From Rhodanobacter sp. OK091 (GTDB lineage Bacteria > Pseudomonadota > Gammaproteobacteria > Xanthomonadales > Rhodanobacteraceae): a stretch of DNA of 64,000 nt. Below the pieces are notes generated by a model. That model saw nothing but the letters and a program-made list of their open reading frames with translations, was not told where the DNA came from and made no database searches. Positions 1-64,000 of this stretch are shown piece after piece. The DNA lies in contig NZ_FRCH01000001.1 of the NCBI RefSeq assembly GCF_900142825.1, forward strand, positions 186,001 to 250,000. Reading direction: 5' to 3'. The stretch's first letter is position 1; every line of letters starts with the position of its first letter. The position numbers and the translations under genes were made by a program.

Positions 1-1235
1 ACATCGACGAAGCCGCCGGCGTGGCGCACCACGCCGTAGACCTGGGCCAGGCCGAGGCCGGTGCCGATGCCTTCGTCCTTGGTGGTGAAGTACGGCTCGA
101 ACAGCCGCTCCCGGGTTTCCTCGCTCATGCCCGCGCCGTTGTCGGCGACCGACACGGTCACGTAATCGCCGGCCGCGCGCTGCGTGCTGGCCTGTTCGCC
201 ATCGATCAGCATTTGCCCGAAGTGGACGCGGATCGCGCCCTGGCCGTTGCAGGCATCGCGCGCATTGATGCAGAGGTTCATGAACGCCTGCTCGATGGAG
301 TGCTTGTCGCTCAGGGTCGGCGATGCGCCGCCCGACGGGTCGATGCTGAAATCGATGGTGGCGCCGAGACTGTGGCGCACGAAATCGCCGATGCCGCCGA
401 TGATGGCCGTCAAGTCGACTTCTTCGGTCTTGTAGCGGTGCACCCGGGCAAAGGCCAGCAGGCGCTTGGCCACGACGGAGGCATGATTGACGCCGTCCAT
501 GCTGTATCCGACCAGCCGGCGCTGGGTCTCGGTGAGGTTGTGCGGATCGTCCTGGATGGTGCTGAGCGCGACGATGGCGATCTGCAGCATGTTGTTGAAG
601 TCGTGCGAGATGCCGGCCACCAGCTGTCCGATCGCTTCGTTCTTCTGCGCCTGCCGTGCGGCATGCTCGGCTACCGCCTGAGCGGCGCTGGCAACGCCCA
701 GGCGCACCTTCAACGACAGCTCGCGGTTGATCACCTGCTGCTGCGAGAGCCGCACGCTGGCGAGCTGGCGGGCCAGCTTGTGGTTGCGGGCGGCTATCGT
801 CTCGCCTTCCGACTGGCTGATGCTCAGCCGGTTCTGCAGGCGTTCGCGGATCGCATCCAGCGCCTCGGTGGCCTGCACGTCCTCGGTCACGTCGCGGCTG
901 ATCGCGGCAAGGCCGTCGACCCGGCCGTCGGCATCGACGAATGGATGGACGTTGACCAGCCACCAGCATTCCTCTCCATCGGGGCCCGGCGCCATGCAGG
1001 TGAACTGCGCCGCTTGCCCGCCGCGGGCGATATCCAGCGCCGCCTCGATTTCAACGCGCACGTCTTTCGGCCAGAACGCGACCCAGGGCTTGCCCCTGGC
1101 CGCTTCGCTGTCGGCGACGCCCAGTGCGTCGCAACCGCTGCGATTGATGCGCACGACCAGCCCGCCGGTGTCGAGCTGCTGGATGCCGTCTACCGAGAAT
1201 TCCGCGAGTTGCCGGTAGTGTTCGAGATCGTTCAT
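1..1235 (-). CDS. PAS-domain sensor histidine kinase (3' end cut by window)
   Basis: About 411 residues are visible; the C-terminus lies beyond the left edge. The start is the ATG at 1235-1233. The N-terminal ~130 residues form a PAS domain that ends in the usual 'ISRDVTED' linker, followed by a short coiled-coil region. The kinase core then shows an H box ([12 protein letters not shown], phospho-acceptor His), an N box ([11 protein letters not shown]), a G1 box (DNGAGM), an F box (LFEPYFTTK) and a G2 box ([11 protein letters not shown]). The HDFNN type of H box is typical of cytosolic NtrB-like and hybrid kinases. No membrane segment is seen, so it is probably a soluble sensor. Such kinases often carry a C-terminal receiver domain, which could lie outside the window. 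It is divergent from a stand-alone receiver gene, a plausible partner. Confidence 0.88.
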
Positions 1236-1339
1236 GGTCCCGCATCCGGCTGAGATATTCGCCAGCATACGGAAATAAGCGTCACTATAGGTGCACGTTC
1301 GTGCAACTATGCTTCACTTCCCTCTCCCCGGCCCCGCCC

Positions 1340-1732
1340 ATGACAGCCCCGCAGAGCCGGCGCATCCTCCTTGCCGAGGACGATGCGCGAGCTCGTGAAA
1401 TCAGCGCTCTTGTCCTCCAGACCGAGGGGTATAGCGTCAGCATGGCGTCCAACGGCACGGAAGCGCTGGAAATGCTGATACTCGATCCCGCCGTCGAGAT
1501 GCTGGTCAGCGACATCAACATGCCCGGCGGCATCGACGGCATCGAGCTGGCGCGGCGCGTGCAGCAGACCCTGGCGCCGTTGCGCATCATCCTGCTGTCG
1601 GCGTATCCGCAGGACAGCTTCACGGATTTCCCGGACAACGTCGCGTTCCTGTCGAAACCGTACGATCGCCGTGCCCTGCTGAACGCAGTAGGCACCTCGT
1701 TCCGCATGCCTGAAGACGACCCGATCAACTAG
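1340..1732 (+). CDS. Single-domain response regulator receiver (CheY-like)
   Basis: A 130-residue protein made of one receiver domain and no output domain. Visible elements are the acidic pair (LLAEDDA), the phospho-acceptor Asp in VSDINMPGG, the conserved Ser in LLSAYP and the Lys in LSKPYD. An in-frame GTG lies 39 bp upstream, but homology begins right after the ATG at 1340, so I chose that ATG; no strong ribosome site is visible. It is divergent from the PAS histidine kinase with about 100 bp between the starts, so the two may form a phosphorelay in which this protein is the diffusible phosphate carrier. The target is unknown. Confidence 0.85.
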   Translation: MTAPQSRRILLAEDDARAREISALVLQTEGYSVSMASNGTEALEMLILDPAVEMLVSDINMPGGIDGIELARRVQQTLAPLRIILLSAYPQDSFTDFPDNVAFLSKPYDRRALLNAVGTSFRMPEDDPIN

Positions 1733-1939
1733 GCCGGCCACGCCCCCAGGCGACCGCTGCAGCGCCCTGCATCGATGCCCGAAAACGGCCCGGCGGGGCG
1801 GCGGGCGGAGGCGACCCGGCGGCGCTTTCCGGCCTTCCGGATTAGGCCGTTTCACCGATTGACCGGCCTCGGGGAGCAGCCCAGACTGCGCTTGGGGAAC
1901 CCGGCGGTGACTGTCTCACGTCATCTTGGGGAAGCAGTC

Positions 1940-2503
1940 ATGCATACGAGATCGATCCACCGGTTCACCGTTGCCGCGGCGCTGCTCGCTGTCATCGGCG
2001 CAGTGCAGGCAGCCGACAAGAGCACACCCAGCGACGCGCAATTGATCGCCAGCGCGATGCGCGCGGCGCCGATGCGCGTGGCGAAGGACGCGACGATCAT
2101 CGCGATGGGTGCGGATGGCCAGATGCGCACGCTGCGCAAAGGCAGCAATGATTTCACGTGCATGCCGGACAACCCCGCCACACCGGGGCCGGACTCCATG
2201 TGCATGGACAAGAACGCGATGGAATGGATTAACGCGTACATGGCGCACAAGACGCCGCCGGCCGGCAAGCTCGGCCTGATGTACATGCTGGAAGGCGGCA
2301 CGGATGCGAGCAACACCGATCCGTACGCGAAGAAGCCGGACAGCAGCAATCACTGGATCAAGACCGGACCGCATTTCATGATCGTGGGTGCGGACCCGGC
2401 GTTCTACGCGAGCTATCCGAAAAGCCCGAGCCCGGATACGGGTGCGCCTTACATCATGTGGGCCGGCACGCCGTACGAGCATCTGATGGCACCGATCCAC
2501 TGA
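1940..2503 (+). CDS. Exported protein of unknown function
   Basis: A 187-residue protein with a clear Sec signal peptide: MHTRSIHR, then a hydrophobic core, with cleavage after AVQAA near residue 26. The start at 1940 follows a good ribosome site (GGGGAAG, 1927-1933). The mature part is rich in Met, Pro, Asp and Ala, has the paired-cysteine segment FTCMPDNP...SMCMDKNAMEW, and ends with an IMWAGTPYEHLMAPI-like tail. No transmembrane segment follows the signal, so it is probably periplasmic. I do not recognise an enzymatic family; similar small periplasmic proteins occur as conserved hypotheticals in proteobacteria. It appears monocistronic and is followed by a GC-rich hairpin at 2551-2579. Confidence 0.75.
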   Translation: MHTRSIHRFTVAAALLAVIGAVQAADKSTPSDAQLIASAMRAAPMRVAKDATIIAMGADGQMRTLRKGSNDFTCMPDNPATPGPDSMCMDKNAMEWINAYMAHKTPPAGKLGLMYMLEGGTDASNTDPYAKKPDSSNHWIKTGPHFMIVGADPAFYASYPKSPSPDTGAPYIMWAGTPYEHLMAPIH

Positions 2504-2550
2504 TCGCGCGGTTCGCTCGCACGGAGTGATCGTGTGGATGGCTTTGGCTG

Positions 2551-2579
2551 GCCGATTGGCGCGTTACGCGCCAGTCGGC
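2551..2579 (+). terminator. GC-rich hairpin, possible terminator
   Basis: A 13-bp stem (GCCGATTGGCGCG pairing with CGCGCCAGTCGGC, one mismatch) with a 3-base TTA loop lies about 50 bp after the preceding stop codon. Only a weak T-rich tail (GCTTTCGT) follows, so intrinsic termination is plausible rather than certain. Confidence 0.4.
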
Positions 2580-2684
2580 GCTTTCGTGCGCATGTGAACC
2601 TCATGCAAACGGGCCGGGGCACGGCACGGTATTGATGTCCGAAAACGGCGAGTCCGTCTGGCCGGGCGGTGCTAGCCTGCACCC

Positions 2685-4186
2685 ATGAACGAGCTTCCCA
2701 CCCTGCCCGACCCGCATATCTGCGAACAAGCCCGGCTCAGCCGCGACGCGCGTTTCGACGGGCTGTTCTTCACTGCGGTGAGCAGCACCGGTATCTACTG
2801 CCGGCCGGTGTGCCCGGCGCCGCGGCCGAAACGCGAGAACGTGCGTTATTACGCGAACGCGGCGGCGGCGGAAGCGGCCGGATTCCGGCCATGCCTGCGC
2901 TGCCGGCCGGAGCTCGCGCCGGGCAACGACCAGTGGCAACGCGGCAATCATGTGGTCGCGCGTGCGTTGAAGCTGATCGAGGCCGGCGTACTGGCGGAAC
3001 AATCGCTGGACGAACTCGCGAGCCGTGTCGGCATCGGCGCGCGGCAGTTGCGCCGGCTGTTTGTGGAGCGTGTCGGCGCGCCACCGATCAGCGTGCACAC
3101 GACGCGGCGTTTGCTGTTCGCGAAGCAGTTGCTGACGGAGACCGCGCTGCCGGTGACGGAGGTCGCGCTCGCATCGGGCTTTCGCAGCCTGCGCCGGTTC
3201 AACGCGGCGTTCCTGCAGGCGAACCGCATCCCGCCGCGCGAATTGCGCCGGCACCCGCGCGCGGCAGCCGGTGCGGCGCTGGTGTTGCGGCTGGGCTATC
3301 GGCCGCCGTATGACTTCGACGCATTGCTCGCGTTCCTGCGCACGCGTGCTCTGCCGGGCGTGGAACGGGTCGACGAACACAGCTACGCGCGGGTGTTCGG
3401 CCCGGCCGACGCGCCGGGCTGGTTGCGCCTCAGTGCATGGCCCGGCGGCGAGCATGCGCTGCAGTTGGAGTTGCATTGCCCGCAGCCGACGCAACTGCTG
3501 GGCGTGGTGAGGACATTGCGGCGGATGTTCGACCTGGATGCGAATCCCGAGGCGATCGCGGACACGTTCCGGCACGACGCGATCCTGGGCCCGTTGCTGG
3601 CGCGCCGCCCGGGCCTGCGCCTGCCCGGCGGCTGGGACGGTTTCGAGATCGCGGTACGCGCGATCCTCGGCCAGCAGATCAGCGTGGCGGCGGCGCGCAC
3701 CTTGGCGACGCGCATCGTGCAGCGCTGGGGCGAGTCGTTGCCGACCGCACCGATGGCGGGACTGGAACGACTGTTCCCGACACCGGCCGCGCTGGCGCAG
3801 GCGGACCTGCGCGAGATCGGCCTCACCACGACGCGCGCCGCGACGATCAGCGGGATGGCGCAGGCGCTGCTGGATGGCCGCGTGGATTTCAGCGAGGACC
3901 AGTCGCTGGACGAATTCGTGGCGCGCTGGGTCGCGCTGCCCGGCATCGGCGAATGGACGGCGCATTACATGGCGATGCGTGCGTTGAGCGATCCGGATGC
4001 GTTCCCGGCGGCGGACCTGATTCTGCGCCGCGAGGCCACGAGCGACGCGACGGCACTCAGCACGAAAGCGCTGACGCTGCGCGCAGAAGCATGGCGACCG
4101 TGGCGCGCGTATGCCGTGATCCACTTGTGGCGCGGCGCCTCCGATGCGCTGCCGCTGCCACGCCGCAGCAAACGGGAGGCGATCGC

Positions 4187-4190
<4 letters not shown>
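2685..4190 (+). CDS. Ada/AraC/AlkA fusion: DNA-3-methyladenine glycosylase and methyl-responsive activator
   Basis: A 501-residue fusion for alkylation repair. Residues ~10-80 are an Ada zinc domain with Cys39, Cys43, Cys70 and Cys73 in the spacing of Ada; Cys39 matches the residue that takes methyl groups from phosphotriesters. Residues ~90-190 are an AraC-type double helix-turn-helix. Residues ~205-320 are AlkA N-terminal-like, and ~320-490 an HhH-GPD glycosylase with hairpin [15 protein letters not shown] and Asp444 in [10 protein letters not shown], aligned with the catalytic Asp238 of AlkA. The protein could therefore sense methylated DNA, activate repair genes and excise 3-methylpurines. 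The stop overlaps the next ATG (ATGA), coupling it to ogt. The fusion architecture is known in actinobacteria and some proteobacteria. Confidence 0.93.
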
Positions 4191-4735
<545 letters not shown>

Positions 4736-4745
4736 CTCTCTCCAT

Positions 4746-4816
4746 CGTCATTCCGGCGAAGGCCGGAATCGCTTTTTTCGGCTGAAAGTGCGATTCCGGC
4801 CTGCGCCGGAATGACG
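4746..4816. repeat. Inverted-repeat (REP-like) element, CGTCATTCC type
   Basis: Two 27-base arms, 4746-4772 and 4790-4816, are reverse complements with a single mismatch and begin/end with CGTCATTCCGGCG / CGCCGGAATGACG. A third copy of the right arm is found at 4905-4931. This is a dispersed intergenic palindrome; it lies after ogt and could fold in the transcript and act as a 3' boundary. Confidence 0.8.
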
Positions 4817-4904
4817 GCTAGGTGGTACGCGGCTGCTCATCGCACTTTCAGCGCCGTACGCCTCGAGTCGTCGTCGAGGGATGACCCGCTTCACGGCTGA
4901 AAAA

Positions 4905-4931
4905 GCGATTCCGGCCTGCGCCGGAATGACG
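4905..4931. repeat. Solo copy of the CGCCGGAATGACG repeat arm
   Basis: These 27 bases are identical to 4790-4816. The 3' flank also resembles it (GGCTRGGTG), suggesting duplication of the right half of the element. The 4736-5018 interval holds these repeats and no convincing gene. Confidence 0.75.
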
Positions 4932-5018
4932 GCTGGGTGATGCGCGGCCGTTCGATGCTGTTCGAGATTCAGGCCGTTCGAGATCGATGCCATTCGAGAT
5001 TGACGCTGCGAAAATCTT

Positions 5019-5037
5019 ATGTATACACTGTATACAT
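5019..5037. promoter_or_regulatory. Perfect 19-bp palindrome over the tetR start codon, probable autoregulatory operator
   Basis: ATGTATACACTGTATACAT is a perfect inverted repeat (9-bp arms, one central base). It ends inside the ATG of the TetR gene at 5036. TetR regulators commonly bind such palindromes at their own promoter. It leaves no room for a ribosome site between operator and start codon. Confidence 0.75.
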
Positions 5038-5617
5038 GAAGAAACTGACCACGCCAGAAAAGATCCTGCGCGCCGCCCACAAGCTGTTCGAACGTGAGGG
5101 TGCCGACGCCGTCAGCATGCGTCGGGTCGCCGACGCGGTCGGCATCACGCCGATGGCGATCTACCGGCACTTTCCGAATCGCGAGGCGCTGCTGAAGCGG
5201 CTGTCCGACGACAGCTTCAACACCGTCGCGCATGAATGGGAAGCACGCGCGACGCATCCGGACATCCTCAAGCGCCTGCACGCGTTGCTGGAGCCGTATC
5301 TGCAATACGCGCTGGAGCATCCGCACCTGTTCGACCACGCGTTCTCGGTGCGCCGCGACGATGCGCGGCGCTTTCCCGAGGACTTCCGTGCGCGCCAGTC
5401 GCCCACGCTCAACGTCATTGCCGATGCGGTCGCCGAGGGTGTGCGGCGCGGCGTGTTGAAGCAGGACGACCCGTGGGACGTGGCGATGTCGCTGTGGGCG
5501 CACGCGCACGGCCTGGTCGCGCTGTATCGCGCCGGCCGTTTCAGTTACGACGAAGCGCAATTCCGCAAATTTTATTTCGAATCAATAGGGAGACTGATCG
5601 ATGGCATCAAGGCTTGA
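5036..5617 (+). CDS. TetR/AcrR family transcriptional regulator (WHG-type C-terminal domain)
   Basis: A 193-residue protein. Residues ~5-55 are the TetR helix-turn-helix (ILRAAHKLFEREG...MRRVADAVGITPMAIYRHFPNREAL). The C-terminal ligand-binding half contains WAHAHGLVALYRAGRF, matching the WHG-type domain of some TetR proteins. The start is the ATG at 5036: no other start codon lies close upstream in frame, and homology begins immediately. The start codon overlaps a perfect palindrome and has no Shine-Dalgarno, so translation may be leaderless. The 3' end overlaps the next gene by 17 bp, so it probably controls an operon of itself plus the Lnt-like protein. The inducer is unknown. Confidence 0.9.
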   Translation: MKKLTTPEKILRAAHKLFEREGADAVSMRRVADAVGITPMAIYRHFPNREALLKRLSDDSFNTVAHEWEARATHPDILKRLHALLEPYLQYALEHPHLFDHAFSVRRDDARRFPEDFRARQSPTLNVIADAVAEGVRRGVLKQDDPWDVAMSLWAHAHGLVALYRAGRFSYDEAQFRKFYFESIGRLIDGIKA

Positions 5618-7010
5618 TCGTTCCGCAATGCCCGCATGGCTGGCGGCGACTGCACTGACCGCGCTGGGCTGGTGGTTTGGCAGCGGCGTGCAACCGCTGT
5701 GGTGGCTGACCTGGCTGGCGCCGCTGCCGGTGCTGTGGCTGGCGCCGCGGGTTCGCGCCCGCTGGGCGGCGCTGGCGGCTTTTGCCGCGTACGCGATCGG
5801 CGGGATCAATCTATGGGGCTACCTGCACGGGTACATCGGCCTGCCGGTAGTGGCGATCATCCAGGCCGTCGGCACACCTGCCCTCGTGCTCGCCTTGTGC
5901 GTACTGCTGTTCCGGCGCCTGTTGCTGCGCGGCTACGCGCTCGCGGCGGCGTTGGCCCTGCCGGTGACGTGGGTCGCCGTTGAATACGTCAACAACCTGA
6001 TTTCGCCGCACGGTACGTTCTTCAACGTCGGCTACACACAGATGGATGCGCTTGCGGTTATCCAGATCGCCGCCATCACGGGCCTCTGGGGTATCGGTTT
6101 TCTGGTGCTGCTGTTGCCGGCTGCGATCGCCGTGCAGACCGCCTACGTGGCGTCGAAGCGCAGCCGCATGACGGCTGCCGCGACCGCTGCGCTGCTGATC
6201 GTGGTCACCTTCGCCTATGGCAGCTGGCGATTGCAGGCCCCGGCCACGGCGACGATCCGCGTCGGCCTGGTGTCGTTGCAGGAGCGGGCACGGTCTGCCG
6301 CAGACCTACAGGCACGGGATGCGCATTACGCGGACGTGATCAAACGTCTTGCGGATGCCGGCGCCCGCATCGTGCTGACCCCGGAAACATCCTTCGCCAG
6401 CGACGATGCCTACCTTCCCGCCTTCGCGAAGTTGGCGAATCAACGCGACCTGACCGTGGGCATTGGCGTCGATTCCACCAGCGATCCCCGCGCCGAGCGC
6501 AACATGCTGATGGTGTTCCGGCCGGGCGCCATGTCACCGGCCACTTACAACAAGCGTCATCTGCTTGTCGGCTTTGAACATTACGTTCCGGGCGACAGCT
6601 ACACCTTGCTTGAAGGTACGCCACGGATCGGACTGGCGATCTGCAAGGACATGGATTTCCACGACACCGGCCACGCCTATGCGGCGCGCCACGCGCAACT
6701 GCTGCTGGTGCCCGCATCGGATTTCACCGTCGATGGCTGGCTGCACAGCCGCATGGCGATCATGCGCGGCGTGGAAAGCGGATTTGCCATCGCGCGTGCC
6801 GCCCATTCCGGCCGCCTCACGCTGAGCGACGACCGCGGCCGCGTGCTGGCCGAGGCTTCCAGCGAGCAGCACAACGCCGAGCTGGTGGGCGACCTGCCGC
6901 TACGCGAGACGCATACCCTGTACGCGCAATGGGGCGACTGGTTCGCGTGGCTGGATCTGGCTGGCCTGATCGGGCTGCTGGGCCTGGCCTTGTATCCGCT
7001 GCCCCGCTGA
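5601..7010 (+). CDS. Apolipoprotein N-acyltransferase-like membrane protein (Lnt paralogue)
   Basis: A 469-residue protein with about six N-terminal membrane segments (residues ~10-205), a carbon-nitrogen hydrolase domain (~218-440) and a final membrane helix (~447-465). This is the Lnt layout. The triad expected from Lnt/nitrilases is present: Glu262 (LTPETSF), Lys318 (YNKRHLL) and Cys348 (GLAICKDMDF). The residues after the Cys are KD where E. coli Lnt has YE, so it may be a divergent paralogue rather than the housekeeping enzyme. The start at 5601 lies inside tetR and follows AGGGAG at 5587-5592. Regulation by the overlapping TetR gene is likely. Possible roles are acylation of special substrates or another amide-transfer reaction at the outer face of the inner membrane. 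Confidence 0.82.
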   Translation: MASRLDRSAMPAWLAATALTALGWWFGSGVQPLWWLTWLAPLPVLWLAPRVRARWAALAAFAAYAIGGINLWGYLHGYIGLPVVAIIQAVGTPALVLALCVLLFRRLLLRGYALAAALALPVTWVAVEYVNNLISPHGTFFNVGYTQMDALAVIQIAAITGLWGIGFLVLLLPAAIAVQTAYVASKRSRMTAAATAALLIVVTFAYGSWRLQAPATATIRVGLVSLQERARSAADLQARDAHYADVIKRLADAGARIVLTPETSFASDDAYLPAFAKLANQRDLTVGIGVDSTSDPRAERNMLMVFRPGAMSPATYNKRHLLVGFEHYVPGDSYTLLEGTPRIGLAICKDMDFHDTGHAYAARHAQLLLVPASDFTVDGWLHSRMAIMRGVESGFAIARAAHSGRLTLSDDRGRVLAEASSEQHNAELVGDLPLRETHTLYAQWGDWFAWLDLAGLIGLLGLALYPLPR

Positions 7011-7022
7011 TGAAATGAACGA

Positions 7023-7418
7023 TCAGCCGCTGCGCGGGGATGCAGGAGAATCCTTCGGCACCACGCGCGGCAACGGCGGGACGTCGCGTTCGCGATCGAG
7101 CAGGTCCTGCTGGGCCGCGCGATCGCGCTGACGCTGGGCGCGATCGGCTGCGTCCAGCTGCCGTTGGATGCTGGGGTTGTTCGCGGTCGGGCGCTTCGCG
7201 TTGTCCACCACACCTTGATGCAGTTGCTGTTCCAGCTGGCTTTTCTGCAGTTGATCGCGCGTCTGCTGCTGTTGCGCATTCTGCTGGAACTGCTGGCTCG
7301 ATAACGGCTGCGAATTCGACTGCCACGCGCAGGCAACACCGAGCGGCGCCAGCGCCAGTGCACCGATCAGCAGTGCATGCATGCCCGGGCGGTGCGAAGC
7401 AATACGTGTAATGGTCAT
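7023..7418 (-). CDS. Glutamine-rich exported protein of unknown function
   Basis: A 131-residue product with a signal peptide (hydrophobic MHALLIGALALAPLGVACA, cleavage near AWQ). The mature part is low-complexity, rich in Gln, Arg and Asp, and probably a charged coiled coil (QQFQQNAQQQQTRDQLQKS and DAADRAQRQRDRAAQQ). I chose the ATG at 7418; a TTG lies 12 bp further up. It converges with the Lnt-like gene (12 bp between stops) and is divergent from the phosphodiesterase gene. No family recognised. Confidence 0.6.
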   Translation of the reverse strand: MTITRIASHRPGMHALLIGALALAPLGVACAWQSNSQPLSSQQFQQNAQQQQTRDQLQKSQLEQQLHQGVVDNAKRPTANNPSIQRQLDAADRAQRQRDRAAQQDLLDRERDVPPLPRVVPKDSPASPRSG

Positions 7419-7468
7419 GATGATCGGCAATCATGTGGGGATGGCTTTAGCATCGTAGGACCCCACAT

Positions 7469-8749
7469 ATGAAAATCCTGTTTCGCCTGCTGCTGTGTAC
7501 ATGGGCGGCATTCAGCGCCGGTTGCGCCACCCGCCCACCGGCAGCGCCGGCAGCAGCCGCGACGACCGGCCGGCCCGCACCGCTGCTGCTGATCTCGATC
7601 GATGCGTACCGCTACGACTACCTCGAGCGCGGGCTGAGCCCGACCCTGGCGATGCTGGCGAACGACGGTGTGCGGGCGGCGTCGATGCAGCCGTCGTTTC
7701 CGTCACTGACGTTCCCGAACCACTACACCATCGTGACCGGCCTGCGCCCGGATCACCATGGCATCGTCAACAATACGATGTTCGATGCCGCACTCGGCAA
7801 GTTTTCGCTGGGCAACCGCAAGGCGGTCAGCGACGGCCGCTGGTGGGACCAGGGCACGCCGATCTGGGAGACGGCCGACCAGCATGGGTTGCGCACCGCG
7901 ACGATGTTCTGGCCCGGTGCCGAAGCGGATATCCACGGCCACCACCCGGATGAGTGGATGCCTTACGACGGCGACGTGACGCCGGATCAACGCGTGGATC
8001 GGGTGCTGGCATGGCTGGACCAGCCGGTCGCGCAACGCCCCACGTTTCTCACCTTGTATTTCGACGCCGTCGACCACGCCGGCCACAAATACGGACCGGA
8101 CACGCCGCAGGTGAACGATGCGCTGCGCGAAACCGATGAAGCGATGACGCGGCTGGTGCAGGGGCTGCGGCAACGCGGCCTGTTCGACCAGATCAATCTG
8201 ATCGTGCTGGCCGATCACGGCATGGCCAGCGTGCCGGAACGTAACAGCGTGATGATCGACCGGCTGATCCCGCAAGATAAGGTGCAGACAGTGAGCACGG
8301 GCATCCTCGCCGGCTTCAATCCGAAAGACGGCAGCGCGAAGGCTGCCGCCGATTTCGCCGCGATCGAACGCCAGCTCGAACAGCCGCAGCAGCACATGCG
8401 CTGCTGGGACAAGACCCGCGTGCCGGCGCGTTTCGCTTACGGCGGCAATCCCCGCGTGCCGCGGCTGCTATGCCTGGCCGATGTCGGCTGGCGCATCACC
8501 ACCACCGACTACGCCGCCAGCCACAAAGGCAACGTCAGTATCGGCGAACACGGTTACGACAACGCCGATCCGCTGATGCAGGCGCTGTTCGTGGCGCACG
8601 GCCCCGCCTTCCGTGTCGGTGCGAAGGTGCCGGCATTTCCGAACGTGGACGTCTATCCGCTGATGACCCACCTGCTCGGCCTTCCCGCCGCCGCGAACGA
8701 CGGCGACTACGACGCGGTGAAGGGCATGTTGAAACCCGCAGCGCGCTGA
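7469..8749 (+). CDS. Lipoprotein nucleotide pyrophosphatase/phosphodiesterase (NPP, alkaline phosphatase superfamily)
   Basis: A 426-residue protein with a lipoprotein signal (lipobox AFSAGC, Cys19) and a full NPP-like catalytic domain. Metal and nucleophile motifs: ISIDAYRYD (Asp), PSFPSLTFPNHY with Thr81 as the likely nucleophile, DAVDHAGHKYGP, LADHGM and GEHGYDN. The length and motif order agree with the bacterial NPP enzymes described from Xanthomonas, which hydrolyse nucleotide pyrophosphate and phosphodiester bonds in the periplasm. It is probably anchored to a membrane. It is monocistronic and followed by a 27-bp palindrome. The exact substrate cannot be read from sequence. Confidence 0.88.
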   Translation: MKILFRLLLCTWAAFSAGCATRPPAAPAAAATTGRPAPLLLISIDAYRYDYLERGLSPTLAMLANDGVRAASMQPSFPSLTFPNHYTIVTGLRPDHHGIVNNTMFDAALGKFSLGNRKAVSDGRWWDQGTPIWETADQHGLRTATMFWPGAEADIHGHHPDEWMPYDGDVTPDQRVDRVLAWLDQPVAQRPTFLTLYFDAVDHAGHKYGPDTPQVNDALRETDEAMTRLVQGLRQRGLFDQINLIVLADHGMASVPERNSVMIDRLIPQDKVQTVSTGILAGFNPKDGSAKAAADFAAIERQLEQPQQHMRCWDKTRVPARFAYGGNPRVPRLLCLADVGWRITTTDYAASHKGNVSIGEHGYDNADPLMQALFVAHGPAFRVGAKVPAFPNVDVYPLMTHLLGLPAAANDGDYDAVKGMLKPAAR

Positions 8750-8760
8750 AGCCATCACCC

Positions 8761-8787
8761 TGTAGGGCGAGCCGTGCCCGCCCTACA
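8761..8787. terminator. Perfect-arm hairpin between convergent genes
   Basis: TGTAGGGCG and CGCCCTACA form a 9-bp stem around a 9-base loop, 11 bp after the phosphodiesterase stop and ahead of the end of the convergent MFS gene. There is no T-tract, so it may be a REP-like element rather than an intrinsic terminator. Confidence 0.45.
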
Positions 8788-8823
8788 AAGCTCCCCCAAT
8801 TCCCGATTCCCGATTCCCGGCTC

Positions 8824-10110
8824 CTACGGCATCGCGCCCTTGCTCATCGGCGTCGGCGGCGTCGCCACGTTCACCAGCGGCGGCAGGCGGAACAGGCGCA
8901 GCGCGATCAGCAGGCCTGCCAGCACCAGCGCGCCGACGAACAGCGCCACGCCATTCCAGCCATGCGACGCATAGAACAGCCCGCCGCTGGCGCCGGCGAT
9001 GCTCGAACCCATGTAGTAGCAGAACAGGTACACCGACGAGGCCTGCGCCTTCGCCGCACCGGCGCGCCGGCCGACCCAGCTGCTCACGATGGAATGGCCG
9101 CCGAAGAAGCCGAACGTCACCGCGACGATACCGAGCATGATCAGCAGCAGCGGTTGCATCATGGTCAGCGCCACGCCGGCCAGCATCAGCGCGAACGCCG
9201 TCCACAGCACCTTGCGCCGCCCCATCTGGCCGGCCAGGTGGCCCATCCACGCCGAGCTAAAAGTGCCGACCAGATAGATGCCGAAGATCAGCCCGACCGC
9301 CGTCTGGCTCAGGTGGTATGGCGGCGCCAGCAGGCGGTAGCCGAGATAGTTGTAGACGGTGACGAACGCGCCGAGCAGCAGAAAACCCTCGACGAACAAC
9401 CATGGCAGGCCGCGGTCGCGGAACATGCCGACGAAGCGTCCCAGCACCACGCGCCAGTGCAGCGGCTGCGCCACGAAATGCCGCGACGGCGGCAGCGCAC
9501 GCCAGAAGATCAAGCCGGCCAGCACACCGATCACACCGACGACGCCCACGCCGAAACGCCAGCCGAAGAAATCGGTCAGCACTCCGGTGATCAAGCGTCC
9601 GCCCATGCCGCCGACCGCGCTGCCGCTGATGTACAAGCCCATGCCCAGGCCGATCGAATCGACCGCCATCTCCTCGCCGAGGTACGTCATCGCCACCGCC
9701 GGCAAGCCGCTCAAGGTCAGCCCGAGCAAGGTGCGCACCGCCAGCAACGCCGGCCAACTCGGCATCACCGCCGTCACCAGCACCAGCAGCGCCGATGACA
9801 GCAGCGACGCCACCATCACCGACTTGCGTCCCCACGCATCCGACAGCGCACCGGCGAACAGCATCGCGAACGCGAGCACGCCGGTGGTCAGCGACAACGA
9901 CATCGCCGCGCCCGCCTCGCTCACCCCGTAGTCGCGGCTGAACTCCGGCATCAGCGGCTGCACGCAGTACAGCAGCCCGAACGTGGCGAAGCCGGCCGCG
10001 AACAGCGCGAGATTGGTGCGGCGGAATGCCGGGGTGCCGTGGTGGATCTTTGCTGCGACCGCCTCCTCATAGAGCGGTGCCGGGCTGCTGGAAGCGGTGT
10101 CCATCGTCAT
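8824..10110 (-). CDS. MFS transporter (YnfM/arabinose-efflux type)
   Basis: A 428-residue, 12-segment major facilitator. The loop-2 motif is seen as GALSDAWGRKSVM, with a second-half counterpart GHLAGQMGRRKVLW. The PAVAMTYLGEEM segment after helix 4 and overall length match the YnfM/YdhP-like drug and sugar efflux group. It carries a ~35-residue cytosolic N-terminus. The start is taken at the ATG at 10110 (MTMDTASS); a TTG 30 bp upstream is possible. Substrate unknown; probably proton-driven export. No regulator gene is adjacent. Confidence 0.85.
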   Translation of the reverse strand: MTMDTASSSPAPLYEEAVAAKIHHGTPAFRRTNLALFAAGFATFGLLYCVQPLMPEFSRDYGVSEAGAAMSLSLTTGVLAFAMLFAGALSDAWGRKSVMVASLLSSALLVLVTAVMPSWPALLAVRTLLGLTLSGLPAVAMTYLGEEMAVDSIGLGMGLYISGSAVGGMGGRLITGVLTDFFGWRFGVGVVGVIGVLAGLIFWRALPPSRHFVAQPLHWRVVLGRFVGMFRDRGLPWLFVEGFLLLGAFVTVYNYLGYRLLAPPYHLSQTAVGLIFGIYLVGTFSSAWMGHLAGQMGRRKVLWTAFALMLAGVALTMMQPLLLIMLGIVAVTFGFFGGHSIVSSWVGRRAGAAKAQASSVYLFCYYMGSSIAGASGGLFYASHGWNGVALFVGALVLAGLLIALRLFRLPPLVNVATPPTPMSKGAMP

Positions 10111-10159
10111 GCTCGATCGGTTGCTGTACTCACCGCGCAAGCATAAACGCTAGCTCGCA

Positions 10160-11155
10160 CTATTGAATATCTGCAACGATGGCATCGAGGTGCGGCGGCG
10201 GCGCGGTAGCCACCGAATGACGGGACAGGAAGCCTGTTATCAAGGACGCTATCTCGTCGGGCACTTCGAGCGAGGCGAAGTGGTCCGCATCGAGCAGATG
10301 GACCTCCGCGGCGGGTACGTCACGTTTATAGGCAAGCGCACCGGGCGTGGTGAAGAACGGATCGCGGCGGCCCCAGAGCACCAACAGCGGCGCCTTCATC
10401 TTTCTCAGCATCGCCTGCCACGTCGGATAGCGCAGAACGTTGTTGCCATAGTCGAACCACAAGTCGTTGCGCGCGTCGATCACTCCGGGCCGCTGCTCGG
10501 CGGCGACCATCAGCAAGGCCGCATCGGGCGTCACCCCGTCATCGGGAGCCCAGCCGTCGGCCTGCGGATACGCCAGCCTGGCCACATAGCCGGCACGACG
10601 CCGATCGAGTGCGGCGTTGCGCGTCTGCCAGTGCTGGCGCAATTCCCCGTGCGGGTCCTGGGCCGAAGGAAAGCCATCGAGATGGATCACGCCGTTCTGC
10701 ACGACGATCATCGTGATCGCGTTTGGGTTCGCCTGCATCAGGCGAAACCCCACCGGCACGCCGTAATCCTGCATGTACAGCCCATAGCGTGCGATGCCGC
10801 GCGCGGCCAGGAATTTTTGCACCGTATCGGCGACATGATCGAAGGTGTAGCGATAAGTCGCATGATCGGGCGCATCCGAGTAGCCGAATGACGGGTAGTC
10901 GACTGCCAGCACATGCAGTTTCCCGGTGGCGGCCAGATCCTCCATCAACTTTTCGTACATAATCGAAGACAAAGGATTGCCATGCAGGAACACCAGGGTC
11001 GGCGCGTCGCGCGGACCGCCTTCGCGGTAGAACAGATGGAGGCCGTCGACCTTCTGCCAGCCGTAGCTGAGCGTCTCCGCCTTCGCCGGCATGCAGCCCA
11101 GAGTCATCGACAGCCCCAGCGCCATCGACAGCATTACCAAACAAAGTTTCCTCAC
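10160..11155 (-). CDS. Exported alpha/beta hydrolase, haloalkane dehalogenase/epoxide hydrolase-like
   Basis: A 331-residue protein with a signal peptide (RKLCLVMLSMALGLSMTLGC...AKAE). The chosen start is the GTG at 11155, preceded by GGGAG at a good distance. The mature enzyme shows the oxyanion motif FLHGNPLSS, the nucleophile elbow YMQDYGVPVGF with Asp in the position used by haloalkane dehalogenases and epoxide hydrolases, an acid-loop motif WGRRDPFF and the late His in DADHFASLE. Asp rather than Ser as nucleophile argues against a lipase. Periplasmic location is unusual for dehalogenases. It is divergent from a LysR regulator, its probable controller. Confidence 0.82.
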   Translation of the reverse strand: MRKLCLVMLSMALGLSMTLGCMPAKAETLSYGWQKVDGLHLFYREGGPRDAPTLVFLHGNPLSSIMYEKLMEDLAATGKLHVLAVDYPSFGYSDAPDHATYRYTFDHVADTVQKFLAARGIARYGLYMQDYGVPVGFRLMQANPNAITMIVVQNGVIHLDGFPSAQDPHGELRQHWQTRNAALDRRRAGYVARLAYPQADGWAPDDGVTPDAALLMVAAEQRPGVIDARNDLWFDYGNNVLRYPTWQAMLRKMKAPLLVLWGRRDPFFTTPGALAYKRDVPAAEVHLLDADHFASLEVPDEIASLITGFLSRHSVATAPPPHLDAIVADIQ

Positions 11156-11291
11156 GCGTTTCTCCCACTGGTTCAAGCGTCCCGCACGCCGACCTGGAAA
11201 ATTTCCGGATCGAGGCCGTGCTGGCTTGCAGTTAGTATTGGGCGCCCGGCGCAAGCGGTGAAGTCATGATTTTTCACAACACGGTGAATGC

Positions 11292-11307
11292 ATTTCATCC
11301 ATGAAAT
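11292..11307. promoter_or_regulatory. Perfect palindrome overlapping a LysR-family start codon
   Basis: ATTTCATCCATGAAAT has 7-bp arms around CC, and the ATG of the LysR gene (11301) lies in the right arm. It sits in the 145-bp divergent interval shared with the alpha/beta hydrolase gene and is a candidate autoregulatory site. Confidence 0.5.
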
Positions 11308-12176
11308 ACCTGTTGCCGCCCATGCAAACGCTGCGTACGTTCGAGGCGCTGGGGCGTCTGCGGAACTTCTCGCGAGTCGCCGAGGAATTGCATCTGACGC
11401 CCAGTGCGGTGAGCCATCAGATCAAGTCCATCGAGACGTTCTACGGACTCGCGCTGTTCCAGCGAAGCCGGCGCGACGTCGCGCTGACGCCTGCCGGCGA
11501 ACGCCTGATGGCAGTGGTGCAGACCACGCTGAGGCAACTTTCGGACGCCGGCGATCAGCTGCGTCGGCGCGATGGCAACCGGCTTTCCGTCAGCGTGCCG
11601 CCATCGTTGGCGAGCCGCTGGCTGCTGCAACAGCTCGGCGCCTTTCTGCGCGAGCATCCGGCGATCGACTTCAGGTTGCATACCACGACGTCGCTGGTGG
11701 ACCTCGACGCCGATGAGGTCGATCTCGCGATCCGCTTTGGCGGCGGCCGCTGGCCGGGCGTGCGCAGCGAGAAGCTGTTCGACGAGGAACTGTTTCCGGT
11801 GGCCGCTCCCGGTTACGTCACCCGCATGCGATTGCGCAAGCCAGCCGATCTCGAACGTTGTGTGCTGCTGCGGGACGATTTCGGGGCATGGCCGGAGTGG
11901 CTCGAGCATGCCGGCGTCGCCGACGGCAAGCATGTGTTCGGGCCGCTGTTCAACGATTCCGCACTGCTGCTGCAGGCCGCCGAGGCCGGCGCAGGTGTGG
12001 CGCTCGCGCGCAGCCGCCTGGTCATGGACTCTATCGCCGCCGGTACGCTGAAGCGCATCGGCAACGTTGCCCTGCCCTCGCGTGGCAGCTATTACCTCGT
12101 CACGTCTTCGCGCCGGCCAAAGACGACCAGCGTCGTGGACTTCAGCCGCTGGCTGAGCGGATCAACGGATGCCTGA
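11301..12176 (+). CDS. LysR-family transcriptional regulator (GcvA-like)
   Basis: A 291-residue protein. The N-terminal winged helix (LRTFEALGRLRNFSRVAEELHLTPSAVSHQIKSIE, residues ~10-44) begins with the PMQTLRTFEA pattern typical of GcvA-like regulators, followed by a substrate-binding domain (~95-285) with DLDADEVDLAIRFGGG and FPVAAPGYV. The start at 11301 is within a palindrome and has no clear ribosome site. It is divergent from the exported hydrolase, so that gene is the probable target. Confidence 0.9.
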   Translation: MKYLLPPMQTLRTFEALGRLRNFSRVAEELHLTPSAVSHQIKSIETFYGLALFQRSRRDVALTPAGERLMAVVQTTLRQLSDAGDQLRRRDGNRLSVSVPPSLASRWLLQQLGAFLREHPAIDFRLHTTTSLVDLDADEVDLAIRFGGGRWPGVRSEKLFDEELFPVAAPGYVTRMRLRKPADLERCVLLRDDFGAWPEWLEHAGVADGKHVFGPLFNDSALLLQAAEAGAGVALARSRLVMDSIAAGTLKRIGNVALPSRGSYYLVTSSRRPKTTSVVDFSRWLSGSTDA

Positions 12177-12201
12177 GACGGCGGCGCTTCACCCGTGAAC
12201 G

Positions 12202-15200
12202 CTATTCGAGTACCAGCAACCACCCCTTGCCCGGCTCCACCGGAATCGCATCGCCCGGCTTGAACTCGGCAGCCGACTGGAAGCCTTCTATGGCGGGCGC
12301 TTTCAACGTGGCGTTACCGGATCGCAGCCCGAGTGCTTTCCAGTCGATCTGCAGCTTCACCGCCGTGCTCTGCGGCGCCCATGAGGCCAGCGCGATCAGC
12401 GTCTTGCCGTGGCGCACATAGCTGGTGGCCAGTACATCGTCGCGACCGGTTTTCACCGGTGCCTCGTGAACCCACCAGCCGATCATGTCGGCTTGTTCGA
12501 TGCCGAAGCTGTCCCATAGCCGCCACAACGGCCGCGGGTCGCTGCCCTTGGACCAGCCGAGCCGGCTGGTCATGCCGAACAGCATGCCGCGCCAGGGGTT
12601 GCCGTCGTTCTGCAGCATCTCGCCCATCAAGCCGTACGGGATGCCGGACATCTCGGTGAGCCAGTAACCGGGCGAGGTCTTCTCGTAGTCGAACTCCTCG
12701 CCGAACCACAGTCGGTCGATGTACGGAAACAGCTCCATGTACAGCAGCGCACTGTTGATATGGCCGTCGCGCGGATTGAACTGGTTGGCCGAATGCAGGT
12801 CGATCAGCGGATGCGACCGATGCGCCTCGAGCACCTTGCGCACACGCTTCATGGTGGTGCGGTCATAGGCGACGTCGTCCAGGTACAAGCCGTCGATGCC
12901 GACGTTGCGGGCGAGCCAGTCCAGCCCTTCGATGTAGTAGTTGTGCCAGCGGCTCTGGCCGGCGTTGACCACCGCCGCGTCGCGGTTTTCCGGCACGTGC
13001 CAGGCGGCGATGTAGTCGCCGTCCAGATGCTCCTGCAGCCAGGAGAAGCCGCCGCCCTTGCCGGCGCTGATCACCTCGTGCCCCAGCGATTCGAGCATCG
13101 GCAGCTCGGGCGCGCGGTCGGAGACTTCGCGGATGGTGTCGTAGATCTTCACCTTCATGCCGCGCTGGTGAGCGGCGTCGATGTAGGCCCGCATCGCATC
13201 CGCTTGGAGAAACGGGTAGTTGATCCACGGATTGATCGGCGTGGCGTGATGGATGTTCACCACGTTCGCGCCGTCGGCCTTGATCGTGTCCAGGTCGTCG
13301 TACTTGTGGAAGAAACGCTCGGCGAAATGCTCGGCCGGCTTGATCGTCTTGAACGGTGTGACGCGCATGACCACGTCGTAACGCAGCACCTGTCCTGCCG
13401 CCATCGTGCGCGGGCCGCTGAACGCGTTGACCAGATAGCGCGCGCCGCTGCGCTTGAACGTGACACCGCCCTGCCCGGCGTTGTCCCATGAGGCCGGCAT
13501 GCGCAGCGGTTGCTGGTGATAGAAGTTGGTGTTGAGCGGGCGCAGGTAATTTTCATCGCGCAGGTGGAATTCCAGTCCGGCATTCACCGCGCCGATCCAT
13601 GCGCCGTCCTGATTGTTCTCGACGTTCCACTTCCAGCTGAAATCCGCCGGCGCGTGGTCGCCGGTGCGACCCAGGCCCAGCTCGTACTGTGCCGTGTCGC
13701 TGCGCATTGGAATTTCCAGGCGGATGTCCTTCAGCGTGACCGCTTGGATGGCCTTCAGCGCGATCGCATAGCTGAGCGTGCCGTCCGCTTCGAGACTGGC
13801 CGTCACTTCGCCTTGCAGGGGACCGGCATCGGCGGCGACTTGCCAGTGCACCTTGGCCGGGCCGTCGGCCTGCACGGTCGGCAGCGCTGTCGCATGCAGC
13901 GCGTGAGTGCCGTTCGCATCCTGCACCAGCAGTTGCATCGGCGCGGCGAGCAAGGCGCGCGGCTGCTTCACGAAGCCGGTCATGCGTTCGTCGAAGCGGC
14001 TTTCGATTTGCGCCGGCAGACCGCTGTTGGCCAGTTGCACCTCACGCCCGAGGATGCCGAGCTGTGCGCCGTGGACCGTCACCGCGGTGAACGGTTTCAC
14101 CAGTGCGTGGTCCTGCGCCAGCGTGGAGTTGAGCCAGCGCAGCCGGGTCAGCTTGAACGGATCGTCATCACCATGCGCGACGGCGTTGCCTTCGCCCACG
14201 GTAATGGCCAGCGGTACAGCTTGCGCCGCCACGCCATCGGCACTGACTGTCACCACGCCGCGATACACGCCAGGCTTCGCATCCACCGGTATATCCAGCC
14301 CCATCCACAACGGCTGCACGCGCCCCTTCGCCACGTCGACGCGGGTGCTGAATGGCTTGCCGGTGAAATCGACGCCACCCTGGTTGAAGCTGGTCAGCGC
14401 GCTGGCCGGCAGGATCGCGCCGTCCGGGCCGTGCAGATCTGCAAACGCCACCTGCACGTGATCGAGCCCGGCACGCGGTGCCCACAGCCCGACCTGGAAA
14501 CTCAGGTACTCGCCACGCAACGCCTTGTCGGCCAGCTCGCCGCCCGGTCCGCGCTGCGCCCAGCGCTGCGGCAGCTGATCGAACATGCGCACCGGATAGG
14601 CGCGCGTCTCGGGAAACAGCCACAGCACCTGCGTGGGGTGCGCGGCGAGCTGCTGCTGCACTTCCGCCGGTGTCGCCACCCGCTCCATCGCGGTATACGC
14701 ATCGAAATCGCTGACACCTTCGTAGCGCAGCACTGTCGCCGATGGCAGCTTGCGCCAGTGCGCAGCATCGTGGCCGGTCTTGCGGATCCAGCCAGCATCG
14801 GCCGTGTCCTTCGGCGTGGCGTAGCTCACCGTCGGGTAATTGCTGCGCCCGTTACTGAGGTACGGCTGGTAGTACACCGCATAGATGCCGGGCTGGCGCG
14901 CCTCGAACACCAGCTCGCCACTGGCCTGGTCGATCGCGCCCCGCAACACGTTGGCGATCATCTTGCTGTCCGGCCCGGTGACGATCACCGCCACCTGTTC
15001 CGGATGAACATCGCGACGACGCCAGGGGACGACGACGCGCACCGCCTCAGCGGGCTTGTCCACCTGCACGAGGTAGCGATGATTGCCATAACGATCCGCA
15101 TCCCAGCGCAGATTCGTACCGGTACCGGCCCCGGAGGTCGGTGGCTGCGCCCACAGCGCACTGCTTGCACCCAGCAGCGCACACGCCAGCAGGCATGAAA

Positions 15201-15216
15201 ATCGTCGTTTGCTCAT
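12202..15216 (-). CDS. Large exported glycoside hydrolase-like protein (TIM-barrel, DUF6067-like)
   Basis: A 1004-residue protein with a signal peptide (cleavage after WAQ, ~residue 24). The N-terminal ~640 residues look like beta-sandwich modules; the C-terminal part (~645-915) looks like a TIM barrel, with HATPINPWINYP, KVKIYDTIREVSDRAPELP and an acidic pair in GIDGLYLDDVAYDRTTM that could be catalytic. A short beta domain ends the protein (FKPGDAIPVEPGKGWLLVLE). The arrangement resembles large putative glycosidases annotated as DUF6067/'glycoside hydrolase domain-containing' in Bacteroidota and Xanthomonads. The family call is from memory and the substrate unknown. It is transcribed alone from a good promoter at 15254-15282, with no TonB receptor or regulator beside it. 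Confidence 0.65.
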   Translation of the reverse strand: MSKRRFSCLLACALLGASSALWAQPPTSGAGTGTNLRWDADRYGNHRYLVQVDKPAEAVRVVVPWRRRDVHPEQVAVIVTGPDSKMIANVLRGAIDQASGELVFEARQPGIYAVYYQPYLSNGRSNYPTVSYATPKDTADAGWIRKTGHDAAHWRKLPSATVLRYEGVSDFDAYTAMERVATPAEVQQQLAAHPTQVLWLFPETRAYPVRMFDQLPQRWAQRGPGGELADKALRGEYLSFQVGLWAPRAGLDHVQVAFADLHGPDGAILPASALTSFNQGGVDFTGKPFSTRVDVAKGRVQPLWMGLDIPVDAKPGVYRGVVTVSADGVAAQAVPLAITVGEGNAVAHGDDDPFKLTRLRWLNSTLAQDHALVKPFTAVTVHGAQLGILGREVQLANSGLPAQIESRFDERMTGFVKQPRALLAAPMQLLVQDANGTHALHATALPTVQADGPAKVHWQVAADAGPLQGEVTASLEADGTLSYAIALKAIQAVTLKDIRLEIPMRSDTAQYELGLGRTGDHAPADFSWKWNVENNQDGAWIGAVNAGLEFHLRDENYLRPLNTNFYHQQPLRMPASWDNAGQGGVTFKRSGARYLVNAFSGPRTMAAGQVLRYDVVMRVTPFKTIKPAEHFAERFFHKYDDLDTIKADGANVVNIHHATPINPWINYPFLQADAMRAYIDAAHQRGMKVKIYDTIREVSDRAPELPMLESLGHEVISAGKGGGFSWLQEHLDGDYIAAWHVPENRDAAVVNAGQSRWHNYYIEGLDWLARNVGIDGLYLDDVAYDRTTMKRVRKVLEAHRSHPLIDLHSANQFNPRDGHINSALLYMELFPYIDRLWFGEEFDYEKTSPGYWLTEMSGIPYGLMGEMLQNDGNPWRGMLFGMTSRLGWSKGSDPRPLWRLWDSFGIEQADMIGWWVHEAPVKTGRDDVLATSYVRHGKTLIALASWAPQSTAVKLQIDWKALGLRSGNATLKAPAIEGFQSAAEFKPGDAIPVEPGKGWLLVLE

Positions 15217-15253
15217 GGTGTGCGGAAGCTCTCGCGGCCCTGATCGAAACCAA

Positions 15254-15282
15254 TATGTAACTTGATTGATCGAATTTCACAA
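15254..15282 (-). promoter_or_regulatory. Sigma70-like promoter for the large glycosidase-like gene
   Basis: On the minus strand, TTGTGA (15282-15277) and TACATA (15259-15254) are separated by exactly 17 bp, about 38 bp upstream of the ATG at 15216, in an AT-rich patch that stands out from its surroundings. Confidence 0.55.
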
Positions 15283-15317
15283 GCAAACGAACATATTCGA
15301 AATAAATTGAAGGGCCA

Positions 15318-16319
15318 TCAGGCGCTGCGGTCGCTGCGCAAGGCGCGCACCGCCTCGTCGTCGCCGGCGGCGCCGCGGCCGCTGACCCAGCCGAACAGCG
15401 CAATGCCGGCGATGATCGCGAGCGCGCCGAACAGCGCATAGCCGCGCGGCCATGCCTCACCGAGAAACAGCACGCCGAGCAGCGTCGCGAACAGCAATTC
15501 GGCCGCCTGCATGGCTTCGACCGCAGCCAACGCGGTCGGCTCGCGCCGCACCATGTCGGTGGCGCGGAAGAACATCACCGTGGCGATGGTGCCCGACGAC
15601 AGCGCCACGCCGCCGGCCAGCAGCGCCTCGCGCAGGCTCGGCGGCCCGATCGTGCGCCAAGCGATGACGGCGAACAGCAGCCACAGCGGCCAGCTGCACA
15701 AGGTCATGCCGAACACGCGCTGCACGGCGGTGATACGGCCTTCGCCCGGTTCCATTTGGGCATGCTCCAGGTGCAACAGCAGCTTGCGATTGCCCAGCGG
15801 ATAGGCGAACGCGGACAGCACCACCGCACCGATCGCCAACCAGTCACCCGCATGCAGCCGGCCTTGCGCATGGCCCCACTGCAAGGCGAACACGCCGGCG
15901 ACAATCAGCGCGCCGATCGCCAGCGTGCGCCACGCCAGTCGACGCCGCTCATCGCGATAGATCAGCGGCGCCAGCAGCGGCCCGGCCAGCACGGTGGTCT
16001 GGAAGCTGCCGGCGATCAGCCATGATGGCCCGCTGTTCGCCGCCCAGGTCAGCGGCACGCCGAACAGCACGAAGCCGACGCTGCTCCATAACAACCACGG
16101 CCGCGCATGCCGGCGCAGTTCGCGCGGCAAATCACCGAGTCCGCCCTGCATGGGCACCACCGCGGCCAGCAACGGCAGCGTGAACAGGTAACGCAGGATC
16201 ACCGCCCACGCCCAATGCCCACCGCCGGCGACGAGGCTGCGATTGAGCACGTAGGTAAGCGTGAAGAACAGCGCGGAACACAACGCCAGTCCCACCGCGG
16301 CGAGAGCATTCGAACGCAT
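15318..16319 (-). CDS. DMT-superfamily transporter (multidrug resistance efflux type, EamA-like)
   Basis: A 333-residue membrane protein with about ten predicted helices in two homologous halves. Features include ALFFTLTYVLNRSL in helix 1, NSGPSWLIAGSFQTTVLAGPLLAPLIY and GTIATVMFFRATDMVRREPTALAAVEAMQAAELLF in the second half. The pattern matches the EmrE-related 'multidrug resistance efflux transporter' subgroup of the drug/metabolite transporters. The start is the ATG at 16319. The frame is open further upstream, but only through repeat sequence, so the longer form is rejected. Substrate unknown. Confidence 0.8.
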   Translation of the reverse strand: MRSNALAAVGLALCSALFFTLTYVLNRSLVAGGGHWAWAVILRYLFTLPLLAAVVPMQGGLGDLPRELRRHARPWLLWSSVGFVLFGVPLTWAANSGPSWLIAGSFQTTVLAGPLLAPLIYRDERRRLAWRTLAIGALIVAGVFALQWGHAQGRLHAGDWLAIGAVVLSAFAYPLGNRKLLLHLEHAQMEPGEGRITAVQRVFGMTLCSWPLWLLFAVIAWRTIGPPSLREALLAGGVALSSGTIATVMFFRATDMVRREPTALAAVEAMQAAELLFATLLGVLFLGEAWPRGYALFGALAIIAGIALFGWVSGRGAAGDDEAVRALRSDRSA

Positions 16320-16440
16320 CGCTATCGATTGGCGAAAGATCCGAGTGTGGCAAATCGCAACGGGTTTGCGTAGCGCCTGGCTGCTCGACTGGCGGGTTTG
16401 AAGCGAGGCGCTTTCACCTTCCGGGCATCCCGCCTTATTT

Positions 16441-17146
16441 GTGGGAGCGACTTCAGTCGCGATGGCTTTGCTCTTTGGTGGTTTGTTTGAAGCGAAGAGC
16501 TTTCGTGCGCCATTGGCGCCCGAGTCACTTTCTCTTTGTGTGGCCAAAGAGAAAGTAACCAAAGAGAAAGGCCACCCCGCTTGGCGCTTGCCGCCCATCC
16601 GTGGGCGGCAAGTCCGTGAGCCGGGGCCGGGCTTTTCGAACGGGCATCCTGCCCGTGCGAAAAGGAGTCGACCTCCCTGTCGACTCCCGCTGTGCGGCCT
16701 GTCGTCCCCGTCTCACCGCCGCACAGGGGCCCCGGGTAGAGCAGCAGGCCATCGTGGCCTGCACTTTTCAGAAGAGCCAGGTCAACGGCCAGAGCGACGC
16801 TTCGCTTCGGCTTTTCATCGAGTGCGGGCCAGGAAGGCCCGCTGCTCTACCCGGGGCCCCTCTGAAGCGGCGGGTGGGTGGAGGAACAGCCCGCAGGGTG
16901 GTTCGCAAGGATGCGAACCAGTTTGGCGTCAGGGCAGGATGCCCTGTCGACAAACCCCGTAACCCGCCCGCGGACTTGCCGGGCAGGATGCCCGGCAAGC
17001 GCGTAAGCGGGGTGCTCTTTCTCTTTGGTTACTTTCTCTTTGAGCACGCAAAGAGAAAGTGACTCGGGCGCCAACGGCGCACGAAAGCTCTTCGCTTCAA
17101 ACAAACAACCAAAGAGCAAAGGCATCGCGACTGAAGTCGCTCCCAC
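16441..17146. repeat. 706-bp nested palindrome bounded by inverted REP sequences
   Basis: Outer arms of ~150 bp (16441-16590 and 16997-17146) are nearly identical in inverted orientation, each starting with the REP motif GTGGGAGCGACTTCAGTCGC. Inside, a second pair of arms (GGGGCCCC at 16726-16733 and 16853-16860, continuing through GTAGAGCAGC) has the same symmetry centre, about 16793. Each arm also holds small hairpins of the type GGGCATCCTGCCC (near 16640, 16932 and 16980) and CAGGCCATCGTGGCCTG. Several short open frames cross it on both strands, but they are mirror images of the repeat and are not credible genes. No transposase is present. The interval 16320-17262 holds no gene. Confidence 0.85.
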
Positions 17147-17174
17147 AGGTGTAGCAAGGCCTTGGCGGCTTTTT

Positions 17175-17249
17175 GTAGGAACGGCCTCGGCCGCGATGCT
17201 GTTGCTGCGGAGCGAAGGCGAAGGGCATCGCCCGCCAGCGGGCTCCTAC
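17175..17249. repeat. Inverted pair of REP sequences (BIME-like)
   Basis: The left REP at 17175-17197 (GTAGGAACGGCCTCGGCCGC...) and the right REP at 17227-17249 (reverse complement starting GTAGGAGCCCGCTGGCGGGC) face each other across 29 bp. They resemble the ends of the neighbouring 706-bp palindrome and the pair at 28428-28499. Confidence 0.75.
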
Positions 17250-17262
17250 CTACAAGATGGGG

Positions 17263-17700
17263 CTAGGCCCGATCGCCGGCGAGTGCGGCGACACCGGCTG
17301 CAGCCACCTGCGCGTCCTGCGTCGACTGCATGCCGGAGACGCCGATCGCGCCGATCACCTCACCGTCCACGATCAATGGCAGGCCACCGTCCAGCGGCAG
17401 CAGGTTGTGCATGCCGAGCAGGCGCAGGCCGAGGCTGCCGGAGGCCACGGCGTCCTCGAAGATCTTGCTGGGCCGGCGGAAGTTCACCGCTGTCTCGGCC
17501 TTGGCCTGCGCCACCGTCACGCTGGCGTGCTGCGCCTGGTCCAGCGCATGCAGCATCACCAGATGGCCGCCGCTGCCGACCACGGCGATCACCATCGGCC
17601 AGCCATATGTCTGCGCCTCGGCCTCGGCGGCGGCCATGACGCGGCGCGCCCGATCGAGCGTGATGGGTGCGCCGTAACGCGCTACGACGGGTGCGCTCAT
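17263..17700 (-). CDS. GlcG/HbpS-family (DUF336) heme-binding-like protein
   Basis: A 145-residue protein with the HbpS/GlcG fold signature: LDRARRVMAAAEAEA at the start, then VIAVVGSGGHLVMLHALDQAQHASV, the segment ETAVNFRRPSK and the glycine-rich LPLIVDGEVIGAIGVSG. Members bind heme or accompany oxidoreductase and glycolate genes; no enzymatic activity is firmly assigned. Its ATG overlaps the stop of the upstream aldo/keto reductase (ATGA), so the two are translated together. It was probably acquired as a partner of a redox pathway, but the role here is unknown. Confidence 0.85.
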   Translation of the reverse strand: MSAPVVARYGAPITLDRARRVMAAAEAEAQTYGWPMVIAVVGSGGHLVMLHALDQAQHASVTVAQAKAETAVNFRRPSKIFEDAVASGSLGLRLLGMHNLLPLDGGLPLIVDGEVIGAIGVSGMQSTQDAQVAAAGVAALAGDRA

Positions 17701-18848
17701 GGAGCCGTCTGCGCGGTTGCGCCCGGCCCGAAGTCCGCGCGCGGTGCGGCGTCGGTCCATACCCTGGGCGCATAACCGGCGGGCTTGTCGCCGACACCCA
17801 CACCACCGTGCAGGCTGCTCTGTTGTGCTGGCTCGAAGAAGCTGTAGGGAAACTGCAGCGGCAATGCGGAGACTTCATCCAGCTGGCGCATGGCTTCGTC
17901 CGGCAACGGGCGTTCGAGCGCAGCAAGATTGTCCTCGAACTGCGCCATGTTGCGTGAGCCGAGGATCACCGCGCCCAGCCCCGGCTGGCGCGCGGCCCAC
18001 TGGATCGCGACCTGCGACATGCTCAAGCCGCTCTCGCGCGCGACCTGCTCGACCACACCGACGATCGCCCAGTTGCGCGGCGTGAACTTGTCGGCCAGCG
18101 ATGGCAGGCCCATCGACTTGACCGCCTGCAACCGGCCTTCGCCCGCACCGTCGTGGCCGGCCTCGCTGGGCCGGTATTTGCCGGACAGCAAGCCCATCGC
18201 CAGCGGACTCCACGCGGTGATGCCCATACCGAGCTCCTGCGCGAGCGGCACGTATTCGCGCTCGATATTGCGTTCGGCCAGTGAATACTGCAGTTGCAGG
18301 TTGACCAGCGGATGCAGGTGATGCGCCCGCGCCAGCGTCTGGATCTGCGCGGCATACCATGCCGGCACGTCGGACAGGCCAGCATGGCGGATCTTGCCGG
18401 CGCGAACGAGGTCGTCCAGCGTCTGCAGCACTTCTTCGGCCGGGGTGATCCGGTCCCAGGTGTGCAGCAGGTACAGGTCGATGTAGTCCGTGCGCAGGCG
18501 GCGCAGCGAACCCTCCACCGCGCGCAGGATGTTCTTGCGGCCGTTGCCGCCCGCATTCGGGTTGCCGTGCTCGGCGTTGTAGCTGAACTTGGTGGTGAGC
18601 ACCACGCGGTCGCGGCTGCCGCTGTCGGCGATGAACTTGCCCAGCAGCCGCTCGCTGCTGCCTTCGGTATAGAGGTCGGCGGTATCGACGAAATTGCCGC
18701 CGGCAGCGAGGTAGCGGTCGAACATGGCGCGGGCAGTGTCTTCCGCCGCGCCCCAGCCCCAGTCGTCGCCGAAGGTCATGGTGCCGAGCGCGAGGCGGCT
18801 GACGCGCAGGCCGGAACGGCCGAGGGTGTAGTACTGATCGAGCGGCAT
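17697..18848 (-). CDS. Aldo/keto reductase
   Basis: A 383-residue NADPH-dependent oxidoreductase of the AKR superfamily. The catalytic tetrad is visible: Asp and Tyr in FVDTADLYTEG, Lys in VLTTKFSYN, His in LYLLHTWD. The N-terminus (LGRSGLRVSRLALGTMTFG) is typical of the voltage-channel beta-subunit-like/YajO-type AKRs, and the C-terminal NADP site includes VILGSRNMAQFEDNL. A ~45-residue C-terminal tail rich in Gly and Ala is longer than usual. The gene is cotranscribed with the HbpS-like gene and divergent from a LysR regulator. Confidence 0.92.
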   Translation of the reverse strand: MPLDQYYTLGRSGLRVSRLALGTMTFGDDWGWGAAEDTARAMFDRYLAAGGNFVDTADLYTEGSSERLLGKFIADSGSRDRVVLTTKFSYNAEHGNPNAGGNGRKNILRAVEGSLRRLRTDYIDLYLLHTWDRITPAEEVLQTLDDLVRAGKIRHAGLSDVPAWYAAQIQTLARAHHLHPLVNLQLQYSLAERNIEREYVPLAQELGMGITAWSPLAMGLLSGKYRPSEAGHDGAGEGRLQAVKSMGLPSLADKFTPRNWAIVGVVEQVARESGLSMSQVAIQWAARQPGLGAVILGSRNMAQFEDNLAALERPLPDEAMRQLDEVSALPLQFPYSFFEPAQQSSLHGGVGVGDKPAGYAPRVWTDAAPRADFGPGATAQTAP

Positions 18849-18921
18849 GACGGGACTCCAGCGGTGGGGACGGCATCAGTCTGCCTCTTGTCATTACGCT
18901 GAAAAATACCGATTCTCTGCA

Positions 18922-18935
18922 TGCTTCTTGAAGCA
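18922..18935. promoter_or_regulatory. 14-bp palindrome in the LysR/AKR divergent region
   Basis: TGCTTC-TT-GAAGCA has perfect 6-bp arms and lies 10 bp before the LysR ATG, within the 97-bp region that must carry both divergent promoters. Candidate LysR binding site. Confidence 0.4.
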
Positions 18936-18945
18936 GGACTAATCA

Positions 18946-19881
18946 ATGCGCGACGACCACACCGCCGCACTGCGCGCGTTCCACATGATCGCCCGGCATG
19001 CCAGCTTCACCCGCGCCGCAGCCGTGCTGGAGGTGACGCCTTCGGCTCTGAGCCAGACCATGCGCCAGCTGGAGCAGCGCCTGGGCGTGCGCCTGCTGCA
19101 GCGGAGCACACGCAAGGTGGGCTTGACCGAAGCCGGGCAACTGTTCCTCGAACGCATCGCGCCCGCGCTGGCCGACATCGACAGCGCGGTGGAAGCATTG
19201 CGCCAGCACGCCGACCACCCTGCCGGCACGCTGCGCATCACCTCGTCGCAGAGCCTGTTCGACCAGCTGATCGCACCGATGGCCGGGGATTTCCTGCGAA
19301 GGTATCCCGATGTGACGCTGGACCTTGTGGTCGACAGCGCACTCACCGACCTGGTCGCCGAAGGCGTCGACGCCGGCATCCGTCTCGGCGAACGGTTGGC
19401 ACGCGACGTGGTCGCCGTGCCGCTGGGCGGGCCGGTGCGCGCGGTCGTGGCGGGTTCGCCGGCGTACTTCGCGCAACATGGACGGCCGCAGCATCCGCAC
19501 GAGCTGCAGCATCATGCCTGCGCACGCTTCCGCTACAACGGCAGCGGCGCGATCTACCGCTGGGAATTTGCCCATAAAAGCGGCGCCCCCAAGGCCGGCG
19601 CACAACGCGGGCGCTGGTTCGAGATCGACGTGACCGGCCCGCTGATCACCAACGAGCCCACCTTGCAGATCCACGCCGCACTGGATGGCCTGCTGCTGGT
19701 ACACGCGCTGGAACCGATGGTGCGCGAGCACATCGCGGCCGGCCGCCTGCAGACCGTGCTGGACTCTTGGCTGCCGCCATTCGAAGGTTTCTATCTGTAT
19801 TACCCGAGCCGCCTGCAGGTGCCGCCCAAGCTGCGCGCGTTCATCGATTTCCTGCGCGAGCGACTGGAGCCGTCGGCCTGA
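18946..19881 (+). CDS. LysR-family transcriptional regulator
   Basis: A 311-residue protein. The winged helix-turn-helix spans residues ~5-62 (FHMIARHASFTRAAAVLEVTPSALSQTMRQLEQRLG). The effector domain follows at ~90-305, with GTLRITSSQSLFDQLIAP and LVAEGVDAGIRLGERL, a pattern of the subgroup close to CrgA/DsdC-like regulators that often control adjacent reductases. It is divergent from the aldo/keto reductase-HbpS operon, its probable target. Confidence 0.92.
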   Translation: MRDDHTAALRAFHMIARHASFTRAAAVLEVTPSALSQTMRQLEQRLGVRLLQRSTRKVGLTEAGQLFLERIAPALADIDSAVEALRQHADHPAGTLRITSSQSLFDQLIAPMAGDFLRRYPDVTLDLVVDSALTDLVAEGVDAGIRLGERLARDVVAVPLGGPVRAVVAGSPAYFAQHGRPQHPHELQHHACARFRYNGSGAIYRWEFAHKSGAPKAGAQRGRWFEIDVTGPLITNEPTLQIHAALDGLLLVHALEPMVREHIAAGRLQTVLDSWLPPFEGFYLYYPSRLQVPPKLRAFIDFLRERLEPSA

Positions 19882-20073
19882 ATGGCTCCCTGAAACACGG
19901 TCAGCGTGCTTTACACCATGCGAAGCATCTGTGGCGCGGCAGCGGCATAGGGGTGCGGGGCCCGTAAGAGTCAAAAAGGCCCGATAAGGCCGACAAGCGA
20001 TGTATAACGGCTGCCGGGGTCGACAAGCATCATTTGTGTACTCACGAAGTGGTTGTTGCCAGGGGTATTACCT

Positions 20074-21876
20074 ATGAGCAGCGCGGCAGTAAGCGAGATG
20101 AGCAGGCTCGAGCGGCTTCGTCATCTGCATGTCCTCGATACCGAGGCCGAGCCGCTATTCGACTCGCTGGCGAGGGCTGCGGCGGCAGTCGCGGGTACGC
20201 CGATCGCGTTGGTCAGTTTGATCGACGAATCGAGGCAATGGTTCAAGGCAAACGTAGGCCTGGACGGCGTCAGCGAAACGCCCAGAGAGGTAGCCTTCTG
20301 CGCGCTCACCATGAGCCATGGCGGCATCCTGGAGATTACCGACGCCGCCAAGGACATACGATTCTCCAAAAACCCCCTGGTAACCGGCGATCCCCATATC
20401 CGGTATTACGCAGGCGCTCCCATCGTCCTCGACGATGGCACACCGCTCGGCTCTCTATGCGTCATTGACAGGGTTCCCCGAAAACTTTCGTCCGAACAAT
20501 TCGACGTACTTCAGAAACTCGCAGCAGCGGTGGTTCAAGCTTTGGAGCAGCGCTCGCTTCTCCTTGCGAGAAATGAACAAATGAAAACGGAGGCCGATGA
20601 GGCTCGTCGCCAATCCGAGATTTCTGCGGGGCTGGAGAAAAGACTGAGAGACAGCGAAGCGTTTCTGGACCGGACGGGACGCGTGGCTGGCGTGGGCGGA
20701 TGGGAGTTCAACGTCGCCACGGGCGAACTGTTCTGGTCCGATGAAACATGCCGGATTCACGACAGGCCGGCCGGTCACAAACCGACCTTGGATGAGGCGC
20801 TCAACTACTACTCGCCCGAAGCACAGGAAGCCATTCGGGCTACCTGGAAAAAGGGCATGGCCACGGGAGAGGGCTGGGATCTCGAGCTGCCTCTCGTTAC
20901 GGCCAAAGACAGGAACATATGGGTGCGTGCGGTCGGCTCGACGGAGTTTCGCGATGGCCATCCGTATCGCCTGATTGGAGCGTTCCAGGACGTCACCGTC
21001 CGTCGCCGCGTCGTGGCATCCCTCGAATCCAGCGAGCGAAGGTTCCGGAAGCTCTTCCAATACAGCCTTGGCCTCATCTGCACACATGACCTGAGCGGGA
21101 CTCTGTTGTCCGTGAACCCCGCTGCTGCAACGTCCCTGGGCTACAGCATGGCCGAGCTTCTTGGTTCGTCGCTGGATTCCCTGATGCCTGCGGCGCGACA
21201 AGCCGACTTTCAGAAGTACCTGGCAAGAATCCAGGATCGCCACGTCGACTCCGGACTCATGGAACTTATCGCGAAGGATGGCACCACCCGGTGCTGGCAG
21301 TACCACAACGTACTGGACGTGGAGGATGAGGACCCTTACGTGCTTGGTCACGCCCAGGACGTCACGGAGCAGCACAGGTACGAGAAAACATTGCTGGAAT
21401 GGTCCGTACACGATCCGCTTACCGGCGCATTCAACCGGCGATACCTCGGCAAGATCGAGCGATCGTTGAGAGATGCGCGGGCATGGTCATGCATCGCGAT
21501 CGATCTCGACCATTTCAAGGAGATCAACGACACCCACGGTCACCAGCGTGGCGATGAGGTTCTCATCGAGGTGGTCAGTTTCCTGAACTCGTGTATTGGG
21601 AAAGACGACATCATCGTTCGCATGGGCGGAGACGAATTTATCGTTATCGTGAAGGACACGGCATTGCTGGCTGGTTTGTTGACCACGCTGGAAACGAGGA
21701 GCTCGAATGCATCTATCCACCTTTCACTGGGGTCCGCGACGAGCACCGATGGCGAGCCGCTCGATAGCGTCATTGCACGTGCGGACAAAGGCCTTTATGC
21801 CAAGCGGGCGATAGTCAGGAAAACGGCACGACCCGAAATCACACCCGCTGAGGATGAGGTGGCAAAACGCTCATAG
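20074..21876 (+). CDS. Diguanylate cyclase with GAF-PAS-PAS-GGDEF architecture
   Basis: A 600-residue protein with no membrane segment. Residues ~10-165 are a GAF domain of the FhlA/'small GAF' type (LDTEAEPLFDSLARAAA...VSLIDESRQWFKAN). A short coiled coil leads to two PAS domains (~205-315 and ~325-435). The GGDEF domain occupies ~440-590 with the intact active-site motif GGDEF at residues 518-522 and DPLTGAFNRRYL at its start, so it should make cyclic di-GMP. The Arg-x-x-Asp inhibitory site expected just upstream is absent (KDDIIV). The start is the ATG at 20074 after AGGGG at 20061-20065. Codon use is noticeably less GC-biased than in neighbours. Confidence 0.92.
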   Translation: MSSAAVSEMSRLERLRHLHVLDTEAEPLFDSLARAAAAVAGTPIALVSLIDESRQWFKANVGLDGVSETPREVAFCALTMSHGGILEITDAAKDIRFSKNPLVTGDPHIRYYAGAPIVLDDGTPLGSLCVIDRVPRKLSSEQFDVLQKLAAAVVQALEQRSLLLARNEQMKTEADEARRQSEISAGLEKRLRDSEAFLDRTGRVAGVGGWEFNVATGELFWSDETCRIHDRPAGHKPTLDEALNYYSPEAQEAIRATWKKGMATGEGWDLELPLVTAKDRNIWVRAVGSTEFRDGHPYRLIGAFQDVTVRRRVVASLESSERRFRKLFQYSLGLICTHDLSGTLLSVNPAAATSLGYSMAELLGSSLDSLMPAARQADFQKYLARIQDRHVDSGLMELIAKDGTTRCWQYHNVLDVEDEDPYVLGHAQDVTEQHRYEKTLLEWSVHDPLTGAFNRRYLGKIERSLRDARAWSCIAIDLDHFKEINDTHGHQRGDEVLIEVVSFLNSCIGKDDIIVRMGGDEFIVIVKDTALLAGLLTTLETRSSNASIHLSLGSATSTDGEPLDSVIARADKGLYAKRAIVRKTARPEITPAEDEVAKRS

Positions 21877-21921
21877 CTGCAAGGCTGGCGGCGGCATGAA
21901 GGATACGAAGGCGTTTCAACA

Positions 21922-23298
21922 TCACATTTCCGCCTTTGTGGCCGGCGCCAGTGGCAGGCGCAGATCGACGTCCAGTCCGCCACCGTCGCGATTTGCCGCC
22001 CGCAGCGCGCCGCCGTGGATTTTCACCACCCGCTGCACGATGGCCAGGCCCAAGCCATGGCCGTCGGCGCGCACGGCGTTGCTGCCGCGGAAAAACGGCC
22101 GGAACAGCGATTCCAGTTCGGCCTTGGGCACGCCCGGACCGCGGTCGCGGATCGAAACCCCGGTGTATCCATCGGCCACCCGTGCCAGCACCTCCACCTC
22201 GCCGCCTTCGGCGCTGAACTTGATCGCGTTGCCGATCAGATTGTCCAGCGCGCGCTCCAGCAGCGACGCGCTGCCGAACACGATGACTGGCGCGCCAGGC
22301 GACGTCAGCCGCAGCTGCACATGACGGGCTTGTGCTTCGAGCTCCGCCTGCTCCACGCATCCGCGCACCAGCTCGACGAGGTCCAGGTTTTCGCGGTTCA
22401 TGCCGGGAATGCTGCCTTCCAGTCGCGACAGCGCGAGCATTTCGCCGGTCATGCGATCCAGCCGCACGATCTCCAGCTCGGCCTGATGGAAGTACGCGTC
22501 GGCCTCGGCCGCATCGCGACTGCGCTGGGCGAGGTCGAGTATCAGGTGCAGCCGCGCCAGCGGCGAGCGCAACTCGTGCGACAGATCCTGCAGCACGCCG
22601 CGATCGTGCGCGACCAGCGCCTCGATGCGTTCGGCCATCGCATCGAAATCCCGGGCGAGCTGGGCCAGCTCATCGCGCGCCATGCCGCCTTGCCGGCCCA
22701 CCCGCGTGGAAAGCTCGCCGGCGGCCATGCGCCGCGTGGCATCGCGCAGCGCCTCTACCGGCTTGGCCACACTGCGCGCCACCCACCAGCCGACCAGTCC
22801 GATGAACAGCAACGACAGCGTCAGCTGCACGCCCAGCAGGATCTTCGCGCGGGTCTGCGGACGCAGCCGCGTATGCGTGCGGCTCAGCGCCACCAGATAC
22901 CGGACCTGACCATCGCTGCCAGCCACCTGCTGCACGGAAACATACAGGCCCGGCCGGGGCTGCAGCAGGAGGTTGCGTCCGGCATCGAACCAGGCCGGCA
23001 GCGATTGCCGGACCGACGGCGGCAGCCACACCGGCGACAGCGCCTGCCCTTTCTCGTACAAGGTGGCGTCGATGCCTTCATGCCGCTGCTGCACTATCCA
23101 GTTGCCGAGCGCCGGGGCACCGCCGCTTTCGTAGCTCTGGTTGGCGTCCTGCGCCAGCGCGGTCCAGTTGATCTCCACCGCCGTGGTGTATTCGATGAAG
23201 CGCTGCGTGAGGAAGCTGCCCAGAAACAGTACCAGCAGGTTCGCCAAGCAGAACCAGATCAGCAGGCGCCAATAGATCGAACTCTTGAACGGATTCAC
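21922..23298 (-). CDS. Envelope-stress sensor histidine kinase (CpxA-like)
   Basis: A 458-residue kinase. An N-terminal membrane helix (residues ~9-30), a ~135-residue periplasmic domain and a second helix (~165-190) lead to HAMP (RSVAKPVEALRDATRRMAAGEL), HisKA with H box LQDLSHELRSPLARLHL, and HATPase with NLIGNAIKFS, DRGPGVP and GHGLGLAIVQR. Size and domain order match CpxA/EnvZ-type sensors. The start is the GTG at 23298, overlapping the regulator's stop (GTGA). The divergent Spy/CpxP-like gene strengthens a role in sensing envelope stress. Confidence 0.9.
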   Translation of the reverse strand: MNPFKSSIYWRLLIWFCLANLLVLFLGSFLTQRFIEYTTAVEINWTALAQDANQSYESGGAPALGNWIVQQRHEGIDATLYEKGQALSPVWLPPSVRQSLPAWFDAGRNLLLQPRPGLYVSVQQVAGSDGQVRYLVALSRTHTRLRPQTRAKILLGVQLTLSLLFIGLVGWWVARSVAKPVEALRDATRRMAAGELSTRVGRQGGMARDELAQLARDFDAMAERIEALVAHDRGVLQDLSHELRSPLARLHLILDLAQRSRDAAEADAYFHQAELEIVRLDRMTGEMLALSRLEGSIPGMNRENLDLVELVRGCVEQAELEAQARHVQLRLTSPGAPVIVFGSASLLERALDNLIGNAIKFSAEGGEVEVLARVADGYTGVSIRDRGPGVPKAELESLFRPFFRGSNAVRADGHGLGLAIVQRVVKIHGGALRAANRDGGGLDVDLRLPLAPATKAEM

Positions 23299-24005
23299 GG
23301 CGTCCCCGCAATCATCAGATAACCGGAACCGCGTACCGATTCGATCCGCGGAGATTGCTCCGACGCTTCCGCCAGCTTGTGACGCAGGCGGCTCACGTGC
23401 ACGTCGATGCTGCGGTCGAAACGCTCCAGTTCGCGCCCCAGTGCGATGCGTGTCAGCGACGACTTGTCGACCAGCTGGCCGGCACGCTGCGCCAGGGCCA
23501 GCAGCAGCATGAACTCGGCCCCAGTCAGCACCAGTTCCTGTTCTCCGATAAAAGCCCGGCGGTCCCCGGGCTGCAGCCGCAACACACCCACTTGCAGGTT
23601 GGCGGCAGTGGCCGGCGTATTGCGCCGCAGTTGCGCGCGTACCCGCGCCAGCAACTCGCGCGGCAGACACGGCTTGGACAGGTAATCGTCGGCGCCCAGC
23701 TCCAGGCCGATCACCCGATCCACCGGCTCGCCTTTCGCGGACAGCATGATCACCGGCAGGCGGTGCTGCATGCGCAGTTCGCGCAGCGTGTCCAGGCCGT
23801 CGCGTCCAGGCATCATCACGTCGAGAATCAACAGGTCGGGACGCAAGGCCGGGTTGCGCAGCTGCGTCAGTGCCGTCTCGCCGTCGTGCGCGAGATCGAC
23901 CACGAAACCTTCGCGCTGCAGGTACTCAGCCAGCAGCCGGCACAACGCGCGGTCGTCATCGACGATCAGGATACGGGGCATGGCGGCTGGTTGCATGGCT
24001 TCCAT
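23295..24005 (-). CDS. OmpR-family response regulator (CpxR-like)
   Basis: A 236-residue regulator with receiver (acidic VDDDRA, phospho-Asp in LILDVMMPGRDG, Thr/Ser in MLSAKG, Lys in YLSKPCLPRELL) and a C-terminal winged helix (LTGAEFMLLLALAQ...RSIDVHVSRLRHKL...ESVRGSGYLM). The pattern 'GLELGADDYLSKPCLPRELLARVRAQLRR' region and order regulator-kinase are like CpxRA. Three ATGs in frame at 24005, 23996 and 23981 are all possible starts; the first is given. Cotranscribed with the kinase (overlap of 4 bp). Confidence 0.92.
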   Translation of the reverse strand: MEAMQPAAMPRILIVDDDRALCRLLAEYLQREGFVVDLAHDGETALTQLRNPALRPDLLILDVMMPGRDGLDTLRELRMQHRLPVIMLSAKGEPVDRVIGLELGADDYLSKPCLPRELLARVRAQLRRNTPATAANLQVGVLRLQPGDRRAFIGEQELVLTGAEFMLLLALAQRAGQLVDKSSLTRIALGRELERFDRSIDVHVSRLRHKLAEASEQSPRIESVRGSGYLMIAGTP

Positions 24006-24259
24006 TCAAGCGGTGCGGCGGAACGAACTCCATGAGCTTTACGCATCTTTACCTTCCGGCAAAGAACATACACATCGCATTGTCGTCAAATAGGTTGCGA
24101 GGGACGTCCCGATCGATTCAACACAGGCGGCATGATATGCAGAAGGTTCGCAGGTGGTGGTGCGTGGCGCAGCCAAGGCTGGCTGCCTTGGCAAGCCGCG
24201 CGCTGCCGCCTGCGGGCCTTCTGCACATCACCCCGTCATTGGTTTTCAATCAGCTGGGG

Positions 24260-24356
24260 CCGGTTCTGTCTGCCCACATCTCCGCGGCGCACCTCCTCGA
24301 CAGGCGGCCAGCCTGCCTTCGTCGGCGCACCTTGATCTGCGGGCAGACAGAACCGG
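24260..24356. repeat. 97-bp inverted-repeat element upstream of the Spy-like gene
   Basis: Perfect 16-bp arms CCGGTTCTGTCTGCCC (24260-24275) and GGGCAGACAGAACCGG (24341-24356) enclose 65 bp with an inner CAGGC...GCCTG hairpin. It lies in the 416-bp gene-free interval 24006-24421, 65 bp before the Spy-like start codon. It could be a small dispersed element or a structured leader. Confidence 0.6.
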
Positions 24357-24421
24357 TGACGCCTGCGTTGAATCGATCGGGGCGTCCCTTGTCCCCCACC
24401 CCAACGACAGAGGTTCCATCC

Positions 24422-24928
24422 ATGCGCAAGAACATCACCCTAGGCCTGATCCTGAGCTCGGCCATGGCTCTCACCACGCTCGCCTTGGCGGCTCCTTCAG
24501 GCCAGGCCGACGGCATGCATCAGGGCCGGTTTTCACACCAGCACGGTCACGGCATGGGCTTCGAGAAGCTCAACCTCACCGATGCGCAGCGCACCAGCAT
24601 CAAGCAGATCGTGCAGAGCAGCTTCGCGCAGAACAAGACCCAGTGGCAGGCACTGCGCCAGCAGCGCAGCGCGTTCGAATCGATGACGCCGGATCAGGTG
24701 GGCTACCAGGCGGCAGCAGCCAGCCTGGCCCAGGCCGAAGCCGACGCCACGCGCGTGCGCGTGCAGCAGAAGGCCACCGTGCGTGCGCAGATCTATGCCT
24801 TGCTGACGCCGGCGCAGAAGGCGCAGTGGGCGTCGATCAAGCAGGAGAAGCAGGCACGCCGACAGCAGTGGCAGCAGTTCAAGGCGGAGCATCCGGCAAC
24901 GTCATCGACAACGCCGGCAGCGCAGTAG
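24422..24928 (+). CDS. Spy/CpxP-family periplasmic chaperone-like protein
   Basis: A 168-residue protein with a signal peptide (MRKNITLGLILSSAMALTTLALA). The mature part is nearly all helical, starts with a His-rich stretch (SHQHGHGMGFEKL), and has the two LTxxQ motifs that define this family: LTDAQRTSIKQIV and LTPAQKAQWASI. Family members are stress-induced ATP-independent chaperones or Cpx inhibitors in the periplasm. The ATG at 24422 follows CAGAGG. It is divergent from the CpxRA-like pair, the expected arrangement of a feedback-controlled Cpx regulon. Confidence 0.88.
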   Translation: MRKNITLGLILSSAMALTTLALAAPSGQADGMHQGRFSHQHGHGMGFEKLNLTDAQRTSIKQIVQSSFAQNKTQWQALRQQRSAFESMTPDQVGYQAAAASLAQAEADATRVRVQQKATVRAQIYALLTPAQKAQWASIKQEKQARRQQWQQFKAEHPATSSTTPAAQ

Positions 24929-24966
24929 CCGATTCATAAAGGAGCATCGAAAAACCCGTCCTAGCT

Positions 24967-25053
24967 CGTCATTCCTGCGCAAGCAGGAACCCAGCGACTT
25001 TCAAGCTTTTGAAAAGCTAAAGGCGCTGGGTCCCAGCTTGCGCTGGGATGACG
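24967..25053. repeat. Inverted-repeat element, CGTCATTCC type
   Basis: Arms at 24967-24996 (CGTCATTCCTGCGCAAGCAG...) and 25024-25053 (ending GCGCTGGGATGACG) are largely complementary, with a 27-base centre. It shares its CGTCATTCC ends with the repeats at 4746-4931 but has a different interior. It lies between two convergent genes. Confidence 0.75.
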
Positions 25054-25089
25054 GGTACGCTGCGCCAGCATCGGGAAGCCTTTAGCCGA

Positions 25090-25257
25090 TCAGCGCCAGT
25101 GGCCACCCACCCAGACATGCCCCGATGCCCAATACCCGGGCACCCAGACACCGGCGTGATAACCACCGCGCGGCGCCACCACCACGCAGCCGGTCATGGC
25201 GAGGCTGCCGCCGATCACGGCGGCGGCGATGAGACAAGCGGACATGAATCGACGCAT
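25090..25257 (-). CDS. Small lipoprotein with WxxGxW repeats
   Basis: A 55-residue protein with a lipoprotein signal (lipobox AMTGC) and a mature part of only ~33 residues that carries two aromatic repeats, WVPGYW and WVGGHW. This matches the 'YXWGXW/WXXGXW repeat' short lipoproteins common in proteobacteria, of unknown function. The ATG at 25257 is supported by AAGGAG at the right distance. Converges with the Spy-like gene. Confidence 0.78.
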   Translation of the reverse strand: MRRFMSACLIAAAVIGGSLAMTGCVVVAPRGGYHAGVWVPGYWASGHVWVGGHWR

Positions 25258-25366
25258 GGGGCACTCCTTCGAGAGATGTGCCGTGAAGAACGTCGATGCC
25301 GGTTGTGCCGATGACCGCAGCCGCCAGCCACGATGGCTGGCGTTCATGTTTTTCGGCAACGCGATG

Positions 25367-26737
25367 TCAGCGTGCTGCCAGCGCGTCCACGGTGGCCCGA
25401 TAAGCCGCGGCGATGCGCATCTCGTCGCGGTGCCGGAAATCGCGCACCACCCACTCGCCGCCGCACATCACGTCGCGCACCAGCGGCGTATTGCCGGCAA
25501 ACAGGAAGCTGTCCAGCATGGAGCGGGCATCCCGCGCTGCCAGCAACGGCGAATTTTCGTCCAGCACGATCAGGTCGGCGCGCATGCCGCTGTGCAGTCC
25601 GCCGACAGGCAGGCCCGAAGCCTGCGCGCCGCCATGCAATGCGGCACGCCATAACGTCTCGCCCACGCTGACGCCCTGCGCACGCGCCGCGATATTGCGA
25701 TGGCCGCTGGTCAGGCGCTGGCCGTATTCCAGCCAGCGCAGCTCCTCCACCGGCGAGACCGAGATATGCGAGTCCGAACCGATGCCGAGCGTGCCTCCGG
25801 CGTCCTGGTAGTCGGCCAACGGAAACAGGCCATCGCCGAGATTCGCCTCGGTCGTGGGACACAGCCCGGCCACGGCGCCGCTGCGCGCGAGCTGCAAGGC
25901 TTCCGCTTCGGTGAGATGAGTCGCGTGCACCAGGCACCAGCGCGCATCCACGTCGGCATGTTCGAACAACCACTCCACCGGGCGGGCGCCGCGCGTGGCG
26001 AGGCAGTCCTGCACTTCGCCGACCTGCTCGGCGATATGGATGTGGATCGGGCAGGCTTTCGCGATGTCGCTGGCGAGCACTTCACGCATCGCCGCCTCCG
26101 GCACGGCGCGCAGCGAATGCAGTGCGATGCCCACACGCAGATGGTCGCTCTCGTGTTGACGCAATGTTTCGAGCCGGCGCAGATAACCGTCCACGTCGTG
26201 CCCGAAACGGCGTTGCCGCGCGGTGAGCGCGCGGCCATCGAAGCCGCCGCTGATGTACAGCACCGGCAGCAGGGTCAGCGCGATGCCGGCTTCGCGCGCG
26301 GCCTCGATCAACGCCAGCGACATCGCCTCGGGCTGCGCGTACGGCGTGCCATCCGGCTGGTGATGCAGGTAATGGAACTCGCAAACCTGGGTGTAGCCGG
26401 CCTTGAGCATCTCGACGTAGAGCTGGGTGGCGATCGCCTTGAGTTCATCCGGACCGATCGCGGCGGCGAACGCGTACATCGTCTCGCGCCAGCTCCAGAA
26501 GCTGTCGTCGCTACGCCCCTTGCGCTCGGCCAGCCCGGCCATCGCACGCTGAAATGCATGTGAATGCAGGTTCGGCATACCCGGCAGCACCCAGCGGCCG
26601 ATCGACTCTCCGGCGCCGCCTGTCGCGTCCAGCAACCGACCGCTCGCCGTGACGTCGAAAGTCGCGTCGGCTTGCCAGCCCTCGGCACACCATAGTTGAT
26701 CAGCCCTGAGGCGGCGAATGGCGGCGCTGTTGCTCAT
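25367..26737 (-). CDS. hutF: Formimidoylglutamate deiminase
   Basis: A 456-residue amidohydrolase that converts N-formimino-L-glutamate to N-formyl-L-glutamate and ammonia in the five-step histidine degradation route. Metal ligands: His-x-His in MPNLHSHAFQRAMAG, His in HIHIAEQVGEV, His in LVHATHLTE and Asp in GIGSDSHISVSP. The motif HIAEQ and length fit HutF closely. The start is the ATG at 26737 with GGAGA upstream; the frame stays open far upstream but without homology. hutI lies 3.3 kb away; hutH, hutU and hutG are not in the window. Confidence 0.94.
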   Translation of the reverse strand: MSNSAAIRRLRADQLWCAEGWQADATFDVTASGRLLDATGGAGESIGRWVLPGMPNLHSHAFQRAMAGLAERKGRSDDSFWSWRETMYAFAAAIGPDELKAIATQLYVEMLKAGYTQVCEFHYLHHQPDGTPYAQPEAMSLALIEAAREAGIALTLLPVLYISGGFDGRALTARQRRFGHDVDGYLRRLETLRQHESDHLRVGIALHSLRAVPEAAMREVLASDIAKACPIHIHIAEQVGEVQDCLATRGARPVEWLFEHADVDARWCLVHATHLTEAEALQLARSGAVAGLCPTTEANLGDGLFPLADYQDAGGTLGIGSDSHISVSPVEELRWLEYGQRLTSGHRNIAARAQGVSVGETLWRAALHGGAQASGLPVGGLHSGMRADLIVLDENSPLLAARDARSMLDSFLFAGNTPLVRDVMCGGEWVVRDFRHRDEMRIAAAYRATVDALAAR

Positions 26738-26815
26738 GGTGCGTCTCCGGACAACGATACGTGCAGTGTAACCGGTGGATGAAAGCGCCTTCACCTGAAG
26801 CTTCGGTGGCCTATG

Positions 26816-26821
26816 CATAAT
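26816..26821 (+). promoter_or_regulatory. Possible -10 box giving a leaderless transcript
   Basis: CATAAT lies exactly 6 bp before the ATG at 26828 (CATAAT-CGCGCG-ATG). The same arrangement, GATAAT-CGCGCC-ATG, precedes the next gene. No Shine-Dalgarno is visible at either gene. Confidence 0.4.
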
Positions 26822-26827
26822 CGCGCG

Positions 26828-28387
26828 ATGGCCAAGAAACCTCACGAAAACGCGCCGAAACTGCTGCTTCGGCAGGCCGTCCTCGATGACGTGCCGCAAC
26901 TGGTCGAGCTCACCTCGCGGATCTACACGCCCGAATGGGGCCACTCGGCGGAGATGCTGCGTTCCCAGCAGACGCATTTTCCCGAAGGCCAGTTCGTGGT
27001 CGAGTACGAAGGCAAAATTGTCGGCTACTGCGCCACCTTCCGTATCGACGAAGCCACCGCGCTGGCGCCGCATACCTGGATGCAGATCACCGGCGGCGGC
27101 ATGGGCTCGCGCCACAAACCGGACGGCAACTGGCTGTACGGCATGGAAGTGGTGGTGCACCCCGACTACCGCGGCATGCGCATCGGCCAGCGGCTGTACC
27201 AGGCGCGCAAGCGGCTGTGCATGGAACTCAAGCTGCGCGGCATCGTGTTCGGCGGCCGCATCCCGGGCCTGGCGAAGAACCTGGGGCGTTACGGCACCGC
27301 CGAGGCGTATGTACAAGCGGTGGTGGAAGGCAAGCGGCGCGACCTCACGCTGAGCTTCCAGCTGTCGAACGACTTCGAGGTGATCGGCTTGCTGCGCGCC
27401 TACGTGCCGACCGATCACGAATCGCTGGGTTACGCAGCTCATCTGGTCTGGCGCAATCCGCAACTGCTAGATCAGCCGGACATGCCGCCGATCACCTCGG
27501 CACGGCTGCTGCCCGATTCGGTGCGAGTGGCTTCGGTGCAATACCAGCAACGGCGAATCACTTCGTTCGACGAATTCGCCACCCAGGTCGAATATTTCAC
27601 CGACATTGCCGCCGACTACAGCGCGGACTTCGTCACCTTCCCCGAACTGATCACGCTGCAGCTGCTGTCGATCGAGAACACCGAACTGTCGCCGGTGGAG
27701 TCGATCCGCAAACTGAGCCACTACACACCGCAGGTCAAGGAGCTGTTCAGCCGGCTGGCGGTGCACTACAACATCAACATCATCGCCGGCACGCATCCCA
27801 CCGAGCAGGCCAACGGCGACATCCACAACGTCTGCTATGTGTGCCTGCGCGACGGCTCGATCCACGAGCGCGAGAAGCTGCACCCCACGCCTAGCGAGCG
27901 CAATGTGTGGAACATCACCGGCGGCGACAGCGCCGCGACCGTGCTCACCGATTGCGGCCCGATCGGCGTGATGATCTGCTACGACGCGGAATTTCCCGAA
28001 GTGGCGCGCCACCTCACCGACCAGGGTGCGCTGATCCTGTTCGTGCCGTTCTGCACCGACGTGCGCGAGGGCTACCTGCGCGTGCGCTACTGCGCGCAGG
28101 CGCGCGCGATAGAGAACCAGTGCTACGTGGCGATGTCCGGCAATGTCGGCAACCTGCCCGGCGTCAACAATTTCGACATCCAGTACGGCCAGAGCTGCAT
28201 ACTCACCCCCAGCGATTTCGGCTTCGCCCGCGATGGCATCGCCGCCGACTCCACGCCGAACATCGAGACCGTGCTGTTTGCCGACCTGCGGCTGGAGACC
28301 CTCGCCCGCGCCCGCAACGCCGGCGCCGTGCAGAACCTGAAGGACAGGCGCTTCGACCTGTATGAGACGCGCTGGCGGCCGCGCTGA
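26828..28387 (+). CDS. GNAT acetyltransferase fused to a carbon-nitrogen hydrolase (nitrilase family)
   Basis: A 519-residue bifunctional-looking protein. Residues ~10-200 are a GNAT domain with the acetyl-CoA site VVVHPDYRGMRIGQRLYQARK. Residues ~220-515 are a nitrilase-superfamily domain with the triad Glu (VTFPELITL), Lys (HEREKLHPTP) and Cys (GVMICYDAEFPE). No signal or membrane segment. This fusion is widespread among proteobacteria and is usually annotated as 'bifunctional GNAT/carbon-nitrogen hydrolase'; its reaction is not settled. I start at 26828; an ATG at 26813 in the same frame is possible, but it would overlap the likely -10 box. The gene is divergent from hutF. Confidence 0.9.
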   Translation: MAKKPHENAPKLLLRQAVLDDVPQLVELTSRIYTPEWGHSAEMLRSQQTHFPEGQFVVEYEGKIVGYCATFRIDEATALAPHTWMQITGGGMGSRHKPDGNWLYGMEVVVHPDYRGMRIGQRLYQARKRLCMELKLRGIVFGGRIPGLAKNLGRYGTAEAYVQAVVEGKRRDLTLSFQLSNDFEVIGLLRAYVPTDHESLGYAAHLVWRNPQLLDQPDMPPITSARLLPDSVRVASVQYQQRRITSFDEFATQVEYFTDIAADYSADFVTFPELITLQLLSIENTELSPVESIRKLSHYTPQVKELFSRLAVHYNINIIAGTHPTEQANGDIHNVCYVCLRDGSIHEREKLHPTPSERNVWNITGGDSAATVLTDCGPIGVMICYDAEFPEVARHLTDQGALILFVPFCTDVREGYLRVRYCAQARAIENQCYVAMSGNVGNLPGVNNFDIQYGQSCILTPSDFGFARDGIAADSTPNIETVLFADLRLETLARARNAGAVQNLKDRRFDLYETRWRPR

Positions 28388-28427
28388 ATCCGCGGAGAGC
28401 GGCTTGCGTGTGGATGCATGTCACCAT

Positions 28428-28499
28428 GTGGGAGCGACTTCAGTCGCGATGCTCCTAGCTGGAACCACATAAGAGCATCGCGACTGAAGTCGCTCCCAC
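28428..28499. repeat. Inverted pair of REP sequences (BIME-like)
   Basis: GTGGGAGCGACTTCAGTCGC... at 28428-28450 and its exact 23-base reverse complement at 28477-28499 are separated by 26 bp. The 23-mer is identical to the two ends of the 706-bp palindrome at 16441-17146. It lies between the GNAT-nitrilase gene and the ClC gene and can form a stable hairpin. Confidence 0.85.
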
Positions 28500-28554
28500 A
28501 GCGTCGCTCCCGCAATGAGGTCTCCGTTCCCACATTTGTGGCGGTGACGTCTGC

Positions 28555-28560
28555 GATAAT
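28555..28560 (+). promoter_or_regulatory. Possible -10 box giving a leaderless transcript
   Basis: GATAAT sits 6 bp before the ATG at 28567 (GATAAT-CGCGCC-ATG), matching the arrangement at the preceding gene. A -35 box is not obvious. Confidence 0.4.
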
Positions 28561-28566
28561 CGCGCC

Positions 28567-30045
28567 ATGTCCGAATCGGCCGAGCCTGCATCGAAATCAC
28601 CGAACCCGCGCCTGCAGGCGATGCTCGGCCATGAATTCTTCGCCCCGCATCACTGGAAACGCCGACTGGTACTGTGGGTCGGCGCCGTGCTGGTGGCGCT
28701 GGCGGCGATCCTGTTTGCCAAGGCCAGCGTGTGGTCGTATCAGCTGTTCCTGCGCATCCTCGGACACGGCAGCTGGATACCGTTGATCCTCACCCCGATC
28801 GTGTTCGGCCTGCTCGCCTGGATCACCGAGGGGCGTTTGCGCGCCACACGTGGCAGCGGCATTCCGCAGGTGATCGGTACGTTGCATATCGAGGACGCGG
28901 GTTTTCGCGCACGCATGCTGTCGCTGCCGATCGCCGCGGGCAAGATGGCCTTGACCTTGATCGCCCTCGCTGTCGGCGCGTCGATCGGACGCGAAGGGCC
29001 GACTGTGCACGTCGGCGCCGCACTGTTCTACTCGATCGGCAAACGTTTCGGCTTCGACGACCCCAAGGCCGCCTCGCGCTTCATCCTCGCGGGCGGCGCC
29101 GCCGGCATCGCCGCGGCGTTCAACACGCCACTGGCCGGCGTCATATTCGCGATCGAGGAACTGGCCGGCACCTTCGAGCACCGCTTCAGCGGCCTGCTAT
29201 TGACCGCGGTATTCATCGGCGGCGTGGTTTCGCTCGGCATCATGGGCAATTACTCGTACTTCGGCCAGGTACAAGCCAGCCTGCCGCTGGGGCATGCGTG
29301 GCTGGCGGTGTTGCTGACCGGCATCATCTGCGGATTGCTCGGCGGCCTGTTCGCGCGGCTGATCCTGCTCGGCCGGCACGGACCGCTGGCCTATATCGGT
29401 CGCCTGCGCGCGCACGCCCCGGTGCTGTTCGCCATGGGCTGCGGCCTGGCGCTAGCGCTGCTCGGCCTGTGTTCGCACAACAGCGTTTACGGCACCGGTT
29501 ACGACCAGGCCCGCGCCATCGTGCAGAACGCGGCTGGCATGCCGGGCGAGGGTTTCGGCGTCGAAAAACTGCTGGCCAACGTGGTGTCGTACTGGGCCGG
29601 CATTCCGGGTGGCATCTTCTCGCCGGCACTCGCGGTCGGTGCCGGCCTGGGCCAGAACATCGCGCACTTCCTGCCGGGCGCGCCCACCGCATCCGTGGTG
29701 CTGCTGGGCATGAGCGCGTACCTGGCCGGCGTGACCGGTGCGCCACTGACTTCGGCGGTGATCGCGATGGAGCTGACCGATAATCAGGCCATGGTGATTC
29801 CGATCATGGCGGCCTGCCTGCTCGCCCGCGCCGCGGCGTCGCTGTTCTGCCCGACTCCGGTTTACAAGGATTTCGCCGAGCGCATGGTGCAGGACTTCGA
29901 ACGTCAGCAGGCCAGCCGCACTCGTGCGGACGCCCCGGCCGATGAGTCGACCGATCAGGATGAGCTCTCGTTGCCTGGCAGCCGCACCAGCGCATTCGAC
30001 GAACCCGCCACGCCAGCCGATACCGATCCACCCCATCCGCCATGA
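28567..30045 (+). CDS. clcA: ClC-family chloride/proton antiporter
   Basis: A 492-residue membrane protein with the ClC selectivity-filter motifs: [16 protein letters not shown] with the gating Glu, and [11 protein letters not shown]. The inner proton-transfer Glu is conserved ([10 protein letters not shown]), which marks an exchanger rather than a channel. No CBS domain follows; the last ~60 residues are a soluble tail rich in Asp, Thr and Pro. ClC exchangers help bacteria survive extreme acid and balance charge. The start has no ribosome site, and translation may be leaderless. A REP pair separates it from the upstream gene. Confidence 0.92.
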
Positions 30046-30070
30046 ACACCGTCACGGAGTCAGCGCAGCC

Positions 30071-31333
30071 ATGAGTGAACCACGCTGGGATCGACTGCTG
30101 TTGAATGCCACGCTGGCGACGTTTGTCGGCGGCACGCCGTATGGGCTGATCGTGCATGGCGCCATCGCGCTGCATCACGGCCGCATCGCCTGGATCGGCG
30201 GCATGGATGCGTTGCCGGATGCCCCGGATGCGCTGGCCGGCGTCGTCGAATCGCTCGATGGCGCGCTGGTTACGCCGGGACTGATCGACTGCCACACCCA
30301 CCTGGTCTTCGGTGGCGATCGCGCACATGAATTCGACTTGCGCCTCAACGGTGCCAGCTACGAGGAGATCGCTCGCGCCGGTGGCGGCATCGTCTCCAGC
30401 GTCAGCGCGACCCGCGCGGCCAGCGAGGAACAGCTGTTCGCGCAATCGCTGCCGCGCGCGCGGTCGCTGCTTGCCGATGGCGTGACCAGCCTCGAAATCA
30501 AATCCGGTTACGGCCTGGATCTCGACAGCGAACGGCGCATGCTGCGGGTCGCGCGCCGCCTCGGCCGCGAGCTGGGCATCAGCGTGCGCACCAGTTTTCT
30601 CGGCCTGCATGCGCTGCCGCCGGAATATCGCGACAGGCGCGCCGACTATGTGGCGCTGGTCTGCGACGAGATGCTGCCCGCGCTCGCGGCCGAAGGCCTG
30701 GTCGACGCGGTCGACGCGTTCTGCGAAAACATCGGTTTCACCCGCGACGAAACCCGTCGTGTATTCGAGCGCGCAAGACAGCTCGGCTTGCCGGTAAAGC
30801 TGCATGCGGAGCAATTGTCCGATCAGGATGGTGCCGCGCTGGTCGCCGAATACGGCGGCCTGTCCGCCGATCACCTGGAATACCTCAGCGAATCGGGCAT
30901 CCACGCGATGGCCGGTGCCGGCACTGTCGCCGTGCTGCTGCCCGGCGCGTTCTACGCGCTGCGCGAAACGAAACTGCCGCCGGTCGCCATGCTGCGCGAA
31001 CATGCCGTGCCGATCGCGATCGCCACCGACTGCAACCCCGGCACCTCGCCGCTGCTGTCGCTGCGGCTGGCAGCCGGCATGGCCTGCACGTTGTTCCGGC
31101 TGACGCCCGAAGAGGCACTGCTGGGAGTGACCGTCAACGCCGCCCGTGCGCTGGGCCTGACCGATCGAGGCACCCTCGCTGTGGGCCAGCGCGCTGATCT
31201 GGTGGTATGGGACGCGCGCCGACCGGCCGACCTGTGTTATTGGATAGGCGGCAGCCTGGCCCGCAAGATCTATGTGGCCGGCGAAGCCGTCTCGCGGCGC
31301 AAGCCTTCCAGGCGCACATCCAGCGCTTCGTAA
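30071..31333 (+). CDS. hutI: Imidazolonepropionase
   Basis: A 420-residue amidohydrolase that opens 4-imidazolone-5-propionate to N-formimino-L-glutamate, the step before HutF. Visible motifs: [13 protein letters not shown] (metal His-x-His), [24 protein letters not shown] with His, [10 protein letters not shown] and [14 protein letters not shown] with the metal Asp. The start is the ATG at 30071, 25 bp after clcA, with ACGGAG upstream. The last ~20 codons overlap the end of the convergent lpxK by 64 bp and lie past the region conserved in HutI. Confidence 0.94.
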
Positions 31334-32271
31334 AATGCCTGTGGCAGATCCGCCTGCACCGGCACCCGCCACCAGTGCGACTGGGTGAAACGCCGGCATT
31401 TGACGGCGTCCTTGTCGGTCATCAGCACCGGCAGGCCATCCGCGAAATCCAGATCCGCCGCCGCAAAATCGTGATGGTCCGCAAAAGAGTGCTCGATCGG
31501 CGCGATACCAGCCGCGCGCAGACTGTCGAAGAATCGCTGCGGATTGCCGATCGCAGCTACCGCGTGCACACGTTGACCACGGAAGCTGGCCAACGGTTGG
31601 GCTCGCCCGTCATTCAGCGCGATGACATCGCCGCCGCGCAATTGCATCAGGTACTCGCCGTCTTCGGCGATGCCGCCGTTGCAGACGCGCAGATCCATCT
31701 GCCGCAGCCGGCTCGGCGGCTCGCGCAACGGGCCGGCCGGCAGCAGCCGGCCATTGCCGAAGCGGCGCACGCCGTCGATCACGCAGATTTCCACGTCGCG
31801 CGCCAGCCGGTAATGCTGCAGTCCGTCGTCGGCGACCAGCACATTGCAACCGGCGTCGAGCAGCAATCGCGCCGCGGCGGGGCGATCTCGCCCTACCGCC
31901 ACCGGCACGCCGCTGGCGTGGATCAGACAGGGCTCGTCGCCAACCTGCGCCGGGTCCGGCGCATCGCCGAGCAGCAGCGGCTCGCGCTGACTGCCGCCGT
32001 AGCCGCGACTGACCACGCCGGGGCGATAGCCGCGCGCGCGCAAGGCAGCGGCCACGGCGATCGTCAATGGCGTCTTGCCGGTACCGCCTACGCTGAGGTT
32101 GCCGATCACGATGACCGGCGCCGGCAAGCGCACACTGCGCAAGACACCCACCCGATAAAGCTTGCCGCGCAGACCGATCGCGGCGCCGTACAGCGCCGCC
32201 AGCGGCTGCGTCCACCATGGCGCGCGGCCATCGGCGTACCAGGCTGATTCGAGCGTATCGATCAGCGCCAT
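31270..32271 (-). CDS. lpxK: Tetraacyldisaccharide 4'-kinase
   Basis: A 333-residue inner-membrane-associated kinase that phosphorylates the lipid A precursor at the 4' position. The N-terminal hydrophobic helix ([20 protein letters not shown]) is followed by the P-loop [12 protein letters not shown], then [23 protein letters not shown] and [13 protein letters not shown], all hallmarks of LpxK. It lies 9 bp downstream of msbA in a lipid A synthesis/export operon. Its 3' end overlaps the convergent hutI by 64 bp. Confidence 0.96.
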
Positions 32272-32280
32272 GGGTGACCC

Positions 32281-34071
32281 TCAGTCGCCGGAGCGCTGAT
32301 CGGGGTAATCGTGGAACTGCATGCGATGCAGAGCGGCATAGTGGCCGCCCAGCGCCAGCAGTTCAGCATGCGTGCCGCGTTCGACGATACGGCCCTGATC
32401 CATCACGGCGATCTGCTGCGCGCCTTCGATGGTGGACAGGCGATGCGCGATAACCAGCGTGGTGCGGTCCTTCATCAGGCGTTGCAGCGCCTGCTGGATC
32501 AATCGCTCGGATTCGGTATCCAGCGCGCTGGTGGCCTCGTCCAGCACCAGGATCGGCGCATTTTTGAGGATCGCGCGAGCGATCGCGATGCGTTGGCGCT
32601 GACCGCCGGACAACGTATTGCCGGCCTGCCCGATCTGGGTGTGTATCCCTTGCGGCATGCGCGCGATGAATTCCATCGCGTTGGCCGCCTCGGCGGCGGC
32701 GATGATGTCCGCTTCGCTGGCGCCGGCCAGTTCGCCGTAGGCGATATTGTCGGCCACGCTACCGTCGAACAGCACCACGCTTTGCCCCACCCAGCCGATC
32801 TGCTTGCGCAGCGAGGCCAATGTGTAAGCCTCGTAATTCTGGCCGTCCAGCATGATCTGCCCGTCGCTGGGTGCGTAGAAGCGCGGCAACAGGCTGACCA
32901 GGCTGCTCTTGCCGCTGCCGGAGCGGCCGACCAGGGCGGTCACCGTGCCCGGCGCGCAATGCAGGTCAACGCCGCGCAAGGCTTCGGCCTCGCTGCGTGG
33001 ATAGACCAGCCGGATGCCGTGCATCGACAACTCTCCGCGCGTGCGATCCAGCACCAGCGTGCCGTGATCCGGCTCGGGCGGAAGGTCGATGATCTCGAAC
33101 AGATCCTCGGCCGCGGACAGGCCGCGCTGCATATTCGCCTGCACATTGGCGAGCCGACGCAGCGCGGGCAGCATCATGCCCATCGCGGTCAGCACAGCCA
33201 GGAATACACCCGGCGACATGTCTTTCAGAACTTGTGGCCGCGTACCCAGGAACACCAGCGCGGCCAGCGCGCAGGCTGCCACCAGCTGGATGGTGGAGCT
33301 GGACGTGGCATTGGTCGCCGCGATCTTCAGGTTCAGCCCGCGGGTGCGCCGGGTAACCTCGCCGAAGCGGCTGCTCTCGTGCGTCTGACCGCCATAGATG
33401 CGCACCTCGCGATGCGCACCGACCGATTCTTCAACCGTGCCGGTGACCGAACCCATCGATCCCTGAATGCGCCGGCTGATCCGCCGGTAGCGCCGACTCA
33501 CCATGGCGGCGATCAATGCGATCGCAGGCACCATGACCAGCAGCGCCGAGGTGAGATAAACACTGTTGTATAGCATCACCGCCAGCATGGCCATGACGGT
33601 GAATCCGTCGGTCACCACCGTTTTTATCGAGTCAGTCGCTGCCGCGGCCACCTGCTCGCTGGTGTAGGTAATGCGGGAAATCTGCTGCCCCGACGGCTCG
33701 GCACCGAAGAACGCGGCCGGCAGCCGCAGATAGGCATCGAAGACATCTTGCTGGATCGCCTGCACCACGTGCCGCCCCATATAGGAGATGCCGTAATTGC
33801 TGACGAAGGTGCCGACAGAGCGCACGAAAAAGATGCTGATGATCCAGATCGGCATCCAGAAAATCAGGTAAGCATCCTTCTTAGCGAACAAGTCGTCGGT
33901 GATGAGCTTCAACAGGTTCGTGAAAATCGCCTGACCGGCGCCATCCGCCAACATGCCGAACAGCGAGATCAAGCCCACCACCCAGTAGCGCCAGGTATAG
34001 CCGAGCAGGCGCTTGTAGATCCGCCAGGATTCCGCATCCCAGATCGTGACCCTCTTGCTCGCGTCGCTCAC
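32281..34071 (-). CDS. msbA: Lipid A export ABC transporter (permease and ATPase)
   Basis: A 596-residue half-transporter that flips core-lipid A across the inner membrane. Six membrane helices occupy residues ~25-315. The ATPase part has Walker A GRSGSGKSSLV, Q-loop region, signature NTLSGGQRQRIAIARAIL, Walker B ILVLDEATSALD and switch His in VIAHRLST. The start is a GTG that overlaps the exbD stop (GTGA). The gene order exbB-exbD-msbA-lpxK is conserved in Xanthomonads and pseudomonads. Confidence 0.96.
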   Translation of the reverse strand: MSDASKRVTIWDAESWRIYKRLLGYTWRYWVVGLISLFGMLADGAGQAIFTNLLKLITDDLFAKKDAYLIFWMPIWIISIFFVRSVGTFVSNYGISYMGRHVVQAIQQDVFDAYLRLPAAFFGAEPSGQQISRITYTSEQVAAAATDSIKTVVTDGFTVMAMLAVMLYNSVYLTSALLVMVPAIALIAAMVSRRYRRISRRIQGSMGSVTGTVEESVGAHREVRIYGGQTHESSRFGEVTRRTRGLNLKIAATNATSSSTIQLVAACALAALVFLGTRPQVLKDMSPGVFLAVLTAMGMMLPALRRLANVQANMQRGLSAAEDLFEIIDLPPEPDHGTLVLDRTRGELSMHGIRLVYPRSEAEALRGVDLHCAPGTVTALVGRSGSGKSSLVSLLPRFYAPSDGQIMLDGQNYEAYTLASLRKQIGWVGQSVVLFDGSVADNIAYGELAGASEADIIAAAEAANAMEFIARMPQGIHTQIGQAGNTLSGGQRQRIAIARAILKNAPILVLDEATSALDTESERLIQQALQRLMKDRTTLVIAHRLSTIEGAQQIAVMDQGRIVERGTHAELLALGGHYAALHRMQFHDYPDQRSGD

Positions 34072-34499
34072 TGCGCTGCGCCCGGCTTGCTCGGTGTCGT
34101 GGCGATCGAGAGCTTGGTGAAGCCGAGCTGGCCCAGTGCGTCCATCGCGGTGACCACGTCCTGGTGCGGCGTCATCGCATCGGCGCGGATCGTCACCTGC
34201 CGCTCGCGGTCGTCGCCGGCATTGCGCGCGATGGTCTGCTTGAGCGGCTCGATGCCCTCGCCCAGCACTTCGTCGCTGCCCACATAGAAGTGACCATCGC
34301 GGTCGATCATGATGGTCAGCGCCGGGGCGTTCATGTCGCGGTCTTGCGCGCTCGCCTGCGGCAGGGTCACCTGCAGGCGCGAATGCTGCACGAACGTGCT
34401 GGTCAGCACGAAGAACATCAGCAGGGTCAGCAGCACGTCGATCAACGGAATCACGTTGATCTCGAAATCGTCCTGGCGGCGGTCGTTGCCGATACGCAT
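34068..34499 (-). CDS. exbD: ExbD/TolR-family biopolymer transport protein
   Basis: A 143-residue protein with one N-terminal membrane helix (INVIPLIDVLLTLLMFFVLT). The conserved Asp of the proton pathway lies in PLIDVLL. The periplasmic rest resembles ExbD/TolR (VTIRADAMTPHQDVVTAMDALGQLGF). It forms a proton-driven motor with ExbB. In this operon context it is a second ExbBD pair linked to LPS genes rather than to TonB. It starts 10 bp after exbB and is coupled to msbA. Confidence 0.93.
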   Translation of the reverse strand: MRIGNDRRQDDFEINVIPLIDVLLTLLMFFVLTSTFVQHSRLQVTLPQASAQDRDMNAPALTIMIDRDGHFYVGSDEVLGEGIEPLKQTIARNAGDDRERQVTIRADAMTPHQDVVTAMDALGQLGFTKLSIATTPSKPGAAQ

Positions 34500-34509
34500 C
34501 GGTGCGCGC

Positions 34510-35175
34510 TCAGCCTGGATCCGGCGTGGCGGACGTCGGCATGCGCCGCGGCCGCACCGGTGACGCCACGGCGGGCGCCAGGGTCAGATCGTCGAGCAAG
34601 GCAGTGGCCTGCTTTTCCATCTCCACGCAATAGCCGGCCACGCGCGAACGGAAATAACGGTGCAGCACATACGCCGGAATCGCCACGGTCAGACCCGACG
34701 CGGTGCAGATCAGCGCCTCGCCGATGCCGCCGGCCATCTTGGCCGGGTCGCCGATGCCGCCGGCCATCACTTCCATGAACATGCGGATCAGGCCGATCAC
34801 GGTACCGAACAGGCCCAGCAACGGACCGATCAGCGCGATCGTGCCCAGCGTGTTGAGGTAGCGCTCCATCCGGTGAATGACGTGCCGGCCGGTGTCCTCG
34901 ATACGCTCCTTGATCAGGTCGCGCGGCTGGTTGCGCACGGCCAGAGCGGCGGCCAGCAATTCGCCCAGTGGCGAACCGTTCGACAGTGTGTCGAGATGGC
35001 TGGGGTCGAGCTGGCCGGACCGCGCCCATTGGCGCACCTCGTCACCCAGACCCGGCGGCAACACCGACTTGCGGCGCAGGGTCCAGCAACGCTCCAGCAC
35101 GATCGCCAGGGCAATCGCCGAACAGATCAGGATAGGCACCATCGCCCAGCCGCCAGCCATCAGAATTTCCAGCAC
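34510..35175 (-). CDS. exbB: ExbB/TolQ-family proton channel protein
   Basis: A 221-residue membrane protein of the MotA/TolQ/ExbB family with three helices: one near the N-terminus (MVPILICSAIALAIVLERCW) and two after the cytoplasmic loop (LNTLGTIALIGPLLGLFGTVIGLIRMF and ALICTASGLTVAIPAYVLHRYF). The start is placed at a GTG at 35175, giving VLEILMAGGW as in relatives; TTG at 35202 and ATG at 35160 are alternatives. It is the first gene of the exbB-exbD-msbA-lpxK set, 87 bp after comEC. Confidence 0.93.
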   Translation of the reverse strand: MLEILMAGGWAMVPILICSAIALAIVLERCWTLRRKSVLPPGLGDEVRQWARSGQLDPSHLDTLSNGSPLGELLAAALAVRNQPRDLIKERIEDTGRHVIHRMERYLNTLGTIALIGPLLGLFGTVIGLIRMFMEVMAGGIGDPAKMAGGIGEALICTASGLTVAIPAYVLHRYFRSRVAGYCVEMEKQATALLDDLTLAPAVASPVRPRRMPTSATPDPG

Positions 35176-35262
35176 TTTTCGACCCACCGCACTGCCTGAC
35201 AAGAAGCGCGCATGATAGCAGTCTCGCTCCGCCGTACTGCGGCAGGCGTGGCATTCCTCATG

Positions 35263-37557
35263 TCACTCGCGCCAGTAGCGCGTCTGCCGCTGGCGCCAGC
35301 CCGGCTCCCGCCGTGGCGCGGCATCCACAGGGAAATCCAGCGGGATCGCGCCCTGCTCGGCCGTATTGAACAGCGGCACATGGGCCTCGGCGTAGCGCGC
35401 CAGCACCTCCGGCCTGGGGTGCCCGAAGCGGTTGTGCCATCCCGCAGACACCAGTGCCAGCGGCGGTTGCAATGCCTTGATGAAGGCCGCGCTGGACGAG
35501 GTCTTGCCGCCGTGATGCGGCACCAGCAACACCGGCGCCGGCCCCGCGTCGAGCGCGGCGGCCACTTGCGGCTCCACTTTCGAGGTGATGTCGCCGGTCA
35601 GCAGAAGACGCCCGCCGCGGCCCTCGACCAGCAGCACGCAGGAGCTGTCGTTGTCCCGATGGCTTTCGCCGGGCGCCGGGCTCAGCATGCGAAAGCGCAC
35701 ACCGTTCCACTGCCACGATTGTCCGGCCGCGCACTGGCGCATCGGCAACGGCATTCGTGCAGGTTCGCCCGTATAGCGCAGCGCCTGCGGGAAAGCCGCC
35801 GCCACCGCCTCCGTGCCACCGGCATGATCGTTGTCGCTGTGGCTGATGATCAGCATATCGAGCCGGCGGATGCCCAGGGCATGGATCGACGGCAGCGCTA
35901 CCGCCTCGCCCAGATCAAAACCCGACGGATAGCGGGCGCCGGTGTCGTACAGCAGCGCATGGTCGCGGGTGCGCAGCAGCACCGACAAGCCCTGCCCCAC
36001 GTCCAGCACCCATGCCTGGAAAGCGCCTTCGGCCGGCACCTGGCGCGGCGGCCACAACAACGGCAGGAACAGCAACAAACCCAGCCAGCGCAACGGCATG
36101 CCACGCGGCAGGAACAGCCACAGCGCGCCAGGCAAGGCCAGCAGCAACGCATACGGCTGCACCGTCGGCAGGTACCAGTGCGCGCCGGGCCAGGTCGACA
36201 TCCGCACCAGCAGCCACCATTGCGCATGCGCCAGCTGCGCGGCCAGCCACAACACCGGAGTCGCCAGCGGCGGGCACAACCCCAGCAGCAGCATGCCGAA
36301 CAGTGCGCACGGCACGATCAGGAAGCTGACCAGTGGCACCGCGATCAGGTTGGACAATGCACCCACCAGCGAGGCCTGACCGAAAAACCACAAGGTCAGC
36401 GGCAGCAGCGCCACCGTCATGATCAGTTGCCCCACCGACAGCTCACGCAGGAATGCACGCCAGCCGCGCCCTTGCGCCTGCAGGCACAGCATCAGGAACA
36501 ACACCCCGACGAACGACAGCCAGAAGCCGGCCGCCAGCACCGCCAACGGGTCGAACAGCAGGATCGCGATCAGCGCCAACGCCAGCGATGGCGCCCCGCT
36601 GCTGCCGCGCCGACCGCAGCGCGCCAGCGCCACTACCGCGATCATCAGCAGCGTGCGCACCGTGGGCAGGCCGAAGCCGGCCAGCGCACTGTAGAAACCC
36701 GCGACCAGCAATGCAGTCGCCGCCTGCGCCTGCGGTCGCGGCAGCCGCAAACCCAGCTGCGGCCACAACGCATAAGCCAGCAGCGTCAGCCAGACTCCGA
36801 ACACCGCTGCCACGCCCACATGAAAACCGGAAATCGCGATCAGATGCGACACGCCGTTCGCACGCGCCACCTCCCAATCCTGCGGCGCCAGTCCGCGCGT
36901 GTCGCCGACCGAAAACGCCTGCAACAACGCTGCGTCATGCGGATCATTCACGCGTGTCGCTATGCCGCGGGTGACGGCGTCTCGCACGCCATCGACGCAC
37001 CAGCGCGGGCCAGCCAACCGGGTATTGCCGGGGTCATCGCGCACATAGCCGGTAGCCACGATGCCGCGCTCCAGCGCCGAGCGCTCGCTGTCGGCCACAC
37101 CCGGATTGAGCAGGCCGCGCGGCCGCTTCAGCCGCAGCAACAGCTGCCAGCGGGTACACGGCTGCAGCACTGGCGCATCGTCGTACCAGGACACCGTCAC
37201 CCGGCCATGCAACGCGACCGGATGGCCATCCAGCGTGGCCTGTTCCACCCGAAACGTGAAACGGCTGGCGTCGCTGCCGGCTTGCGGCAGGTCGATGACG
37301 CGGCCGATCACCGCGACGTCGTGGCCTTCCAGCGCATGCGGCAACCGCGCTTCCATCGCCGCAGCGCCGTGCCACGCCGCCCAGACGATGCCGAACAGCA
37401 GACACGCCAGCCAGCGCCAAGGTGGCCATCGCCATGCCAGCAGCCATGCGGCGGACAACAGCAGAGCGAGACACCAATGTGGAGGTAGCTGTGGCAACCA
37501 CTGCACCAGCAATACACCGATCAGCAAAGCCAACGCTGTCGTGATTGCCGCGGGCAT
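35263..37557 (-). CDS. comEC: DNA internalisation competence protein ComEC/Rec2
   Basis: A 764-residue inner-membrane protein of the DNA uptake machinery. An N-terminal OB-like region (~90-190) lies between membrane helices, followed by the competence domain with ISGFHVGVAAVFG and about ten helices. The C-terminal metallo-beta-lactamase-like domain (~505-755) contains ISHSDNDHAGG and LTGDI...VPHHGG. The intact protein suggests natural transformation is possible. The start is the ATG at 37557; a GTG 18 bp upstream is an alternative. Confidence 0.93.
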   Translation of the reverse strand: MPAAITTALALLIGVLLVQWLPQLPPHWCLALLLSAAWLLAWRWPPWRWLACLLFGIVWAAWHGAAAMEARLPHALEGHDVAVIGRVIDLPQAGSDASRFTFRVEQATLDGHPVALHGRVTVSWYDDAPVLQPCTRWQLLLRLKRPRGLLNPGVADSERSALERGIVATGYVRDDPGNTRLAGPRWCVDGVRDAVTRGIATRVNDPHDAALLQAFSVGDTRGLAPQDWEVARANGVSHLIAISGFHVGVAAVFGVWLTLLAYALWPQLGLRLPRPQAQAATALLVAGFYSALAGFGLPTVRTLLMIAVVALARCGRRGSSGAPSLALALIAILLFDPLAVLAAGFWLSFVGVLFLMLCLQAQGRGWRAFLRELSVGQLIMTVALLPLTLWFFGQASLVGALSNLIAVPLVSFLIVPCALFGMLLLGLCPPLATPVLWLAAQLAHAQWWLLVRMSTWPGAHWYLPTVQPYALLLALPGALWLFLPRGMPLRWLGLLLFLPLLWPPRQVPAEGAFQAWVLDVGQGLSVLLRTRDHALLYDTGARYPSGFDLGEAVALPSIHALGIRRLDMLIISHSDNDHAGGTEAVAAAFPQALRYTGEPARMPLPMRQCAAGQSWQWNGVRFRMLSPAPGESHRDNDSSCVLLVEGRGGRLLLTGDITSKVEPQVAAALDAGPAPVLLVPHHGGKTSSSAAFIKALQPPLALVSAGWHNRFGHPRPEVLARYAEAHVPLFNTAEQGAIPLDFPVDAAPRREPGWRQRQTRYWRE

Positions 37558-37693
37558 GATCGTCACTCGCTCCACGCCGCACGCCCTGCTCCGTCCTGGA
37601 AGAAGTCGAGCCTAACGCGGCGAGTACGGTGGCGTGGATGAAAAACGTGTAGGTGCGCGCCGGTGCACTTACCCCTAGATCCCAGATCAGCTC

Positions 37694-37716
37694 CCTCCCC
37701 TGCAAGCAAGGGGAGG
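37694..37716. terminator. Hairpin after lolD
   Basis: CCTCCCCT and AGGGGAGG form an 8-bp stem with a 7-base loop, 10 bp beyond the lolD stop on the minus strand. No T-tract follows, so termination is uncertain. Confidence 0.35.
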
Positions 37717-37725
37717 AGCCGGAAA

Positions 37726-38454
37726 TCAGACCTTCGGGCTTTCCTGCAGCACGCCGTTGTGCAGCACCAGGGTGCGGTCCATCCGCGCCGCCAGGCGGGT
37801 GTCGTGGGTGACCAGGATGAAACTGGTGCCGATCTCGCGGTTGAGTTCCAGCATCAGCGCATAGACCTGCGCGGCATTGCCTTCATCGAGATTGCCGGTG
37901 GGCTCGTCGCCGAGCACGCAGGCCGGCCGGGTCACCAGCGCGCGCGCCACTGCGCAACGCTGGCGTTCGCCGCCGGATAGTTCCGACGGCTTGTGATGCG
38001 TGCGGCCACCCAGGCCTACCCGCTCCAGCAAGGCCACGGCCTGCTGTTGTGCCTCGCCGATCGCGGTGCCGCGGATCAGCAGTGGCATGCACACGTTCTC
38101 CAACGCGGTGAACTCGGGCAACAGGTGGTGAAACTGGTAGATGAAACCAAGCGAGCGGTTGCGTACGCGGCCGCGTTCGGCGTCGGAAAGTTTCGACAGC
38201 ACGCGGCCGTCCACTTCCACTTCGCCGGCGGTCAGCGTGTCGAGGCCGCCGAGAATATGCAGCAACGTGCTCTTGCCCGAACCGGAGGCGCCGACGATCG
38301 CCATCGTCTCGCCGCGCTTCAGGGCGAAGCTGACGTCGCTCAGCACGTCGGTGCGCAGGCCGCCTTCGTCGTAGGTCTTGGCAACGTGGCTGGCACGCAG
38401 CACGTTTTCGTTCGACGGCATCGTGGCGCTCTCTTTCCTGGTGGTCTCATTCAT
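37726..38454 (-). CDS. lolD: Lipoprotein-releasing ABC transporter ATPase
   Basis: A 242-residue ATPase of the Lol system that extracts outer-membrane lipoproteins from the inner membrane and hands them to LolA. Walker [19 protein letters not shown], signature [16 protein letters not shown], Walker [13 protein letters not shown] and the LolD-type [17 protein letters not shown] segment are present. The ATG at 38454 lies inside lolC (8-bp overlap, ATGAATGA); a second ATG at 38421 is possible. Confidence 0.95.
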
Positions 38455-39688
38455 AGCGCAGCGCCTGAGCCGGCTGCGTGCGCGAGGCGCGCCACGCGGG
38501 ATAAAGGGTGGCCAGCAGCGAGAAGGTGAAGGTCAGCAGCGCCACCCAGCCCACGTCGTGCCAGTCCAGCCGGCTCGGCACCTCGCTGATGTAGTAGACG
38601 TCCGGCGACAGGAAGGTGACGTGGAACGTGTGCTCGATCCACTTGATGATGCCGGGCAGCTTCCACGACAGCAGCGAGCCCAAGCCCACACCGAACCCGA
38701 TCCCGACGAAGCCCACCAGCACGCCTTGCACCATGAACATGCCCATGATGCTGCGCGGCGTGGCGCCGAGCGTGCGCAGGATCGCGATGTCGGCCTGCTT
38801 GTCGGTGACCAGCATCATCAGCATCGAGATCAGGTTGATCACCGCGACCAGGATGATCAGCGAGAGGATGATGAACATCACCATCTTTTCCATCGACAGC
38901 GCCGCGAACAGGTTCGCGTTGGTATCCATCCAGGTCTGCACCCGGTAGACCTGGCCCAGCTGATCGGCCAGCTCGGTGGCGACCGGCCGCGCATTGAACA
39001 GATCGTCCAGGCGCAAGCGGATGCCGGTGGGGCCGCTCAGATCGTTGAGTTTCTCGGCGTCGCTGATGTTGACCAGGGCCAGGCCGGAATCGAACTGCTC
39101 CATGCCCAGTTCGAACGTGCCGACCACATGGAAACTGCGCATCTTCGGAAAGCTGCCCATCGGCGTGGCGCGCAGTTGCTGCACCGCCATCGTCACCCGG
39201 TCACCGACACCGACCCCGAGCGTCATCGCCAGCTCCCTGCCCAGCACGATATTCCAGCTGTCCGGGGTCAACGCGTCGAGCCTGCCCTCGAGCATGTGCT
39301 TGCTGATGTCGACGACTTTCGGCTCCTGCGCCGGCTCGATGCCGCGCACCATCGCTCCGCTGGAACGGCGGGCCAGCAACATCGCTTCGGATTCGACGTA
39401 CGGCGCGGCGCCCAGCACGTGCGGATTCGCTTCGGCCAGCTTCAGCGCGCGCGGCCAGTCCTGCACGCTTTCGCCGATACCGGCGACGGTCGCATGCGAG
39501 ATCGCGCCGAGAATGCGCGAACGCATCTGGTAGTCGAAACCGTTCATCACCGACATCACCGTGATCAGCGCGATCACGCTGATCGCGATGCACACGATCG
39601 ATACGGTGGAAATGAAGGAGATGAACTGGTTGCGCCGCTTGGCGCGGGTGTAGCGCAGGCCGATGAAGAGTTCTAGCGGTCGGAACAT
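38447..39688 (-). CDS. lolC: Lipoprotein-releasing ABC transporter permease LolC/E
   Basis: A 413-residue permease with four membrane helices: one near the N-terminus ([24 protein letters not shown]...VM) and three near the C-terminus around [19 protein letters not shown]. The large periplasmic domain lies between. The N-terminus [22 protein letters not shown] is characteristic. Only one permease is adjacent to lolD, so the complex may be a homodimer (LolF-like) as in several proteobacteria, or the second gene lies elsewhere. The start is the ATG at 39688. Confidence 0.93.
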
Positions 39689-39799
39689 GGGCGGGTCGCT
39701 TGTGGGGATCGCAGGGCGGGCCGCCCGGTCGTCCATTATCAGGTATTCGATCGGACCGCGCTGCGGCGGCGAAGTTGCCGGTGGCGCGGGGTATCGGGG

Positions 39800-40237
39800 T
39801 CAGAGCTGCGGCACGGCGCCGTCTGGCTGCATCGTCGCCAGCCGCATGCGCAGGCGGCGGCGGATATCGGCGTCGCTGTTGTCCGGCGCCAACAGCAATA
39901 CTTGCACGCCGCGGTCCACAGTTTGCAGACGCAGCAGTATGAAGACGCCGAACACGCGGAATGAGGCCAGCGTGGCCCGCACGTCTTCATGGTCTTTCAG
40001 GCGCAGCGTCCAGTCGTTGTCGGCGCTCCAACCTGCAGCGACCACCGGCACAGTTGCAAGGCGGCGCACTGACAGCCGTGTCGCCAGCACCACGGCGGCG
40101 CCAAGCGGCAACTTCAGCCATGGCGCCAGCCCGCTCAACGCCACCGCCAGCACGGCCACGGTGGCCACGGCGATCAGCACTCCCCGCAGCAGTCGCGATG
40201 GCCGATATTCAAAGCCGATGGCGGGTGCGGATGTCAT
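39800..40237 (-). CDS. YgfX/CptA-like small membrane protein
   Basis: A 145-residue protein with two N-terminal membrane helices (RLLRGVLIAVATVAVLAVAL, then APWLKLPLGAAVVLA) and a cytosolic tail with WSADNDWTLRLKDHEDV and FRVFGVFILLRLQT. This layout and its place right after sdhE match YgfX/CptA, a membrane partner of SdhE once described as a toxin. Sequence similarity to E. coli YgfX is low, so the call rests heavily on context. It overlaps sdhE by 29 bp. Confidence 0.68.
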   Translation of the reverse strand: MTSAPAIGFEYRPSRLLRGVLIAVATVAVLAVALSGLAPWLKLPLGAAVVLATRLSVRRLATVPVVAAGWSADNDWTLRLKDHEDVRATLASFRVFGVFILLRLQTVDRGVQVLLLAPDNSDADIRRRLRMRLATMQPDGAVPQL

Positions 40238-40463
40238 CGATGATCGCCTGCCAGTCCGCCCGCGCGGGACGCGCGTGGCCCATCACCCAATCCCACAGAT
40301 CCGGATCCTGCGCGTCGAGCAGTTCGTCGAACGCCTGCTGCTGCGCTTCATCCGCACTGGCGAAGCACTCGTCCAGCCAGCCGCCGAACAAGGCATCCAG
40401 CTCACGGGTACCGCGGCGGGCGCGCCAGCGCAGGCGTTTGAGACGGGCGGCTTCAGCTTCCAT
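40209..40463 (-). CDS. sdhE: FAD assembly factor SdhE
   Basis: An 84-residue protein that helps attach FAD covalently to SdhA. The family motif RGTRELD (the RGxxE site) is present, followed by LLDAQDPDLWDWVMGH typical of YgfY/SdhE. The start is the ATG at 40463. It lies about 200 bp after sdhB on the same strand, separated by an intergenic repeat, and overlaps ygfX. Confidence 0.93.
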   Translation of the reverse strand: MEAEAARLKRLRWRARRGTRELDALFGGWLDECFASADEAQQQAFDELLDAQDPDLWDWVMGHARPARADWQAIIDDIRTRHRL

Positions 40464-40497
40464 AAGATCAAATCGCGCCAAGCGCGTCCTTTGCTTC

Positions 40498-40660
40498 CTC
40501 TCCCCTCTGGGCGACTTTGGAGTCCCCTTGCGGGTGAGAGGATTGAGGTGAGGGGCCAATCTTGCGGGACGCCCTCATCGAAAGATAGCTTCGATCGACT
40601 TCCCCGCGAGCACCCGCCCCTCATCCGCCCTGCGGGCACCTTCTCCCCAGAGGGGAGAAG
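40498..40660. repeat. Inverted-repeat element between sdhB and sdhE
   Basis: CTCTCCCCTCTGG (40498-40510) and CCAGAGGGGAGAA (40647-40659) are inverted, with further paired segments inside (GTGAGGGG near 40548 and CCGCCCCTCATCCGCC near 40615). This 'CCCTCATCCG..CTTCTCCCC' type of intergenic repeat is common in high-GC gammaproteobacteria. It could uncouple sdhE-ygfX from sdhB in the transcript. Confidence 0.65.
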
Positions 40661-40663
40661 TGA

Positions 40664-41446
40664 TCACGCGCTGCGCCGCTCCACCATCAGCTTCTTGATC
40701 TCGGCAATCGCCTTGGCCGGGTTCAGACCCTTCGGGCAGGTGCGTGTGCAGTTCATGATGGTGTGGCACCGGTACAGCTTGAACGGATCTTCAAGATCGT
40801 CCAGGCGGGCGCCGGTGGCTTCATCGCGCGAATCCACGATCCAGCGATAAGCCTGCAGCAGGATCGCCGGGCCGAGGTACTTGTCGCCGTTCCACCAGTA
40901 GCTCGGGCAGCTGGTCGAGCAGCACGCACACAAGATGCACTCGTACAGGCCATCGAGCTTCTTGCGCTCTTCCGGCGACTGCAGCCGCTCGCGATCCGGT
41001 GCCGGGCTCTGCGTGCGGATCCACGGTTTGATCGAGGCGAACTGCGCGTAGAAGTGGGTCAAGTCAGGCACCAGATCCTTCACTACCGGCATGTGCGGCA
41101 GCGGATAGATCTTCACGTCGCCGGACGCGCACTCGCTGATCGCGCGGGTGCAGGCCAGCGTGTTGGTGCCGTCGATGTTCATCGCGCACGAACCGCAAAT
41201 GCCTTCGCGGCAGGAACGGCGCAGCGTCAGCGTGGGATCGATTTCGTTCTTGATCTTCAGCAGCGCGTCCAGAACCATCGGACCGCACGCGGCCAGATCG
41301 ACCTCGTAGGTGTCCATGCGCGGGTTCTGCCCGTCATCCGGCGACCAGCGATAGATGCGGAAGGTACGCGGCTTCTTCGCATCCTTGGCCGGGTAGTGGC
41401 GGCCCGGCTGGATCTTGGAATTCTTCGGTAGCGAAAACTCTGCCAT
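40664..41446 (-). CDS. sdhB: Succinate dehydrogenase iron-sulfur subunit
   Basis: A 260-residue subunit. The [2Fe-2S] cluster ligands are in [22 protein letters not shown]; the [4Fe-4S] and [3Fe-4S] ligands are in [16 protein letters not shown] and [17 protein letters not shown]. It carries electrons from SdhA to quinone. Slightly longer than the E. coli protein because of its N-terminus ([14 protein letters not shown]). It ends the sdhCDAB operon. Confidence 0.97.
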
Positions 41447-41540
41447 GTGCTGAACCCTTCAACTTTCTGCAGGAGGGCTTGCGCCCCGGCCGTACAACCA
41501 ATGATGTTGCCGCCACGCTGCGGCCGCAGCCGCACCATGG

Positions 41541-43328
41541 TCAGTAGACGCGCTTCGCCGGCGGCACGGCCTTGACCTCGTCGGTCATCGGATTCATGTG
41601 CACCGGACGGAAGTCGAAGCGCGACTTGCCCGCCTCGTCGACCCACACCAGGGTGTGCTTCATCCAGTTGACGTCGTCGCGCTCCGGGAAGTCCTCGCGC
41701 GCATGCGCGCCGCGGCTTTCCGGCCGCTGCTCGGCCGAATGCATGGTCGCCACCGCCTGCACCAGCAGGTTGGACAACTCCAGCGTCTCGATCAGGTCGG
41801 AGTTCCACACCAGCGAACGGTCGCTGACACCGACATCCTCGAACATGTCGAACACTTCGGAGATCTTCTGCTTGCCTTCGGCCAGCGTTGTGCCGGTACG
41901 GAACACCGCGGCGTCTTTCTGCATCGTGCGCTGCATCGCAGCGCGGATCTTCGCCGTCGGCATGCTGCCCTTGGCGTTACGAAGCGCATCGAAGCGGGCC
42001 AGCGACTTGTCCAGCACATTGGTCGGCAGATCCTTGTGCGCCGCACCGGGCTGTATCAGTTCGGCGCAGCGATGCGCCACTGCCCGACCGAACACGACCA
42101 GATCGAGCAGCGAGTTGGAACCGAGCCGGTTGCCGCCATGCACGGAGACGCAGGCCGCTTCGCCGATCGCGAACAGGCCCGGCACGATCGCGTCGACATC
42201 GTCGCCGCGCTTCTGCACCACTTCGCCGTGATAGTTGGTCGGGATGCCGCCCATGTTGTAGTGCACGGTCGGCAACACCGGGATCGGTTCCTTGGTCACG
42301 TCCACGCCGGCAAAGATGCGCGCCGATTCGGCGATACCCGGCAACCGCTCCTGGATGACCTCGGGGCCGAGGTGCATCAGGTTGAGATAGATGTGGTCCT
42401 TGTGCTCGCCGACGCCGCGACCCTCGCGGATCTCGATCGTCATCGCGCGGCTGACCACGTCGCGCGAGGCCAGATCCTTCGCGCTGGGCGCATAGCGCTC
42501 CATGAAGCGCTCGCCGGCGGAGTTGGTGAGATAGCCACCTTCGCCGCGCACACCCTCGGTGATCAGGCAGCCGGCACCGTAGATGCCGGTCGGATGGAAC
42601 TGCACGAACTCCATGTCCTGCAGCGCGAGGCCTGCACGCAGCACCATGCCACCGCCGTCGCCGGTGCAGGTATGCGCCGAGGTGGCGCTGAAGTAGGCGC
42701 GACCATAACCGCCGGTCGCCAGCACCACGGCCTGGCCGCGGAAGAAATGCAGGGTGCCTTCGTTCATGTCCAGCGCCAGCACGCCGCGGCAGACGCCCTC
42801 TTCGTCGAAGATCAAGTCGATCGCGAAGTATTCGATGAAGAACGTGGCATCGTGCGCCAGCGCCTGCTGGTACAGCGTGTGCAGGATCGCGTGGCCGGTG
42901 CGGTCGGCCGCGGCGCAGGTGCGCTGCGCGGTGCCCTTGCCGTAATGCGTGGTCATGCCGCCGAACGGGCGCTGGTAGATCTTGCCTTCCTCGGTGCGCG
43001 AGAACGGCACGCCGTAGTGCTCCAGCTCGATGATCGCGGCGGGCGCGTTCTTGCACATGTACTCGATCGCGTCCTGGTCGCCGAGCCAGTCGGAACCCTT
43101 GATCGTGTCGTAGAAGTGGAAGCGCCAGTCGTCCTCGCCCATGTTGCCCAGCGCGGCGGAAATGCCGCCCTGCGCGGCCACCGTGTGCGAACGGGTGGGG
43201 AAGACCTTGGTGATGCAGGCGGCCTTGAGGCCCTTCTCGGCCAGGCCGAAGGTGGCGCGCAGACCCGCGCCACCGGCGCCGACCACGATCACGTCATACA
43301 GGTGTTGCTGGACTTTGTAGCTTTCCAT
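41541..43328 (-). CDS. sdhA: Succinate dehydrogenase flavoprotein subunit
   Basis: A 595-residue FAD subunit that oxidises succinate to fumarate. The dinucleotide motif [11 protein letters not shown] lies at residues ~16-26, the FAD-linking His in [14 protein letters not shown], and catalytic residues in [21 protein letters not shown] and the [11 protein letters not shown] region. Length and order fit the family. It lies 19 bp after sdhD. Confidence 0.98.
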
Positions 43329-43347
43329 GAAACCTTTTCCTCGCGTC

Positions 43348-43752
43348 TTATGGGGTCAGCGCAATGCGCAGCACGGCGAGCGCGCTTGCCAGCGCGCCCA
43401 GTACCGCGAGGAACTTGATCGCCACCAGCAGGACGACTTCCTTCCAGCGGGTATGCACGTAATCCTCGATCACCACCTGCAGGCCCAGCACCGCATGCCA
43501 GAACATGGTGAGCGCGAACGCGATCAGCAGCAGGGCGTTCCATGGCTTCGCCACGGCGGCGCGCGCGGTGGCGTAATCGGCATGCAGCAAGCACAGCACG
43601 GTGATGACGAACCACACGCCGAGCAGCACCAGCGCGGCGGCCGTCACCCGCTGGCTCCACCAGTGGCCCACACCGGACTGGGATGAACCCAGCCCGCGTG
43701 CGATCTTCAATGGGTTGCGCCGATCTTTCACGACGATGTCCTTCGCGCTCAT
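43348..43752 (-). CDS. sdhD: Succinate dehydrogenase membrane anchor subunit
   Basis: A 134-residue protein with three membrane helices ([68 protein letters not shown]). The His in [18 protein letters not shown] is the expected heme/quinone-site region. It starts by ATGA overlap with sdhC. Confidence 0.92.
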
Positions 43753-44144
43753 GCCACACCTCCCGCCGTCATGACATAAGCCCATACCAACACGGTGAGC
43801 ACGATGCTGCCGGCAACCGCCAACCAGCTGGAGCGTACGAACTGGGGAATGTCATAACCGAGGCCGGCATCCTGAATCAGATGCCGGATGCCGTTGCACA
43901 GGTGGAAGAACAACGCCCAGCTCCAGCCGATCAGCAGGACCGTGCCGAACGGGCTGCCGATGATGCTCTTGAAACGGTTGAAGCTGTCTTCGCCCGCTGC
44001 CAGATTCCACAACCCGCACACCACCAGCAGACTGCCGACAGCCAGCGCGATACCCGTGGCCCGATGCACGATGGAAGTCATCATCTGCACCTGCCACTTG
44101 TAGATCTGTAGATGCGGCGAGAGCGGTCGTTGCGTGTCTGCCAT
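43749..44144 (-). CDS. sdhC: Succinate dehydrogenase cytochrome b556 subunit
   Basis: A 131-residue three-helix protein. The N-terminus RPLSPHLQIYKWQVQMMTSI leads to the heme-ligand motif SIVHRATGIAL, and a second signature FFHLCNGIRHLIQDAGLG is present. The start is the ATG at 44144 with AGGG upstream. It lies 95 bp downstream of the SDHAF4-like gene and heads the structural genes. Confidence 0.95.
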   Translation of the reverse strand: MADTQRPLSPHLQIYKWQVQMMTSIVHRATGIALAVGSLLVVCGLWNLAAGEDSFNRFKSIIGSPFGTVLLIGWSWALFFHLCNGIRHLIQDAGLGYDIPQFVRSSWLAVAGSIVLTVLVWAYVMTAGGVA

Positions 44145-44239
44145 GGCGGCTACCCTGAGTGGAATCGCTAATATTCGTGCTGATATCCGTGCCGCATCTA
44201 CCCCTGTACGCGATCGGCGACGAGCGCCGTTGCGATCGT

Positions 44240-44407
44240 TCAGAAGTCGATACAGCGCCCGTTCTTTTCCCAGTCGCCGTAGCGGGTGGGATCTGGAGCC
44301 GGTCGCTCCACCGGCAACTTGTCCTGTGCCGAGCCCACGGGCACGACGATTGTCTCCGTCGAAACGGAAGCAGGTGTGGACTCGGCTGAGGAGAAGGTAT
44401 CGGACAT
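44240..44407 (-). CDS. Succinate dehydrogenase assembly factor 4-like protein (DUF1674)
   Basis: A 55-residue protein. Its C-terminus, PTRYGDWEKNGRCIDF, is the conserved end of the DUF1674/SDHAF4 family, whose eukaryotic member binds FAD-loaded SdhA and promotes assembly with SdhB. The first ~35 residues are a low-complexity acidic/Ser-rich tail, as usual in this family. The start is the ATG at 44407, behind the AT-rich TTATAAAAAATC. It is on the same strand as sdhCDAB and 95 bp ahead of sdhC, so it is probably part of the operon. It is short enough to be missed by length-filtered gene finders. Confidence 0.9.
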   Translation of the reverse strand: MSDTFSSAESTPASVSTETIVVPVGSAQDKLPVERPAPDPTRYGDWEKNGRCIDF

Positions 44408-44481
44408 GATTTTTTATAAGCCGGCGAAGGTTAATACTTGCGGCAAAGCAGCACAACCTTGACTGAGACACCCTATTGGCG

Positions 44482-45345
44482 ATGACGCTTCCCATATCCG
44501 CACTTGCGACGGGTTCCCGTTGCCCCAATCTCCTTGCTCCTATGCCGACATCCTACCCTGCGGAAACCCTGCTGATCGAAGGCCCGGATGCGACGGCGTT
44601 TGCGCATGCTCAGTTCAGCAGCAACGTCAATTCGCTCGCCACCGGCCAGTGGCAGTTCAGTGCATGGCTCGACCCGCAGGGACGCGTGCGCGCACTGTTC
44701 CATCTGATCCGACTCGCCGACGATCGCTACCTCGTACTGCTGCGCGGCGGCAGCGCCATGGCAATGGCTGAGGCGCTGCGGCGTTTCGTATTCCGCTCGA
44801 AACTCACCTTGACCGCGTTGCCACCGCGAGCGTTGAGCACTGGCCCGAGCATGGCGCCAAACATGATCAGCGACGATACGCAAATACTCTCGCTGGGCTG
44901 CGGCACGCATAGTCTTCAGATCACCGCGTCGGACATCGGCGACGACGCGTGGCGCTTGCCGCAACTTCGCGCTGGCTGGCCATGGCTGCCGACGCAAATG
45001 TTGAACGAACTGCTGCCCGCGGCTTTGTCGCTGCAGCGTCTGCAAGCGGTTGCCATCGACAAGGGCTGCTATCCCGGCCAGGAAATTGTCGCGCGGCTGC
45101 ACTATCGCGGCGGACATAAGCGGCATCTGCACAGCGTCACATTGTCGCAAGTAGCAAATGCCGGCGACATGTTGCGCGATAGTGATCGTGAAGTCGGCTG
45201 CGTGCTCGATGTGGTCACAACGCAAGACAACATCGCGGCACTCGTCGTACTGACGGATGATGTTGTTGCACAAGCACACGAAGGACATCTGGATCCAATC
45301 AATGACGGTCTGATGATTCATATCGACACGTCATGGTCGGCATGA
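44482..45345 (+). CDS. ygfZ: tRNA-modifying/Fe-S maturation protein YgfZ (GcvT-like, folate-binding)
   Basis: A 287-residue protein of the aminomethyltransferase-like fold with the YgfZ signature KGCYPGQEIVARLHYRG, including the essential Cys. YgfZ uses folate and supports a subset of Fe-S enzymes, among them succinate dehydrogenase. The ATG at 44482 is taken as start; a TTG 6 bp upstream is alternative. It is divergent from the SDHAF4-sdhCDAB operon and shares a 74-bp intergenic region with it. Confidence 0.9.
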   Translation: MTLPISALATGSRCPNLLAPMPTSYPAETLLIEGPDATAFAHAQFSSNVNSLATGQWQFSAWLDPQGRVRALFHLIRLADDRYLVLLRGGSAMAMAEALRRFVFRSKLTLTALPPRALSTGPSMAPNMISDDTQILSLGCGTHSLQITASDIGDDAWRLPQLRAGWPWLPTQMLNELLPAALSLQRLQAVAIDKGCYPGQEIVARLHYRGGHKRHLHSVTLSQVANAGDMLRDSDREVGCVLDVVTTQDNIAALVVLTDDVVAQAHEGHLDPINDGLMIHIDTSWSA

Positions 45346-45825
45346 CGTGATGCTCGTCTTCACAAACAAAATGCAGAATGCGTCGTCGCAATTGTCAACG
45401 AATCGTGAGCAGCAGTTAAACTTCTTTCCTTCGGCACTTGCCAGTCGCGAATACCGCCACTAGGCTTCGACGATCGAATATCGCGGCATCCGGAAAACGG
45501 GGTGTCGAAGTACGCGACGAACCGGAAGAATCCGAATCGGCGCGACCCGGCAGCAACATCGCCGGATGGCATACGCCTCGCATCCAACGAGCGCGCAGCA
45601 GTTGCAGGCAACACGGCCCACCAGGCACGCGCAACGCCCGGCAGCACAACTTCCGATCGGCATAGACCTGCCGCTCGACCCGCCACAATCCCGTGGCAAA
45701 GCGCCTGACCACAAGTTTCGGTCATGGCGATAGATCCAGATGGAACGGCCTGCCCGCCCGTCCATCGCAACGGCGCACAAAGCTTGCAGTCTGCTTTGCG
45801 CGTACAGCACGTTGGAGGCAGAACC
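45346..45825. other. 480-bp interval without a recognised gene
   Basis: Short open frames exist on both strands, but none has a ribosome site, a motif or a plausible domain. It contains the promoter and ribosome site (GGAGG, 45814-45818) of the following cell-wall hydrolase. It may hold a decayed gene; I see no structure. Confidence 0.5.
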
Positions 45826-46260
45826 TTGAAACTTTCCATGTTGTTGTGGCTGACGTCATTGATGCCCCAGCCCGTCGCTGACCACGCTTGCCTCGCCACT
45901 ACCGTCTATCTGGAAGCCCGCAGCGAATCGACCAATGGCCAACTCGCCGTCGCCGAAGTCGCCCTGCGCCGCCGCGACCGCGGCCAATGGGGAAGCACGG
46001 TATGCAAAGTGGTTACCGCGCCGCATCAGTTCGCGACAACCACTACGCCCGGCTCGTTCGAGATCACCAGCCTCGAAGCCTTCAGCAAGGCGTGGCAGGT
46101 GGCCGGCAGATCGCTCTACAACTGGCAGTTGCCGTTGGCGCAACGCCATATGCTGGTACCTCGCGCCGATCACTTCGCCACAACGGCGATTACACCCGCC
46201 TGGTCGCACAACCGTCCCAGTGTGACGATCGGCGAACACGCCTTCTACGCGGTGAACTGA
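45826..46260 (+). CDS. Cell wall hydrolase, SleB/Hydrolase_2 family
   Basis: A 144-residue exported protein. The start is a TTG at 45826, supported by GGAGG 7 bp upstream, giving a short signal peptide (MKLSMLLWLTSLMPQPVA). The mature domain begins with CLATTVYLEARSESTNGQLAVAEVALRR, the SleB-type signature with catalytic Glu in YLEARSE, followed by a Cys pair. These enzymes cleave peptidoglycan, and non-sporulating proteobacteria carry stand-alone versions. Ends at a strong bidirectional terminator. Confidence 0.85.
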   Translation: MKLSMLLWLTSLMPQPVADHACLATTVYLEARSESTNGQLAVAEVALRRRDRGQWGSTVCKVVTAPHQFATTTTPGSFEITSLEAFSKAWQVAGRSLYNWQLPLAQRHMLVPRADHFATTAITPAWSHNRPSVTIGEHAFYAVN

Positions 46261-46284
46261 TCCACGATTCGCAATCTTGAGTCA

Positions 46285-46320
46285 ATAAAAAAGCCCTCGC
46301 ATGAGGGCTTTTTTATTTTT
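46285..46320. terminator. Strong bidirectional Rho-independent terminator
   Basis: AAAAAAGCCCTC-GCAT-GAGGGCTTTTTT: a 10- to 12-bp stem with a 4-base loop, A-tract on the left and T-tract on the right, between the convergent cell-wall hydrolase and glycine-zipper genes. Confidence 0.92.
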
Positions 46321-46345
46321 GGACGTCCATACATATGGACGTCCA
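46320..46345. repeat. Two TGGACGTCCA palindromes in tandem
   Basis: The 10-bp perfect palindrome TGGACGTCCA occurs at 46320-46329 and 46336-46345, centres 16 bp apart, immediately after the terminator and before the end of the minus-strand lipoprotein gene. Confidence 0.6.
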
Positions 46346-46361
46346 TACGGCAAAGTAAAAC

Positions 46362-46859
46362 TCATCGCGGATAGACGTGACCGTCACTGACCACGACATA
46401 GTCGCCATTGCGAACGCGCGGATCCTCGCGCTGGGTCACCGTGGCGTACTGGCCATTGTCCAACCGCACATCGATGCGCCACGCCACGTTATTGCCGTCA
46501 CTGCGCTTGCCGACCTGGTTACCGACGACACCGCCAGCCACCGCACCCACCACGGTAGCCGCCTTGCGGCCATCGCCCTTGCCTACCGTATTGCCCAGCA
46601 CACCGCCGGCAACCGCACCGATGATCGCGCCTAGCGTGCCGCCATTGCCGCTGCTGCTGTCGGTATAGACCTGCTGTACATCCTGTACTACACCGCATGT
46701 CTGGCACCGAACGTTCCGATTGTCGTAGCCACCCTGCTGGCTTTGATAGCCACGATTGTAGTTACCACCGTTGTTGTAAGGCGCAGTCTCGCAACCGCCA
46801 AGCGCGAGGCCAGCGGTGACCGCCACGACCAGGGCAAACTTGCTAGTCAGTGCATTCAT
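46362..46859 (-). CDS. Glycine-zipper 2TM lipoprotein
   Basis: A 165-residue lipoprotein (lipobox LALGGC). After a linker rich in Asn, Gly and Tyr and a CQTC pair comes the Gly-zipper hairpin GTLGAIIGAVAGGVLGNTVGKGDGRKAATVVGAVAGG (residues ~78-114), then a C-terminal beta segment (WRIDVRLDNGQYATVTQ...GDYVVVSDGHVYPR), as in SlyB/PcpB-type outer-membrane lipoproteins. The start is the ATG at 46859 with AGGAAG upstream. A paralogue lies 29 bp upstream. Confidence 0.87.
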   Translation of the reverse strand: MNALTSKFALVVAVTAGLALGGCETAPYNNGGNYNRGYQSQQGGYDNRNVRCQTCGVVQDVQQVYTDSSSGNGGTLGAIIGAVAGGVLGNTVGKGDGRKAATVVGAVAGGVVGNQVGKRSDGNNVAWRIDVRLDNGQYATVTQREDPRVRNGDYVVVSDGHVYPR

Positions 46860-46888
46860 TTGAGTCACTTCCTTTTCAGCGGTTCGAT

Positions 46889-47470
46889 TCAGCGAGCGTC
46901 GGATACTGCCGTCACACCTTCCTGAACCTGCACCCTGTCGCCCGGGTCATGATCCATGCGCACGGTGCGGGTGACTCCGTTGTACACGTAACGTACGTCA
47001 TAGCCTACGATCTTGCTGCTGGTGTTGTTGACCGTGCTGCACCGACGCTCGACCGAACTGGTCACCTGGGCACGCTGGTGACTGGCCTCGATGCGATTGC
47101 CGGCATAACCGCCACCGACCGCACCCGCCACCGTAGCCAGCGTCCTGCCCTTGCCGCCACCGATCTGGTTGCCGAGCAGTCCGCCGGCGATCGCGCCAAT
47201 GGCTGTGCCGGCGATCTGGTGCTGATCCTTGGGCGGCGCGGTATGTGTCACGGTTTCGTCGTGGCAGACCTCCTGCGGATTGTTCGCCGTCGAGCGCACC
47301 GGGTCGACACTGACCACCTGGGCGTACTTCACCGAGGCATCTGCACTGGTACCCGCATCGGCAGCACCATTGGAGGCGCCCGCATCCGCGCTCCGATTGC
47401 AAGCCGAAAGGCTTGTCGCGAGTGCCGCCGCGATAGCGATATTGAGTACATTGACCATGAGCCTGTTCAT
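46889..47470 (-). CDS. Glycine-zipper 2TM lipoprotein (paralogue)
   Basis: A 193-residue lipoprotein (lipobox SLSAC) with the central Gly-zipper GTAIGAIAGGLLGNQIGGGKGRTLATVAGAVGGGYAGN and a C-terminal domain with paired Cys (CHDETVTH, RRCSTVNN) and YDVRYVYNGVTRTVRMDHDPG. Similar to the downstream gene but longer, with an Ala/Ser/Asp-rich N-terminal spacer. The ATG at 47470 is preceded by AGGAGAGG. Probably cotranscribed with the shorter paralogue; role likely in outer-membrane integrity. Confidence 0.87.
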   Translation of the reverse strand: MNRLMVNVLNIAIAAALATSLSACNRSADAGASNGAADAGTSADASVKYAQVVSVDPVRSTANNPQEVCHDETVTHTAPPKDQHQIAGTAIGAIAGGLLGNQIGGGKGRTLATVAGAVGGGYAGNRIEASHQRAQVTSSVERRCSTVNNTSSKIVGYDVRYVYNGVTRTVRMDHDPGDRVQVQEGVTAVSDAR

Positions 47471-47661
47471 CACCATCCTCTCCTCTGTTTGTCTGCTACG
47501 GGTTGGCCGACGCATCTTGCGCCGGCGCAATAATCTGCGACGCCATTGAACCGCTATCCAACTGAATCGGAGCTAGCTAGGAATGCTCTGACCTATTCAC
47601 TTGGAGAGCCCCCTGCGCTCCTGACATTATCTTCACATCGAAACCGTCGAACTCACTGCCA

Positions 47662-48459
47662 GTGCACGAAAATAACCCTCCGCCCAAGCTGGTCGACAGC
47701 CACGTCCATCTCGATGACGAGGCGTTCGCCGTCGATCGCGACGCAGTGATCGAACGCGCCGGCCAGGCTGGCGTCGAGACGATGATCGTACCGGCCGTCG
47801 ACGCCGGCAGTTGGCCGCGGATAAAGGCGCTGTGCGCCGATCATGCCGGGCTGCATCCTGCCTTCGGCCTGCATCCGATGTTCCTGCCCCATCATCTCCC
47901 CGCGCATGTGGACGCACTGTCTGCATGCTTCGATGGAGGCGGCGCGGTAGCCGTAGGCGAGATCGGCCTGGATTTTCATATGGACGGCCTCGACCACGAA
48001 CTCCAGCGGTATTACTTCTTGCGTCAACTCGAACTGGCGCGGGAGCGGGAACTGCCGGTGATCGTGCACGCACGCGGCGCGCTGGAAGAGGTAAGCCTGA
48101 CCTTGCGCCGCACCGGCGGTTTGCGCGGTGTGGTGCACAGCTTTTCCGGCAGCGAGCAGCAGGCTCGGCAATTGTGGGAGATCGGCTTCCACCTCGGCAT
48201 TGGCGGCCCGGTGACCTACCCGCGTGCGCAACGGCTGCGCCGCATCGTGGCGCAGATGCCCATCGAATTCCTGCTGCTGGAAAGCGACGCCCCGGACCAA
48301 CCCGACGCAGCCCATCGCGGTGAACGAAACGAGCCGGCGCGAGTCGCCGAGGTGCTGCGATGCGTCGCCGAATTGCGCGGTGAATCGGCCGCGGACATCG
48401 CCGCCGCAACCAGCGCCAATGCGCACCGTTTGTTCGGACTGGTTCGTCGCGACAATTGA
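47662..48459 (+). CDS. TatD-family metal-dependent hydrolase
   Basis: A 265-residue TIM-barrel nuclease-like protein. Metal ligands: DSHVHLDD (His-x-His), Glu in VGEIGLDFH, His in VIVHARGAL, His in VVHSFSGS and Asp in LLESDAPDQ. Resembles YjjV/TatD deoxyribonucleases. The start is a GTG at 47662 with no clear ribosome site. Confidence 0.9.
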   Translation: MHENNPPPKLVDSHVHLDDEAFAVDRDAVIERAGQAGVETMIVPAVDAGSWPRIKALCADHAGLHPAFGLHPMFLPHHLPAHVDALSACFDGGGAVAVGEIGLDFHMDGLDHELQRYYFLRQLELARERELPVIVHARGALEEVSLTLRRTGGLRGVVHSFSGSEQQARQLWEIGFHLGIGGPVTYPRAQRLRRIVAQMPIEFLLLESDAPDQPDAAHRGERNEPARVAEVLRCVAELRGESAADIAAATSANAHRLFGLVRRDN

Positions 48460-48526
48460 GTGCGGTTCTTCAACCACTGCAGTCGCCGCCACTTGCGCAG
48501 GCGATTCCGGACTTGCTATCTTTTAG

Positions 48527-48553
48527 TTCATTGATGAAATATAAGTTGATGAA
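48527..48553. promoter_or_regulatory. Candidate MarR operator
   Basis: The perfect palindrome TTCATTGATGAA (48527-48538) is followed by a second TTGATGAA (48546-48553), a 15-bp direct repeat ending against the GTG start at 48554. The location suits autorepression by the MarR product. Confidence 0.55.
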
Positions 48554-49078
48554 GTGGCAAAGCTGACGAATTGCATCGCGATGATGGATGAGGGTATCGG
48601 CCGGGTGAGCCAGATCATCCCGCAGCTACCCGCAACTGAAGCGCGGCTGAGCCGGCTGATGCTGATGGTCAGCACCAGCCTCGAAGAAGAGCTCGAGTTC
48701 AAGCTCAAGCCGCACAAGCTCAACCACAGCGAATTTCTCACGTTGATGGTTCTGTACAGCCGCCCGGACGGCAGCTCGACGCCAGGCGAGCTTTGCGAGT
48801 TCGCCTCCCAGGGCGCTACCAACATGACCCGAATCGGGAACGCCCTCGTGAAACGCGGACTGATCACCCGTGGTGCCAGCGAAGAGGATCGCCGCTGCGT
48901 GCTGATCCGCATAACCGCAGCCGGCCGGCGTTTCGTGCAGAAGATGCTGCCGCCGATGTTCCCCCGTGTCGCGACCATGTTTGCCGGCTTCAGCGACAAC
49001 GACAAACGCAACCTCAGCCGTTTGCTGCGCAAGCTGGCGCATAACCTCGACCAGTTGAGCGAAGCCCCCCAGCCATGA
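48554..49078 (+). CDS. MarR-family regulator of the efflux operon (EmrR-like)
   Basis: A 174-residue protein. The winged helix-turn-helix shows NHSEFLTLMVLYSRPDGSSTPGELCEFASQGATNMTRIGNALVKRGLITR and the wing ASEEDRRCVLIRITAAG. The start is given as the GTG at 48554; ATGs at 48581 and 48584 are alternatives that would free the operator region. Its stop is next to the first ATG of the outer-membrane factor gene (ATGA at 49075), so it is part of the efflux operon, as EmrR is of emrRAB. Confidence 0.9.
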   Translation: MAKLTNCIAMMDEGIGRVSQIIPQLPATEARLSRLMLMVSTSLEEELEFKLKPHKLNHSEFLTLMVLYSRPDGSSTPGELCEFASQGATNMTRIGNALVKRGLITRGASEEDRRCVLIRITAAGRRFVQKMLPPMFPRVATMFAGFSDNDKRNLSRLLRKLAHNLDQLSEAPQP

Positions 49079-49089
49079 AGGAAGCTCCG

Positions 49090-50580
49090 ATGAAGCATGT
49101 CTTGCTACGCGGCCGCACGGTGCTGGCCGCGGCGACCCTGCTTGCGCTGGCTGCCTGCGCCAGCACGCCGAACAAACTTGGCTCGCCGACGTTGCGCGAC
49201 GACGTGCCCCTGGCCGGCCTGCAGGCGCCCACCCGCCCCGGCTGGCCCGCAGCATCGTGGTGGCGCCAGTACGGCGATCCGCAGTTGGATGGGTTGATGG
49301 ACCAGGCGATGCAGCAGTCGCCGGATCTCGCACTGGCGCAGAGCCGCGTGCAGGACGCCGACCAGTCCGCGCGGCTTGCCGCGGCGCAGCTGGGGCTGTC
49401 GCTCAACGGCAATGCGCAGGTATCGCGCACGCGCATGAGCGATCACGGATTGATCCCGAGCAAATTCCTCGGCTTCTCCTGGTACAACCAGGCCGACCTC
49501 GGCGTGCAACTGCAATACGACTTCGACTGGTGGGGCAAGAAGCGCGCGACGGTGGAGGCCGCGCTGGACCAGGCGCATGCCGCCGAGGCACAACGCAGCG
49601 CTGCCGCGCTGGCGATCCAGTACGCCGTCGCCGACACCTACTTCGGCTGGCAGGCCGATCAGGCACGCCTGCAACTGACTGATCAACTGCTTGCCACCCA
49701 GCAGCAGCTCGTGCACATCGCTGGATTGCGCGTACGGCAAGGTGTCGACCTGCCGGACGAAGCACAGAAAGCCCGGGCGCAGCTGGCAGCGGTGCGCGAA
49801 ATGCGCGTGGCGCTCGACGGTTCGGCGAAGATCCGCCGCGCCGCACTCGCCTCGCTGCTCGGCGTCGCACCGGCACAATTGCCGCCACTCGAGGCTCGCC
49901 AGCTGCCCATGGTTGAACGCGGCGTACCGGCCCAGGCCGGGCTGGACCTGATCGCCCGCCGCCCGGACATCGCCGCCAGCCGCTGGCAGGTCGAGGCTGC
50001 GCTGAAGCAGACCGATGCTGCGCGTGCCGAGTTCTTTCCCGACATCAGCATCACCGCGTTGGCCGGCCTTTCCAGCATCGACATGGGCAAGCTGCTCACC
50101 GCCGGCAGCCGCACGTTCGCACTGACCCCGGCGCTGCACCTGCCGATCTTCAACAGCGGTGCACTCGAGGCCAATTACGGTCTGAGCAGGGCACAGCTCG
50201 GCGCGGCGGTGGCGCAGTACGACAGCACGGTGCTGACCGCCGCGCGCGAAGTGGCCACGCAGGCTTTGGGTGCCGAGCAGATCGCTGCCCGCCAGCACGA
50301 ACAGCAAGCTCAGCTCGATGCCGACCAGCAGCTGCTTGCGAACGCGCAAGCGCGTGTGCATCAAGGTGTGCGCGATGTCCGCGAAAGCCTGGGCGCGCAG
50401 GCCGAACTGCTGCAGCAACGCGATGCCGCGGCCCAGTTGCAGGCGCAGGCATTGAGCACGGATCTCGCCTTGATCAAGGCTCTCGGCGGCGGCTATCGCG
50501 ACAACGCGCAGGCCGCTGCCAGCACCGAATCATCTCCCTCTTCTGTTACCACCGGAGTCGCCGACCATGAGCGCCACTGA
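49090..50580 (+). CDS. Outer-membrane efflux lipoprotein (NodT/OprM type)
   Basis: A 496-residue TolC-like outer-membrane factor with a lipoprotein signal (lipobox ALAAC). Two outer-membrane efflux repeats lie at ~60-255 and ~270-455 (VQDADQSARLAAAQLG..., DLIARRPDIAASRWQVEAALKQTDAARAEFFPDI). The ATG at 49090 has AAGGA upstream; an ATG at 49075 overlapping the marR stop is also possible. It provides the outer-membrane channel for the EmrAB pair encoded next. Confidence 0.93.
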   Translation: MKHVLLRGRTVLAAATLLALAACASTPNKLGSPTLRDDVPLAGLQAPTRPGWPAASWWRQYGDPQLDGLMDQAMQQSPDLALAQSRVQDADQSARLAAAQLGLSLNGNAQVSRTRMSDHGLIPSKFLGFSWYNQADLGVQLQYDFDWWGKKRATVEAALDQAHAAEAQRSAAALAIQYAVADTYFGWQADQARLQLTDQLLATQQQLVHIAGLRVRQGVDLPDEAQKARAQLAAVREMRVALDGSAKIRRAALASLLGVAPAQLPPLEARQLPMVERGVPAQAGLDLIARRPDIAASRWQVEAALKQTDAARAEFFPDISITALAGLSSIDMGKLLTAGSRTFALTPALHLPIFNSGALEANYGLSRAQLGAAVAQYDSTVLTAAREVATQALGAEQIAARQHEQQAQLDADQQLLANAQARVHQGVRDVRESLGAQAELLQQRDAAAQLQAQALSTDLALIKALGGGYRDNAQAAASTESSPSSVTTGVADHERH

Positions 50581-51775
50581 GTCCGACAAGTCGTCCGTCG
50601 ACGCCAACGACAACGGCATGGCCGCCAAAGATCCGGCCAAGCGCCGACGCGTACTGCTGATCGTCGCCAGCGCGTTCATCCTCGCCGGACTGATCTGGTT
50701 TCTGCTGTGGCTGTTCGTGTTTTCCACCCGCGTGAAAACCGACAACGCCTACGTCGGCGGCAACCAGGTGGCGATCTCGGCGCAGGTGCCGGGCACGGTG
50801 GTGGCGATCCTCGCCGACGACACTCAGCACGTCGACGCCGGCCAGATGCTGGTGAAACTGGACAGCACCGATGCCGATACGCGCCTGCAGCAGGCGCGCA
50901 GCGCGCTGGCCCAGGCAGTGCGCAGCGTGCGCCAGCAGACCAGCTCCGCCAGCAGCGCGGATGCCCAGGTGGTCAACGCCAGGCTCGCCCTGAAGAAGGC
51001 GGAGGCCGACCTGAAGCGCCGGTTGCCCTTGATCGCCGCGCAGGCCGAGTCGCCCGAAATCGTGCAACACATGCGCGATGGCGTCGACCAGGCGCAGGCC
51101 TCCGTATCCGCCGCCGAGTCGCAATCGGCCGCTGCGCATGCCGCGGTCGAAGGCTCCGATGTGGCGCAGAATCCGGTGGTGTTGCAGGCCCGGGCGAATT
51201 TCCGCGCCGCCTGGGTCGCGGCCCAGCGCAACGCGATCTATGCGCCGGTGTCCGGCTATGTCGCCGAACGCAGCGTGCAACTAGGCAACAGCGTGGCGGC
51301 CGGCCAGCAGCTGATGACCGTGGTGCCGCTGCATGACTTGTGGATCGACGCGAACTTCAAGGAAAGCCAGCTGCGGCACATCCGCATCGGCCAGCCAGTC
51401 ACGGTGACCTCCGATCTGTACGGCAGCGATGCGGAATACCAAGGCAAGGTAATCGGCCTCGGCGCCGGCACCGGCAGCGTGTTCTCGCTGCTGCCCGCGC
51501 AGAACGCCACCGGGAACTGGATCAAGGTGGTGCAGCGGGTACCGGTGCGCATCGCGCTGGACAACCAGGCGCTGGACAAGCATCCGCTGCGCATCGGCCT
51601 GTCCGCCGACGTGACCGTGGATATCCGCGACGACAAGGGCAGCGTGCTGGCCAACACGCCCGCGCAACAGCCGGTGGCACAAACCACGGTGTACGACCAG
51701 ATGGCCAGCAAGGCGGATGCAGAGGCCGACCGGATCATCAGCGCCAACCTGCCCCACACCGCTGCCGCCAACTGA
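50567..51775 (+). CDS. emrA: EmrA/HlyD-family periplasmic adaptor
   Basis: A 402-residue adaptor with one N-terminal membrane helix (VLLIVASAFILAGLIWFLLWLFVF), the lipoyl half-motifs TDNAYVGGNQVAISAQVPGTV and IYAPVSGYVAERSVQLGNSV, a coiled-coil hairpin (~110-200) and a beta-barrel DLWIDANFKESQLRHIRIGQP. The TDNAY...NFKE pattern is diagnostic of EmrA. It overlaps the OMF gene by 14 bp. Confidence 0.95.
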   Translation: MSATESDKSSVDANDNGMAAKDPAKRRRVLLIVASAFILAGLIWFLLWLFVFSTRVKTDNAYVGGNQVAISAQVPGTVVAILADDTQHVDAGQMLVKLDSTDADTRLQQARSALAQAVRSVRQQTSSASSADAQVVNARLALKKAEADLKRRLPLIAAQAESPEIVQHMRDGVDQAQASVSAAESQSAAAHAAVEGSDVAQNPVVLQARANFRAAWVAAQRNAIYAPVSGYVAERSVQLGNSVAAGQQLMTVVPLHDLWIDANFKESQLRHIRIGQPVTVTSDLYGSDAEYQGKVIGLGAGTGSVFSLLPAQNATGNWIKVVQRVPVRIALDNQALDKHPLRIGLSADVTVDIRDDKGSVLANTPAQQPVAQTTVYDQMASKADAEADRIISANLPHTAAAN

Positions 51776-51783
51776 GCCGGACC

Positions 51784-53349
51784 ATGGCTGCCACACCCAT
51801 CGAAGCCACGTCCGGCGCCGCACCACTGAAGCCGCTGCACGGCGGCCCGCTGGCGCTGCTCACCATCGCTGTCGCGTTCAGCACCTTCATGGAGGTGCTG
51901 GACATGACGATCGTCAACGTCGCGGTGCCGCACATCGCCGGCAGCCTCGGCGTGAGTCCCAGCGAAGGCACCTGGACGATCAGTTCGTACGCGCTGGCCA
52001 GCGCGATCATGCAGCCGCTGACCGGCTGGCTGGCGCGCCGCTTCGGCGAGGTGAAGACCTTCGTCGGTTCGGTGCTGTTGTTCGTGATCTTCTCGATGCT
52101 GTGCGGCCTCGCTACCAGCATGCCGATGCTGGTGATCGGTCGCCTGTTGCAGGGCGCCGGCTCCGGTCCGATGGTGGCGCTGTCGCTGACCTTGCTGCTG
52201 TCGAACTACCCGAAGGAAAAACAGGGCATCGCGCTGGCGCTGTGGGCGATGACCGTGGTGGTGGCACCGATCTTCGGCCCGATCCTCGGCGGCTGGCTGA
52301 CCGACAATTTCTCCTGGCCGTGGATTTTCTACATCAACCTGCCGGTAGGCATCATGGCGGCGGTGGTCACCTGGGGCTTGTTGCGTAAACGCGAGACCAA
52401 GACCTACAAGGCACCGATCGACGCGATCGGCCTGCTGCTGCTGGTAGTGGGCGTGGGCTGCCTGCAGTTCATGCTGGACAACGGCAACGACCATGACTGG
52501 TTCTCCTCGCCGATGATCCTGACCCTGGGCCTCATCGCGCTGGTCTGCCTCACCTTCCTGATCGTATGGGAGCTGCACGCGAAGCACCCGGTGGTGGATT
52601 TGTCGCTGTTCAAGCAGCGCAATTTCACCGTCGGCGTGATCAGTCTCTCGTTGGGCATGTTCGCGTTCTTCGGCATCAACGTGGTGTTCCCGCTGTGGCT
52701 GCAGATCACCTTGGGCTACACCGCGACCTGGGCCGGCCTGGCCACCGCACCGGTCGGCATACTGGCATTCCTGATCGCGCCGATCCTGGGCAAGAACATG
52801 CACAGGCTGGATCTGCGTGCGGTGGTGACCTTCGCGTTCCTGGTGTTCGCCAGTACTGCGTATTGGTTCTCCACCTTCGACAGCTCCGCCTCGTTTTCCA
52901 CCCTGGTCGTGCCGCGCTTCGTGATGGGCCTGGCGATTCCGTGCTTCTTCATTCCGTTGAACCAGATCTACCTGTCCGGCCTGCCGGTGGACCAGATCGC
53001 CAGCGCCTCGGGGCTGTCCAATTTCTGCCGCACCATGGGTTCGAGCGTGTCCACCGCGATCATGGTGACCCTGTGGCAGCACCGCGGCGAAACCCATCAC
53101 GCCACCCTGACCGAGTACGTGAGCCCGGGCCATCCGGCCGCCACCCGGTTCGTCGGGCAGCTCTCGCACACTGGGCTGTCCCATACGCAAAGCCTGGGGC
53201 TGATCGATCAGCTGCTTACACGCGAGGCCCTGACTCTGGCGGTGAACGACGTGTTCTGGGGCTGCGCCATCCTGTTCGTGGCGCTGATCCCGGTGCTGTG
53301 GTTTGCCAGGCCGCCGTTCGGCAGCGCGGGCGGCGCGGCCGGGCACTAG
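51784..53349 (+). CDS. emrB: EmrB/QacA-family MFS drug exporter (DHA2)
   Basis: A 521-residue transporter with 14 predicted helices. DHA2 motifs: MEVLDMTIVNVAVPHIAG in helix 1, WTISSYALASAIMQPLTGWLARRFG, and motif C in VVVAPIFGPILGGWLTDNFSWPWIFYIN. It starts 8 bp after emrA. With the OMF and EmrA it should form a tripartite pump that expels hydrophobic compounds across both membranes. Confidence 0.96.
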   Translation: MAATPIEATSGAAPLKPLHGGPLALLTIAVAFSTFMEVLDMTIVNVAVPHIAGSLGVSPSEGTWTISSYALASAIMQPLTGWLARRFGEVKTFVGSVLLFVIFSMLCGLATSMPMLVIGRLLQGAGSGPMVALSLTLLLSNYPKEKQGIALALWAMTVVVAPIFGPILGGWLTDNFSWPWIFYINLPVGIMAAVVTWGLLRKRETKTYKAPIDAIGLLLLVVGVGCLQFMLDNGNDHDWFSSPMILTLGLIALVCLTFLIVWELHAKHPVVDLSLFKQRNFTVGVISLSLGMFAFFGINVVFPLWLQITLGYTATWAGLATAPVGILAFLIAPILGKNMHRLDLRAVVTFAFLVFASTAYWFSTFDSSASFSTLVVPRFVMGLAIPCFFIPLNQIYLSGLPVDQIASASGLSNFCRTMGSSVSTAIMVTLWQHRGETHHATLTEYVSPGHPAATRFVGQLSHTGLSHTQSLGLIDQLLTREALTLAVNDVFWGCAILFVALIPVLWFARPPFGSAGGAAGH

Positions 53350-53384
53350 AAGCCTGCCGGACTTCGGTTGGCCGGGCTCTTAGA

Positions 53385-53417
53385 AAAAATGCTGCAGCAG
53401 ACAGCTGCAGCATTTTT
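53385..53417 (+). terminator. Rho-independent terminator of the efflux operon
   Basis: AAAAATGCTGCAG (53385-53397) pairs perfectly with CTGCAGCATTTTT (53405-53417) around a 7-base loop, 35 bp after the emrB stop. The A/T ends make it work in both directions. Confidence 0.85.
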
Positions 53418-53466
53418 CCAGACCCCCGGCTGGTGCGGCGCAATATCTTCTGCTAGCGTTCGCCGC

Positions 53467-53964
53467 ATGGCACAAACCAAACGCATCATCAAGAAGTACC
53501 CGAACCGGCGTCTCTACGACACGGAAATCTCCAGTTACATCACGCTGGAGGAGGTCCGCCAGCTGGTCCTGGACAACGAGGATTTCGAAGTCCGCGACGC
53601 GAAGAGCGGTGAGGAACTGACCCGCTCGGTGCTGCTGCAGATCATCTCCGAGCACGAGGACAAGGGACAGCCGATGCTGTCGCCGCAGTTGCTCAGTCAG
53701 ATCATCCGCTTCTACGGCGATTCGCTGCAGGGGTTCATGGGGCCCTATCTGGAGCGCAGCCTGCAGGTGTTCCTCGATCAGCAGACCCAGTTCCGTAGCC
53801 AGCTCAACAGCTTGATGGGGCAGACCCCATGGAACACGCTGAATGACCTGACCGAACGCAACATGGCGGCATTCCAGGCGATACAGCGGGGGCTGATCGA
53901 CACCGCCGCCAAGGTGATCCCGACGCCGGCCGCCAGCAGCCGCAGCGGCAAGAAACCCGGCTGA
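53467..53964 (+). CDS. phaR: Polyhydroxyalkanoate synthesis repressor PhaR
   Basis: A 165-residue regulator with the PhaR DNA-binding N-terminus (RIIKKYPNRRLYDTEISSYITLEEVRQLV) and two PHB-accumulation segments (QPMLSPQLLSQIIRFYGDSLQ; LQVFLDQQTQFRSQL). It binds polyhydroxybutyrate and represses phasin and synthesis genes. It is followed by a PhaB-like reductase. No phaA or phaC in the window. Confidence 0.93.
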   Translation: MAQTKRIIKKYPNRRLYDTEISSYITLEEVRQLVLDNEDFEVRDAKSGEELTRSVLLQIISEHEDKGQPMLSPQLLSQIIRFYGDSLQGFMGPYLERSLQVFLDQQTQFRSQLNSLMGQTPWNTLNDLTERNMAAFQAIQRGLIDTAAKVIPTPAASSRSGKKPG

Positions 53965-54054
53965 TACCGGCCCGGCTGACGGCGCGTATCGACGCGCCGT
54001 CCGTTCGTCTCCCCTGACCCGATCGCCGCAGCACAGCATGTGCTGCCCTGCCGC

Positions 54055-54888
54055 ATGATCAAGCCCATCGTCCCGAAATCCATGAACCAGACTGCCGCGT
54101 CGAAACCTGCCGTCGAGAAGCCTGCGCTTGATAGGCGTGCTCTTGATAGACGTGTAGCGCTGGTCACCGGCGGCATCGGTGGTCTCGGCTCGGAAATCTG
54201 CCGCCAGTTGGCCCTGGCCGGACGCGAGGTGGTCGCCGTGGATCTGGCCGCACGCAGCGAGCGCGCCGCCGCGTTCCACGAAGAAGTCGCCAGCTTCGGC
54301 AGCAGCATCAGGTTCGAACCGGCCGACGTCAGCGATTTCGACAGCTGCCAGAAGCTGATTGCCCGCGTCGAGCAGCAGCATGGCGGCGTCGATATCCTGG
54401 TCAATGCCGCCGGCATCACCCGGGACGCCAGCCTGCGCAAGATGTCGCCGCAGCAGTGGCATGAGTTGATGCGGGTGAATCTCGATGGCGTGTTCAACAT
54501 GTGCCGCAACGTGGTCGATGGCATGACCGAGCGCGGCTTCGGCCGCATCGTCAACATCAGCTCGGTGAACGGCCAGACCGGCCAGTTCGGCCAGACCAAC
54601 TACTCCGCTGCCAAGGCCGGCGTGCACGGCTTCAGCATGGCGCTTGCGCGCGAGACCGCGCGCAAGGGCGTCACCGTCAATACCGTGTCGCCGGGTTACT
54701 GCGACACGCCGATGGTTGCCGCCGTGTCGGCCGAGATCCGCGCTCAGATCATTGCCGACATTCCGGTCGGACGGCTCGGTGCTCCCGCCGACATCGCGCG
54801 CGCCGTGAAATTTCTAGCGGCGGATGACGCCGGCTACATCACCGGCGCCAACTTGCCGGTCAATGGCGGCTATTTCATGAGCTTCTGA
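54055..54888 (+). CDS. Acetoacetyl-CoA reductase-like SDR (PhaB/FabG family)
   Basis: A 277-residue short-chain dehydrogenase: cofactor motif TGGIGGLGSEIC, NAAG, catalytic Ser in NISSVNG and Tyr/Lys in NYSAAKAG. The overall match and the neighbour phaR point to NADPH-dependent reduction of acetoacetyl-CoA to 3-hydroxybutyryl-CoA, though FabG-like function cannot be excluded. The N-terminus before the Rossmann fold is ~30 residues longer than usual and contains a tandem 15-bp duplication (54124-54153) coding ALDRR twice. The start is uncertain: ATG at 54055 or 54082. Confidence 0.82.
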   Translation: MIKPIVPKSMNQTAASKPAVEKPALDRRALDRRVALVTGGIGGLGSEICRQLALAGREVVAVDLAARSERAAAFHEEVASFGSSIRFEPADVSDFDSCQKLIARVEQQHGGVDILVNAAGITRDASLRKMSPQQWHELMRVNLDGVFNMCRNVVDGMTERGFGRIVNISSVNGQTGQFGQTNYSAAKAGVHGFSMALARETARKGVTVNTVSPGYCDTPMVAAVSAEIRAQIIADIPVGRLGAPADIARAVKFLAADDAGYITGANLPVNGGYFMSF

Positions 54889-55039
54889 GCCAGTCTCGCC
54901 GAAAGTTGTGCGGCGCCAGGCGGTCCTGCACAGCGCCGTGAACGAGCCGAAGTCATTGACCTCGGCTGGCGAGAGTCGTAATTTCTTGCGATCCGGTCGC
55001 AAATTCATCCTGGGGAGGATTTTTTGCGCACCGGACCGC

Positions 55040-55076
55040 AGACGCTCCCGGCCGGGAGAACCGGCTGGGAGCGTCT
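55040..55076 (+). promoter_or_regulatory. Stem-loop in the leader of the M4 protease gene
   Basis: AGACGCTCCC (55040-55049) pairs with GGGAGCGTCT (55067-55076), with an inner CCGG...CCGG pairing, followed by TTCC and then the ribosome site AGGGAGGG (55087-55094). It could be an attenuator or an mRNA-stabilising hairpin, or the terminator of the preceding gene. Confidence 0.5.
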
Positions 55077-55101
55077 TTCCAACCATAGGGAGGGAATACT
55101 G

Positions 55102-56646
<1,545 letters not shown>

Positions 56647-56676
56647 GACACGAGGAAATAGGTGGTAAAGAAGGGC

Positions 56677-56702
56677 AGGGCCGTCAGGGTCGGCCCTTTT
56701 CG
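56677..56702 (+). terminator. Rho-independent terminator of the M4 protease gene
   Basis: AGGGCCG (56677-56683) and CGGCCCT (56691-56697) form a 7-bp stem followed by TTTTCG, 30 bp after the stop codon. Confidence 0.8.
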
Positions 56703-56858
56703 TTGCCCTCGAGAAACCGCGGCACGCATGCCGAATTCATCGGCGCCGCACGCGAACGCCCGGCTGGCAACACCCCCGCAACACGAAATGGGCCATCCGG
56801 GATTGCAGTCCCGCTTCGCTTGCGGAACAGTGAGCGGATTCCCCTCTCGGATCGCAGC

Positions 56859-58262
56859 ATGGCGCAGCAAACCATCACTATCATCGGCGGCGGCCTGGTC
56901 GGCGCACTGCTGGCGCAGCAGCTGGCGCAGCGCGGTTTTGCCGTCGAGGTCTACGAGAAGCGGCCCGATCCGCGGCTGAGCGGTTTCCTGGGTGGCCGCT
57001 CGATCAATCTGGCGCTGGCCGAGCGCGGCCTGCAGGCGCTGCGCACGGCCGGATTGGCCGACGACGTGTTGCAGCGCGCGGTGATGATGCGCGGGCGTAT
57101 GGTGCACGGCCGCGATGGCAACAGCGGTCTGCAGCGTTACGGCGTCGACGACAGCGAAGTGATCTGGTCGGTCTCGCGCGGCGCATTGAACATGCTGCTG
57201 CTGGATGCCGCCGAAGCGGCCGGCGTGCAGTTCCATTTCGAGCAGTCACTGGTGAGCGCCGACTTCGACGCGCAGCGCATCCGGCTGGCCGATGCCGCCG
57301 GCGTGGAACGCGAATTGCCGGTAGGCATGCTGATCGGAGCCGATGGCGCGGGCTCCGCGGTACGCGCGACGATGAATGCGCACAGTCCGCTGGGTGAGCG
57401 CATCGAGTCGCTCGGCCATGCCTACAAGGAGCTGGAGATTCCGCCAGCCGGCGAACTGCCGGTCGGCGTGCTGCAGCTCAGCGGCGGTCACGACCAGTAC
57501 GCGCTGGAACCGCACGCCCTGCACATCTGGCCACGCGGCGGCTACATGTGCATCGCGCTGCCGAATACCGAAGGCAGCTTCACGGTCACGCTGTTTTTGC
57601 CGGCCCAAGGTGCGGCGCCGAGTTTCGCCACCTTGCCCGATGCGATGGCGGCGGCCGCCTTCTTCAGCGAACAGTTTCCGGACCTGCTGCCGCTGATCCC
57701 GCGCTTCAGCGAAGACTTCGACAGTCACCCGGTCGGCACTCTGTCCACCTTGTATCTGCAACGCTGGCATCTGGACGGTCGCGCGCTGCTGATCGGCGAT
57801 GCCGCCCACGCGATCGTGCCGTTCCACGGCCAGGGCATGAACTGTGGCTTCGAGGACACCGTGGTGCTGGCGAACCTGCTGGCCGCCGCACCGAACGACA
57901 GCGCCGAGGTGTTCGCCGAATTCCAGCGCGTGCGCCAGCCCAATGCCGACGCGATCGCCACGATGGCGCTGGAAAACTACGTCGAGATGCGCGACTCGGT
58001 CGCCGACCCGCACTATCTGGCCAAGCGCGAACTGGGTGCGCTGCTGGCCGAGCGCGCACCGCAGCATTACATGGCGCGCTATCGGCTGGTCACGTTCTCG
58101 CACGTGCCCTATGCCTACGCCCTCGAACGCGGTCGCGCACAGGACCGCTTGCTCGAACAGCTGTTGCGTGACACGCCGAACGTAGCGGATATTGACATTG
58201 AAGCCGCCGCGCGGCTGTTCCGATCGAACCTGGAGCCACTGCCGAGATTGCGCCATGGATGA
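56859..58262 (+). CDS. kmo: Kynurenine 3-monooxygenase
   Basis: A 467-residue FAD monooxygenase that hydroxylates L-kynurenine to 3-hydroxykynurenine. FAD motifs: IIGGGLVGALLAQQLAQRG at the N-terminus, the KMO-typical GRSINLALAERGL, GADGAGSAVR and GDAAHAIVPFHGQGMNCGFEDTVVL. In bacteria it belongs to the tryptophan-to-quinolinate route for NAD; the other genes (kynA, kynU, 3-hydroxyanthranilate dioxygenase) are not here. The start is the ATG at 56859. Its end overlaps the next gene by 8 bp. Confidence 0.95.
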   Translation: MAQQTITIIGGGLVGALLAQQLAQRGFAVEVYEKRPDPRLSGFLGGRSINLALAERGLQALRTAGLADDVLQRAVMMRGRMVHGRDGNSGLQRYGVDDSEVIWSVSRGALNMLLLDAAEAAGVQFHFEQSLVSADFDAQRIRLADAAGVERELPVGMLIGADGAGSAVRATMNAHSPLGERIESLGHAYKELEIPPAGELPVGVLQLSGGHDQYALEPHALHIWPRGGYMCIALPNTEGSFTVTLFLPAQGAAPSFATLPDAMAAAAFFSEQFPDLLPLIPRFSEDFDSHPVGTLSTLYLQRWHLDGRALLIGDAAHAIVPFHGQGMNCGFEDTVVLANLLAAAPNDSAEVFAEFQRVRQPNADAIATMALENYVEMRDSVADPHYLAKRELGALLAERAPQHYMARYRLVTFSHVPYAYALERGRAQDRLLEQLLRDTPNVADIDIEAAARLFRSNLEPLPRLRHG

Positions 58263-58662
58263 AGCCCTGCTCGAGGCGTTTCACGCCACCGCCTACCATG
58301 TCTGCCTGGACACCTTGACCTGGGCCACCATACGCGTGGATTTGCCCTTGCCGGCCCAACTCGCCGAAGTGGTCGGCTCGCAGCCGTGGGCTTTCGTCAC
58401 GGCATGGAATCCGCAGGCGCGCCGACGCCCGCCGGCAGAAAACCTGGCCGCGCAGCGCGAACTGCTGGCCGCACTGCTGAACCAGCCCGGTGCCACTGTC
58501 CATCCGGCCATCGGAGTGGGCAGTTCCGGCTGGAGCGAGCCCAGCCTGTTCGTCGTCGGGGTCGGCGTCCCTTCGCTGGACAAGCTGACCAAGGCCCATG
58601 GGCAGTTGGCCTACGTACACGGTGAAGCAGACGGCGCTGCCCTTCTGCGCGTGCTGGACTGA
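58255..58662 (+). CDS. DUF3293 family protein
   Basis: A 135-residue protein. The core [28 protein letters not shown], then [13 protein letters not shown] and [13 protein letters not shown], matches DUF3293, a small cytosolic family of unknown function. The ATG at 58255 lies within the end of kmo (8-bp overlap), so it is translated with it. No catalytic motif is evident. Confidence 0.8.
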
Positions 58663-58723
58663 TCCGGTCAGCGGCAGCACGCCGCATGGACAAGCGCCAT
58701 CGGCATTGCGGACAATCGTGACA

Positions 58724-59359
58724 ATGACCGCCGCAAATCCCGCTGTGCCCCTGCTTGAAGCGAGGGCCCTGAGTTTCCTTCGCCAGGACGAACCGGTGTT
58801 CGCACCGCTGGATTTTCAGCTGCATGCGGGCGAGCTGGCGCTGGTCGAGGGCGATAACGGCAGCGGCAAGACCACCTTGCTGCGCATGCTCGCCGGCCTG
58901 CTGCACGTCGGCGAAGGCGAACTGCGCTGGCGCGGCGAACCACTACAACACGATCGCTGCGCGGGCGAGATCCTGTTTCTCGGCCACCAGCTCGGCCTCA
59001 AGGCCGACCTCAGCCCGCGCGAAAACCTGCAGATCGCCGCGGGCCTGCATGGCTGCCGCGACGGTGCCAGTGTGGCGGCGATACTGGCTGACATCGGCTT
59101 GCGCGGCTACGAGGACGAGCCGGTGCGCCGATTGTCCGCCGGCCAGAAGAAGCGCGCCGCACTGGCCCGTTTGCTGTTGCTGCCGGCCGCGCTGTGGCTG
59201 CTCGACGAACCGTACGCGAACCTCGACCGCACCGGCATTACGCTGGTCAACCACATATTGGAGGCGCACACCGCAGTCGGCGGTGCCGCCCTGGTCACCA
59301 GCCACGGTGCCGTGAGTTTCCATGGCGGCGAACCGCGGCATATCCGGATGCATGCATGA
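58724..59359 (+). CDS. ccmA: Heme exporter ATP-binding protein CcmA
   Basis: A 211-residue ABC ATPase of cytochrome c maturation: Walker [19 protein letters not shown], signature [18 protein letters not shown] and Walker [13 protein letters not shown], all in CcmA style (KKR after the signature). It powers release of holo-CcmE from CcmC. First gene of ccmABCDEFG; its stop overlaps ccmB (ATGA). Confidence 0.95.
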
Positions 59360-60042
59360 ACCGTCCGGGTCTCCTCACCGCTTGCGCCGCGATGCTGCGG
59401 CGCGATCTGACGCTGGCCTGGCGCCGGCGCGGCGACATCGCGATGCCGGTGCTGTATGCGCTGATCGTGACGATGCTGTTCCCGTTCGCACTGGGGCCGG
59501 AAGACACGTTGCTGCAGCGGATCGCCGGTGGCGTGGTGCTGGTCACCGTGCTGCTGGCGATGCTGCTGGCCCTGGACGCGATGTTCTCCAGCGATATCGA
59601 GGACGGTTCGCTGGAACAGCTGGTCGTGGCACCGCAACCGCTGGCGCTGATGCTGGGGATGAAGATCCTCGCCCACTGGCTGACTACCGCGCTGCCGCTG
59701 ATCGTGATCGCGCCGCTGATGGCCGCGATGCTGCACCTGCCTGGCGCGGTGATTCCGGTGCTGCTGCTGGCCCTGCTGCTGGCCACGCCGCTGCTCAGCC
59801 TGCTTGGCGCAGTGCTGGTGGCGCTCACGGCCGGCACCCGGCGCTCTGGTATGCTGCTCGCATTGATGTTGCTGCCTTTGTGCGTGCCTGCGGTGATCTT
59901 TGCCGCGGGGGCCGTGGCAGCTGCCCAACAGGGGTTGCCGTGGCTCGCGCCGATCACCTGGCTCGCCGCCGCACTGGTGCTCGCTGCGGTGCTGGCGCCA
60001 TTGGCCTGCGCCGCTGCCCTTCGTATTGCCCTGGACGCATGA
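59356..60042 (+). CDS. ccmB: Heme exporter membrane protein CcmB
   Basis: A 228-residue, six-helix membrane protein with the CcmB features [25 protein letters not shown] and [23 protein letters not shown]. Forms the transporter with CcmA and CcmC. The start overlaps ccmA by 4 bp. Confidence 0.95.
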
Positions 60043-60054
60043 GAGCCTCTTTTA

Positions 60055-60813
60055 ATGGCTAACTGGATTCCGCTCTGGTTGCACAAGCTCGGCTCGCCGC
60101 CGACGTTCTACCGCTTCGCCGGCACGCTGCAGCCATGGGCGACGGCGCTGGCGCTGGTACTGGGCGCGATCGCCTTGTATGGCGGCCTGGTGCTGGCGCC
60201 GGCCGACTACCAGCAGGGCGACGCCTACCGAATCATCTTCATCCATGTACCCAGCGCCGAGATGAGCATGTTCATCTATGCGGTGATGGGCGTGGCCGCA
60301 TTCATCGCGCTGGTATGGCGGATCAAGCTGGCCGAAGTCGTGGCGATGGAATCGGCGCCGATCGGCGCGGCATTCACCTTCATCACCCTGGTCACCGGCT
60401 CGCTGTGGGGCAAGCCGATGTGGGGCACCTGGTGGACGTGGGATGCCCGGCTCACCTCCGAGCTGGTGCTGCTGTTCCTCTATCTCGGCGTGATCGGTCT
60501 GTATCACGCGTTCGAGGATCGCCGCCAGGGCGCGCGCGCCGCGGCTTTCCTGGCGATCATCGGCATCATCAACGTGCCCATCGTGCATTTCTCGGTGAAC
60601 TGGTGGAACACCTTGCATCAGGGCAGCACGATCAACGTGTTCGGCCAGTCCAAGATGTCCTCGGACATGCTGTGGCCGCTGCTGACGATGATGCTGGCGA
60701 CCAAGTTCTATTACGCCGCCAGCCTGTTCCGCCGCGTGCGTACCGATCTGCTGGCGCTGGAAGGCGGCAAGGACTGGGTGCGCCGGATCGCCGAAGACGA
60801 GGCCGGCCGATGA
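60055..60813 (+). CDS. ccmC: Heme exporter membrane protein CcmC
   Basis: A 252-residue heme-handling protein with six helices. The tryptophan-rich WWD domain is WGTWWTWDARLTSEL; the flanking heme-ligand His residues are in IFIHVPSAEMS and PIVHFSVNWWNTLHQ. It loads heme onto CcmE. It begins 12 bp after ccmB. Confidence 0.97.
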   Translation: MANWIPLWLHKLGSPPTFYRFAGTLQPWATALALVLGAIALYGGLVLAPADYQQGDAYRIIFIHVPSAEMSMFIYAVMGVAAFIALVWRIKLAEVVAMESAPIGAAFTFITLVTGSLWGKPMWGTWWTWDARLTSELVLLFLYLGVIGLYHAFEDRRQGARAAAFLAIIGIINVPIVHFSVNWWNTLHQGSTINVFGQSKMSSDMLWPLLTMMLATKFYYAASLFRRVRTDLLALEGGKDWVRRIAEDEAGR

Positions 60814-61058
60814 GCATGCTGCAGAGCGCTCTTGCCGCAAGCGGCGACATCGCAGGTTTCTTCAGGATGGGTGGTTACGCCGCCTATGTGTGGCCGGCCT
60901 ATACAGTGTTCTTCGTCGCGTTGATCGTCGATACCGTCGCGCCCCGCGTGCGCCGTCGCCGTGTGCTGCGGGAACTCCGCGCCAGGCTGGCGCGTCAACA
61001 GGCACGACAGGATCGTACTGGCAGCAACACCATACCCTCTTCTCCACCTTCCCCTTGA
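60810..61058 (+). CDS. ccmD: Heme exporter protein CcmD
   Basis: An 82-residue single-helix protein (GGYAAYVWPAYTVFFVALIV) followed by a basic segment (RVRRRRVLRELRARLARQQ), the usual CcmD pattern. It links CcmABC to CcmE. The ATG overlaps the ccmC stop (ATGA). Confidence 0.9.
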   Translation: MSMLQSALAASGDIAGFFRMGGYAAYVWPAYTVFFVALIVDTVAPRVRRRRVLRELRARLARQQARQDRTGSNTIPSSPPSP

Positions 61059-61076
61059 CGGGGGCGGCTTCCGATC

Positions 61077-61568
61077 ATGCCCATGAATCCCACCCGCAAG
61101 CGCAGGCTCATCATCGTCCTGCTGATCCTCGCCGCCGCGGCGATCGCCGCCGTGCTGGCGGTGGTCGCCCTGCAGAACAACATGAACTACCTGCTCACGC
61201 CAAGCCAGGTGCAGTCCGGCGAGGCTGGCGGCTACAAGACGTTCCGCCTTGGCGGCATGGTCAAGGCAGGCTCGATCCAGCGCAGCAACGACTCGCTCAA
61301 AGTCACCTTCACCGTGGTCGACGCCGGCGGTGCGATGCCGGTCGAGTACACCGGCATCCTGCCCGACCTGTTCCGCGACAACCAGTCGGTGATCGCCACC
61401 GGACACATGGACAACGCGCATTTCATCGCCACCGAAGTGCTGGCCAAGCATGACGAAACTTACATGCCGAAAGAGCTGAAGGATGCGATGGCCAAGGCGC
61501 ACGCGAACAAGAAGATCGGACAGGAACCGGCCATGCAGGACGGCATGCCAGGAACCCCACGGCCATGA
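61077..61568 (+). CDS. ccmE: Periplasmic heme chaperone CcmE
   Basis: A 163-residue protein with an N-terminal membrane anchor ([24 protein letters not shown]) and an OB-fold domain. The covalent heme-binding His is in [11 protein letters not shown] (His125 counted from the ATG at 61077; an ATG at 61083 is also possible). It passes heme from CcmC to CcmF. Confidence 0.95.
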
Positions 61569-63541
61569 CCCCAGAACTCGGCCAGCTCGCGCTGATCCTC
61601 GCCCTGCTGCTGGCGCTGGCGCAGAGTATCCTGCCGCTGCTCGGCGCCTGGCGCGGCAACCGTGCGCTGATGGCGGTGGCGCGTCCGGCCGCGGCGGGTC
61701 AGGCAGTGTTCGTGGCGTTCGCGTTCGGCATCCTGGTCTGGGCGTTCGTGCGCTTCGACTTTTCGGTGCAATACGTGGCCGACAACTCGAACCTGGCGCT
61801 GCCGTGGTATTACCGCATCGCCGCGGTGTGGGGCGCGCACGAAGGTTCGCTGCTGCTGTGGATCCTGATCCTCAATGTCTGGACGGTGGCGCTGGCTGCG
61901 TTCAGTCAGAAACTGCCGGAGGTGTTCGCCTCGCGCGTGATCGCCGTCATGGGACTGATCGCGGTGGGTTTCCTGGCCTTCATCATTTTCACCTCCGATC
62001 CGTTCGGGCGGCTGCTGCCGATGCCCGGCGATGGCGCCGACCTGAATCCCGTGCTGCAGGATCCAGGCATGACGTTCCACCCGCCGATGCTGTACATGGG
62101 CTACGTGGGCTTTTCGGTGGCGTTCGCGTTCTCGATCGCCGCCTTGCTCGGCGGCGAGCTGGAGCAGGCCTGGGTGCGCTGGGCGCGGCCGTGGACGAAT
62201 ATCGCCTGGGGCTTCCTCACCTGCGGCATCGTCGCCGGCAGTTGGTGGGCGTACGCGGAGCTGGGATGGGGCGGCTGGTGGTTCTGGGATCCGGTGGAAA
62301 ACGCCAGCTTCATGCCGTGGCTGGTCGGGCTGGCGCTGATCCATGCGCAGGCGGTGACCGAGAAGCGCGGCTCGCTGCGCGCCTGGACGATACTGCTGTC
62401 GATTTTCGCGTTCTCGCTGAGCCTGCTCGGCACCTTCCTGGTGCGCTCGGGCGTGCTCACCTCGGTGCATGCATTCGCCTCCGATCCGCGCCGCGGCATC
62501 TTCATCCTGGCGTTCCTCACCATCGTGGTCGGCGGCTCGCTGCTGCTGTACGCGCTGCGCGCGCCGAAGGTGGTCGGCGGCAAATCGTTCAAGGTGGTGT
62601 CGCGCGAAACCGTGTTGCTGATCGGCAACCTGATGTTCGCGGTGGCTGCGGCGATGGTACTGCTGGGTACGCTGTTTCCGCTGATCGGCGACGCGCTGAA
62701 TCTGGGCCGTGTCTCGGTCGGACCACCGTATTTCGGTTTCCTGTTTCCGCTCCTGATGCTGCCTGTGGTGCTGTTGCTGCCGTTCGGACCGTTCCTGCGC
62801 TGGGGCAAGGGCGACTGGCCGGCGCTGAAGCAGGTGCTGCTGCGCGCCGGCATCGCCGCGGCGGCGTGCGCGATCGCGGCAGCGTTCTTCGTGAATGGCC
62901 AGCTCAAGGCGATCGCGGGCGTGGCGTCGCTGGTCTGGCTCGGCATCGGCGTACTGCTGTACGTGATCAAGCGCTGGCGTGAGATGCCGCGCGGCCGGCG
63001 TTACCCGGCCGAGATGGCCGGCATGTTGCTGGCGCATCTGGGCGTGGGCGTGTTCGTGGCCGGCGTGCTGCTGTCCGAATCGCTCAGCGTGACCAGCGAC
63101 GTGCGGATGGCGCCGGGCCAGACCCAGCACATCGGCGGCTACGACTTCCGCTTCGACGGTGCACATCGCGCGACCGGACCCAACTGGCGCGCCGACCAGG
63201 GCGTGGTCACGGTGACCCGCGACAGCAAGGCCGTCGCCGTGATGCATCCGCAGAAACGCACTTATCTGCGTGGCCAGGTGCAGACCGAGTCGGCGGTGAA
63301 CGCCGGCATCTTCCGCGATCTCTACGTGGCGCTGGGCGAGCCGATGGATGCGAACGACATCGAAGGCGCCTGGTCGCTGCGGCTCTACTACAAGCCGTTC
63401 ATCCGCTGGATCTGGGGCGGCGGCCTGTTGATGATGCTGGGCGGATTCGTCTGTGCCGGCGACAAACGCTTCCGCATCAAGCGCGGCGCGAAAATCGAAG
63501 AAGCCACTGCCAGTTTGCAGGTACAGGAAACGCACGCATGA
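61565..63541 (+). CDS. ccmF: Cytochrome c heme lyase subunit CcmF
   Basis: A 658-residue protein with about 14-15 helices and the WWD domain [18 protein letters not shown]. Other signatures: [26 protein letters not shown] and the soluble C-terminal region before the last helix ([13 protein letters not shown]). It ligates heme to apocytochrome c. The start overlaps the ccmE stop by 4 bp. Confidence 0.97.
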
Positions 63542-64000
63542 ACCGGTTGTTGCCGTTCTTCGGGTTCATGCTGCTGGTGGTGCTGTTCGGCTTCGGCATC
63601 TGGTGGAACACCCAGCACGACCAGAATGCTATTCCGTCGCCGCTGCTGAACAAGCCGGCGCCGGCGTTCAATCTGCCCAAGCTGTATGAACCCGCGCAGA
63701 CAGTGAGCAAAGCGGACCTGCTGGGCCAGCCCTATCTGCTCAACGTGTTCGCCAGCTGGTGCATCGAGTGCGGCGCGGAGCATCCGGTGCTGGAAGCCGA
63801 AGGCCCAGGCCTGGGCGTGCAGCTGGTCGGCTACAACTACAAGGACGCGCCGGCCGACGCCAAACGCTGGCTGGCCGAACACGGCAATCCGTACAACTTG
63901 CTGATCGCCGACGAGCCAGGCAACACCGCGATCGACTTCGGCGTGTATGGGGCGCCGGAAAGCTTCCTGATCGATGCGAAAGGCGTGATCCGCTACAAGC
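63538..64000 (+). CDS. ccmG: Thiol:disulfide interchange protein CcmG/DsbE (3' end cut by window)
   Basis: At least 154 residues are visible. A membrane anchor (FFGFMLLVVLFGFGIWW) is followed by a thioredoxin-like domain with active site NVFASWCIECGAEHPVL and the cis-Pro loop GVYGAPESFLID, which is CcmG-specific. It keeps the CXXCH motif of apocytochrome c reduced. The active-site dipeptide Ile-Glu is unusual. It is coupled to ccmF by an ATGA overlap; ccmH would be expected beyond the edge. Confidence 0.93.
   Translation, partial: MNRLLPFFGFMLLVVLFGFGIWWNTQHDQNAIPSPLLNKPAPAFNLPKLYEPAQTVSKADLLGQPYLLNVFASWCIECGAEHPVLEAEGPGLGVQLVGYNYKDAPADAKRWLAEHGNPYNLLIADEPGNTAIDFGVYGAPESFLIDAKGVIRYK

What the first reader, a model, noticed from the sequence alone, without database searches (positions are those of the whole stretch)
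16441..17146. 706-bp nested palindrome with REP termini
Seen: outer ~150-bp arms and inner ~35-bp arms share one symmetry centre near 16793, and each arm itself carries small hairpins (GGGCATCCTGCCC type). The ends are the same REP 23-mer found at 28428-28499. No protein gene is inside and no transposase is near. A perfect-enough 700-bp palindrome is usually unstable in bacteria, so its persistence suggests recent arrival, selection, or a dedicated maintenance mechanism. Inference: a non-autonomous element built from REP ends, possibly mobilised in trans by a REP-associated tyrosine transposase.
Basis: partly seen in the sequence, partly recalled or inferred. Interest (0 to 1): 0.6.

Follow-up and report, generated by a model that had tools for sequence, protein, structure and literature searches.

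The report
REP-bounded palindromic hairpin-array repeat family
The 706-base palindrome is one of about 18 full copies of a non-coding repeat in this Rhodanobacter genome, built from two mirror-facing strings of DNA hairpins, and a signature part of it that could fold into a three-stranded DNA knot recurs, often in facing pairs, across Gammaproteobacteria, apparently undescribed.

Summary
16441-17146 is a strong nested inverted repeat, and not an isolated oddity: the genome (Rhodanobacter) holds about 18 full copies (75-93% identical to it), plus half copies. Each is two facing ~272-nt units, each a row of hairpins, around a GTAG-REP pair and a short centre.

Comparing copies shows (i) stems swapped as blocks with strict Watson-Crick pairing (3322 of 3355 cells; 2 G.T), pointing to DNA rather than RNA; (ii) a centre found in both orientations; (iii) a Y-loop-R-TAACC-R' module whose third segment mirrors R and whose loop pairs downstream, i.e. 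an intrastrand-triplex/pseudoknot design, found in 84 of 369 gammaproteobacterial genomes (67 of 272 genera).

Relatives carry empty sites, collapsed copies, short REPINs at the same place, and at the window site a 26-bp scar bounded exactly by the REP tags. The terminal REPs are the types that flank RAYT genes in sister species, but this genome has no such RAYT, and about half the elements scored have no recognised REP ends.

Best reading: an old palindromic DNA element lodged inside REP ends, now inherited vertically and remodelled by template switching and palindrome deletion. RAYT mobilisation is plausible but unproven.

The parts
16441..17146 (.). whole element, one of about 18 full copies in the genome
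   Evidence: ends fixed by the allelic site in L101
16441..16465 (+). outer REP, type A (GTGGGAGC-GACTTCAGTC-GCGATGG)
   Evidence: same REP flanks RAYT genes in four sister genomes
17123..17146 (-). outer REP, type A, inverted
16498..16772 (+). left (L-type) ~272-nt hairpin-array unit (approximate ends)
   Evidence: profile hit at L001:1558 onwards
16815..17089 (-). right (R-type) ~272-nt hairpin-array unit, facing the left one (approximate ends)
   Evidence: profile hit L001:1875-2149
16524..16575 (+). triplex/pseudoknot-capable module of the left unit: Y stem, loop GTGGCC, R stem, TAACC, mirror strand R', GGCCAC
17012..17063 (-). triplex/pseudoknot-capable module of the right unit (loop GTGCTC pairs with GAGCAC)
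16587..16612 (+). hairpin slot S3 (TTGCCGCCCA-TCCG-TGGGCGGCAA), approximate coordinates
16641..16655 (+). hairpin slot S4 (CGGGCA-TCC-TGCCCG)
16664..16688 (+). hairpin slot S5 (GGAGTCGAC..GTCGACTCC), approximate coordinates
16736..16850 (.). inner inverted pair of GTAGAGC-REPs around the centre (nested REPIN-like)
16763..16822 (.). centre, present in two opposite orientations among copies

Best explanation
A two-layer, non-autonomous, non-coding DNA element. Inner layer (core): two facing ~272-nt units, each a string of DNA hairpins opening with a module able to fold into a triplex/pseudoknot, around a GTAGAGC-REP pair; the signature module of this core is old and spread over Gammaproteobacteria. 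Outer layer: RAYT-type REP ends (GTRGGAGC...GCGATG) in inverted orientation, which in this lineage enclose the core as the spacer of an oversized REPIN. Likely working (inferred): on the lagging strand the single strand folds into the hairpin array; a REP-recognising Y1 transposase (RAYT), supplied in trans in the past, cut at the GTGG tags and pasted the structure into other intergenic gaps. The cognate RAYT is not in this genome now, so copies are inherited vertically and change by replication: template switching copies one hairpin arm onto the other and flips the centre, and slippage across the palindrome collapses copies to small scars. Shown: copy number, boundaries, empty sites, collapsed forms, flipping, strict stem pairing, mirror and loop covariation, RAYT-REP matching in sisters. 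Inferred: the mobilising enzyme, the ssDNA fold in the cell, template switching and slippage as causes.
For: Copies: and alignment; matches in 25 of 25 genus members searched, own included. Empty sites: 8 relatives lack the copy at L137:7118-7799; at L137:13350-14031 six relatives are empty and four have only a short REP pair there. Exact REP-tag boundary and 26-bp scar GTGGGAGCGACTGAAGTCGCTCCCAC in L101; such palindromes occur in 5 of 45 genus genomes, as foreseen for REPs by Bertels and Rainey (PMC3116915). Collapsed elements at one syntenic site in G041 and G053. RAYT (NF047646, E 5e-39) with matching REP type A, B or C on its flanks in sister genomes. Own units are usually closest to own paralogs (36 of 37 listed match or exceed the best unit sampled elsewhere), as expected for spread or exchange within the genome. 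Centre in both orientations: 5 forward, 11 reversed of 16. Template switching between inverted repeats is known to homogenise arms and invert spacers (PMC8604942). Stems strictly Watson-Crick; S2 helix no one-sided changes against some 80 two-sided ones. Mirror and loop covariation. Spread of the module.
Against: No RAYT of this kind in the host. Of 67 full elements scored, 35 had no recognised REP within about 110 bp at either end, mostly outside this genome (the REP pattern is strict and misses decayed REPs), so REP ends cannot be what moves the core in general. Ends of unlike REP type occur in single copies, odd for one RAYT. Transposition was not observed and no target rule was found. The empty-site flanks at L137 are diverged, so insertion is not resolved to the base there; only the window site is, and its other allele is a REP palindrome, not a pristine empty site. 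Paralog closeness could come from gene conversion alone, and other genomes were sampled less fully.
Confidence: 0.6

Rival explanations
1. Plain RAYT/REPIN element: the whole 706 bp is simply a long REPIN and the core is passenger DNA without a history of its own.
For: REP ends exact, REPs match RAYT flanks, most own copies carry REPs on one or both sides, short REPINs of the same REP abound.
Against: About half of the elements scored have no recognised REP ends; the core's module and its facing arrangement recur in other families, and no such REP was noticed beside the few distant elements read by eye.
Confidence: 0.2
2. A structured RNA or transcript-end element: the hairpins act in RNA as terminators, attenuators or a small RNA, and are kept by selection.
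For: Intergenic; of 15 copies with both neighbours scored, 6 lie between convergent genes and 7 between tandem genes; strong folds; pseudoknot covariation.
Against: Almost no G.U pairs (2 G.T among 3355 cells; none one-sided in S2) although stems vary widely; no Rfam family at gathering threshold and only weak sub-threshold matches; syntenic sites lack it in many relatives.
Confidence: 0.07
3. A self-standing mobile or structural DNA element of Gammaproteobacteria moved by an unknown single-strand DNA enzyme that recognises the triplex/pseudoknot ends; REPs in Rhodanobacter are bystanders that inserted next to it.
For: Module in 67 of 272 sampled genera, facing pairs far outnumber back-to-back ones; REP ends optional; the module sits near the outer end of each unit.
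Against: No associated protein gene was identified; the window element ends at the REP tags, not at the module.
Confidence: 0.12
4. Assembly artefact or chance palindrome.
For: Palindromes are hard to assemble; many distant module hits sit at contig ends.
Against: About 18 copies inside contigs, allelic variants in many independent assemblies; z = -33.
Confidence: 0.01

Closest known systems
REPINs / BIMEs with RAYT (TnpA_REP)
   Same: Inverted GTGG/GTAG-tagged REPs at the ends, intergenic, no gene inside, matching RAYT-REP types in sister genomes, solo-palindrome scars
   Different: About 700 bp instead of roughly 66-125 bp for the same REPs here; holds a second REP pair and two hairpin-array units; RAYT missing from this host; the core also occurs without these REPs
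Intrastrand triplex (PIT) motifs such as BoxC / TM_ECO (Holder et al. 2015, PMC4666352)
   Same: Order Y-loop-R-short linker-R', dispersed intergenic copies, also found in inverted arrangement with deletions that leave hairpins
   Different: A-rich instead of G/C-rich, longer linker (TAACC), extra loop-to-downstream pairing, built into a ~272-nt unit and usually paired face to face
GTAG-tagged REP families (PMC3733652)
   Same: GTAG tag plus hairpin, many units close together in opposite orientation
   Different: That paper does not name Rhodanobacter or Xanthomonas relatives in its text; here the GTAGAGC pair is nested inside a much larger palindrome
MITEs
   Same: Non-autonomous inverted-repeat element in many copies
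   Different: No target-site duplication seen at the resolved site, no related DDE transposase known, ends are REPs

Membership tests
REPIN/RAYT element | two inverted REPs with the GTGG/GTAG tag at the outer ends | tested here: met
   window copy and most own copies; not general to the family
REPIN/RAYT element | REP type matches the REPs flanking a RAYT gene | tested here: met
   types A, B, C in sister genomes
REPIN/RAYT element | cognate RAYT in the same genome | tested here: not met
   no hit in G000; only a Y1 protein below the RAYT cut-off without REP flanks
REPIN/RAYT element | short doublet (about 70-110 bp) with a small spacer | tested here: not met
   706 bp
REPIN/RAYT element | cleavage and movement by RAYT | not testable with these tools
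   needs biochemistry
Intrastrand triplex (PIT/BoxC) motif | Y-R-R' with R' the mirror of R | tested here: met
   18 of 20 asymmetric types mirror>direct; distant set 5 of 7, none the other way
Intrastrand triplex (PIT/BoxC) motif | folds as a triplex in vitro | not testable with these tools
   needs CD/NMR/probing
MITE (DDE type) | target-site duplication | tested here: not met
   flanks of the window copy and of L101 show none
Structured RNA family | covariation with G.U intermediates, Rfam match | tested here: not met

The most novel reading that the evidence does not exclude
A class-wide, undescribed family of large palindromic DNA elements whose units each begin with a DNA triplex-pseudoknot module under a 'third-strand code' (A to A, G to G; internal T to C and C to G at pyrimidine interruptions), processed as single-stranded DNA by an as yet unknown machinery and only secondarily coupled to REP/RAYT in Rhodanobacter.
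Probability: 0.35. Interest if true: 0.85.

Novelty: new variant of a known kind. Interest (0 to 1): 0.62.

Why it matters
It links two threads usually kept apart, REP/RAYT repeats and bacterial intrastrand-triplex motifs, in one large recurrent structure, and it offers natural evidence (coordinated three-way covariation across many genera) that a triple-stranded nucleic-acid fold may be conserved in bacterial genomes. It also gives a natural record of how long palindromes persist: arm homogenisation, centre flipping and collapse to scars. The claims are testable with short oligonucleotides and with long-read comparison of strains.

Tried and rejected
Rfam at gathering threshold gave nothing and at E<1 only weak matches far below family cut-offs. 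Pfam on the overlapping ORFs: nothing, taken as spurious reading frames. No phage hits; one short hit in a record listed as an Aeromonas caviae plasmid, whose length (4.9 Mb) suggests a chromosome. The host's own Y1 protein as mobiliser: rejected, no REP flanks and below the RAYT cut-off. A gene inside wide-spaced distant pairs as an autonomous version: the ORFs in L271 and L288 were listed but not identified; none was taken for a transposase by eye. A REP pattern with the wrong stem length found nothing. A first module parser mixed in antisense hairpins and was replaced; a first regex for distant loci failed and was replaced. The paralog/ortholog script mislabelled unit types and stopped early; only its own-versus-other list was used. 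Literature search for the motif strings found no paper, which says little, since the library lacks most subscription journals.

Full report
WHAT IS THERE. Window 16441-17146 is a nested inverted repeat: outer arms 143 nt (94% complementary), inner arms 50 nt (86%), one centre. Its single-strand fold is 33 standard deviations below shuffles. The genome, placed in Rhodanobacter by the neighbouring gene's relatives, holds 17 copies spanning most of the query (75-93% identical by best match), one more with a larger centre (L018), and half copies. Twenty-five of 25 genus members searched, own included, have matches. Of 15 copies with both neighbouring reading frames scored, 6 are between convergent, 7 between tandem and 2 between divergent genes (frames chosen by an automatic codon-composition rule, not annotated).

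ANATOMY. Each full element is two facing units of about 272 nt (159 near-full profile hits before de-duplication, 128 distinct sequences). The left (L) and right (R) units are two diverged subtypes with the same order: hairpin S1, module S2, hairpins S3, S4, S5, and a GTAGAGC-tagged hairpin S7; the two S7 form an inner inverted REP pair. The gap between the unit profile hits is 29-218 bp. In this genome REPs of the form GTRGGAGC-stem-GCGATG stand outside the units, types A (stem GACTTCAGTC) and B (CCGCTNGCGG), sometimes one of each. A type C (GCACCCTGTGC) is seen in relatives.

STEMS. Across units each slot shows many stem sequences, exchanged as blocks with complementarity kept: 3322 of 3355 pair cells are Watson-Crick, 2 are G.T, 7 A.C, 24 other (the stem finder favours well-paired stretches, so mismatches at stem ends are under-counted, and slots S2 and S5 were poorly captured there). 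A second count, on the alignment made with the covariance model, gives 99.1% paired in S2, no one-sided changes and some 80-110 two-sided cells (that alignment is fitted to the structure and includes some antisense self-matches of the same hairpins). RNA helices that vary this much normally show G.U pairs (general knowledge), so the pairing seems to be kept at DNA level, by templated copying of one arm from the other, by selection on a DNA fold, or both. Template switching in inverted repeats is documented to homogenise arms and flip spacers (PMC8604942, abstract read), and the centre here is found in both orientations (5 forward, 11 reversed of 16 parsed).

THE S2 MODULE. It reads Y - loop - R - (G)TAACC - R' - tail. 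R pairs with Y. R' is the mirror of R: A4GAGA2 goes with A2GAGA4, GAGAGAAA with AAAGAGAG, and so on; in 20 asymmetric types mirror beats direct repeat in 18, and mirror matching exceeds all 5000 shuffles (types are related by descent, so this is not a probability). The loop pairs with the tail (GTGGCC/GGCCAC, GTGCTC/GAGCAC, TGCCC/GGGCA, TGTC/GACA), mean complement 5.1 nt against 3.7 shuffled, with two-sided changes in a 19-sequence alignment. In loci from other families, fetched after the hypothesis was formed, the same holds for those that could be parsed (20 of 37 hits; 5 of 7 asymmetric types mirror over direct, none the reverse; loop pairing above all 2000 shuffles). With 57 distinct types, third-strand bases follow R: A to A 350 of 364, G to G 89 of 95; these counts come from modules pre-selected to match the mirror within three bases, so they describe the pattern rather than test it. 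Internal T in R goes with C (G381, G405, G428) and internal C with G (G512, one Rhodanobacter unit); these few cases are a lead. Mirror symmetry is not produced by inverted-repeat template switching, so it points to a structural constraint; the design equals that of intrastrand triplex (PIT/BoxC) motifs (PMC4666352), with a pseudoknot-like extra pairing. Whether it folds so, as DNA or RNA, is untested.

SPREAD. A covariance model of the module matched 84 of 369 sampled Gammaproteobacteria, 67 of 272 genera (E-values from a short calibration). Neighbouring modules in distant genomes are face to face in 11 cases, same strand in 4, back to back in none; sequences read out show 0.4-0.65 kb palindromes with further internal hairpins. 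I did not test these distant elements systematically for REPs.

ALLELES. At the window site, UBA5168 (L101) has, between the same flanks, only GTGGGAGCGACTGAAGTCGCTCCCAC: the left REP end joined to the right REP end at a shared GCGACT. That is either deletion of the element or a REP palindrome that preceded it; it fixes the boundaries at GTGG and CCAC and shows no target duplication. At a second site (copies L007/L003) relatives show full elements, arm-tip remnants (L150, L153), three different short REPINs, or nothing. At two further sites many relatives are empty and four have a short REP pair at the second.

RAYT. The host has one Y1 transposase, below the RAYT cut-off and without REPs near it. 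A true RAYT (NF047646, E 5e-39) found in G015 has hits at E<1e-20 in 20 of 45 genus genomes, several interrupted, none in the host. Those with REPs beside them match by type: A with A (L237, L238, L239, L253), B with B (L248-L250), C with C (L243, L244, L246, L247, L251, L252). So the window element's ends are, by type, RAYT-associated REPs, and the enzyme was lost here or never fixed.

REP ENDS ARE OPTIONAL. Of 67 full elements scored by an automatic REP pattern within about 110 bp, 35 had none at either end. The pattern is strict and misses decayed REPs (some visible), so the true share is lower; but L028, L029, L031, L049, L171 and others show no REP by eye. This is why I separate a core from its REP shell.

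VERDICT. Real, repeated, structured and partly understood. Shown: family, anatomy, boundaries, empty and collapsed sites, strict pairing, mirror/loop covariation, RAYT-REP matching in sisters. Inferred: past RAYT mobilisation, ssDNA folding, template switching. Open: what moved the core outside Rhodanobacter and whether it has a function for the host.

Noticed in passing
window 17177-17251: A short REPIN with unlike ends (GTAGGAACGGCCTCGGCCGCGATGC ... GCATCGCCCGCCAGCGGGCTCCTAC) lies directly right of the element; a relative of its left REP is also present in L101.
   Followed up: partly
window 28428-28499: A short 72-bp type-A REPIN, the common small form of the same REP.
   Followed up: yes
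L136:7372-10363 (G000:C2:269372-272363): Two full copies in opposite orientation bracket an ORF that reads like a diguanylate cyclase (GGDEF, by eye); at the same place G014 (L160) has two half units about 1.4 kb apart.
   Followed up: partly
L154, L155, L200: A small inserted sequence (CGGGCAACCGCTCCTGCGTTGCC...GGCATCCATGCC..CGCC) sits inside the loop of a hairpin in several units, as if it targets hairpin loops.
   Followed up: no
L019, L040, L018: Half units and one full copy have, at the inner side of a unit, a hairpin of the kind CGCAACCGC-GAA-GCGGTTGCG next to ACCGAGTGCGGGCC.
   Followed up: no
L021:1174-1866: The host's only Y1 transposase lies beside an ORF that looks like the C-terminal part of an RHS-type protein, not beside REPs.
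   Followed up: partly
G405, G381 and others: Many module hits lie within about 100-200 bp of contig ends, suggesting that short-read assemblies break at these palindromes.
   Followed up: no
L196, L209 (G222): Another genus of the family has a shorter form with the two modules about 240 bp apart.
   Followed up: no
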